The notes under the pieces are model-generated. The model worked only from the letters and a program-made list of their open reading frames with translations. It was not told the DNA's origin and searched no databases. Shown here in pieces: positions 1 to 39,817 of a stretch of DNA of 39,817 nucleotides (its first letter is position 1; each line of letters starts with the position of its first letter). This DNA is from Micavibrio sp. Lineage in GTDB: Bacteria > Pseudomonadota > Alphaproteobacteria > Micavibrionales > Micavibrionaceae. Location: the NCBI GenBank assembly GCA_012960155.1, contig DUBU01000026.1, forward strand, positions 1 to 39,817. Direction: 5' to 3'. Position numbers and translations under genes: made by a program.

Positions 1-806
1 AGAGGCTTAACAAATTTAAGCGTCATACGATCAGACTCGCCAATCTCTTGGTATTTTTCACGATCCTGCTCACCTAGTCTAAAACGTGGTGGCAAAGTCC
101 AAACACCTTCTGGATGATCCGCGGTATCTTTTGGGTTTGCATTAATCTCAGATTTTTCAACAAGTTCAAAACCCGCAGCTTCCGCCAAGCCAATCACATA
201 ATCTTCGCGCACATAACCGCTGACAGCCTTAGGATCTTGCTCCTTATCTGCTTTAGCGCGGTGTTCGACGACACCCAAAATGCCACCAGGCTTCAATGCT
301 TCGTAAAAGGCTACAAACGCAGCTTCACCCGAACCATCAGCCATCCAGTTATGTACATTACGGAATGTCAGCACACGATCCGCGCTACCCGCCGGCGCCA
401 CAGGGCCGACCGCATTCGGGGTATCCATCACACTGTATTGAACATTGCCATACAGTTCTTTATTAGCCGTCATCTCTTTGCTTTTAGCATTTAAACGTGG
501 CGCATAGCTCTTCTCGGAATCATCGGCAAAGACAGCCAGATAAAGTGTGCCCTCATCCTTTAAATACGGGCCCAAAATTTCAGTATACCAACCACCGCCT
601 GGATTGATTTCCACTACAGTATGGTCAGGCTGAACTTCAAAAAATTGCAAAGTTTCCAGAGGATGACGTGATGTATCCCTAGCCTTGTTTTCAGCAGCAC
701 GGTGTTCTCCAGATATAGCGGCTTGCAATGCCTCTTCTGCGTAAGCTATACCGGAAAAGGCAAGAACGGCTGAGCACAAAGCCAATCCTAAAAATTTACG
801 TTTCAT
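1..806 (-). CDS. Exported SAM-dependent methyltransferase-like protein (partial, C-terminus outside window)
   Basis: I translated this minus-strand frame by hand; it is open from ATG 806 to the window edge (268 codons, no stop). The N-terminus is a clear signal peptide ending near Ala-Tyr-Ala before Glu-Glu (about residue 24), so the protein is probably periplasmic. After that comes a class I methyltransferase-like core with motif I VVEINPGGGWYTEIL, then an acidic strand end and a FRNVHNWM segment. It resembles the COG4798 'predicted methyltransferase' group, whose members are often exported despite the cytosolic location of SAM. True methyltransferase activity is therefore uncertain. Family members are about 260-280 residues, so only a few residues should be missing. 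The gene diverges from the alcohol dehydrogenase at 1045 across a 238-bp gap in which I see no clear promoter. Confidence 0.8.
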   Translation of the reverse strand, partial: MKRKFLGLALCSAVLAFSGIAYAEEALQAAISGEHRAAENKARDTSRHPLETLQFFEVQPDHTVVEINPGGGWYTEILGPYLKDEGTLYLAVFADDSEKSYAPRLNAKSKEMTANKELYGNVQYSVMDTPNAVGPVAPAGSADRVLTFRNVHNWMADGSGEAAFVAFYEALKPGGILGVVEHRAKADKEQDPKAVSGYVREDYVIGLAEAAGFELVEKSEINANPKDTADHPEGVWTLPPRFRLGEQDREKYQEIGESDRMTLKFVKP

Positions 807-1044
807 ATATTGATATTCCTCTAAGGTGTTATAGTTAAATACTTATTCAGTACAAAGCGGACATCAGGCTTAAACTCGAAAAAACAGATACCCAAACAAA
901 CTATAAAAAGTATTGGGCACAAGATTTAAAGAATTAGGCAGGATATAACTGGCCAGCATTCTATAATAAGTAAGCAGCTATATATATTCGTGACGCGCCA
1001 TGAAAAGGCACATAATTAATTTTTTGAAATAAATGGAGATAAAA

Positions 1045-2097
1045 ATGAAAACTATCGGATACGCAGCACATTCATCAGATGCCAACATGGTGCCTTATCA
1101 TTTTGAACGCAGGGATTTGCGCGATAACGATGTCGCTATCGAAATTCTATACAGCGGTATTTGCCACTCAGATCTCCACACCGTAAATGGCGACTGGGGC
1201 CCGCAACCTTATCCTCTAGTCCCGGGCCACGAAATTGTCGGCCGCGTAATTGAAGTCGGCAAAGATGTCAAAAACTACAAAGTCGGTGATAACGTCGCTG
1301 TCGGCTGTATGGTTGATAGCTGCCAAGATTGTGACCAATGCCACAACCATGAAGAACAATTCTGCCGTAACGGCATGACGCCGACTTACGGCGCACCCGA
1401 CCGTATCTCAGGTTATACAACGCAAGGAGGATATTCCAAGCATATAGTAGTGCGCGAAGAGTTTGTATTGAGCGTTCCCGACAAACTCGACATCTCCAAA
1501 GCGGCGCCAATTCTATGCGCAGGCATCACCACCTACTCCCCGTTACGTAACTGGAATGTCGGCAAAGGCAGCCGCGTCGGTGTAATTGGTCTTGGTGGCT
1601 TAGGTCATATGGCGGTTAAACTAGCCGTAGCTATGGGCGCTGAAGTAACCGTCATTAGCCGCTCAACCAATAAAGAAGATCAAGCAAAAGAGATCGGAGC
1701 AAAAGGCATCTTAGCCTCTACTGATGAGGCCGCCATGGAAAAAGCCGCATCCTCATTTGATCTGATCATAGACACCGTGCCCGTAAAACACACAGTGGAT
1801 GCTTATGTACCGCTTCTGGATGTAAACGGTTCACTCGTCATTGTTGGTCAAGTCGGTCCTATGGACGGCTTTATGACATGGCCTATGATCTCAGGAAGAC
1901 GACGCGTGGCGGGTTCATTGATCGGCGGCATTAAAGAAACACAAGAAGTTCTGGATTTCTGTGCCGAACACAACATTCATCCAGAATGTAAAATGATCAA
2001 CCCCGACGAAGTTAATGATGCGTTCGCACATTTGAAAGATGGCGACGTCGCTTATCGCTTTGTAATGGATATGTCAAAACTGGAAAATGCGGCGTAA
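1045..2097 (+). CDS. Zinc-dependent NADP alcohol dehydrogenase / aldehyde reductase, YahK type
   Basis: This is a medium-chain dehydrogenase of 350 residues that closely follows the E. coli YahK pattern. It should reduce aldehydes to alcohols with NADPH in the cytosol. Catalytic zinc ligands are in GICHSDLH (Cys40) and PGHEIVG (His62-Glu63). The structural zinc site is the four cysteines 93, 96, 99 and 107, and the Rossmann motif is GLGGLGHMA. The C-terminal MIGGIKETQE matches the YahK/cinnamyl alcohol dehydrogenase subfamily. I chose ATG 1045 over the in-frame ATG 1033: GGAG at 1035-1038 sits 6 nt before 1045 and would lie inside the coding region if 1033 were used. The natural substrate cannot be read from sequence. 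The gene appears to be transcribed alone; its end faces the minus-strand gene ending at 2109. Confidence 0.93.
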   Translation: MKTIGYAAHSSDANMVPYHFERRDLRDNDVAIEILYSGICHSDLHTVNGDWGPQPYPLVPGHEIVGRVIEVGKDVKNYKVGDNVAVGCMVDSCQDCDQCHNHEEQFCRNGMTPTYGAPDRISGYTTQGGYSKHIVVREEFVLSVPDKLDISKAAPILCAGITTYSPLRNWNVGKGSRVGVIGLGGLGHMAVKLAVAMGAEVTVISRSTNKEDQAKEIGAKGILASTDEAAMEKAASSFDLIIDTVPVKHTVDAYVPLLDVNGSLVIVGQVGPMDGFMTWPMISGRRRVAGSLIGGIKETQEVLDFCAEHNIHPECKMINPDEVNDAFAHLKDGDVAYRFVMDMSKLENAA

Positions 2098-2108
2098 CCT
2101 GAAGGTTA

Positions 2109-2555
2109 TCAGTTCAAGTTAAATGCTACTTCAGTAAGGGTTGCGGCGGCTACAGAGGCGCCGCTTACCCCTATCGTTTCATACATGGCTTCAAATACAA
2201 TCGGCAAAGCAAACAAAGCACCGCCTACGGCAAGGTGTATTACGGCCGCGCTGAGCGGGTTTTGCTGAGGCGATTCAACATGCTTATTCATCATGATAAT
2301 GGCTTTAACGCCAATCAAAATGCCCATTAGATAAGCAAGCCCCGTCAATAGCCCTGGCAAAAACTCAATAGAACTAACGATATTTGCAGCAATCGCCCCA
2401 AAGTTGTTGCCACCCGCAGTTGGCGGTCCTGCTGGTGGACCGGAAGGACCCGCAGGCGTAGCAAATGCGGTACTGCAAATAAAAGCGATATTCAGCGTTA
2501 CAACAACACTGAACATAGATACCAAACTTGCTGCTTTTTTGCACAACATCCCCAT
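2109..2555 (-). CDS. Small membrane protein resembling IcmD/DotP of type IVB secretion systems
   Basis: This is a 148-residue protein with an N-terminal hydrophobic signal or anchor (about residues 10-32, ending CSTAFA), a Pro/Gly-rich linker, and two further membrane helices (about 67-87 and 103-122). The helices flank a short polar loop reading NKHVESPQQNPLSAA. The small size, the two helices and the K-H-x-(5)-Q-x-P loop recall the IcmD/DotP and IncI TraQ-type inner-membrane components of type IVB secretion or conjugation systems. I recognise the pattern rather than a decisive motif, so the assignment is tentative. No other T4BSS gene is in the window; scattered dot/icm genes are known in some alphaproteobacteria. 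It lies alone between the dehydrogenase and the sensor kinase. Confidence 0.55.
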   Translation of the reverse strand: MGMLCKKAASLVSMFSVVVTLNIAFICSTAFATPAGPSGPPAGPPTAGGNNFGAIAANIVSSIEFLPGLLTGLAYLMGILIGVKAIIMMNKHVESPQQNPLSAAVIHLAVGGALFALPIVFEAMYETIGVSGASVAAATLTEVAFNLN

Positions 2556-2661
2556 AATGCAATTTTACGTAAAAATCATTTAAAAACAATGAACGCCATC
2601 GTTAACACTATGTTTTCATTATAAATGATAGAATTTATGGGTATAAAAGAGGGCGTTCTGT

Positions 2662-3441
2662 TTGATCAATATAGCCACACCGCTAGAAGACGAAGAAAAA
2701 CAAGAGTTTCAAAGGTTTAACCACGATCGGTTTTTACCTTACCTGCGAATATGTCTTGGCCTATTCTTGTTAGAAAGCTTTATACAGAGCGTATACATAT
2801 ACCTTACCGCAGAAGCATTTAGTCTATTCAACTTTTATAACATCTACACAGCGCATTTTGTCATCTTGCTGCTACTAACCTTTGCGCCGGTGATTAAAAA
2901 ACACTCGAATATATTGGCGAGCTTCTCAATTGTCAGCACGACGTTTCTATATGGCGCATTACAAAACGCACTAGAGATACCGTTTGAATATTTCTGGATA
3001 TCCTTTTTCATACCACTATTTTTTATACCTTTAATACCGTCTTTTAAAATTGCCTTTGCCACAGTCTGGCTATCACTGTGGCTAACCCATGAGTTTGCGA
3101 CATCATCATCGTTATATGAGAACTCTTCGGTCTGGGTAATTTCAACAATTATGTACTTTGGCATTATTGTGATTGTAATTTCATACCTGATTTACAATTA
3201 CCGCGTGAACAGCTTCCTTCTGAACAAAGAACTCGCCGAAGCAAAGTTAAAGGCCGACGCTGCCAGCGAAGCAAAATCCAAATTTTTGGCAACTATGAGC
3301 CACGAAGTCAGAACACCTCTCAACGGTATTCTAGGCATCGTTGAAATCATGAAGGATGCCGAACTCTCCGAAGTGCAGAAAGATTATGTAGAAACAATCA
3401 AATTAGATTTCTATTTTACTGAAGCAAAGCCATCTCTCTGA
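2662..3441 (+). CDS. Hybrid sensor histidine kinase, N-terminal half (frameshifted)
   Basis: This is the front part of a hybrid histidine kinase of 259 residues. It has five to six predicted membrane helices (about 28-48, 62-77, 84-100, 110-127, 130-143, 158-178), a short linker helix and the HisKA H-box [12 protein letters not shown] with phospho-acceptor His214. The start is TTG 2662 behind a GAGGG-like ribosome site. After ETIK (about residue 248) the sequence stops resembling the family, and TGA follows at 3439. The second HisKA helix and all catalytic domains continue in a different frame from 3447, so this piece alone cannot phosphorylate. The sensing domain is purely membranous, so the ligand cannot be guessed. 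It is either a real pseudogene half or the result of an assembly indel. Confidence 0.75.
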
Positions 3442-3446
3442 ATTGG

Positions 3447-4793
3447 TTGTACCAACAATTGATGTTAGTCAATGACATTCTAGATTATTCTAAAATCGAA
3501 GCAGGAAAGTTCCAGTTCGAATATGTAGATTTCAGCATAGAACGCCTAACCCATAGCGTAACCATGCTGATGCGCTCTAGAGCGGAAGAAAAAGGATTGG
3601 AGATCAAATATCAACTCGATCCAGAACTTCCTACTTATCTCAACAGCGACCCCACGCGCCTGCGCCAAATTCTCCTCAACCTTATCGGCAACGCTATTAA
3701 GTTTACAGACAAAGGATCAATAGAAATTAGCGCTAAAAAGGTGCGCGTTCGTGGCAGCAACAATATGTTTCTAAGATTTGAAGTTAAAGACACAGGTATT
3801 GGCCTGACCGAACAAGAAATAGAAAACCTGTTCCAAGAATTCAGCCAAGCGGATTCATCCATATCTAGAAAATACGGTGGAACAGGCTTGGGGCTAGCCA
3901 TATCCAAAAACATTGCTGAACTTATGGGCGGCACAATAGGCGTTGAAAGCCAGAAAGGTGAAGGCAGCACATTCTGGTTCAGAATTCCTGTAAACAAAGC
4001 CCATGTAACCGATAACTCCGATACAACCGACAACGCTGAGACGAACACGGCACCAGCCAATATCCTTGTGGTTGAAGACCACCACATCAACCAGCAAATT
4101 CTGGTAGCCTTTTTAGAAAAATTCCAGCACCGCATCACAATTGCCAATAACGGGCAGGAAGCGATCGATACCATAAAGGCATCACAAGAACCGTTCGATA
4201 TTATTTTAATGGATATGCAGATGCCGGTTATGGATGGCCTATCTGCGACCAAGCTTATTAGAAAACTTAAGAACTCTCAGAAAACCCCTATTATTGCTCT
4301 TTCTGCCAATATTCTAAAAGAAGATAGAGACAAATGCTTCCAGGCTGGCATGAACGACTTCCTGGCAAAACCCATAGATCCGGCAAATTTATTCAAAATC
4401 ATCCGAGCCTACACAAGCAACGGTGATGTAAACCTTGCCCATAAGAACAAGCAACTACCGCAAGCTTACGAGAACCTCAAGAAAATCGAAAAAATTATGG
4501 GTACGCAATATCTAAAAGACTTCATAAACGACAGTTTAAAAGAGATAGATAGACTCGTCAGCGACCTAAAAACGAACGACGATCATTACACTATTGAAAC
4601 AGCTGCGCATAACCTGAAACATTTTGCTGAGATGCTGGGTCTCGATGATATATCTGCCTTGGTCAAAAGCCTCGAAATGAGCTCAAAAGATAAAGACGAA
4701 GACCAGTCATCATATTTGATCTCGAAAATCACTCAGAGCTTTGATCTAGAAACAACGCGCCAACAGATCAACAGGCATTATTTCGAACAATAA
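3447..4793 (+). CDS. Hybrid sensor histidine kinase, C-terminal half: HATPase, receiver, HPt (frameshifted)
   Basis: This is the remainder of the kinase that begins at 2662. It opens with the end of HisKA (LVNDILDYSKIEAGK), then an HATPase domain with N-box Asn82, G1 DTGIG (115-119) and G2 GGTGLGL (144-150). A receiver domain follows with phospho-acceptor Asp256 (LMDMQMPVMDG) and Lys308, then an HPt-like helix bundle with AAHNLKHFAEMLG (His388). All key residues for a His-Asp-His phosphorelay are intact, suggesting recent breakage. The open frame starts with TTG 3447 and has no ribosome site, so independent translation is unlikely. The final phosphate acceptor, a separate response regulator, is not encoded nearby. 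A short (AAT)n run follows the stop. Confidence 0.8.
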   Translation: MYQQLMLVNDILDYSKIEAGKFQFEYVDFSIERLTHSVTMLMRSRAEEKGLEIKYQLDPELPTYLNSDPTRLRQILLNLIGNAIKFTDKGSIEISAKKVRVRGSNNMFLRFEVKDTGIGLTEQEIENLFQEFSQADSSISRKYGGTGLGLAISKNIAELMGGTIGVESQKGEGSTFWFRIPVNKAHVTDNSDTTDNAETNTAPANILVVEDHHINQQILVAFLEKFQHRITIANNGQEAIDTIKASQEPFDIILMDMQMPVMDGLSATKLIRKLKNSQKTPIIALSANILKEDRDKCFQAGMNDFLAKPIDPANLFKIIRAYTSNGDVNLAHKNKQLPQAYENLKKIEKIMGTQYLKDFINDSLKEIDRLVSDLKTNDDHYTIETAAHNLKHFAEMLGLDDISALVKSLEMSSKDKDEDQSSYLISKITQSFDLETTRQQINRHYFEQ

Positions 4794-4823
4794 TAATAAT
4801 AATACCTGTATCCCCAGTGTGAC

Positions 4824-6230
4824 TTAGTAACTGCCGCCACCTAGAACCTTGTAAAGATTTACAAGATTAGTTTGACGCTGAAGTTCAATCTGAATTTCGT
4901 TCTGCTGATAAGCATACAGCTCTCTCTGCGCATCCAAAACACTCAAGAAGCTATCGATGCCAGACTTATAACGAGCTTCAGAAACAGAATATACGGTTTC
5001 AGCAGCCTCAACCAAACGGCGCTGCGCCTGCAACTGGCCATCAAGCGTCTCGCGTGCCGCCAGTTCATCGGAAACTTCACGGAATGCTGTTTGAATAGCC
5101 TTCTCGTAATTCAGAACAGCTTTTTCCTTGCGAATTTCAGCCAAGTCCAGATTGGCCTGATTACGACCACCTTGGAAAATAGGCAAGGTAATTTGTGGCA
5201 AGAACGCCCAAGCGCCTGCAGCGCCGCCCGTGAAAAGATTACTCAAGCTCTGGCTGGCAAATCCATATGTACCCGTCAAGCTGATGCTCGGGAAGAAGGC
5301 TGCACGTGCTGCCCCAATATCCGCATTACGCGCCAGCAGCTCATACTCGGCCTGTTTTACATCCGGACGCATTAACAAGATCTCCGAAGGCAGGCCGCTG
5401 TCCAGACCATCCTTGAACGTAACCTCATCCAGTGTGGACTTAGGCAAAACGCTATTATCTTGCGGCACACCCATCAGCAAGAACAGAGCATTCTGATCCT
5501 GAGCTACGAAACGCGTATATTGGTAGAAGTTAACGCGGGCAGTCTCTACCGCTGTAGCAGCACGGGCCACATCCTGCTCGGTCGAAACGCCTTTCTCAAG
5601 ACTCTCGGACAACAGATCATAAGTATTTTGCTGTGCCTCCAATGTCTTCTGCGTGAGTTCTAAAAGCTTCTGATCAGCGAGAAGTTGCAAGTACGCATTC
5701 GCGGTTTCCGCAATCAAAGAATTACGAACGACAGCCTGCGCCTCTTGCGTGGCTAGGTACTCATTCAAAGCGGATTCATTATTGCTACGGATCTTACCAA
5801 AGAGATCCAGCTCATATGCAGCCACACCTAGGTTAGCTTCATACAGCTCCGAAGATTGTCCGCGCCCCGTTACGCTGCTCTCATCACTGCTTTCAGTTAA
5901 CGTAGCATCACCATTTGCATTGATGTTCGGCATCAAATCAGCGCGATCAATACGGTACAATGCGCGTGCCTCACGGATATTCAAAGCAGCCGCTTGCAAG
6001 TCTTTGTTATTCTGCAGCGCCGTGCCAATAACATAGTGAAACTCCGGCGCACTAAAGAATTGTTTCCAATCCATTTGCATAGCCAGAACGCCGCCCGCAG
6101 GCTCCTGATACCTTGGAATACTGCTCCAGTTTTGTGCAGCTGAAAAATCAGGCCGCGCAAAATCAGGGATCATTGTACAACTGGATAAGACCGTTGCGGC
6201 TAACAGAACTGTAAGAGGCTTAAACGTCAT
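4824..6230 (-). CDS. Outer-membrane efflux lipoprotein, OprM/NodT family
   Basis: This is the outer-membrane channel of the tripartite RND pump encoded just upstream, 468 residues long. The mature protein starts at a lipobox, VLSSC, about residue 18, so it should be lipid-anchored in the outer membrane. It then shows the two tandem TolC-like repeats of the OEP family, with the duplicated helix pattern around LNIREARALYRIDRADLMP and LLARNADIGAARAAFFPSI. The open frame extends further upstream, but ATG 6230 is the sensible start because it gives an intact lipoprotein signal. It overlaps the pump gene by 11 bp, so translation is probably coupled. Length and domain order are normal for NodT-type channels such as OprM or AdeC/K. 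Confidence 0.93.
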   Translation of the reverse strand: MTFKPLTVLLAATVLSSCTMIPDFARPDFSAAQNWSSIPRYQEPAGGVLAMQMDWKQFFSAPEFHYVIGTALQNNKDLQAAALNIREARALYRIDRADLMPNINANGDATLTESSDESSVTGRGQSSELYEANLGVAAYELDLFGKIRSNNESALNEYLATQEAQAVVRNSLIAETANAYLQLLADQKLLELTQKTLEAQQNTYDLLSESLEKGVSTEQDVARAATAVETARVNFYQYTRFVAQDQNALFLLMGVPQDNSVLPKSTLDEVTFKDGLDSGLPSEILLMRPDVKQAEYELLARNADIGAARAAFFPSISLTGTYGFASQSLSNLFTGGAAGAWAFLPQITLPIFQGGRNQANLDLAEIRKEKAVLNYEKAIQTAFREVSDELAARETLDGQLQAQRRLVEAAETVYSVSEARYKSGIDSFLSVLDAQRELYAYQQNEIQIELQRQTNLVNLYKVLGGGSY

Positions 6231-9200
6231 CTTCTGTTTCTTTCTTATTATCTTCTTTTTTCTTATCCTTACCATGGAACGTCTTTTCAACAGCCACATA
6301 GAACATCGGCACAAAGAAAATCGCAAGGAACGTTGCGGCAGCCATACCACCCATCACCGTAATACCAATCGCATTCTGGCTGGCAGCACCAGCGCCACTA
6401 GAAATAGCAAGCGGCGTGACACCCAGCATAAAGGCCATAGATGTCATGATAATCGGACGAAAACGCTGTCTGGCGGCAATCGCAACAGCTTCCATCAGAC
6501 TCTGCCCCTCCTCTTTCAGCTCTTTGGCAAACTCCACAATCAGAATAGCATTCTTCGATGCCAAACCAACTGTAGTCAAAAGAGCCACCTGCAGATAAAC
6601 ATCATTCGGCAATTTAAAGAAGAACGCAGCCAACGCAGCACCAAAGACACCCAGCGGCACAACCAGCATAACCGCCAGCGGCACAGCCCAACTCTCATAC
6701 AGCGCGGCAAGACACAGGAACACGATCAAAACTGACAAACCATACAGCATAGGCGCTTGTGAGCCTGCAGCACGCTCCTCGTATGAAATACCATACCATT
6801 CGACATCGAAGTTCTGCGGAAGACCTTCAACAATCTTCTCAATTTCCTCCATGCCTTCACCCGTACTAATACCCTCGGCGACACCGCCCTGGATATTGAC
6901 TGATGACGTACCATTGAAACGCTCAAGCTTAGGCGAACCGTATACCCAGCTGGATGTGGCAAACGCATCGAACGGTACCATCTCGCCTTCGCTATTACGA
7001 ACATACCAATGCCCCAAATCTTCAGGCATCATTCTGTACTGCGCGTCACTCTGCAGATACACGCGTTTAATACGGCCATTATCAAGGAAGTCGTTAACGT
7101 AGCTAGAACCCCATGCAATTTGCAATGTGCGGTTAATCTCGCTTAAAGACAGACCCAAGGCAGATGCTTTTTCACTATCAATATCAATCTTGAATTGCGG
7201 AACATCATTCAAGCCGTTCGGACGGACACCCTGAAGTTTCGGGTTCTGTGAAGCCGCGCCCAAAATTTGATTACGCGCACTCATCAATGCTTCATGCCCA
7301 TGACCGCTGCGGTCAACTAACTGGAAGTCAAAACCTGACGCATTACCAAGCTCGCGAATAGGCGGCGGGAAGAATGCAAAAGCACTCGCATCCTTAATGC
7401 TGCCCAAAGCAGGCGCAGCCGCACCGGCAATCGCAAACACGCTTTGATCATCACGTTTACGCTCATCCCAATCTTTCAAACCAACGAAGCCAAAAGCAGC
7501 ATTCTGCGCGGAACCGGCAAAGCTGAAACCAACCACCGTAAACAGATGCTCGACATTTTCTGATTGCTCGTTCAGGAAGTAATCCTCTACCTGCTTCACA
7601 GATTCAAGGGTACGTCCTGCTGTCGCACCAGGAGGAGCGTTCACCATTAAGTACATTGAGCCTTGATCTTCATCCAGCAAGAATGATCCGGGAAGCTGCA
7701 TAAAGATAGCTACAAGACCGCCGACAAGAACGATGTAAACCATAAAGAAGCGCTTCGCACGGCCAGCCATATAGCTGGCAGTCTTCTGGTATCCGTCACG
7801 CCCCTTATTGAAGTATTTGTTAAACACTCCAAAGAAACCTTTTTCTTTTCTGCGCTGCGCACCTTCTTCATGCTTTAACAAAGTAGCACATAGGGATGGC
7901 GACAGAACGATTGCCACAACGACAGACAAGAACATTGCCGAAACAATTGTAATTGAGAACTGCTTATAAATCGCGCCGGCAGAACCGCCAAAAAACGCCA
8001 TCGGCACAAACACAGTCGATAGAACCACAGCAATACCGACCAAAGCGCCGGTAATCTGTTTCATGGATTTCTTAGTCGCCTCTTTAGGCGGCAAGCCCTC
8101 CTCGCTCATAACCCGCTCAACGTTCTCAACCACTACAATGGCATCATCCACGAGCAAACCAATCGCGAGAACCATCGCAAACATGGTCAGCACATTAATC
8201 GTAAAGCCAAACGCCAAGAGCACCGCAAACGTACCCAAAAGTACAACAGGCACAGCAATAGTCGGGATCAAGGTGGCACGGAAATTCTGCAAGAACAGGA
8301 ACATAACGATAAATACAAGGATAACCGCTTCGACCAGTGTATGAATAACCGACTTGATAGATAGCTTAATAAAAGGTGTCGTATCGAACGGGTAGATAAC
8401 CTCGATATCATCAGGCAAATATTCTGAAAGTTCTTTCACACGTGCCTTAACGTCTTTGGCTGTCTCCAGGGCATTCGCGCCCGTAGATAGAGACACCGCA
8501 AGACCGGCGGCGGGCTGCCTTTTATAACGGGCAATACGTTCATAATCTTCCGAGCCCAGCTCAACCTCTGCCACATCACCAAGGCGCACCTGTGAACCGT
8601 CCGTATTCACACGCAATACGATACGTTCGAAATCCTCAACTGTTTGCAAGCGTGACTGCGCTTTTACGGTAGCATTGATTTGCTGATTTTCAATAGCAGG
8701 CATACCGCCCAGCTGACCTGCGGAAATATCTGTATTCTGTATTTGAACCGCAGACTGCACATCCAACGGCGTCATGTTGTAGCTATAAAGCTTAGCAGGG
8801 TCGAGCCATATGCGCATGGCATGCTGTCCGCCAAAAACACGCACATTACCGACACCGTTAATACGTGACAATGGCTCCTGATAGTTAGACACCAGATAGT
8901 CACTGATCTCGCTAGCATCTGTTTCGCCATTTTTAGAATAAAAGCCGACAACCAAAAGGAATGTGTCGTTAGACTTCGTAACAGTAACACCCTGCTGCTG
9001 AACCTCCTGTGGCAGCTGTGTTACAGCGCCTTGAACCTTGTTTTGCGTCTGCACTTGCGCAATATCAGGATCGGCCTCAGGCTCGAATGTCAAATTGATG
9101 CTCATCGAACCATCAGAGCTACTAGAGTTAAAGTAGCGCAGATAATCAATACCTGTCAGGCGCTGTTCAATAACCTGCGTAACTGCATTCTCAACAGTTT

Positions 9201-9363
9201 CAGCAGAGGCGCCAGGATAACTGGCACTAATGGACACAGTCGGCGGCGCCACTTGCGGATATTGGGAGATTGGCAGAGAGCGAATAGCGAGCACCCCTGC
9301 CAGCATAATAATAATCGCAATAACCCACGCGAAGACGGGGCGATCGATAAAGAAACTGGCCAT
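6220..9363 (-). CDS. RND multidrug efflux pump, AcrB/MexB/AdeB (HAE1) family
   Basis: This is the inner-membrane proton-driven pump, 1047 residues, full length for the hydrophobe/amphiphile efflux-1 family. The start MASFFIDRPVFAWVIA is the standard family opening. The proton-relay aspartates are Asp406-Asp407 in GLLVDDAIVVVEN, and the second helix repeat carries TVGLASKNAILIVEF. Periplasmic porter segments occupy about 30-335 and 560-870. Family knowledge says such pumps export antibiotics, detergents, dyes and bile-like compounds from periplasm or membrane; the actual substrates here are unknown. It lies 6 bp after the adaptor gene and overlaps the outer-membrane gene. The operon probably starts at the operator near 10620. 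Confidence 0.96.
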   Translation of the reverse strand: MASFFIDRPVFAWVIAIIIMLAGVLAIRSLPISQYPQVAPPTVSISASYPGASAETVENAVTQVIEQRLTGIDYLRYFNSSSSDGSMSINLTFEPEADPDIAQVQTQNKVQGAVTQLPQEVQQQGVTVTKSNDTFLLVVGFYSKNGETDASEISDYLVSNYQEPLSRINGVGNVRVFGGQHAMRIWLDPAKLYSYNMTPLDVQSAVQIQNTDISAGQLGGMPAIENQQINATVKAQSRLQTVEDFERIVLRVNTDGSQVRLGDVAEVELGSEDYERIARYKRQPAAGLAVSLSTGANALETAKDVKARVKELSEYLPDDIEVIYPFDTTPFIKLSIKSVIHTLVEAVILVFIVMFLFLQNFRATLIPTIAVPVVLLGTFAVLLAFGFTINVLTMFAMVLAIGLLVDDAIVVVENVERVMSEEGLPPKEATKKSMKQITGALVGIAVVLSTVFVPMAFFGGSAGAIYKQFSITIVSAMFLSVVVAIVLSPSLCATLLKHEEGAQRRKEKGFFGVFNKYFNKGRDGYQKTASYMAGRAKRFFMVYIVLVGGLVAIFMQLPGSFLLDEDQGSMYLMVNAPPGATAGRTLESVKQVEDYFLNEQSENVEHLFTVVGFSFAGSAQNAAFGFVGLKDWDERKRDDQSVFAIAGAAAPALGSIKDASAFAFFPPPIRELGNASGFDFQLVDRSGHGHEALMSARNQILGAASQNPKLQGVRPNGLNDVPQFKIDIDSEKASALGLSLSEINRTLQIAWGSSYVNDFLDNGRIKRVYLQSDAQYRMMPEDLGHWYVRNSEGEMVPFDAFATSSWVYGSPKLERFNGTSSVNIQGGVAEGISTGEGMEEIEKIVEGLPQNFDVEWYGISYEERAAGSQAPMLYGLSVLIVFLCLAALYESWAVPLAVMLVVPLGVFGAALAAFFFKLPNDVYLQVALLTTVGLASKNAILIVEFAKELKEEGQSLMEAVAIAARQRFRPIIMTSMAFMLGVTPLAISSGAGAASQNAIGITVMGGMAAATFLAIFFVPMFYVAVEKTFHGKDKKKEDNKKETEDDV

Positions 9364-9369
9364 GTTATG

Positions 9370-10548
9370 CTACTCCTTGCCGCCTGATACGGACTTTTCG
9401 TCTTTATTTTTCTGCCACTCTGTTTCTGAAACAGCGGCACCTGCGGCTACTTTTTGATAACCCTCAACAATCACTTTATCACCGGCTTCCAAGCCACTGG
9501 TTACAACCCAGCTATCTTCAAAAGCACGTAGTACCTGGATAGAACGAGGTTGTGCCTTACCGTCTGCATCAACAATCCAAGCCGATAAATTGCCATCCGC
9601 AGCACGCGTAGTCGCACGCTGAGGAACAAGCAGAACCTCTTCCTCACCAAGCTTCATGACTGTGCGTACAAACAAACCTGGCAAAAGAACATCATCAGGA
9701 TTATCAACCAAGGCACGCAAAGTAATGGAACCCGTTGTTTCATCAACAGTCACTTCAGAAAACTTCAAAGAACCTTCATGATCATACATTTCACCTGTTT
9801 TCTCGTTTAGTATCACGCTCACTGGCACTGACGCCTTATCCATGACACGCGTGCGTAGCTGCATAGCTTCAGCACCAGCCTGTTGCATATCGATATAAAC
9901 AGGGTCAAGCTGGGTAATGGTCGCAAGGTTTTGAGATTGATTAGCTGTTACCAGTGCGCCTTCCGTTACAAATGAACGGCTAATGCGCCCTGCAATCGGA
10001 GCATAAACCTTTGTATAATCAAGATTTACCTGCGCCAGATCGACAGCAGCCTGAGCGACAGCAATCGCTGCCTTGGCTTGGTCATACTCTGCCTTCACGT
10101 CATCATACTCTTGCTGACTAACAGCATTAATACCGACCAGGTCCTCATAACGTTTCGCTTTAGCTTCAACCGCTTTAACACTGGATTTAGCACTATTAAG
10201 GTCCGCAATAGCACTATTCAATGCTGCTTTATAACGCGCATCGTCAATCTGATAGAGCTGCTGACCTTTTTCAACATCAGCACCTTCATCAAACAAACGC
10301 TCTGTAATAATACCATCGACCTGTGGACGCACTTGAGACTGACGAAATGGTGAGACACGACCAGGTAATTGCTGCGTAAACGTCACCTTTTCCAATTTCA
10401 AGCTCATCACAGAAACCGCTTGTGGTGGCGGCGCACTACCCTGCGCGGCTGCTGCAGAATCTTCCGCATGCCCCTCTTGTGACAAATAATAAAAGCCGCC
10501 CAAAACAACCAGGGCGGCAACAGCCAAAACAATAGGTAACTTCTTCAT
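9370..10548 (-). CDS. RND efflux periplasmic adaptor, AcrA/MexA family
   Basis: This is the membrane-fusion protein linking the pump to the outer-membrane channel, 392 residues. It begins with an uncleaved anchor or signal (IVLAVAALVVLGGFYYL) and has no lipobox cysteine. Next come the split lipoyl/barrel-sandwich halves (VRPQVDGIITERLFDEGADVEKG and VNLDYTKVYAPIAGRI), an alpha-hairpin with Ala/Lys/Glu heptads between them, and beta-barrel and membrane-proximal domains. An upstream in-frame ATG at 10587 exists, but ATG 10548 has a suitable AAGG ribosome site 9 nt before it and gives a normal signal. It is the first gene of the three-gene efflux operon and is divergent from the TetR gene. Confidence 0.95.
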   Translation of the reverse strand: MKKLPIVLAVAALVVLGGFYYLSQEGHAEDSAAAAQGSAPPPQAVSVMSLKLEKVTFTQQLPGRVSPFRQSQVRPQVDGIITERLFDEGADVEKGQQLYQIDDARYKAALNSAIADLNSAKSSVKAVEAKAKRYEDLVGINAVSQQEYDDVKAEYDQAKAAIAVAQAAVDLAQVNLDYTKVYAPIAGRISRSFVTEGALVTANQSQNLATITQLDPVYIDMQQAGAEAMQLRTRVMDKASVPVSVILNEKTGEMYDHEGSLKFSEVTVDETTGSITLRALVDNPDDVLLPGLFVRTVMKLGEEEVLLVPQRATTRAADGNLSAWIVDADGKAQPRSIQVLRAFEDSWVVTSGLEAGDKVIVEGYQKVAAGAAVSETEWQKNKDEKSVSGGKE

Positions 10549-10613
10549 TAGAATAGGCCTTACTTCAGTTTTAAAGAAACTGGACAAATTTTTTAATTAA
10601 CGCTATACTACAA

Positions 10614-10631
10614 ACATACACGCATGTATGT
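10614..10631. promoter_or_regulatory. Palindromic operator for the TetR-type efflux repressor
   Basis: ACATACA at 10614-10620 and TGTATGT at 10625-10631 form perfect 7-bp arms separated by CGCA. The site sits in the 112-bp gap between the divergent adaptor (start 10548) and repressor (start 10661) genes. Its sequence closely resembles the E. coli AcrR operator, which is built on the same ACATACA/TGTATGT arms. One dimer pair bound here could repress both promoters. The assignment is by pattern and position; binding is inferred. Confidence 0.8.
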
Positions 10632-10660
10632 ATATTGTCAAGCCCAGAGGAGCAAAAATA

Positions 10661-11272
10661 ATGCGCCGCACAAAAGAAGATTCAGAGCAAACTCGCGAAG
10701 ATATCCTCAACGCATCTGTGCGCATTTTCTCCGAAAAAGGCGTTAGCCAGGCAACTTTGGACGAAATAGCCAAAGCCGCCAATGTCACACGCGGCGCTAT
10801 TTATTGGCATTTCGAAAATAAATTCCAAATCTTCGAAGCACTCCACGACCGCCTGCACCAACCTTTTGTCAGCATGATCCTTCAGGACCTAGAAAAAGAC
10901 CATCCGGAACCCTTACAGCAGCTTCGTGATCTATGGATCTCTTTACTGCTGGAACTGGACGAAGACGAACAGAAAAAACAGGCGCTCACCCTATTCGTCA
11001 TAAAAAGTGATTACTCCGGCGAACTCGCCAAATATAAAGACATGCACTGCTCTTCCAAGAATGAAAGCATGAAGCTTTTCCAGCGTTACTTTGAAAAAGC
11101 TAAGAAAATGGGAAAACTTCCAGAAAACGCAGATCCAGAAGTCCTGACCCAAGCTGTGTATTGCTTTATGAAGGGAATATTGTTCGAATATTTAAATGAT
11201 CAAGAGGGCTTCGACCTAAAAAATAGAGCGCCCGCCCTCATCAACCTGTTTTTCAAGTGTTTTGATCAATAA
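10661..11272 (+). CDS. TetR-family repressor of the RND pump, AcrR/TtgR type
   Basis: This 203-residue regulator has an N-terminal TetR helix-turn-helix (about residues 10-56; core TLDEIAKAANVTRGAIYWHFENK, which is typical of AcrR, TtgR and SmeT). A helical ligand-binding C-terminal domain with the AcrR-like 'ALTLFVIKSDYSGE' region follows. It should dissociate from DNA on binding efflux substrates, derepressing the divergent pump operon. ATG 10661 is preferred over ATG 10628 because GAGGAG lies 9 nt upstream and family alignments start at the Arg/Lys-rich MRRTKED. The operator at 10614-10631 lies immediately upstream, consistent with autorepression. Confidence 0.93.
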   Translation: MRRTKEDSEQTREDILNASVRIFSEKGVSQATLDEIAKAANVTRGAIYWHFENKFQIFEALHDRLHQPFVSMILQDLEKDHPEPLQQLRDLWISLLLELDEDEQKKQALTLFVIKSDYSGELAKYKDMHCSSKNESMKLFQRYFEKAKKMGKLPENADPEVLTQAVYCFMKGILFEYLNDQEGFDLKNRAPALINLFFKCFDQ

Positions 11273-11327
11273 AGCCCTTGCCATTTCGGGAAGGAAACAT
11301 TAAGAATAACGCGTCTAGAACGGCCTT

Positions 11328-11403
<76 letters not shown>

Positions 11404-11448
11404 TTTTCCTAAAAATCTAGTAATCTGAGCCCAGTTCTAAAAAATACC

Positions 11449-11477
11449 TTGAAAGTGTAACATTATAACATTACATG
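11449..11477 (+). promoter_or_regulatory. Zur-box promoter of unit 1
   Basis: A -35 TTGAAA (11449-11454) and a weak -10 TACATG (11472-11477) are 17 nt apart. The spacer and -10 are covered by TGTAACATTATAACATTACA (11456-11475), with outer arms TGTAA/TTACA. The box differs from the one at 14363-14382 at only 2 of 20 positions, and the -35 and spacing are identical. The half-site ATAACATTAC fits the TGTTATA/TATAACA theme of proteobacterial Zur sites. A Zur dimer here would occlude RNA polymerase, and zinc depletion would open the promoter. The regulator is encoded at 22648. Confidence 0.85.
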
Positions 11478-11520
11478 TTGTCCTGACTTTTTATTTAGAA
11501 GAAAAAATTAGGAGAATGTA

Positions 11521-12654
11521 ATGCCTGTAACTGTTGTAGGTGGCGCTGGTGCCGATGGTAAGACAACCGTGCTTGAGCTTGTGTCAAAATATTTGGTTTC
11601 ACAGGGGCAAGAGCCGCTAGTCATTGATGCGAACCCTGATCAGAATCTGGCCAGTTTCTATGGCTTGCCCGAAGAGCTGGAAGCCGACATGCCCGAAATT
11701 TGTAATCACTGGGAAGATATTCGTGATTATCTGGAAGGCGATAATCCTGATTACCCGCACAAAGATCACATCGTTGATGTCTCTCCGTTAACCGAGCATT
11801 CTGCACGTTGGGCGGCAGGTGATAATAATGACCAGATTTTACAACAATATAGCCGCGAGTTTGAAGGCGTGCGTTTTATGCGTACTGGCACATATGAAGC
11901 AAAAGATATCGGCGCCGGCTGCTTGCATGACAAGATTGGCGCACTGACATTCCTATTGAACCACATGAATGATGGCTTGCACGGTGAAGATCGTGTGACA
12001 TTTGTTGATAATGCCCATGGCCGTGATGCTTTTGGCACACCGCTTTATGCAGAAGGCGATGTTATTCTGGTTGTCGCGCGTCCAGAGAAAAAATCTATCG
12101 ATATTATGAAAGATTATCTGGAAATGGCCAAGCAGGTTGAGGAAGATATTGGTCACCCGATTAACATCGTTGTCGTCGGAAACCGTTTCAGCACAGACCC
12201 TGATATTTTTGAAGCGCAGAAAAAGATTTTTAAAGAGCTTTGCGGTGATAGTTTTGTCGCGGCGCTGCAGAATGATGAAGCGCTGGAGCGTGGCTTGAAT
12301 GCCGAGCTTGCAGGGCTTGTACGCAGCGGTTTTAACGTTGCAGCAGCAGGGGGTAAGGAAATCCTGAGTAACATTGAGATGACTAATCAAGGCCCGCGCC
12401 TTGAGCAGTTAAACGCCCATAACCTTGCTGCACTTGCAACAATTGCTGAAACATTAAGCACCGCAGAGCGTATCCCTGAGCGTAAGAAAGAGTGGATCGA
12501 TCTCTGTCTGGGACGTGCTGATTATCTGGATAAACTTATTGATCCGTCAGTGCGCGAACAAAAATCTGACTTCGTGGCCGATAAGCATGAACACGGCCCC
12601 AGCTGCGGTCATCATCACCACCATCACAGGCACGGCCCAGGCTGTAAGCACTAA
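11521..12654 (+). CDS. NifH/CooC-like P-loop ATPase with His-rich C-terminal tail
   Basis: This 377-residue protein belongs to the SIMIBI group (CooC/NifH/ArsA-like). The P-loop is GGAGADGKTT (7-16). It keeps the Walker Lys14, but the 'signature' lysine found in NifH, CooC and ArsA is replaced by Ala9. IGAGCLHDKIG (Cys134) aligns with the NifH segment around Cys97, and VDNAHG (Asp163) is the likely switch II. The last 23 residues form a metal-binding tail with ten His (six consecutive at 364-369) and two Cys, like the nickel or zinc stores of HypB and CooJ. It is the first gene after Zur box 1, 12 bp before the COG0523 GTPase, so a zinc-delivery or starvation role is likely. It pairs logically with the paralogue at 14419. 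The partner protein is unknown. Confidence 0.85.
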   Translation: MPVTVVGGAGADGKTTVLELVSKYLVSQGQEPLVIDANPDQNLASFYGLPEELEADMPEICNHWEDIRDYLEGDNPDYPHKDHIVDVSPLTEHSARWAAGDNNDQILQQYSREFEGVRFMRTGTYEAKDIGAGCLHDKIGALTFLLNHMNDGLHGEDRVTFVDNAHGRDAFGTPLYAEGDVILVVARPEKKSIDIMKDYLEMAKQVEEDIGHPINIVVVGNRFSTDPDIFEAQKKIFKELCGDSFVAALQNDEALERGLNAELAGLVRSGFNVAAAGGKEILSNIEMTNQGPRLEQLNAHNLAALATIAETLSTAERIPERKKEWIDLCLGRADYLDKLIDPSVREQKSDFVADKHEHGPSCGHHHHHHRHGPGCKH

Positions 12655-12666
12655 GAGGGCATTGCG

Positions 12667-13884
12667 ATGAGTAAGAAACTCCCTGTTACAGTTTTGTCCG
12701 GCTTTTTAGGGGCGGGAAAAACAACGCTTCTCAATCATATTCTCAACAACCGCGAAGGCAAAAAAGTCGCGGTGATCGTTAATGATATGAGTGAAGTCAA
12801 TATTGATGCCGATTTGGTGGAGCGTGGCGGCGCAAATCTATCGCGTACCGAAGAGAAGCTGGTTGAAATGACCAATGGCTGTATTTGTTGTACGCTTCGC
12901 GAAGATCTTCTGGAGCAAGTGGAGCATCTGGCATCGGAAGGCAAATATGATTATCTGTTGATCGAAAGTACAGGAATTGCCGAGCCTCTTCCGGTCGCGG
13001 CTACATTCGACTTTCGGGATGAAAGTGGCAAGAGTCTGTCTGATATGGCGGAGCTGGACACTATGGTGACCGTAGTTGATGCTGCCAATCTTGTGAAAAA
13101 TTATAGCTCTACTGACTTTTTGAAAGATGGTGATGAAAGTCTGGGCGAAGATGATGAACGCACGCTGGTTGATCTACTGGTTGAACAGATCGAATTTGCT
13201 AATGTTATTATTTTGAACAAAGTCGATCTGCTGGCCGCCGAAGAGCTGAAGACGGTTCACGCCATTATTCGTAGTTTGAATGCGTGTGCCAAGATTATAG
13301 AAACAACATTGGCACAAGTTGACATCAATGAAGTGATGGATACCGGGCTTTTTAGTTTCGATGAAGCACAGGAGCATCCATTGTGGGCGCAGGAGCTTTA
13401 TAATTTCAACGATCACGTTCCCGAGACAGAGGAATACGGTATCGTAACCTTTGTCTATAAATCCAGGCACCCCTTTCACGCGGAAAAATTGCATAAGTTT
13501 TTTAATGAGCCGTGGGCGGGCGTGGTGCGCGCTAAAGGCTTTTTCTGGCTAGCGACACGTCCTGATTTTGTGGGTGAAATGTCACAAGCAGGTGCGTTCG
13601 TACGTCATAACGGCATGGGCCGTTGGTGGGCTTCTGTTCCTAAAAGCAGGTGGCCGGATACGGCTGAGTTTGACGAGATGATCAAGGAAAGCTGGGATGT
13701 AAAATACGGAGATCGCCGTCAGGAACTGGTCTTTATCGGCCTGAAAGGTGAAATGGATGAACAAGCCATTCGCAATCGCCTCGATGATTGTCAGGTGAAA
13801 GGATACGCCTCTGCGCCTGATCGTTGGGTGGATGCTCCGGACCCTTTTCCTGTATGGTTCAAATCTGACAGCCAGGCTGCTTAA
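12667..13884 (+). CDS. zigA: COG0523 zinc-chaperone GTPase, ZigA/YeiR type
   Basis: This is a G3E GTPase of 405 residues. It has Walker A GFLGAGKT (12-19), the family metal motif GCICC (71-75, preceded by MTN), switch region ESTGIAEP (100-107), NKVD guanine specificity (184-187) and a CobW C-terminal domain (about 250-400). ZigA and ZagA proteins are known members that are induced by zinc limitation and hand zinc to client enzymes. The Zur-box promoter upstream agrees with this. A His/Cys tail is absent from this protein; the preceding ATPase carries one instead. It is followed 14 bp later by a small exported Cys peptide. Family identity is firm, but the client protein is unknown. Confidence 0.92.
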
Positions 13885-13898
13885 TAAAGGAAAGTGTT

Positions 13899-14090
13899 AT
13901 GAAACTAAATATTACCACTGTGATTGTGACCATTTTTGCGATGTTCCAAATAGGCGACGCACAGAAAGCCCATGCGACTTCATCGGCGGCTGAAGGCACA
14001 GATAAAACGCCGTTTGAAACAAATTCACATGGCTGTGGGTGTAGTTGTGCATCTTGCAGCGTAATATCAGAACAATCGGCACAAAGATAA
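13899..14090 (+). CDS. Small exported Cys-rich peptide, putative metal binder
   Basis: This encodes 63 residues behind a good ribosome site (AAAGGAA). The first 26 residues look like a signal peptide (hydrophobic ITTVIVTIFAMF, cleavage after KAHA), so the mature peptide would be about 37 residues in the periplasm. It ends with SHGCGCSCASC: cysteines 46, 48, 50 and 53 plus His44, a compact site well suited to one zinc or copper ion. I know no family for it. It is the third gene after Zur box 1 and is likely co-transcribed with the GTPase. It could be a periplasmic zinc carrier or sponge, or the substrate of a redox system. The function is inferred only from Cys spacing and position. Confidence 0.65.
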   Translation: MKLNITTVIVTIFAMFQIGDAQKAHATSSAAEGTDKTPFETNSHGCGCSCASCSVISEQSAQR

Positions 14091-14119
14091 AGTTGTTAAC
14101 TACAAAATAATGCGGTTTC

Positions 14120-14137
14120 TGCTATACTGATAGTATA
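14120..14137 (+). promoter_or_regulatory. Extended -10 promoter with overlapping 6-3-6 inverted repeat, upstream of metallothionein
   Basis: TG at 14120-14121, one base, then TATACT (14123-14128) form an extended -10 with no good -35. TATACT and AGTATA (14132-14137) are perfect inverted arms separated by GAT, so the -10 is half of a small palindrome. The site is 19 nt before the metallothionein start and does not resemble the Zur boxes. The metallothionein may therefore be transcribed independently and controlled by some other factor. Confidence 0.5.
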
Positions 14138-14155
14138 AGGAAAGGAAAAAGCATT

Positions 14156-14311
14156 ATGGCTCCTATGTCTGAAATTTGTGCGTGTCCTGATTGCGGTTGC
14201 AAAGCAGATGACGCGTTTTCAAAAGAAAATAAAGCCTATTGCAGCAAGTCCTGCGCCAATGGCCACGTTGATGGCAATGGTTGCGGTCACGGTTGCGGCT
14301 GCCACGGGTAA
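14156..14311 (+). CDS. Bacterial metallothionein, SmtA/BmtA family
   Basis: This 51-residue protein was read directly from the sequence. It has nine cysteines (8, 10, 13, 15, 29, 33, 43, 47, 49), the same number and order as cyanobacterial SmtA. An opening CxCxxCxC is followed by a YCSKSC zinc-finger-like segment with ANGH, then a CGHGCGCHG ending. His37, His45 and His50 match the SmtA histidine positions. Such proteins hold about four zinc or cadmium ions in a buried cluster in the cytosol. A purine-rich AAGGAAAGG precedes ATG 14156. It lies between two zinc-starvation promoters, in line with unit 1, whereas SmtA-type proteins are classically induced by zinc excess. A zinc reservoir or buffering role is inferred. 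Confidence 0.93.
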   Translation: MAPMSEICACPDCGCKADDAFSKENKAYCSKSCANGHVDGNGCGHGCGCHG

Positions 14312-14355
14312 ATAACGTTTAAAATTATAGCGCTTGCCTAGTCCTTATATTTATC

Positions 14356-14384
14356 TTGAAACTGTTACAATATAACATTACATT
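14356..14384 (+). promoter_or_regulatory. Zur-box promoter of unit 2
   Basis: The -35 TTGAAA (14356-14361), a 17-nt spacer and the -10 TACATT (14379-14384) are overlapped by TGTTACAATATAACATTACA (14363-14382). This contains the imperfect palindrome TGTTA-N5-TAACA. Position and sequence match the box at 11456 at 18 of 20 bases. The zur gene is the last gene of the unit that starts here, giving negative autoregulation if Zur binds. Confidence 0.87.
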
Positions 14385-14418
14385 CCTCTTGTTTCATTTA
14401 TAGACAAGGGGATTTTTC

Positions 14419-15393
14419 ATGCGCATAGCATTTTGTGGTAAAGGCGGCAGTGGTAAGTCAACAATGGCGAGTCTGACAGCGCGTATGTTGGCAAGCAAAC
14501 AAGCGCCTATTCTGGTTGTGGACGGCAATATTAACCAGCATTTGGGGGAAGCGCTTGGCTTCGGCGAAGACGCCATAGAATCGCAGCCTAAACTGGGTAT
14601 GGACTCAGGTTTGCTATTCGAGACTGTGCGCGGCACAAATCCGCGTATTCCTTCCGTTGATTACCTGACCGAGTCTACCCCCGCAGGTAACGGTAGCGGC
14701 TTTATTCATTTTGATCAGCCGTCACCGATTTACGATCATTACCAGATTGAAAAAGACGGCGTGCGCTTTATGGCTGTCGGCAGTCATGAAGAAGCAGAAG
14801 TCGGCACGACATGCTTCCATAAATTTACAGGCGTATTCGGCATTTTTCTGAACCACTTTATCGATCAGGATGGGCAGTATTTGATCGGTGATATGTGCGC
14901 CGGCGCAGATCCGTTCGCCTCTTCAGGTTTGGCAACACGCTTTGATGCTGTTGTACTGGTGGTTGAACCAACCCTGAAATCAACAGGCGTTTATGATCAG
15001 TGCAAAAAATACGCAGAGCCATATGGGACGAAAATCTTTGTCGTTGGCAACAAGGTCGAAAACGAAGCTGATGAAGCATTTATTCGTGAAAAGATCGGTG
15101 ATGATTTGATCGCTTGCTTTGGTAAATCCGAATATGTGCGCAACTTGGAAAAAGGCATATTCGCGCCTATCGCAGAACTTGAGCCAGAAAACGCAGCTGT
15201 CATAGAGACAATTCTTGAGCGCACGAGCGGCATTCAGCGCGATTGGGCAAAGTATCAGGAAAATGGTTTGAAGTTTCACAAGCAGGCCGCTGAAAGCTGG
15301 GCGAATGCGATGTATGGTGCTGACTTGATGGAGCAGTATGATCCTGAGTTTTCTTATGAAAGTCTGCTGACAGACCAGAAGAAAGCGGCTTAA
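14419..15393 (+). CDS. NifH/CooC-like P-loop ATPase
   Basis: This 324-residue SIMIBI ATPase is paralogous to the one at 11521. Its P-loop is canonical for the deviant class, GKGGSGKST (7-15), with signature Lys8 intact. Cys132 in GTTCFHKFTG occupies the NifH Cys97-like position, and switch II is DMCAG (158-162), placing a second cysteine (160) close to the nucleotide. It has no His-rich tail. CooC proteins bind a metal between subunits and drive nickel insertion, and NifH-type dimers hold a 4Fe-4S cluster between subunits; either could apply here. It opens unit 2 behind Zur box 2 and is 5 bp from the cysteine desulfurase gene. A heterodimer with the first ATPase is plausible. Confidence 0.85.
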   Translation: MRIAFCGKGGSGKSTMASLTARMLASKQAPILVVDGNINQHLGEALGFGEDAIESQPKLGMDSGLLFETVRGTNPRIPSVDYLTESTPAGNGSGFIHFDQPSPIYDHYQIEKDGVRFMAVGSHEEAEVGTTCFHKFTGVFGIFLNHFIDQDGQYLIGDMCAGADPFASSGLATRFDAVVLVVEPTLKSTGVYDQCKKYAEPYGTKIFVVGNKVENEADEAFIREKIGDDLIACFGKSEYVRNLEKGIFAPIAELEPENAAVIETILERTSGIQRDWAKYQENGLKFHKQAAESWANAMYGADLMEQYDPEFSYESLLTDQKKAA

Positions 15394-15398
15394 GCCTT

Positions 15399-16592
15399 AT
15401 GTCTTTACAGATGCCACAGCATATTTATATGGATTATGCAGCTAGTACGCAGCTTGACCCGCGCGTGGCAGATGTAATGGCGCCCCTGTTAGGGCAATTT
15501 TCCGGCAATGCGTCTTCTATGCAAAATCCACACGGACAAGCGGCCAAGAGGGTGGTCGATCAAGCACGTGAGCAGGTTGCGCAAGTCATTGGCGCATTGC
15601 CGGAAGAAATCTTTTTTACCTCTGGGGCGACCGAAGCCAATAATCTGGCTTTGATGGGCATTAGTGAGTATCTGAAGCAGCAAGGCAAAACGCATATTGT
15701 TAGTTCACGCACCGAACATGCCAGCGTGTTAATGCCTTTGGCGCAAATGCAGCGTGATGGGCATGATGTTGCATTTAGTGATCTGCTGTCTTGCGGTATG
15801 GCGGATGGGGCGCTTGTTTTAAATGAGGTAACCCCGCAAACAGGCTTGATATCCATTCAGGCTGTGAACAATGAGACAGGCGTTATTAACCCGCTGGATG
15901 AGATACGTGACGGTATTAAAGATACAGGCGTGATTTTTCATGTCGATGCTGCGCAAGCTATGGGCAAAATCCCGTTTAATGTTTCTGATCTGGGCGTGGA
16001 TATGGCAACGCTGTCTGCGCATAAGGTTTATGGGCCGCAAGGTGTGGGCGCGCTGTATATCCGCAAAGACATACAGCGCCATATTATGCCGATGATGCAT
16101 GGCGGCGGCCAGCAAGGGATGATTAGACCAGGCACATTGCCTGTGGCTTTGATCGCTGGTTTTGGTGAAGCCTGCCGTATTGCCGCCGATTGCCTGTCCG
16201 GGGAAAGGCAACGTTTAGAAAATTTGAATACACTATTTCGTGCAGAGCTGGATCATGCGGGCATAGGATACAAAATCAATGGGCATGATTACGGCGATGA
16301 CAGCCGCAACTGGCGCGTGCCGAATATCATGAATATCCGCTTTCCTGAGATTGAGAATGAATGGCTGCTGGAAGCTGTAGACGGCGTCTCGTTTTCAACG
16401 GGATCGGCCTGCAGCGCACACGGAAACAAGCCGTCCCATGTGCTGGATGCTATGGGGCTGTCTGCACAGGAAAGTAATGAGTCTGTGCGCCTTTCATTTG
16501 GGCGTTTTACGACCGAGGAAGACATCAAGCAGGTCGCACAGTCTTTTGTGACGGCGATTAATGCGATTACGGCGCTGGCTGATGCCGCGTAA
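15399..16592 (+). CDS. Cysteine desulfurase, NifS/IscS family
   Basis: This fold-I PLP enzyme has 397 residues. It should take sulfur from cysteine, leaving alanine and an enzyme persulfide. Key residues are in place: His107 (RTEHASVL), Asp183/Gln186 (HVDAAQA), the PLP lysine Lys209 (SAHKVYGPQG), GGGQQGMIRPGT, and the sulfur-carrying Cys338 in STGSACSAHG. The short active loop is of the IscS/NifS rather than SufS type. No Fe-S scaffold gene is nearby. The neighbours are NifH-like and PLP enzymes, so its sulfur may feed the rhodanese domain of the enzyme at 18121 or a metal site. No strong ribosome site precedes ATG 15399, so coupling to the upstream stop is likely; ATG 15411 is possible. Confidence 0.93.
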   Translation: MSLQMPQHIYMDYAASTQLDPRVADVMAPLLGQFSGNASSMQNPHGQAAKRVVDQAREQVAQVIGALPEEIFFTSGATEANNLALMGISEYLKQQGKTHIVSSRTEHASVLMPLAQMQRDGHDVAFSDLLSCGMADGALVLNEVTPQTGLISIQAVNNETGVINPLDEIRDGIKDTGVIFHVDAAQAMGKIPFNVSDLGVDMATLSAHKVYGPQGVGALYIRKDIQRHIMPMMHGGGQQGMIRPGTLPVALIAGFGEACRIAADCLSGERQRLENLNTLFRAELDHAGIGYKINGHDYGDDSRNWRVPNIMNIRFPEIENEWLLEAVDGVSFSTGSACSAHGNKPSHVLDAMGLSAQESNESVRLSFGRFTTEEDIKQVAQSFVTAINAITALADAA

Positions 16593-16612
16593 ACATTAAT
16601 GAGGACATGACA

Positions 16613-18124
16613 ATGAACCAGACTGCACCGAAAATTGAAGAGCAGGATAATACGCCGCCTTTATCCTTACCGCCTATTATCAACCCGATTACGCAGGCGT
16701 TTTTGGATCAGGAGCAGCAGACTGTTTTTGATCTGGTTGATGCGTTCGGTTCGCCTATGAACCTGATTTTTCCGCAAGTGATTGATCAAAACATCAAGGC
16801 GTTTAAAGAGGTTTATAAGAAGAACAATCTGGCAGGTCAGATATATTTCACCAGTAAGCCAAACAAATCGCTGTCTATTATGCGTCAGGTGTCTATGAAT
16901 GATGTGAATATCGATGTGTCATCGGAAGGCGCGCTCAAGACAGTTTTGGGCTGCGGTTTCAATCCGTCTCGTATTGAATGCACAGGCCCTAAAAATCTTG
17001 AGTATTTGTCGCTGGCAGTGCAGCAAGGCGTTACGATTAACGCGGATAATCTCACCGAATTAAAACAAGCGGTTGATATCCGTCGCAGTCTGGGCTTGAA
17101 AGAAAAGCTGCGCGTATTTGTAAGGCTTTCCGGTTTCAATTCACCACGTGTGAAATTTACGTCGCAGGACGGAACATTTGGCATCCACGTTAAAGACGCA
17201 CCACAGATTTTTGAATTTCTGAAAGCACATCAAGATGATCTGGACTTTCAAGGTTTTGCTTATTACTGGAGCAGCGCGAGCGAAGAGCAGCGTATTGTGG
17301 CATTAGAAAATGCGCTGGAGCTTACCTTCGCTGCGATCGAACACGGGCTAAATCCGAAGGGACTGAATATTGGCGGCGGATTCCACATTCAATATGCGGC
17401 AGACCGTAACCAATGGCTTCGTTACATTGATACCGTGAAAGAGTCTTTGCTAGAGTTTGATGAGCAACTGACATGGAACAATAACGGTCTTGGCTTCCGC
17501 AATGAAGGTGGTCTGATTAAAGGGGCTGCGAACTATGTCGACCATTTCATGCCGCGTACGGGTGCCGATGATTTTGACCAGGTGATGAATTTGCCGCTAC
17601 CGTCATTTGACGGTATGTCAGCGGCACAGATTATCAGCGATAGTTTGCTAGAGCTATATATCGAACCGGGGCGTTCTTTGCTGGATCAGCTTGGCGTAAC
17701 GGTCGGACGCGTTAATTTCAGCAAACCGTCTGTGAACGGTGAAACGCTGGTCGCGCTGGATATGAACCGTTCTAACATGCATTCAACGCACCAGAAACTT
17801 CTGACTGACCCAGTGGTCTTGTATAAGGACAAGGCGCGCTGCCGCCCCTGTCCCGAGGGTGTTTATTATGTCGGTAATTTGTGCGTGTCATACGATATTA
17901 TCACCTATAACAAAACATTTCCGACACTATTGCCCGAGCCTGGTGATTTGGTGGTCTTTGCCAATACAGCGCCTTACATCATGGACTTTATCGAGTCGAA
18001 TACGCTGCACCAGAACACAGGGCAGAAGGTAACTATTACACAAGAAGATGACCGCTTCCGCTGGTTTACAGATGAGAAATATAAGCCGGTTATTCAGAAA
18101 TACCTTAAAGGAGAAACAGCATGA
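16613..18124 (+). CDS. Fold-III PLP-dependent decarboxylase, ornithine/diaminopimelate decarboxylase-like
   Basis: This is a 503-residue member of the alanine-racemase-fold decarboxylases. Signs are the PLP lysine in FTSKPNKS (Lys82), the phosphate-binding NIGGGFHIQY, EPGRSLLDQLG, and the second-subunit segment VGNLCVSYDII whose cysteine corresponds to the active-site Cys of the family. It is longer than LysA or ODC (about 420) and more like the Y4yA/SbnH/BtrK branch used in siderophore and antibiotic pathways. The substrate is unknown. I start at ATG 16613: GAGG at 16601 is 8 nt away, but only 2 nt from ATG 16607. It overlaps the next gene by 4 bp (ATGA), so the two products are probably made together and act in sequence. 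Confidence 0.88.
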   Translation: MNQTAPKIEEQDNTPPLSLPPIINPITQAFLDQEQQTVFDLVDAFGSPMNLIFPQVIDQNIKAFKEVYKKNNLAGQIYFTSKPNKSLSIMRQVSMNDVNIDVSSEGALKTVLGCGFNPSRIECTGPKNLEYLSLAVQQGVTINADNLTELKQAVDIRRSLGLKEKLRVFVRLSGFNSPRVKFTSQDGTFGIHVKDAPQIFEFLKAHQDDLDFQGFAYYWSSASEEQRIVALENALELTFAAIEHGLNPKGLNIGGGFHIQYAADRNQWLRYIDTVKESLLEFDEQLTWNNNGLGFRNEGGLIKGAANYVDHFMPRTGADDFDQVMNLPLPSFDGMSAAQIISDSLLELYIEPGRSLLDQLGVTVGRVNFSKPSVNGETLVALDMNRSNMHSTHQKLLTDPVVLYKDKARCRPCPEGVYYVGNLCVSYDIITYNKTFPTLLPEPGDLVVFANTAPYIMDFIESNTLHQNTGQKVTITQEDDRFRWFTDEKYKPVIQKYLKGETA

Positions 18125-19431
18125 TCGTTGAACGTATGACGGATTTGATCGGGAACACACCGCTTTTAAAAATTCCTGCGGAGGTTACGGGGCTAAAGAA
18201 CATTGATCTTTACGGTAAGCTTGAATTGCTAAACCCATACGGCTCGGTAAAGGACCGTATCGCATGGGGTATGATCAAAGATGACCTTGAAGACATGGCC
18301 GCAAACGATCAGATGATTTTCGAGAATTCCAGCGGTAATACAGCCAAAGCGATTTGCGCGATTGCGGCTAGTTATGACGTGCCTTTCAAATTGGTCAGTG
18401 CCATTGCCAAGGTCAAAGAGACTAAAGACCTGCTGCGCATGCTGGGTGCAGAGATTGAAGAATTTGCGGCAGCGTCAGATTGCTTTGATCCGAATGACCC
18501 GAATGATCCGCAATACCTGATCGAAAAGGCTGTGCGCGAGGCAGGCGGTAAGATTTATTTTACGTCCCAGTTTACCAACGAAAAGAACCCCGAAGTGCAT
18601 GAGAAGACTACAGCGCAAGAAGTGCTGGAAGATCTAGGGTCTGTTGATTACTTCATCAGTGGCTTGGGGACGACGGGTTCAACGCTGGGTATGACGCGTG
18701 CGTTTAAAAAGAATAATCCTGATTGTGTTTGTGTCGGTCTGACATCAGCCAAGGGCGAGTTTGTCCCCGGTATTCGTTCGCTCGATCAAATGTGGGAGTC
18801 AGGACTTTATCAACGTGATAACTATGCTGATGTTGTGACGGTAGGCGAGAAAGCTGCGCTTGATGCCATGCTGACATTAAACCGCAGACTCGGTTTGTTA
18901 TGTGGCCCTAGCGCGGGCGCAAATTATCATGGTGCGCTGGAATATCTGAAAACAATTGATGATAGCCTGACCGAACGCAAGAGCGCGGTGTTCATCGTAT
19001 GTGACCGTGTGGAATGGTATATGTCCTATATTTCTGATCGTATGCCTGAGATGTTCGGTGAGAAAGAAAAGCCTGACTCATTGTTTAATTTTGATGAAAC
19101 GGCTGCGGGAAAAGCACCGCAGATTAATGTTGCTGACCTTGATGGCTGGATTGCCGAAAATGACCCTGTCATAGTAGATATAAGGTCATCTATCGCTTAT
19201 CGCATGGGGCATATTGACGGCGCGATTAACTTGCCGATCGAAAGTTTTGAAAAGCTAATTGATAGCAATTCGCCATTCCCTAAAGAAAAGCCTGTTTTGC
19301 TGGCCTGTGCCGTGGGTGAGAAAACAACGCGCCATGCCGCATATCTGCAAAGCCGCGAATATCGTGCGTATTCTGTTGAAGGCGGCATGATGGCACTGAA
19401 AGCGATGAAACAGCAAGCTAAGGCAGCATAA
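18121..19431 (+). CDS. Cysteine-synthase-like PLP enzyme fused to a rhodanese domain
   Basis: This 436-residue fusion has two parts. Residues 1-310 form a fold-II PLP enzyme: PLP Lys44 in NPYGSVKDR, substrate loop ENSSGNTAK (68-76), phosphate loop GLGTTGSTLG (181-190) and GPSAGAN (262-268). Residues 335-430 form a rhodanese domain with CxxGxK-type active loop CAVGEK (Cys396) and VEGGMMALK. CysK relatives either make cysteine or, like SbnA, join phosphoserine with another amino acid for metallophore synthesis. The usual CysK TSGNTG is here SSGNTA, which argues for a different substrate. The rhodanese domain suggests that persulfide sulfur, perhaps from the desulfurase at 15399, is used. It overlaps the decarboxylase (ATGA) and the ABC ATPase (TAATG). 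Confidence 0.88.
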   Translation: MIVERMTDLIGNTPLLKIPAEVTGLKNIDLYGKLELLNPYGSVKDRIAWGMIKDDLEDMAANDQMIFENSSGNTAKAICAIAASYDVPFKLVSAIAKVKETKDLLRMLGAEIEEFAAASDCFDPNDPNDPQYLIEKAVREAGGKIYFTSQFTNEKNPEVHEKTTAQEVLEDLGSVDYFISGLGTTGSTLGMTRAFKKNNPDCVCVGLTSAKGEFVPGIRSLDQMWESGLYQRDNYADVVTVGEKAALDAMLTLNRRLGLLCGPSAGANYHGALEYLKTIDDSLTERKSAVFIVCDRVEWYMSYISDRMPEMFGEKEKPDSLFNFDETAAGKAPQINVADLDGWIAENDPVIVDIRSSIAYRMGHIDGAINLPIESFEKLIDSNSPFPKEKPVLLACAVGEKTTRHAAYLQSREYRAYSVEGGMMALKAMKQQAKAA

Positions 19432-20084
19432 TGTTTTTGAAATCAACAAATATTGGTGTTCACAGAAAAGGTTCAGCATCTCTTTCATTTCCTGACTTGT
19501 CGGTGGATACAGGTGACTCCGTTCTTCTGTTAGGGCCTTCAGGGTCTGGCAAAACGACTTTGCTCTCTGCGCTTGCAGGTTTACTAAAACCTTCTGAAGG
19601 GAGTGTGCAAATTGAGGGTAATGATTTTTACGCTCTATCCTCGGCCAAGCGCGATCAGATCAGAGGCCAGAATTTCGGGTTTGTTTTTCAAACGCTTCAT
19701 TTGCTGCCGTCTTTGACGTTGCGCCAGAATATCGCCCTTGCTGCCGATATGGCGAAAGCATCGCCGGATGAAGGACGACTTGATAAGCTTATTAAAGATC
19801 TGGGGCTTACTGACAAGGCTCATAGAAAACCTGATGCGCTTAGTCAGGGTGAACAGCAACGGGCAGCCATTGCGCGGGCTGTGCTATTGCGCCCCAAGGT
19901 TATAATGGCGGATGAGCCGACATCCGCGCTTGATGATGAAAACGCGCAGAAGGTTATGGACTTACTTGAGGCGCAAGCCAAAGACACAGGCGCGGCGCTT
20001 TTGATCGCAACGCATGATAACCGTATTACAAACAGGTTCAAAAATATCATTACGCTGACCGACCAAACGAAGGAGGTCGCATGA
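19431..20084 (+). CDS. ABC transporter ATP-binding protein, LolD/MacB type
   Basis: This 217-residue ATPase carries Walker A GPSGSGKT (35-42), Q-loop Gln87, signature LSQGEQQR (137-144) and Walker B VIMADEP (157-163), followed by a THD switch histidine. It falls with the LolD/FtsE/MacB group, which works with FtsX-fold permeases. It starts inside the preceding stop codon (TAATG) and shares ATGA with the permease gene, so ATPase and permease should be made in equal amounts. The layout matches the ATPase of the Zur-controlled zrg cluster of Vibrio and PA4064-like proteins of Pseudomonas (recalled from memory). It probably powers a periplasmic zinc-handling step rather than classical import. Confidence 0.93.
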   Translation: MFLKSTNIGVHRKGSASLSFPDLSVDTGDSVLLLGPSGSGKTTLLSALAGLLKPSEGSVQIEGNDFYALSSAKRDQIRGQNFGFVFQTLHLLPSLTLRQNIALAADMAKASPDEGRLDKLIKDLGLTDKAHRKPDALSQGEQQRAAIARAVLLRPKVIMADEPTSALDDENAQKVMDLLEAQAKDTGAALLIATHDNRITNRFKNIITLTDQTKEVA

Positions 20085-21475
20085 ACGCCCTAACGCTTGC
20101 TGTTGCATCCATAAAATCGAGACCGCTTCACTCTTCACTCTGCATGGCTGCTGTGGCAGCTGGTATTGCATTACTGTGTGCAGTCTTTCTATTCTCGCAA
20201 TCTGTTGCGGCAGGCTTTGCGCGTAATGCGCAAGGTATTGATATTGTTGTCGGAACAAAGGGTAGCCCGCTGCAGATGGTACTGTCATCTGTTTATCACG
20301 CCGATATTCCTGCGGGAAATATCACAATGGCTGATTATGAGGAATTAAAGCGTAGCCGCCAGGTCAGGCAGGCTATTCCTTTGGCGCTGGGCGATAGTTA
20401 TAAAGGCTTTCGTATGGTCGGGGCGACGCCTGCCTATCTGGATTTGTACAAGGCTGAATTTAAAAATGGTGGCGTATTCTCAAAGCCATTTGAAACAGTA
20501 GCAGGCGCACATACAGGGCTTGCCGTAGGCCAAGAAATTGCTGTTACACATGGCTTTGCGGCGAATAGTGATGATGTACATGACGCCCATCTTTATAAGA
20601 TCACTGGTGTTTTGAAACCGACAGGAACGGTGCTGGACAAGCTTCTTGTTACGCAGGTTGCAAGTGTTCAGCAGCTTCACGCAGGCCATAGTCATTATGA
20701 TCACGCTGAAGAAGATGAGGAAAAAGAACCAGAAGAACACAACCACCATAGTCACGATGATGAACACTCTCATGATCACCATGAGGATCACCAGCACGAT
20801 AGCCACGATCATGAAACCCACGACCATGAAGCCCATGAGCATGATGAGCCTGCACATGACGAAAGCGAACATGAGGGACACGATCACGAAGATCGCCATG
20901 AAAGTGATGATGACTTAGCGGGACAGGTTACAGCTGTACTTATAAAAGTGCGGAGCCCTGTAGACCTTATGAACTTGCCGCGTAAAATCAATGAGTCTTC
21001 AAATGTTATGGCTGCCGTTCCGTCTTATGAGATGGCGCGCTTTACTAAAAGTCTGGGCATAGGCAAGCAGCTTGTCATCGTATTAGGCATTGGCTTTGTA
21101 ATCCTTGCCGCTTTGATGTTATTGGCATCACTAGCTTCAGGGTTGTCTTTGCGCCGTTACGATCTTGCTGTTTTGCGTGTGCTGGGGGCAGCGCCTGCGC
21201 GCCTATTTGCAACAGTTATGGCGGAAGCTGCTATGATTAGTGGCGCTGGCGCTATCATCGGCGTCATAGCAGGTCACCTCATTGCATATAGTGCCGTTAT
21301 TTCGATAGAAAGCCTGCGCGGACTGGTTCTGCCAGGGACCTTGCTCGCGCCGAATGTGACAGATATCTGGTTTATTTTGTTGGGGGTTGGTACTGGTCTG
21401 TTTGCGGCATTCGTGCCATCCTTAGCGGCAGCGCGCACGGATATTGCAGGCTTGCTGGCTAAAGGAAGATCATGA
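20081..21475 (+). CDS. FtsX-type ABC permease with 25-histidine periplasmic insert
   Basis: This 464-residue permease has one N-terminal helix (about 20-43), a large periplasmic domain and three C-terminal helices (about 330-352, 378-405, 428-448), the MacB/LolC topology. The last helix region ends VPSLAAARTDIAGLLAKG, as in the family. Residues 200-273 are an Asp/Glu/His stretch with 25 histidines in 74 residues, often as HDH or HxH. This is probably a flexible zinc-collecting loop on the periplasmic side. In related Zur-controlled clusters, as I recall, a separate His-rich periplasmic protein is encoded; none is found here, so the insert may replace it. It overlaps both neighbours by 4 bp (ATGA). 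Confidence 0.92.
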   Translation: MNALTLAVASIKSRPLHSSLCMAAVAAGIALLCAVFLFSQSVAAGFARNAQGIDIVVGTKGSPLQMVLSSVYHADIPAGNITMADYEELKRSRQVRQAIPLALGDSYKGFRMVGATPAYLDLYKAEFKNGGVFSKPFETVAGAHTGLAVGQEIAVTHGFAANSDDVHDAHLYKITGVLKPTGTVLDKLLVTQVASVQQLHAGHSHYDHAEEDEEKEPEEHNHHSHDDEHSHDHHEDHQHDSHDHETHDHEAHEHDEPAHDESEHEGHDHEDRHESDDDLAGQVTAVLIKVRSPVDLMNLPRKINESSNVMAAVPSYEMARFTKSLGIGKQLVIVLGIGFVILAALMLLASLASGLSLRRYDLAVLRVLGAAPARLFATVMAEAAMISGAGAIIGVIAGHLIAYSAVISIESLRGLVLPGTLLAPNVTDIWFILLGVGTGLFAAFVPSLAAARTDIAGLLAKGRS

Positions 21476-21996
21476 GATTAGTATTACTGACATTATTGAT
21501 GGCCTTGTTTATAGCATCGCCTGTTCACGCTTTTATGCTGGAAGAAGGTGGTGAAGAGGTTACTAAAACAATCGAAGATTATATTGAGGATTTCGTTGAT
21601 GTTCCTGAAGGCGGCGTGAACTGGAAAGTCTTCGGCACAACAAAGGAAATCGAAGCACAGACCGTCGGCCCTGAAGGCTATGATTATATCTACAGTAAGC
21701 CAGAATTCGCGCCGCAGGTCGTAGAAATGGACGGCAAAGAGATAAAAATCAAAGGCTATATGTTTCCTCTGGAAAGCGAAGAAGCACAGAAGAAGTTTTT
21801 ATTAGGCCCATTTCCCGCCAGTTGCCCGTTTCGATACCATGTTGGGCCACCGCTTGTCATCGAGGTGAATGCTGAAAATAATCCAGTAAATTTTGATTAC
21901 GAGCCTGTCACCATTCAAGGTACTCTTGAGCTGGTTCATGATGATCCTGAGTTCAGTACATTCTATCGTTTGCATGAAGCCGCAAAGGTGGATTAA
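21472..21996 (+). CDS. DUF3299 periplasmic protein (first copy)
   Basis: This 174-residue protein has a signal peptide (cleavage after SPVHA, residue 20) and a DUF3299 core. The core contains a VPEGGVNW segment, the strand GYMFPLE (95-101) and the family signature LGPFPASCPFRYHVGPP with single Cys118 and His123. The Cys/His pair in a fixed place suggests a metal or thiol function, but no activity is established to my knowledge. DUF3299 genes recur beside ABC and His-rich proteins in Zur-regulated loci. It overlaps the permease gene by 4 bp and the second copy by one base. Its role is probably to receive, hold or pass on zinc in the periplasm together with the ABC pair (inference). Confidence 0.88.
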   Translation: MRLVLLTLLMALFIASPVHAFMLEEGGEEVTKTIEDYIEDFVDVPEGGVNWKVFGTTKEIEAQTVGPEGYDYIYSKPEFAPQVVEMDGKEIKIKGYMFPLESEEAQKKFLLGPFPASCPFRYHVGPPLVIEVNAENNPVNFDYEPVTIQGTLELVHDDPEFSTFYRLHEAAKVD

Positions 21997-22604
21997 TGAA
22001 AGCGCTTAAATTAACAGCCAAGATAACGTTCACGCTGCTATCCTTAGCAGCTGTTATTTATGGCATTTATGCTTTTCAGAAGGTTGATCGACGCGATGCG
22101 ATCGATAAGACACTTGTATACCAATCATCCTTTACGATTACCAAGAGCATGAACTTTGATTTTACGCCATCAGAAGAAGAGATGATTGACTCTATACCCG
22201 AGTTTGTAAGTGTGCCTGAAGGTGGACTGGACTGGATGTTATTCGCAGAGACCGAAAGTGTCCCGTACGATTATGTAACAGAAGATGGTGAAGACATTAG
22301 CGGTGTTATGCCTAAATTTAGCGATGCATTGTCAGCTTTCGATGGACAGACAATCAAAATGCAGGGATACATGTTTCCGTTAAATGCGGAAGACAGCCAG
22401 AGCGTCTTTCTGTTCGGGCCATTCCCATTATCATGCCCATACCACTATCATGTTGGGCCTGCCCTTGTTATTGAAGCGCACGCAAAAGATAAACTGGAAT
22501 TTAATTTATCAGCAATCGATATCACAGGGGTGTTAGAGCTAGTGCCACGTGATGATGAATATAATGTTTTTTATCGCTTACGTGATGTGGAGCTTATTAA
22601 ATGA
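21996..22604 (+). CDS. DUF3299 periplasmic protein, membrane-anchored (second copy)
   Basis: This 202-residue paralogue of the preceding protein has an N-terminal helix at 8-27 without an obvious cleavage site, so it is probably tethered to the inner membrane. The core again shows VPEGGLDW, GYMFPLN (124-130) and GPFPLSCPYHYHVGP with Cys147, His150 and His152; the extra histidine is absent from the first copy. It starts in the stop codon of copy one (TAATG). Two DUF3299 genes in tandem are also the arrangement I recall for the Vibrio zrg cluster. The two may form a heterodimer, one soluble and one anchored, at the ABC permease. Confidence 0.88.
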   Translation: MKALKLTAKITFTLLSLAAVIYGIYAFQKVDRRDAIDKTLVYQSSFTITKSMNFDFTPSEEEMIDSIPEFVSVPEGGLDWMLFAETESVPYDYVTEDGEDISGVMPKFSDALSAFDGQTIKMQGYMFPLNAEDSQSVFLFGPFPLSCPYHYHVGPALVIEAHAKDKLEFNLSAIDITGVLELVPRDDEYNVFYRLRDVELIK

Positions 22605-22647
22605 TCCACATATGGTGCTAAACGCTTAAGGCAGCTATACTGAAATA

Positions 22648-23082
22648 ATGAGTACGAATAAGGTTATCAAAGAAGTCGAAGTTTATTGTCGTGAGCACGG
22701 TATTCGCTTTACGGATCAAAGACGCATGGCACTTGAAATTATCGCGTCCAGTAAAAAACCTTTAGGCGCTTATGATGTTCTTGCCGAAATGGGTAAGGAG
22801 GTCGAAAATCCAAAGCCCACTACGGTTTATCGCGCTCTTGATTTTTTGCTGGAACATGCGTTCATCCATAAAATCGAAAGCCTGAACGCTTTTGTTGTTT
22901 GTCACGCAGGCCATTCACATGAAGGCTCTCAATTTATGGTTTGTGATGATTGCGGTAAGGTCGAAGAGGTCCATCTATGCCATCTGCCCAAAGATCTGAA
23001 GAAAAAAATTGATGACACAGGATTTCAGCTGACCCGTTGGAACACAGAAATTCATGGCACCTGCAATCGTTGCCAGCCTTAA
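22648..23082 (+). CDS. zur: Zinc uptake regulator Zur (Fur family)
   Basis: This 144-residue Fur-family repressor has the winged helix recognition segment PKPTTVYRALDFL (about 56-68). The structural zinc site is Cys99xxCys102 and Cys139xxCys142. The regulatory-site region FVVCHAGHSHEG (Cys85, His86, His89, His91) resembles E. coli Zur rather than Fur. With zinc bound it should repress; without zinc it releases. It sits 43 bp after the last DUF3299 gene with no terminator between, so it is probably the last gene of unit 2 and under its own control through the box at 14363. A second weak promoter in the 43-bp gap (CTATACT) is possible. No terminator is evident after it. Confidence 0.93.
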   Translation: MSTNKVIKEVEVYCREHGIRFTDQRRMALEIIASSKKPLGAYDVLAEMGKEVENPKPTTVYRALDFLLEHAFIHKIESLNAFVVCHAGHSHEGSQFMVCDDCGKVEEVHLCHLPKDLKKKIDDTGFQLTRWNTEIHGTCNRCQP

Positions 23083-23422
23083 GAGGCCGTTTCTATTTAT
23101 CCATCACGCGAAGCCATTCCTAAAAGAAATGAGCTGCACTTGCCTGATACACCTTGGAAGTTTGAGGCTGCATGCTATTTCTTCTCAGTCTGACCGATAC
23201 CGGATAAGGCTTTAGATCTGTGTACATAATTATTAAATGCCATAAGTTAATTATAGTGCGCGGCAGTATTTCGCGCCTGCCCAATACTATTTATCTACTG
23301 CCTATTTTTATTAATCTGATTAGACGCACACAACGAGACAATCAATTTAGAGATATGTTTATTCTGCAACATCAACGCTTTAGTTTGATGACAAACAAAA
23401 AAGCCCGTAGTATAATTATGAA
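23083..23422. other. Non-coding stretch after zur
   Basis: These 340 bases hold no convincing gene. A 68-codon open frame on the plus strand (23220-23426) has no ribosome site and an unremarkable composition. Arms GCGCG and CGCGC around 23260 could form a weak hairpin without a U-run. The 3' end contains the promoter of the next gene. Confidence 0.5.
23388..23416 (+). promoter_or_regulatory. Strong sigma-70-type promoter, probably giving a leaderless mRNA
   Basis: ATGACA (23388-23393), a 17-nt spacer and TATAAT (23411-23416) match the vegetative consensus at 11 of 12 positions. The start codon of the next gene begins at 23423, only 6 bases after the -10, which is where transcription should start. 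No ribosome-binding site can therefore be in the message. Confidence 0.75.
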
Positions 23423-23779
23423 ATGAGAGATATTTTATTCCAATTAATGAAATGGACAGTGTCAGTCTTCTTTACTATCACAGGCGTTTACTGCCTGATG
23501 ATCGTGCAGCAATACGACAATATCCAGCCCCTATTTATCTCTATTCTAAGCTTTGGCATCGTTTACTGGATGTATAAAACCAAAGAAGACATCCCCAAAA
23601 CAGTCATGTTCATGACACTATTTGTTGTTATCGCAAGCTACTGGGCAATGCTATATGCCCCCTACTACCTTGACCTACACCAGCGCATATTCACAGGCAG
23701 CCAGTATCTGGCTTGGCTTGCATGGGCGTTTGTAGGCGGCTGGCCGATCGCAATGATTACATTCTGGAAGACGTCTTAA
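23423..23779 (+). CDS. Small integral membrane protein of unknown function
   Basis: This 118-residue protein has four likely membrane helices (about 8-27, 34-49, 59-78, 91-113), joined by short polar loops such as YKTKEDIPK. No catalytic or binding motif is visible and I do not recognise a family. The start at 23423 is supported by the near-consensus promoter just upstream and by the absence of a better ATG, implying leaderless translation. It is a single-gene unit between the zur operon and the Tad-related genes. Confidence 0.7.
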   Translation: MRDILFQLMKWTVSVFFTITGVYCLMIVQQYDNIQPLFISILSFGIVYWMYKTKEDIPKTVMFMTLFVVIASYWAMLYAPYYLDLHQRIFTGSQYLAWLAWAFVGGWPIAMITFWKTS

Positions 23780-23885
23780 TACCCTTAAGTATTTGAATTT
23801 AATTCGAACAAAAAGAGGGTGATCTTTATTGCGATTACCGCTATAATAATAAAGTTGCTCTTATAAATTCACTCTCGCATCTATC

Positions 23886-24509
23886 ATGAAAAAACATATG
23901 AATTACAGAACATCCGTTCTTGCCACTGCTATGCTCTCATGCCTTATCGCATTCGGGGGATCTCCTGCTTTTGCGCAAGACTCATCACAGTCAACAGGCC
24001 TCGTCCCTACCGAAAATACCGTTGAAGTTGATAACAGCCTCGAAGGTACGCTGGAAACACATCCGCCTCTGCGCCTGACGCCAGACAAATCAGACATTAT
24101 TGATCTGGATGGCGAAGTGGAGCGCGTCATCATCGGTAATGATACGCATGTGAATGTCTTCCTGGACACATCCCGCCGCATCATCGTAGTGCCCCGCGCC
24201 CCAGGTGCAACGCATTTCACGTTAATGGGGCCTGATGGCAAAATCGTAATGCAGCGCCACGTGATCGTAGCCAGTCCGCAAAAGAATTACGTCCGCATTC
24301 GCAGAACGTGTTCAATGAGCGAAGGTGATTGTGCACCGACACAGGTGTACTACTGCCCTGGCATGTGCCATGAAATTGCTTTGCAAGATGGTAGCACGCC
24401 AGCACAGACGTCTTCACCATCTAACCTAGGCATCACAATTACCGCGCCAACACCAACTAACGGAAATGGTAGCTCTGAAGGCGAAGCGCCTTCTCCAATA
24501 ACCCCATAA
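23886..24509 (+). CDS. Exported protein with pilus-secretin N-terminal (CpaC-N-like) domain
   Basis: This 207-residue protein has a signal peptide (cleavage after SPAFA, residue 30). A domain at about 60-130 has the DLDGEVERVIIGNDTHVNVFLDTSRRIIVVPRAPGATHFTLMG pattern in segments, typical of the N-terminal region of CpaC/RcpA secretins, which reads 'V..V.VGNP.VADV..L....L.V.G...G.T.L...D'. The secretin pore domain is absent. A four-cysteine stretch (142, 149, 157, 161) follows, probably two disulfides, and the C-terminus is Pro/Thr/Ser-rich. It is 27 bp upstream of tadD and faces the main tad operon, so it probably assists secretin or pilus assembly in the periplasm. I know similar stand-alone proteins only as accessory Tad genes. 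Confidence 0.75.
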   Translation: MKKHMNYRTSVLATAMLSCLIAFGGSPAFAQDSSQSTGLVPTENTVEVDNSLEGTLETHPPLRLTPDKSDIIDLDGEVERVIIGNDTHVNVFLDTSRRIIVVPRAPGATHFTLMGPDGKIVMQRHVIVASPQKNYVRIRRTCSMSEGDCAPTQVYYCPGMCHEIALQDGSTPAQTSSPSNLGITITAPTPTNGNGSSEGEAPSPITP

Positions 24510-24536
24510 ATAATCATTACAAAATCAGAGAGAACA

Positions 24537-25274
24537 ATGATTAAACAGAACAGAAAATTTTACTTACTGTCTATGGCATCCTTGGCCGTACTATCGCTGT
24601 CTGCATGTCAGACAACGAACAGCAGCAGCCAGAGCATGTCTAAAATAGACGCAGCAATGGAACAGGCAGCCAATGATGCGAAAGCTCAGGGAAAGACAGA
24701 AGAATCCCTAAGTATGCTTGAATCCATTTATAAGCGTAATAGCAATGATGAAATGGCCGCGACCAAATATGCCGCAGCCCTTCGTCACGCAGGCTACTTC
24801 AAACGCGCATCACTAATCCTGACACCATTTGCAGCTGCAGAAGGCCAGGATAATGCCGCCGTGTTAACAGAATATGCTTCTATTCAATCTGCAATGGGCA
24901 ACTACATCGCAGCCGAAACAGCTGCCAAGCAAGCAGTACTGGCGGACCCTACATCGGGCCAGGCTTACCATGTGTTGGGCGTAGCTCTGGACGCACAAGG
25001 CCATCACGAGCAAGCTAAAGTAGCGTTTGAAAAAGGTTTAGATAACTGGGAAGGCGACCCGAGCCCTATCCTGAATAACATGGGCCTGAACTTGGCAGCT
25101 CTGGGCTTTATTGACGAAGCCATCGAAGTCTTGCGCCGCGCCATGGCAACAGCGCCAAACCGCACAGAGATTGAGCGCAACCTGCGCATTGTGTCTGCCT
25201 TGCAGTACCAAGCGCCGTCTACAGCCAATGACGTGAAGCCGCCAGTACCGGGCAGCAAGCCACACAATTCATAA
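24537..25274 (+). CDS. tadD: TPR lipoprotein TadD-like, pilus assembly
   Basis: This 245-residue protein starts with a lipoprotein signal (LAVLSLSAC, lipid on about Cys23) followed by tandem tetratricopeptide repeats from about residue 40 to 215. Examples are KYAAALRHAGYFKRASLILTP, AYHVLGVALDAQGHHEQAKV and LNNMGLNLAALGFIDEAIEVL. TadD proteins are outer-membrane-associated TPR lipoproteins needed for secretin function and Flp pilus assembly. A Pro-rich tail follows. It is transcribed with the CpaC-N-like gene and converges on tadC across a shared terminator. Confidence 0.87.
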   Translation: MIKQNRKFYLLSMASLAVLSLSACQTTNSSSQSMSKIDAAMEQAANDAKAQGKTEESLSMLESIYKRNSNDEMAATKYAAALRHAGYFKRASLILTPFAAAEGQDNAAVLTEYASIQSAMGNYIAAETAAKQAVLADPTSGQAYHVLGVALDAQGHHEQAKVAFEKGLDNWEGDPSPILNNMGLNLAALGFIDEAIEVLRRAMATAPNRTEIERNLRIVSALQYQAPSTANDVKPPVPGSKPHNS

Positions 25275-25297
25275 GCTCTACAAAAGATCAGAAACAC

Positions 25298-25322
25298 AAA
25301 AGCCGCTCGAAAGCGGCTTTTT
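25298..25322. terminator. Bidirectional Rho-independent terminator between tadD and tadC
   Basis: AAAAGCCGCT (25298-25307) and AGCGGCTTTT (25312-25321) form a perfect 10-bp stem with loop CGAA, with a T-run on one side and an A-run on the other. It can therefore stop transcripts from both convergent operons. Confidence 0.93.
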
Positions 25323-25347
25323 ATTAGACTGATTGAGGATCATTAAT

Positions 25348-26298
25348 TTACTGGGCCTTACTGACCGAGTCCATCGCTTCCAGAACGGCAGGCCCCAGAA
25401 TAACAATAAACAGCACAGGCAAGAAGAATGCGATCATAGGAACTGTCAGTTTCGGCGGCAACGCCGCAGCCTTACGCTCGGCTTCCTGCATACGCATATC
25501 ACGCAATTCATCTGACATCACACGCATGGCCTGCGAAACGGATGTACCATACTGCTCAGCCTGAATAAGCGCCGTAGCGAAGCTTTTAGCCGCCCCGCTA
25601 CCAACGCGCCGCGCAAAGTCTTGCAACGCCTGCCTGCGGTCATTCAGCATCGCCATTTCAGCACTCAGGATGCCAAGCTCCTCTGCCAAGACCTCGGAGT
25701 GTTCCGCCATCTCTTCGGCGATACGGGCTACCGTCTGCTCAAGACCGATACCGCCCTGCACGCAGATCAGCATCAAATCAAGCGCATCAGGAAATCTCAA
25801 GTTCACTTCTTCGGTACGTTTCTGAATCTGGTTCTTGATAACCAAGGCCGGTAGCTTGTAACCGGCAAAAGCCGCACCCATCATAATAAACATCTTCATT
25901 CCGCCCGACATATCTTCGGACTTGGACATAAACATCATGGCCAGCAAAACAGCAAAAATCGGCAACACCATACTGGCGACAATAAACTTAATTGGGGCAG
26001 ACGGACTTCTGATACCGGCCTGTAGCATTTGGTCACGAACCTTTTCACCCATCTTGCCCAGCATCTGCTCGGCCTTGAAGAAGGTAGCCATAGACTCCTG
26101 CGCCGTCATAGAGGCAGTGCCTTTTTTATCCAGATCGCGCTTGGTCTGTTCAAACAAATCACGGCGACGCTTTTGGATAACAGATTGGTAGCGCTCCTTG
26201 CGTTCCGTCTTATTCAGCATAGGCAAGGCAAACGCCATAAATGATAACGCGGCAGCCAGAGCACTGACCAATATGATTAGAGTATCCGTCATCTGCAC
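25348..26298 (-). CDS. tadC: Tad pilus inner-membrane platform protein TadC
   Basis: This 316-residue protein is of the type II secretion GspF family. There is an N-terminal helix (7-27), a cytoplasmic linker, a helix pair around 103-150, the F-domain core ALDLMLICVQGGIGLEQTVARIAEEM (about 168-193) and a C-terminal helix pair ending FFLPVLFIVILGPAVLEAM. TadC works with TadB as the platform that couples the ATPase to pilin extrusion. It is the last gene of the minus-strand tad operon and overlaps tadB by one base (start at 26298). Confidence 0.93.
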   Translation of the reverse strand: MQMTDTLIILVSALAAALSFMAFALPMLNKTERKERYQSVIQKRRRDLFEQTKRDLDKKGTASMTAQESMATFFKAEQMLGKMGEKVRDQMLQAGIRSPSAPIKFIVASMVLPIFAVLLAMMFMSKSEDMSGGMKMFIMMGAAFAGYKLPALVIKNQIQKRTEEVNLRFPDALDLMLICVQGGIGLEQTVARIAEEMAEHSEVLAEELGILSAEMAMLNDRRQALQDFARRVGSGAAKSFATALIQAEQYGTSVSQAMRVMSDELRDMRMQEAERKAAALPPKLTVPMIAFFLPVLFIVILGPAVLEAMDSVSKAQ

Positions 26299-27278
26299 TA
26301 CACCTTAAAGTTAATCATCATCTTCATCACCAGTACGCCCAGAGACATCCAGATAATTCCGCCAGCGGTCATGACTTTACCGGGCGTAGTTGTGAAAAGA
26401 AGCATAATGAACTCTCGATTCATAAAGAACAAAGCCGTACCCACCAATATTGGCAAAGAACCAATAATCATCGCGGAGGCTTTAGCTTCCGAGGATAGCG
26501 CAACAACTTTACGCTTCAATTTAAAACGTGCGCGAATAACACCCGCCAAATTCATCAAAACTTCTGAAAGACTTGCACCTGTTTGTGTCTGGATCGCGAT
26601 ACCCGTGGCGAACATTTGCATCTCTGTAATAGGCATACGCTCAGCAGCCTCTTGCGTGGCCTCTGACAAAGATACGCCAATTTTCTGCGCATCATAAATA
26701 ATTGCCATCTCTTCACCTACAGGACCGTCAAATTCACGAGAACACATCGAAATAGCTTCAGTAACAGGCATACCGGCTTTAAGAAGGCGCACAATTGACT
26801 CGAGCGCATCACCAAACTCTTCCAAGAACTTCTTCTGACGGCGCGCAATCATACGTTTTAATATAAGACGCGGCAGCCCCAACAAGCCGATGATGAACAT
26901 ACAAAGCGCAACAGGTTTAGGCCATCCTAGTATCACCAAGGACACAAACGTCAGCGCTATCGCTAATATCAAAGAAAACAGCCAATACTGCTTAACGGTA
27001 GTCTTAAGGCCTGCCTGCTGCAAATAAGCACGCGTGCCTGTTTTCTTCTTTTTAGCTTCTAACTCACCTGACTCTTTGAGTTTACGAGCGATCTCCGCAC
27101 GCCTTTTATCACGGCTATCTTTTTCATTCTTACTATCGTTTTCGCCCGTAGCCTGCCCCTTAATAACAGCCATCGTGCGCTGTTTCTTGGCGGCTTCCTG
27201 ACTAAACCAGATCGCTACGGCCATAACAGTGGCGACTATTATAATTAGAGCTATAAGTATAAGGCTAAGTGCGTTCAT
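26298..27278 (-). CDS. tadB: Tad pilus inner-membrane platform protein TadB
   Basis: This 326-residue GspF-family protein has a helix at 5-26, a charged linker rich in Lys, Glu and Arg (40-90), helices at about 97-135, the core FGDALESIVRLLKAGMPVTEAISM and FATGIAIQTQTGASLSEVLMNLA, and a C-terminal helix pair. TadB and TadC together form the membrane platform turned by TadA. The gene is 14 bp after tadA. Confidence 0.93.
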   Translation of the reverse strand: MNALSLILIALIIIVATVMAVAIWFSQEAAKKQRTMAVIKGQATGENDSKNEKDSRDKRRAEIARKLKESGELEAKKKKTGTRAYLQQAGLKTTVKQYWLFSLILAIALTFVSLVILGWPKPVALCMFIIGLLGLPRLILKRMIARRQKKFLEEFGDALESIVRLLKAGMPVTEAISMCSREFDGPVGEEMAIIYDAQKIGVSLSEATQEAAERMPITEMQMFATGIAIQTQTGASLSEVLMNLAGVIRARFKLKRKVVALSSEAKASAMIIGSLPILVGTALFFMNREFIMLLFTTTPGKVMTAGGIIWMSLGVLVMKMMINFKV

Positions 27279-27292
27279 TTATGTCTACCACC

Positions 27293-28909
27293 TTATCCGT
27301 ATGCCTCTTCCATGGCATCCAGAACCAGCTTATCAACCCCGTATTGACGAGCTTTATCAAAAAATTTCGGGCGTAGACCCGTGGATTTATGACGCGTAAT
27401 CAACTTACCATCATCATCTTCACCCTCAATATCCAGAACGAACAGATCCTGCATCGTCACAATATCACCTTCCATACCCGTAATTTCGGATACGTGTGTC
27501 GTTTTACGTGAACCATCGCGCAGACGCTGCACCTGAATAATAACGTTAACCGAAGACGCAATCTGCTCACGCACAGCTGCCTGCGGCAAGTTAAGACCGC
27601 CCATCGCAATCATGTTTTCCATACGTGTAAGGGCTTCACGCGGGTTGTTGGCGTGAACCGTACCCATAGAGCCATCGTGACCAGTGTTCATAGCCTGCAA
27701 TAAGTCAAAGGCTTCAGGACCACGCACCTCACCCACGATAATACGTTCAGGACGCATACGCAGACAGTTTTTAACAAGGTCCCGCATGGTTACCTCACCA
27801 ACACCCTCAAGATTAGGCGGACGTGTTTCCAAACGCACGACATGCGGCTGCTGTAGCTGCAGCTCACACGCATCCTCACACGTAATGATACGCTCATCAG
27901 TATCAATATATCGTGTAAGACAGTTAAGCATTGTTGTTTTACCCGAGCCCGTACCACCTGATACCAGAACGTTTACACGGCAACGGCCAATCGCCATCAC
28001 AAGCTTGGCACAGCTCGGCGTCATAGAACCAAAATCCACCAATTTTTCTAGCGTCAGCTTTTCCTTCGTAAACTTACGAATGGTCATACAGGAACCATCA
28101 ACAGCCAGCGGCGGAATAATTACGTTCACACGAGAGCCATCAGGCAAACGCGCGTCACAGATCGGCGAGCTTTCATCAACGCGACGGCCGATCGCGCCCA
28201 CAATACGCTGACAAATCGTTGTCAGGTGTTGGTTATCGCGGAATTTAATGTCGGTCTTCTTGATCTTACCGTTAATCTCGATATAGGTAACATCAGGACC
28301 GTTGATCATAATATCGGCAATACCGTCCTGCTCCAGCAAAGTCTCCAGCGGGCCATAGCCAAGCATGTCATCGGAACATTCACGAGCGATCTGATCCAGT
28401 TCAGCAGGCGTAATATCAAGGTTACGAAAACGTGCGATCTCTTCCACTGCTGACGAGACCTCATCACGTGCCGCCTTCGAATCCATGCGCGCGAGCGCCT
28501 TCAGATCAATACCATCACGCAAATCAAGCCAGATACGATTACGGGCACGCTGCAAACGCAAAGATGTCATGCTATCTCGCGGAGATACCTCTTCGGTCTC
28601 TTCTTCAACAGCCTGCAGCAAGTCATCATCCATGCTTTTCTTAGGTTTGGATGATTTCGGTTTATCGTCTTCTGTTTTAAATTCTTTCTTGCCGCTTTCC
28701 TGCGCAAGAGCAGCTAACTGCGCCAGCTGGGCATCATCAGGGCCGGATGCATTCTCTGAACCGCCAATATGCACCTCTTCTTCAGGCGTGCTTTTATCAG
28801 CAGCAGCGGGGTCTGGTGCCGGCTTCTTTTTTTCAGGCTCTTTTGCTTTTTCCGGTTTAGGTGCCGGCTTTTTAGCAGGAGCTGATTTTGACTTCTTTCC
28901 AAATGCCAT
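27293..28909 (-). CDS. tadA: Tad pilus ATPase TadA/CpaF
   Basis: This 538-residue secretion ATPase powers Flp pilus assembly as a cytosolic hexamer at the inner membrane. Residues 1-115 are a low-complexity Lys/Pro/Glu extension, longer than in many TadA proteins. The catalytic part has Walker A GGTGSGKTT (318-326), an Asp box around TCEDACELQL, Walker B RIIVGEVRG (389-397) and a His box with MGTVHANNP. It lies 10 bp after cpaE and 14 bp before tadB. Identity is certain. Confidence 0.96.
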   Translation of the reverse strand: MAFGKKSKSAPAKKPAPKPEKAKEPEKKKPAPDPAAADKSTPEEEVHIGGSENASGPDDAQLAQLAALAQESGKKEFKTEDDKPKSSKPKKSMDDDLLQAVEEETEEVSPRDSMTSLRLQRARNRIWLDLRDGIDLKALARMDSKAARDEVSSAVEEIARFRNLDITPAELDQIARECSDDMLGYGPLETLLEQDGIADIMINGPDVTYIEINGKIKKTDIKFRDNQHLTTICQRIVGAIGRRVDESSPICDARLPDGSRVNVIIPPLAVDGSCMTIRKFTKEKLTLEKLVDFGSMTPSCAKLVMAIGRCRVNVLVSGGTGSGKTTMLNCLTRYIDTDERIITCEDACELQLQQPHVVRLETRPPNLEGVGEVTMRDLVKNCLRMRPERIIVGEVRGPEAFDLLQAMNTGHDGSMGTVHANNPREALTRMENMIAMGGLNLPQAAVREQIASSVNVIIQVQRLRDGSRKTTHVSEITGMEGDIVTMQDLFVLDIEGEDDDGKLITRHKSTGLRPKFFDKARQYGVDKLVLDAMEEAYG

Positions 28910-28919
28910 CGTGTCTCAC

Positions 28920-30167
28920 TCAGGATTTAGATTTCAACTTATCAAGCAGACCGCTAACACCTTTGACAGACTTTTTCTCTTCTGCGGCAGGCGCCTTTTG
29001 AATATCGAGGATATCCATTATCGGTCCCATGAGTTCTGTAATAGCAACTTCGCCACCCTTTTGAAGGTGCAGCTTCTTGCTTTCGCTTTCAGTACTAACA
29101 AACAAAGCAGGATCAAAATCAATCGTTGCAGATATTGGCTGCTCTAGAGCGGCTTTGATCTGTGTTTTTGGCACTTCGTGCTTAGGCGCAATGCCCTTCA
29201 TGTTCAAAATAATATCGACGGATGTTTCTGTATCACCGCGTAGCTGCTTGATTTCGTGCAGCAACGTTCTTGTCGCTCTTACGGCAGGCAGCAAAGGTGA
29301 TGTTACAAGCATGGTACGTTGCGCTTTTGTTAGCGCCAATCGCTTTAGCTGCGCAGGAGCTGCGGACAAATCGACAAGCACGACAGGGTAAAGCGCCATT
29401 AAGTAATCTAGAAGCGCCTCGTATCGATCCTCATCAACAGGATCATCCAGCATAACATCGCCGCCACTACTTAAAATATAGAGCTTCTCATGCGCCTTAT
29501 GGATCATACGTGACAAACTATCTTCATCACCATCAGACGCAGCACGCGCAGCCTCAACAATAGTTGTACTAGGCTCAAAGTTCATACCGACACTGAGTGT
29601 TGACCAGCCACCTGCAGCATCTAACAAAAACGTCTTCTGCTTTAAGTCCGTCGACAAATTCCACGCAACAGCTTCAACCAACGATGTTGTGCCTACGCCG
29701 CCCTTTGCGCCCATGAAGGCAATCAAACGACTGCCACTGGCACCCATCTGCTCGATAAGGGTTTCTGCGATATCATCTGCCAATGCAGGCGGTGCAATCG
29801 GGCGCACTAAATAATCACTAACGCCCATCCCCACAAGCTTGCGGTAAAGATTAACGTCATTATCAGGACCAATAACAATTGCCGATGTCGTCTCGGCACA
29901 ATGTTCACCAAGTGTTTCCAGCTTATCTGTAAATCCTGAGTCTATATCTTCTGTTTGGACAATCAGCAGTTCCGGTGTTTGCGAGCTACGATATTTCGCC
30001 GTCGCCGTTTCCACATCACCGTCATGCACCTCAAGTGCAACGCGCGCAAACCTCCAGTCACTTTCTAATGACTGGAACGCTTCTACTGTTTCCTGGTCCC
30101 GCGAGAATAGCGCTACTGTTGCCGTCGGCAACAAAATTGCTAAATGGGACTTGTCCTCCTCGGTCAT
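28920..30167 (-). CDS. cpaE: Tad pilus localisation ATPase-like protein CpaE/TadZ
   Basis: This 415-residue protein has an N-terminal atypical receiver domain (about 1-125) and a MinD/ParA-like domain. The Walker A is AKGGVGTTS, in which the usual lysine after GGVG is threonine, a loss common in TadZ proteins. CpaE/TadZ marks the pole or site for pilus assembly and recruits the other Tad parts. The open frame extends to a TTG at 30200, but ATG 30167 (MTEEDKSHL) is the likelier start. It lies between cpaD and tadA on the minus strand, 112 bp after cpaD. Confidence 0.9.
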   Translation of the reverse strand: MTEEDKSHLAILLPTATVALFSRDQETVEAFQSLESDWRFARVALEVHDGDVETATAKYRSSQTPELLIVQTEDIDSGFTDKLETLGEHCAETTSAIVIGPDNDVNLYRKLVGMGVSDYLVRPIAPPALADDIAETLIEQMGASGSRLIAFMGAKGGVGTTSLVEAVAWNLSTDLKQKTFLLDAAGGWSTLSVGMNFEPSTTIVEAARAASDGDEDSLSRMIHKAHEKLYILSSGGDVMLDDPVDEDRYEALLDYLMALYPVVLVDLSAAPAQLKRLALTKAQRTMLVTSPLLPAVRATRTLLHEIKQLRGDTETSVDIILNMKGIAPKHEVPKTQIKAALEQPISATIDFDPALFVSTESESKKLHLQKGGEVAITELMGPIMDILDIQKAPAAEEKKSVKGVSGLLDKLKSKS

Positions 30168-30279
30168 GGTAATTCTTACCCTAGTTACATTATACCCCAA
30201 GGATATAATGCCTTGTAATTCTTACTAAATCATTGATAAATGATAGAAATTTATTAAATAAACACTAGCAATAAATGAC

Positions 30280-30924
30280 TTAGTCGCCCGTTGTACTCTC
30301 GCCTTCCAGTGCAGCACGTGGAACGCCAGCTTTGTGCGCATCAACAACATTTGTATCTCTGCGCCCAATTGAATCTTGTGAAACAGCACGCCCCAATAGA
30401 TCTGCAGGATTAGCCACTTGCTTTGCCAAGAAGGTATCCGTTGTACAACCCAGCTCATATTCACGGTAATTTTCTACGCCACTATCATCTACGGCATCCA
30501 GACGGCCGCAATTTTCCGGAGCGTGCGCTTCAAGGTAATTAAAAGAAATATAAGCCTTAGACTCACCTGAATTTACGACAGGCAAGATATCCGTTTTAAC
30601 GTAAGACACACCATTACGACCGAATGCACTAGCGATATCGGCAGCAAGCTGTGCTGCATTACGTGCTGTATGGGTTTTAGATTGCGGATCGTAACTTACT
30701 GTAACGTTAAGATCCCCGCTACCCGCCTTGTAGTATTCCTGTGCCATAGAGGCTATTGCTGAGTCATCCAATGTACGGGCAACATACTCTTGCGCAAAAC
30801 GCTGCTCACGAACCTCGATCTGACCTTTCTTATAATATGTAGGATGGTCTAGCGTACAGGCAGCAGATGCCAGAAGAACGCTACAGCTACAGGCCATTAA
30901 TGCGGTACGTTTCCAATTATTCAT
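30280..30924 (-). CDS. cpaD: Pilus assembly lipoprotein CpaD
   Basis: This 214-residue protein has a lipobox ending LLASAAC (about Cys23) and the CpaD signature GCTTDTFLAKQVANPADLLGRAV (about 158-180, given in short here), plus the periplasmic domain with FNYLEAHAPENCGRL. CpaD is a periplasmic or outer-membrane partner of the secretin CpaC. It is 27 bp after the secretin gene. Confidence 0.9.
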   Translation of the reverse strand: MNNWKRTALMACSCSVLLASAACTLDHPTYYKKGQIEVREQRFAQEYVARTLDDSAIASMAQEYYKAGSGDLNVTVSYDPQSKTHTARNAAQLAADIASAFGRNGVSYVKTDILPVVNSGESKAYISFNYLEAHAPENCGRLDAVDDSGVENYREYELGCTTDTFLAKQVANPADLLGRAVSQDSIGRRDTNVVDAHKAGVPRAALEGESTTGD

Positions 30925-30951
30925 AGTATCAACCTTTATCTAACTCAGACC

Positions 30952-32415
30952 TTAATCCAGAATATAACCATAGTGCTCATCACCCTGAAGAATATCCTCT
31001 GCCTTCTTGTCACCGTAGATGCGGCGCACATTCATAGCGAAAGCTTCTTCTAGATAGTTCTCTTCAGGTGTACGCAGCGGAACCTTCTTGGCTTGCTTTT
31101 TATCAGCAAACGGCTCGACCAGATATGGCGTCACCAGAATGACAAGCTCAGTTTCATTACGTTGGAAATTCTCTGACTGGAACAGCTCACCCAAAATCGG
31201 TGTGCGTGTCATGCCAGGCAAACCGGACATTGTTTTAAATGCTTCTGACTGCAACAAACCTGCGATCATAAGACTTGCACCACTACCCATTTCAACGGTT
31301 GTTGTTGCACGACGTACATCCAGACCCGGCACCTCAATATCAGCCAATGTCACAGAGTTGTCCTGCGCCAATGAAGACACTTCAGTTTGCAACTGCAGAC
31401 TAATACGATCATTCGAAAGCACAACAGGGGCAAAGTTCAACGCCACACCAAACTGGCGGAATGTAATAATGATATTACCTTCGTTATCACGACCAGATGG
31501 CACAGGGAATTCCCCACCGGCAAGAAAGCCGGCAGACTCACCTGAAATTGCAGTAAGGTTCGGTTCAGCCAAGATTTTGACAAGACCGTCTTCTTCAAGA
31601 AGTGTCAGCGCAATATCAACGGGACCAAAGGCACCAAAACGTTCTAGCAGGCCAAACGTAGCAAACGGAGTTTCCGTTACACCTGTCTGCAGAACACCAC
31701 CAAAGATGCCGCCAAGATCAGGGTTATTCACCAGATCACCGCCCATATTTGTACCGATATCGGCAATATCTGTATCAACACCAGTCTCGCGAAGAAGGCT
31801 ACGAGATACTTCCATCACTTTAACACGCAGTGTTACCTGTGATTTACCGCGCACCTTCAACAGGTTCACCAGCATCTCATCAATTGTAAAGTTAGCATCA
31901 ACAATTTCGCCAAGGTAATGATTAGCAACGTTACCAATAGAGTTAGCAACATCAGCAGATGAAACTGTACCGGACAAGATCACCTGATCCGTCAGCGTTT
32001 TCACCTGAACATCTTCATCAGGGAACAATTCTTTTAGCGTCGCGTTCAGGGCTTCATCGTCAATCTTCACATGAACATTAAAGCGCTTAAGCACATCGCC
32101 TTCTGCGTCCAGAGTAATGATGTTTGTTGTACCTAGGTTCAAACCAACTAGATACAGCTTGTTAGACTTCAGCGCAGACACGTCAACCAGAGACGGGTTT
32201 GCAACCAGCACATCTGCTACTTCGCCATCAAGCTCAACCACTTCAGCCATGCCTTGCGTCAACTCGATTGCTTGCGCATCCTTATGACTGGTTATACGCA
32301 TGTCAACCAGATCGGTCTTGGACGCATAACCTTGTAATGCCCATCCAGCCAGAACAGCAGTAAACAATGTTACCGCCAACAGCACTTTGAATATATCTAA
32401 CTTAAACATAACCAT
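30952..32415 (-). CDS. cpaC: Tad pilus outer-membrane secretin CpaC/RcpA
   Basis: This 487-residue secretin starts with a signal peptide (about 1-31). The pilus N-domain (about 36-110) contains VVELDGEVADVLVANPSLVDV, then a BON-like domain (about 112-190), and the secretin pore domain spans about 230-450. The pore domain carries VGMxG-like conserved stretches (FLAGGEFPVP, GLLQSEAFKTMSGLPGMTRTPILGELF, TELVILVTPYLV). It forms the channel through which the Flp pilus leaves the outer membrane. It follows cpaB by 48 bp. Confidence 0.95.
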   Translation of the reverse strand: MVMFKLDIFKVLLAVTLFTAVLAGWALQGYASKTDLVDMRITSHKDAQAIELTQGMAEVVELDGEVADVLVANPSLVDVSALKSNKLYLVGLNLGTTNIITLDAEGDVLKRFNVHVKIDDEALNATLKELFPDEDVQVKTLTDQVILSGTVSSADVANSIGNVANHYLGEIVDANFTIDEMLVNLLKVRGKSQVTLRVKVMEVSRSLLRETGVDTDIADIGTNMGGDLVNNPDLGGIFGGVLQTGVTETPFATFGLLERFGAFGPVDIALTLLEEDGLVKILAEPNLTAISGESAGFLAGGEFPVPSGRDNEGNIIITFRQFGVALNFAPVVLSNDRISLQLQTEVSSLAQDNSVTLADIEVPGLDVRRATTTVEMGSGASLMIAGLLQSEAFKTMSGLPGMTRTPILGELFQSENFQRNETELVILVTPYLVEPFADKKQAKKVPLRTPEENYLEEAFAMNVRRIYGDKKAEDILQGDEHYGYILD

Positions 32416-32463
32416 TACTTTTCCAGTTTGTTAAATCGCCAATACGCCCCGAATCAACGTCCT

Positions 32464-33402
32464 TTAAGGTGCGACTGTGATGTCTTGTACATTTTCGCCG
32501 CGGTAGACCCTAATCACCTTGCCGTTCTGGCCTGACTCTTCGATAGCCTTATCCAAAGCCTGAACCACTTCGTCATAGATATTTGTAACACGAGCATCAG
32601 TCGTTGCAGGACCTCTGTCCTTTTCAACAACGTCATCGCCCACGCCACGCAATGCCAAATTCAAATCACCTAGCTCCATAGCCATAGCAAGGATCTCAGC
32701 CTGCTTCGGCGTCACTTCCAAAGTGATATTCTTACCGACCTTAGCGCCGCTCTCGTCTTTAGATTTCTTTTCATCGTCACCTTTGCTGCTTGTAGAAGCA
32801 CGGCGCGCTGTCTGATCAACAGCCAGAATTTTAATGTTTTGCAGAATCGTCTCAGTCGCCAGAGAGTCGATGTTTGATTCAACCAGTCTTTCAAGATACT
32901 GATTGTCAGGACCTTCATATGTTACGCGCTCTTTGTATGTAAGAAGTACATCCACGTAATCACCGGGGCCGGCAAAGCCCGCAACCATGCTTGTCGCATT
33001 CACGCCCACCGTAAAGGCACGCATGCCTTTTTCAAGCACACCGGATAGGTGCGTACCAGAATCGTCCACCATAGCATTAATGGACAGCGGCTCACCCTTA
33101 GTGATACCACGAGATACGCGACCTTCAACAGCATCCAGAACTTTTTCTTCTTCTTCACGAACGATAGCACCAGGGAACACGCCCTTCTCAGGCCATTCCT
33201 GCCATTTAACATTTTCAGAAGTCAGCTTGTCACCAATTTTGATATCAGCCGCAGCCACAACAATCTCAACCTTAGGCTCCTCTTTCACAGCGACCTGCTG
33301 TGGAGGCTCGTCTCCACCTTTCAAAGCAGCCTGTACCAGCAATGCCACAAGCACTGCGATCAGAAAACCACCTGCTAAAACGATCAATACATTTCTATTC
33401 AT
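32464..33402 (-). CDS. cpaB: Pilus assembly protein CpaB/RcpC (SAF domain)
   Basis: This 312-residue protein has an N-terminal membrane anchor (5-26), a SAF domain (about 47-110; ADIKIGDKLTSENVKWQEWPE) and an RcpC-type C-terminal beta domain with ITLEVTPKQAEILAMAMELGDLNLALRG. It acts in the periplasm next to the secretin. The 156-bp gap up to the prepilin peptidase gene is larger than the other spacings in the operon, so an extra promoter could lie there. Confidence 0.93.
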   Translation of the reverse strand: MNRNVLIVLAGGFLIAVLVALLVQAALKGGDEPPQQVAVKEEPKVEIVVAAADIKIGDKLTSENVKWQEWPEKGVFPGAIVREEEEKVLDAVEGRVSRGITKGEPLSINAMVDDSGTHLSGVLEKGMRAFTVGVNATSMVAGFAGPGDYVDVLLTYKERVTYEGPDNQYLERLVESNIDSLATETILQNIKILAVDQTARRASTSSKGDDEKKSKDESGAKVGKNITLEVTPKQAEILAMAMELGDLNLALRGVGDDVVEKDRGPATTDARVTNIYDEVVQALDKAIEESGQNGKVIRVYRGENVQDITVAP

Positions 33403-33558
33403 AAGACAAACCTCGAGAAGAAGTATGGTGCAGAGCCCTCGACAAAAGGCGCCGAAGACGTTGATTAGTGAAGATTAAAGAATCTTTATCGACAGAAAGC
33501 CGATGTTATCCACAAACATATTAACAGGTTTTTCCACCAATGACAGCCCTAAAAATAC

Positions 33559-34137
33559 TTACAGCAGGCTCTTCAAGTATTCGGCGGAAAAATAACCAAG
33601 CTTCAAAAAGGATAACAATGCTCCGATAAATATCGGAATTCCATAAGGGATTGCACTTTCGCCAGCCTGAACGCGCTGTATCCAGCTTCCATCCTTAGGA
33701 GATTGGACCGGTTTGTTTTTCTTCAAGTACAAAGCGACCAAACCTACGACCGCGCCAAAAAGCGCTGTGTAAAAAACAAATGCGACTATGCCCTTAAGGC
33801 CAAACCAAAATGCATAGGCAGACATAATCTTAGCATCACCGCCCCCCATCATTTTCGCCATAAAAGCAAAGAACGTAATAACGAACATCGCGACACCACC
33901 AATAATATGGCTGGGCACGGATACGATAAACTCATTTCCTGAAAAATTAATCAGCGCTGCATAAGCGCAAAACACTGCCAATATTATAAGCGACAGTTCA
34001 TTAGGAATAATCATTCCCTTAAAGTCCGAATACGCGGCGTAAAGACCCGCACCCAGAGCAACAAATATAAAGAAAAGAAAGAAAGCGAGAATTAGCAAAA
34101 CGATAGCCGTTCTTAAATACGCAGTTTTCGGGCACAA
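33559..34137 (-). CDS. cpaA: Prepilin peptidase CpaA/TadV
   Basis: This 192-residue A24-family membrane protease cleaves Flp prepilin after the glycine before its hydrophobic helix. The two catalytic aspartates are Asp38 (YSDFKGMIIPN) and Asp101 (MMGGGDAKIM). About six helices are predicted. No ATG is available near the front: the longest frame starts with TTG 34137, which touches the T-run of the hairpin at 34136-34170, and an internal TTG (residue 14) would also give a full enzyme. The start is therefore uncertain. It lies just downstream of the pilin, as in Caulobacter. Confidence 0.9.
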   Translation of the reverse strand: MCPKTAYLRTAIVLLILAFFLFFIFVALGAGLYAAYSDFKGMIIPNELSLIILAVFCAYAALINFSGNEFIVSVPSHIIGGVAMFVITFFAFMAKMMGGGDAKIMSAYAFWFGLKGIVAFVFYTALFGAVVGLVALYLKKNKPVQSPKDGSWIQRVQAGESAIPYGIPIFIGALLSFLKLGYFSAEYLKSLL

Positions 34138-34170
34138 AAAAGCCCACCCCGCTTGGCGGGATGGGCTCTA
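34135..34170 (-). terminator. Rho-independent terminator/attenuator between pilin and cpaA
   Basis: Arms AGCCCACCCCGC (34141-34152) and GCGGGATGGGCT (34156-34167) pair with one mismatch around loop TTG. On the minus strand the hairpin is followed by a run of six T. It directly follows the pilin stop and abuts the cpaA start, so only read-through transcripts would reach the assembly genes. Confidence 0.92.
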
Positions 34171-34179
34171 AATTAAATA

Positions 34180-34398
34180 TTATTCACCTTCAGCAAGGTT
34201 TGTATCAACATCAGATGCAGCTGTATCCATTGCTGTACCGATTGAATCGAACAGAGCTTCCAGATCTTCACCGAATGCAAATACCGCGGCCAAAATGGCA
34301 AGAGAAATACCACCAGCGATCAGACCATATTCAATGGCTGTCGCGCCTTTTTCACATTCTTTATAAGACTGAATCAGTGCAGATAATTTAATAAACAT
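34180..34398 (-). CDS. flp: Flp/Fap-type major pilin
   Basis: This 72-residue class IVb prepilin has a short polar leader ending CEKG, then mature ATAIEYGLIAGGISLAILAAVFAF with the invariant Glu5-Tyr6 pair and a hydrophobic assembly helix, and a small acidic tail. CpaA (33559) should cleave after Gly18. A strong AGGAG ribosome site lies upstream and the hairpin at 34135-34170 downstream, consistent with high, separate expression. It is the first gene of the tad operon. Confidence 0.97.
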   Translation of the reverse strand: MFIKLSALIQSYKECEKGATAIEYGLIAGGISLAILAAVFAFGEDLEALFDSIGTAMDTAASDVDTNLAEGE

Positions 34399-34714
34399 TG
34401 AGAACTCCTTTGTTGTTCTAGTTTCCAGCTTTTTATATTTTTTTAGACGCCCCAGAATTGGAAGACTGCCTAACCGTATTTACCAAGCTTATCAGAATTT
34501 TTATTAACAAGCAGTTAAAAAATAGAGTACAGATTCACTATTTTCATAAATAATACTCGAAAAAGTTAAATAAATTTCTCTAAAATTTTATATAAACAGA
34601 TATTTACTTTAAATTATAAAATAAAAGCAAATAAAAATAATAAATATACTTATCTTTAGAACTAAAAAAGAATGTGGCAAATTTATGACACAATTATAAC
34701 CACAAAAATGATGG
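34399..34714. other. AT-rich leader region upstream of the pilin
   Basis: These 316 bases contain long A/T runs and no plausible gene on either strand. The pilin ribosome site (AGGAG) is at its left end. I could not pick out a convincing promoter by eye, but the pilin promoter must lie here. No terminator for the gene ending at 34715 is visible. Confidence 0.5.
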
Positions 34715-35242
34715 CTATTTTTTAGGCTTATTCTTAGTTTCTACTTCTTTGTTTTCTATAGGAAAACCGTGTTCATCCAGGGGAATATGTCCAGATACTT
34801 CCTCGCCCCAGCGCTCAACCAGTTCTTTTTGTTTCTTTTTGATATCCTTTAATCTTTGCGTGCCTCTTTGCACCATTAATGTACCGATAATACCCGTCAT
34901 AGCCCAATCAATCAGATACCCCGCGCCAGCAGCACAATAAATAACAATTATGGTCCTAGGGTCCGTAATAAGAGTAAGCGCCATATCAGGCGTATGGGAT
35001 TTAGTCCAAAGCTCAATAAGAAACGGCGTACACCCGGCTATATTCATGGATCCAATCGTAATAGCACGCGTCCCCTTCCCTGAACGGTCAATCAAAGCGG
35101 CCACCACGGTCGGCAGCATTGCAAAGCAGAGGAATATTGTTGTAGGCATAAACACAATGGCCGTTACAAGGCCTGCGACAGCCAGAATGCGCCCGCCCAT
35201 GCTCATACCGTTTTTTGATTTATTCTTTTTCTTCTTAGCCAC
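34715..35242 (-). CDS. Membrane protein of unknown function linked to the pseudokinase
   Basis: This 175-residue protein has a Lys-rich N-terminus (MAKKKKNKSKN), three or four predicted helices (about 17-50, 62-78, 96-122) and a charged cytosolic C-terminal helix (IKKKQKELVERWGEEV), ending Lys/Pro-rich. No known motif is seen. It follows the pseudokinase gene by 10 bp on the same strand, so the two are co-transcribed, and it is next to the pilin gene. A joint role with the kinase-like protein in pilus control is conceivable but not shown. Confidence 0.7.
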   Translation of the reverse strand: MAKKKKNKSKNGMSMGGRILAVAGLVTAIVFMPTTIFLCFAMLPTVVAALIDRSGKGTRAITIGSMNIAGCTPFLIELWTKSHTPDMALTLITDPRTIIVIYCAAGAGYLIDWAMTGIIGTLMVQRGTQRLKDIKKKQKELVERWGEEVSGHIPLDEHGFPIENKEVETKNKPKK

Positions 35243-35252
35243 GACTTAAACC

Positions 35253-37400
35253 CTAAAAAATATCAATCTGCGTAAAGTGCATAAACGCAAACGCCAGAAT
35301 TACGATGCCCGACAACAGACCTGAAACGATAGCAGCAACCTCACGGCCTGTGTCGCGACCAAACACTTCAGGCTTTTTCATTTTATGCTCAAGCTCAAGA
35401 TTTTCCTGCGACAAATCCGAGTACTCATCCATAGCCTTACGAAACGCGATAAAGTCTTTTTGCCATGTCTCGTTATGATCAAGCACAGTGACAATCTTGA
35501 TCAGATCACCTGACTTAGCCAGCCTATCAATCTTCTCCTTCATTTTCACACGCAGCTCACGATCATGCAGGCGCTCATAAACAGGGCGCAAAATACTGGC
35601 AGCCCACTGCGCCAACATCGGAAAGCTCTCCATACGAGAACGCTTCTGAATGGTCGCAAGCACCTTCACATTCCCCAATACCTTTTTATGATACTCACTA
35701 GAATTCAGCTCAATAAAGTAAGGATCGATATTACGCTTATCTTTCACAGACAAGAATGCCGCAATATGGCGATCTATAAACAAGTCAGGCTTCTTCGGGT
35801 GCGATGCTATGCCTTCCATGGCATACATGAAGTCCTCAGGGGTCCTAACGTAATAGCCCTGCAATATCTCGCTTTGGCACGGACATTCAGGGCACACAAA
35901 ATACAGACAACGTTCTATGCCGTACCCCATCGTGGTCTGCCGTAAAAAAGCACGACATGAATCATACTTATTAATCAGACCGCCAACATCAACGTTTGGA
36001 TCATTATGATGACCAATCCATGTAAGAACCAACTGCTGGTTAATAAGCTCTATAAAAGGAACGATATCGCGCTTAAACGCCATTGTCTCAGCCAGCGCGT
36101 AAGGAACGCCGTCAGGCTGCATACTCAAGCCCTTAAAACGAATTGGCGCATCAGGATCCAAAGCCATCGAAACACGGCACATCAACCTGTCCCAATAACC
36201 CGGACCTCGGCCATTCTCTCGCGCACCGTCAAGAGCCTCCTCTAGGCGCCCCTTGGTAAGATTATCTTCTAGAGAACGGTCAACCCACTGCTCCAGATGA
36301 CCGCCATCAATCATCTGCGCTGCTTCAGCATCACTTTTATTAAGATCCATTGCGAGTAGAACAGGGCGAAAATAACGTTTATCATCGAAATGAAGCGGAC
36401 GAGAGGCTTTTTGTTTTTTAGAGCTCTGCTTAGGACTTAACCTCTGGCCATCCAGCCACGACATAACCTCATCAAGTGTCCAGCGCTGCCGCCAGTCATC
36501 ATATAAAAGGCCACGCAGCAATTCCAGAATCGATCCGGTAAAGCGGTCCTTACCTGTCAGAGCACCGTAACTACCCAGTTCAATCTTCTGACGAATGATG
36601 TCTTCATCGCTCATCCCTGCAAGAGGATCTCGAGAGCGCAATATCATTGTTAACGACACCCCGAAGGAATAAAGATCATCGGCAATAGTACCCTTACCAC
36701 GAGAGATTGGGTCAGCCATAGCCCGCTCAATCGGCTCGAACACAGACGGCTGATTATACGATGGTGGCGCAGAAAGGCACTCGCCTAGAACCACCTTCTC
36801 TGCCGTCGGACTGTTACCGTCAAAAATATTCATAGGGTTTATACAGCCGTGCACCATATCAGCATCGCGCAAATCAAGGAGCGTCGATATCATCGGCTTG
36901 ATAAACGATGACATTGCTCGATCAGCCTTCCAGTCAAGACCGCCATCCTTCAAGGATTTCATTAGCGGCTTGCCCATAGTGTTCTCGTAAACAAATATAT
37001 AACGCTCACCATCGGCGGGCGGCCAGAATGTCACTCCGAACGAAACAAGACGCACAATGCCCGTAGACAAAATATTAGAAAACTTTTCAGCAACATTAGA
37101 GCGCGGCACTAAATGATTTTCACAAATCAGCGCATAGTAAGGCTCTTTAGCATCCTCTAGCCCACGAGCCGCGTAGGCCTTGGCGGCGCCATGATTTAAG
37201 TGCGACAAAGGCTTGTCGACCAGAATTTCTATTTTATCTTTAAGAACAGCGATATTACTGCCTTTGCTATGCGCACGCGCAGGCGAAGGAACGGCGTCCT
37301 CATCTTCAGCGCCTTCAACAGGCACAGCATCAGACGCTGCTTCTTCCAAAGCAGCATCTTCATCCGCAATCTTATTTTCGACTGTGTCTTCAGAAACCAT
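35253..37400 (-). CDS. Membrane-anchored protein pseudokinase
   Basis: This 715-residue protein has an acidic N-terminus (1-45), a kinase-like domain (about 60-310), a long unassigned region with a CPECPC cluster (about 490), and one C-terminal helix (about 688-708). The kinase fold is recognisable from HGCINPMN (184-191), DDLYSFGVSLTMIL (241-254) and the lobe-end RWTLDEVMSWL. The catalytic Asp is Cys186 and the following Lys is Asn188, while the DFG position reads LGE (205-207). It should therefore bind partners rather than phosphorylate. It is co-transcribed with the membrane gene at 34715 and sits at the edge of the tad locus. The function is unknown; a scaffold for pilus regulation is a guess. 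Confidence 0.8.
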   Translation of the reverse strand: MVSEDTVENKIADEDAALEEAASDAVPVEGAEDEDAVPSPARAHSKGSNIAVLKDKIEILVDKPLSHLNHGAAKAYAARGLEDAKEPYYALICENHLVPRSNVAEKFSNILSTGIVRLVSFGVTFWPPADGERYIFVYENTMGKPLMKSLKDGGLDWKADRAMSSFIKPMISTLLDLRDADMVHGCINPMNIFDGNSPTAEKVVLGECLSAPPSYNQPSVFEPIERAMADPISRGKGTIADDLYSFGVSLTMILRSRDPLAGMSDEDIIRQKIELGSYGALTGKDRFTGSILELLRGLLYDDWRQRWTLDEVMSWLDGQRLSPKQSSKKQKASRPLHFDDKRYFRPVLLAMDLNKSDAEAAQMIDGGHLEQWVDRSLEDNLTKGRLEEALDGARENGRGPGYWDRLMCRVSMALDPDAPIRFKGLSMQPDGVPYALAETMAFKRDIVPFIELINQQLVLTWIGHHNDPNVDVGGLINKYDSCRAFLRQTTMGYGIERCLYFVCPECPCQSEILQGYYVRTPEDFMYAMEGIASHPKKPDLFIDRHIAAFLSVKDKRNIDPYFIELNSSEYHKKVLGNVKVLATIQKRSRMESFPMLAQWAASILRPVYERLHDRELRVKMKEKIDRLAKSGDLIKIVTVLDHNETWQKDFIAFRKAMDEYSDLSQENLELEHKMKKPEVFGRDTGREVAAIVSGLLSGIVILAFAFMHFTQIDIF

Positions 37401-37491
37401 GAATAGAACTTCCCGCCGAACGGCGTAGTAGGAAACTCTATTCTAGTGCGGTTTTAAGGCGATGTAAAACAGCTAATATAATATATATGGA

Positions 37492-38790
<1,299 letters not shown>

Positions 38791-38864
38791 TCATAAGCCT
38801 TTCATACCACAAGATTAACTCCAGCGGCACGTTAGCATATTTTGTTAGGAAAATAACAGTATTA

Positions 38865-39167
38865 TCAGGCCGTTTTTTGGCTCGTTTTTTTGCCGGACTT
38901 TTTAACGCCGCCTTCAATACCGAAGAATGTACCTGGGCTCTCCCCGGTGCCTTGCGCAAACTGCATTTCACGGGCAGCCAGAATGACCATAGCCACATCA
39001 TGATGACCATTCTGCGTGGCAAGATTAAAAGCCGTAAAACCATCATCATTCGGCACATCCAGATTAACGCCCTCGATGAACAAGTAGCGAATAGTCTGCG
39101 CATCTCCACGTTCTGCGGCGCGCCATAATCTTTCATGCATTGCTCTAGTATTTACACCTTCAGCCAT
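38865..39167 (-). CDS. Small ankyrin-repeat protein
   Basis: This 100-residue protein contains about two ankyrin units (LWRAAERGDAQTIRYLFIEGVNLDVPNDDGFTAFNLATQNGHHDVAMVIL, residues about 14-65, in segments) and a basic Lys/Ser-rich tail. ATG 39167 is preferred over ATG 39179 because GGAGG lies 5 nt before it. It probably mediates a protein contact in the cytosol. It lies between glmM and purA on the same strand. Confidence 0.8.
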   Translation of the reverse strand: MAEGVNTRAMHERLWRAAERGDAQTIRYLFIEGVNLDVPNDDGFTAFNLATQNGHHDVAMVILAAREMQFAQGTGESPGTFFGIEGGVKKSGKKTSQKTA

Positions 39168-39258
39168 ATCAGCCTCCATGGTTCAATCATGCGACAAAGT
39201 CACATAAATAATATGGGCAAACGCAAAGCGCTGTCAAATTATCAGGAACGCGAAGAGC

Positions 39259-39817
39259 TTATTGCCCTGCCTCGGCGATCAAGGCGCAAAGATCGTCAAC
39301 AACACGCTCGATAAGCTGCAGATCATCACCTTCAGCCATCACACGTATCAAAGGCTCGGTTCCTGATGCCCTGACTAACAAACGCCCGTCATTGGATAAA
39401 GTTTCATTGGCACGTGCCAAAGCATCCTGTACTTCGGCTTTATCAAGCGGCTTGACCTCGCCCGACACCCGCACGTTCTTCAGAATTTGCGGCAACGGAT
39501 CAAACAGGTGCAACGTATCACTCGCCTTACCGCCCTTCTGCTTTAAAATAGTCAAAATCTGCAAAGCAGCCAGCAAACCGTCACCCGTACGGCCATAATC
39601 GGCCAGAACGATATGCCCTGACTGCTCACCGCCCAGATTAAAACTGCCTTCACGCATTTGCTCAACCACATAGCGGTCACCGACAGGCGTACGTAAAAGC
39701 GTCATACCCTGCCCCGTAATAAAACGCTCCAGCCCCAGATTAGACATCACCGTGGACACCAGCGTACGCTCGATCAAATGGTTCTCGCTATCCATATGAA
39801 CGGCCAGCAGCGCCATA
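39259..39817 (-). CDS. glmM: Phosphoglucosamine mutase, C-terminal part (N-terminus outside window)
   Basis: The frame is open to the window edge. The visible 186 residues are domains 3 (end) and 4 of GlmM, which converts glucosamine-6-phosphate to glucosamine-1-phosphate for peptidoglycan and LPS. Motifs are GGEQSGHIV (substrate loop), DYGRTGDGLLAALQ and the phosphate-binding RASGTEPLIRVM. The full enzyme is about 450 residues, so more than half lies beyond position 39817. Confidence 0.95.
   Translation of the reverse strand, partial: MALLAVHMDSENHLIERTLVSTVMSNLGLERFITGQGMTLLRTPVGDRYVVEQMREGSFNLGGEQSGHIVLADYGRTGDGLLAALQILTILKQKGGKASDTLHLFDPLPQILKNVRVSGEVKPLDKAEVQDALARANETLSNDGRLLVRASGTEPLIRVMAEGDDLQLIERVVDDLCALIAEAGQ

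Follow-up and report, generated by a model that had tools for sequence, protein, structure and literature searches.

The stretch of DNA analysed here, which we call the window, is 39,817 nucleotides long and comes from a Micavibrio genome. It carries a zinc-starvation island around a small metallothionein gene, smtA, with the following genes and sites:

11328-11403: tRNA-Trp, directly 5' of the island
11449-11477, plus strand: putative promoter P1 (TTGAAA, Zur box at 11457-11474, TACATG), from pattern and matrix
11521-12654, plus strand: P-loop ATPase gene heading the presumed operon, with a CbiA domain (PF01656, 28.7 bits, cut-off 25.4; CooC-like by eye)
12667-13884, plus strand: zigA, COG0523 zinc metallochaperone GTPase (NF038288, 603.5 bits, above the cut-off of 600)
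13899-14090, plus strand: ORF of 63 residues with a signal-like N-terminus (by eye) and an HGCGCSCASCS tail; no Pfam or NCBIfam family above cut-off
14120-14128, plus strand: possible extended -10 of smtA's own, TGCTATACT, by inspection of the sequence
14123-14137, plus strand: inverted repeat TATACTGATAGTATA, overlapping that possible -10 (region 14120-14137)
14137-14146, plus strand: smtA ribosome-binding site AAGGAAAGGA, by eye
14156-14311, plus strand: smtA, ATG start, 51 residues, SmtA/BmtA-type metallothionein (PF02069, PDB matches, Cys/His alignment)
14356-14384, plus strand: putative promoter P2 (TTGAAA, Zur box at 14364-14381, TACATT), from pattern, matrix and promoter scan
14384-14417, plus strand: terminator-like hairpin (stem 14384-14412) followed by five T, from folding
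14419-15393, plus strand: cooC2, second P-loop ATPase, first gene after P2 (PF01656, 23.3 bits, below the cut-off of 25.4; CooC-like by eye)
15399-19431, plus strand: further genes of the P2 unit, namely cysteine desulfurase-like, PLP decarboxylase and CysM-rhodanese (Pfam/NCBIfam)
19431-22604, plus strand: ABC ATPase (PF00005; LolD-like by eye), FtsX permease (PF02687) and two DUF3299-type ORFs (PF11736: 38.7 bits for the first, 20.4 for the second, which falls short of the cut-off of 22)
22648-23082, plus strand: zur, Fur family (PF01475 above cut-off), a name that rests on place and likeness since PRK11639 (112 bits) stays under its cut-off of 167

The original prediction saw in smtA a 51-residue metallothionein of the SmtA type that matches SmtA at nine cysteines and three histidines, and named a PF02069 profile search as its check. 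That search (44.5 bits, E 1.8e-11, gathering cut-off 33), PDB matches and alignment agree in bearing it out. The PDB metallothioneins matched are 6gv7 (E 3.2e-7) and 1jjd (E 1.2e-6), the second being SmtA; NCBIfam gave no family at E 0.1. All nine cysteines (8, 10, 13, 15, 29, 33, 43, 47, 49) and three histidines (37, 45, 50) align to those of SmtA, and the window protein is the shorter of the two by two residues between C15 and C29 and by one between H45 and C47. Relatives were sought in loci of named genomes, where 162 stretches matched, 130 of them encode a relative and the best 80 were kept; from these and the window, 74 ORFs (the window's included) were recovered for alignment and seven of 81 dropped. 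The nine cysteines and H37 are present in 74/74, H45 in 71 and H50 in 36 of the 74 sequences, a conservation that is partly by construction because the search patterns demand several of these residues. With its 13-residue C15-C29 linker the window protein stands alone among the 74 (15 residues in 72, 16 in one). Judged by sequence, the SmtA-type family and the gene anatomy are firm.

P1 and P2 are identical at 25 of 29 positions, and in both a Zur-type box lies between the -35 and -10 elements and covers the -10. Across the genome's 2.58 Mb, the pattern built from the two is matched exactly only at P1 and P2; since at up to three mismatches the Zur pattern matches 12 times (ten of them with three mismatches) and a reversed control 27 times, only the exactness of P1 and P2 carries weight here. 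For a matrix, sites with up to four mismatches to P1 or to a symmetrical form were sought in ten loci from elsewhere in the class (L009-L014, L024-L027), and nine sites from seven of these loci were combined with P1 and P2; three loci (L013, L025, L027) had no site, and two distant sites (L011:1939, L014:14232) as well as one overlapping site were left out. With the window's own sites excluded from the matrix, P1 scores 26.7 and P2 24.3, and the other nine sites, each scored without its own locus, reach 10.7 to 24.7, values that support rather than prove the assignment because the sites were chosen for resemblance to P1. Nothing else in the window, overlaps aside, exceeds 10.4. Taken together, both Zur-type promoters around smtA seem genuine.

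That smtA sits between two Zur promoters, as originally proposed, is right by position, but P2 lies 3' of smtA, points away from it and faces the next operon, the one beginning with cooC2, and smtA lacks a box of its own. Between 14000 and 14160 the best score is 10.4, which is background next to the 28.7 and 26.9 of the two boxes, and we therefore rejected smtA as a direct Zur target with a box in its own promoter. The promoter scan, which lists P2 and leaves P1 unlisted, likewise lists none ahead of smtA.

If Zur acts on smtA, it would probably do so from P1. Downstream of P1 follow the ATPase gene, zigA, the Cys-rich ORF and, as fourth gene, smtA, with gaps of 12, 14 and 65 nt, the widest being that before smtA, and from 12058 to 14384 the scan lists nothing that resembles a terminator. 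At 14384-14412 the RNA can fold into a hairpin (-12.8 kcal/mol, z -4.47), in a region (11300-14600) where terminator-like sites number 3 as against 3.1 in shuffles. From the promoter layout we infer that P2 transcripts start near 14391, within the first arm of this hairpin, so that they would not form it, and RNA folded from that position yields -3.8 kcal/mol. Transcripts reading through smtA, in contrast, would stop at the hairpin (14384-14417), which would hide the cooC2 ribosome site. A hairpin that would end read-through from smtA and not form in P2 RNA fits a P1 operon that closes with smtA.

What the window lacks is the customary partner. Among the best 80 of the 130 loci, some with short flanks, 43 have an ArsR gene no more than 620 bp away from smtA. 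Of the 13 alphaproteobacterial loci among these 80, 11 have it next to smtA (the exceptions being the Filomicrobium loci L056 and L062), as do 17 of the 21 non-cyanobacterial ones (exceptions L056, L062, L096, L103). Beside the window's smtA there is no ArsR/SmtB gene, and so the locus is no smt-type unit. Trans control by a stray SmtB was considered and rejected, for the genome's three HTH_5 genes (contigs C3, C14 and C25, the window being on C26) include no close homologue: the best match to an smtA-linked ArsR is 30% identical (E 4.1e-7), and all three proteins lack the D-x-[HC]-x10-H stretch of smtA-linked ArsR, which we liken to the SmtB motif. With no terminator-like site in between and no SmtB-like regulator found, control of smtA by Zur as a member of the operon seems likely, if well short of certain. 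As a separate observation, the arsR-free smtA of Filomicrobium L062 adjoins a TonB receptor gene (PF00593; 2568-4943).

How unusual is a metallothionein in a zinc-starvation island? When the best 80 of the 130 loci are sorted by record title into 59 cyanobacterial and 21 non-cyanobacterial ones, at least seven of the latter hold zinc-acquisition or zinc-starvation genes in the fetched flank, a minimum because gene maps covered 12 of the 21 and the other nine were probed with window proteins only, and a count from a gene list drawn up upon viewing the loci and without a matched control. The seven loci are:

L061: zigA, COG0523, Fur family, ZnuA
L078: two COG0523, PRA-CH
L080: Fur family, ABC-3, ZnuA
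L096: ABC ATPase, FtsX, DUF3299, at least 4.9 kb from smtA
L101: two COG0523, GTP cyclohydrolase I, PRA-CH
L125: NicO and DUF1007, which we take to be ZevAB-like
L131: two Fur family, COG0523

In six of these loci arsR adjoins smtA. COG0523 genes lie near smtA in four of the 21 non-cyanobacterial loci where 0.15 would be expected (Poisson 1.7e-5; 0.19 and 4.4e-5 for genomes of at least 3 Mb) and in three of the 13 alphaproteobacterial loci against 0.11 (1.9e-4), all from the best 80, with a control of at least 146 cobW-domain genes in 268.8 Mb from 96 genomes of the class that covers alphaproteobacteria only and whose rate may be low (31 candidates were scored in many control genomes), and with loci that are partly non-independent (the L080 ArsR is 91% like that of L028; L078 and L103 come from the same genome). 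For the 59 cyanobacterial loci the figure, given without control, is six. Zur-type boxes at a score of 14 are not above expectation in the best 80 of 130 as a whole (five loci against a mean of 8.4 in 20 rounds of single-base shuffles, one earlier round giving seven); in the 21 non-cyanobacterial loci they occur in five against 0.3 in shuffles, and at 18 or more in four against 0.0 over 20 rounds. These boxes lie kilobases from smtA, save one in L061, whose sites (14.4, 15.4) are the weakest. Life beside zinc-starvation genes thus looks like a recurrent habit of smtA, and the paradox that was originally read into the locus is less singular than it seemed, with at least seven of the 21 loci showing such neighbours. 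Distinctive of the window are the lack of an ArsR partner and the location of smtA inside the operon. We also noted smtA near PRA-CH paralogues and COG0523 GTPases in L101 (3906-7988, there also with GTP cyclohydrolase I) and L078 (1458-5259), presumably the typical zinc-sparing set.

We tentatively favour, at somewhat less than even probability, the reading that smtA encodes an SmtB-free metallothionein, stands at the end of an operon repressed by Zur and serves as buffer or relay in zinc starvation. P1 would transcribe the ATPase gene, zigA, the Cys-rich ORF and smtA, and end at the 14384-14417 hairpin; smtA would be free of its usual repressor, ArsR/SmtB, through which such a gene ordinarily responds to excess zinc. 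Once zinc runs short, Zur would leave P1 and apo-metallothionein would be made alongside ZigA and the ATPase; by homology it would hold three to four zinc ions very tightly and, as a cytosolic buffer and relay, could capture entering or freed zinc and pass it onward. Zur binding, read-through from P1, metal binding and the direction of zinc flow are all steps that we infer. The releasable store or buffer for the ATPases that was first suggested is plausible as a role of smtA, though protection from zinc shock on re-supply would account for the same facts. Against our favoured reading speaks that known smtA/bmtA genes rise with zinc; the possible -10 and the inverted repeat ahead of smtA, and the width of the 65-nt gap, also count against it.

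The Synechococcus SmtA/SmtB divergon shares with the window the nine cysteines, three histidines and PF02069, yet the window is without an adjoining smtB/arsR or a close homologue, has a shorter linker and places smtA after a Zur-type operon. In PCC 7002, repression of smtA by SmtB is lifted by zinc, and smtA is also up in a deletion of the Fur-type gene A2498, taken here to be zur, according to the sections consulted of PMC4628125. Closer, in that a metallothionein of the SmtA family is tied to Zur, comes BmtA of marine Synechococcus WH8102, where the bmtA promoter carries Zur boxes and is activated by Zur when zinc is high; in the window, by contrast, the box is far upstream of smtA and in a repressor-like place over the -35/-10 of the first gene. 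According to the WH8102 report, no bacterial metallothionein had been known to be under Zur until that case, which is one of high-zinc activation (PMC9337993, in part), and in the literature extracts available we recognised no Zur-repressed metallothionein. The Pseudomonas PflQ2 metallothionein resembles ours in family, in having no SmtB partner and in reportedly sharing an operon with other genes, but it is a stationary-phase gene for which the extracts of PMC7387436 gave no Zur link; according to the same extracts the P. fluorescens metallothionein is dispensable for growth under chelators and its promoter flat in TPEN. SmtA itself buffers zinc at pZn 9-14, its tightest sites being near the range of Zur (PMC10612145, in part). 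Rhodobacteraceae DT_101 (L061), where a ZnuA gene also lies nearby, resembles the window in that smtA neighbours ZigA (61-62%) and a gene of the Fur family, and differs from it by an arsR directly upstream of smtA and by smtA on the strand opposite zigA.

With an even chance of being right, we would regard the locus as the first case of an SmtA-type metallothionein that Zur derepression switches on in zinc starvation, one that may have lost SmtB and joined the ZigA operon, as an instance of a wider non-cyanobacterial habit of smtA to lie beside zinc-acquisition genes. This bears on roles of bacterial metallothioneins beyond detoxification of zinc or cadmium. If Zur-repressed, the gene would have the opposite sign to the WH8102 case, with apo-protein made when zinc is scarcest and, upon release of Zur, competing for the first zinc to arrive. 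Several loci with smtA beside COG0523, Fur-family and Znu genes are at hand for asking about zinc hand-over to ZigA-type GTPases.

An unlikely variant keeps the same Zur-repressed operon and sees the metallothionein as premade, a shock absorber for the return of zinc while uptake genes are still on. It has a precedent in yeast, where Zap1 induces ZRC1 in zinc-limited cells against a later zinc surge (PMC6070888, in part), and the arsR-smtA pairs near zinc-starvation genes elsewhere look as if both responses were paired; it is weakened by the absence of an excess-sensing ArsR from our findings, which leaves no known means of raising the protein once Zur has closed the operon. Just as doubtful is an independent smtA, transcribed from its own promoter with the extended -10 at 14120, constitutively or under another regulator at the inverted repeat, and clustered with its neighbours merely by metal. 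Besides the two sequence elements ahead of smtA, the frequency of a nearby arsR among the best 80 of the 130 loci, which marks smtA as often a separate unit, argues for this, and zinc genes cluster anyway. However, no good -35 for the 14120 element is seen by eye and the scan lists no promoter there; the repeat, of a 6-3-6 type that occurs 13 times in the window, is near chance expectation and may be fortuitous; and no SmtB-like protein was found in the genome. As an operator common to smtA loci the repeat was rejected, being absent upstream of smtA in the best 80 of the 130 loci, where its six matches lie kilobases from the gene. That smtA is a recent, poorly working passenger whose linker and near-H45 deletions damaged the cluster, to which its single copy among 142 genomes of the order and its singular linker might point, is hardly credible for a gene that retains all nine cysteines, H37, H45 and H50, a good ribosome site and an open frame.

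In its own genome smtA is the sole PF02069 match at E 10, as it is among the 142 genomes searched of the order, and 385 genomes drawn from the class gave three matches, the window's included. In one of the others (G241, locus L028, which shares its contig with L125) smtA is immediately preceded by an ArsR gene; for the third (G181, L029) there is none within 11 kb. As to origin, two candidates were rejected: a plasmid source, given that 72,556 plasmid records hold no smtA match at E 0.01, and insertion of the island at tRNA-Trp, given that its last 12-20 bases have no second copy elsewhere in the window. In genome G001, moreover, the same left flank, with its TetR gene, is followed by a tRNA pseudouridine synthase gene and by neither the tRNA nor the island.

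Related islands exist without the metallothionein. zigA occurs in seven of 58 genomes searched, own included, and the six others have no PF02069 match. Two of them (G015, locus L011, and G042, locus L010) resemble the window in having zigA, a Cys-rich ORF, an ABC ATPase, an FtsX permease, a DUF3299 ORF and zur, and differ from it in that the fetched stretches are without smtA, cooC2 and the PLP genes; the fetched stretches of the remaining four yielded no more than zigA, with zur in addition in L012. The small ORFs with an HGxGCxCASC tail occupy the same slot, between zigA and the ABC ATPase, in L011 (7245-7403) and L010. The genes from the ABC ATPase to DUF3299 (19431-22604) are, by this comparison of gene content, the resident core common to L010 and L011, and 14091-19430, with smtA, P2, cooC2, desulfurase, decarboxylase and CysM-rhodanese genes, is extra relative to both. 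cooC2 is found in five of 385 genomes of the class, own included, and lies near or adjoins a zur-like gene in L024 and L026; no smtA was found in the four fetched cooC2 stretches, with the L024 and L027 contigs only about 6 kb long. No report of a cooC2-type gene set in Zur regulons turned up in our literature search, and the genome gave no ZnuA match. The set of cooC2, desulfurase, decarboxylase and CysM-rhodanese genes may possibly serve a small-molecule (zincophore-like) or metal-sulfur cofactor pathway.

Some minor features deserve mention. The C-terminus of the first ATPase is rich in His and Cys (12580-12654, HGPSCGHHHHHHRHGPGCKH), the FtsX permease carries a long His/Asp/Glu insert (20650-20920), and in L010 a Zur-type box (3998) lies ahead of the small Cys-rich ORF.
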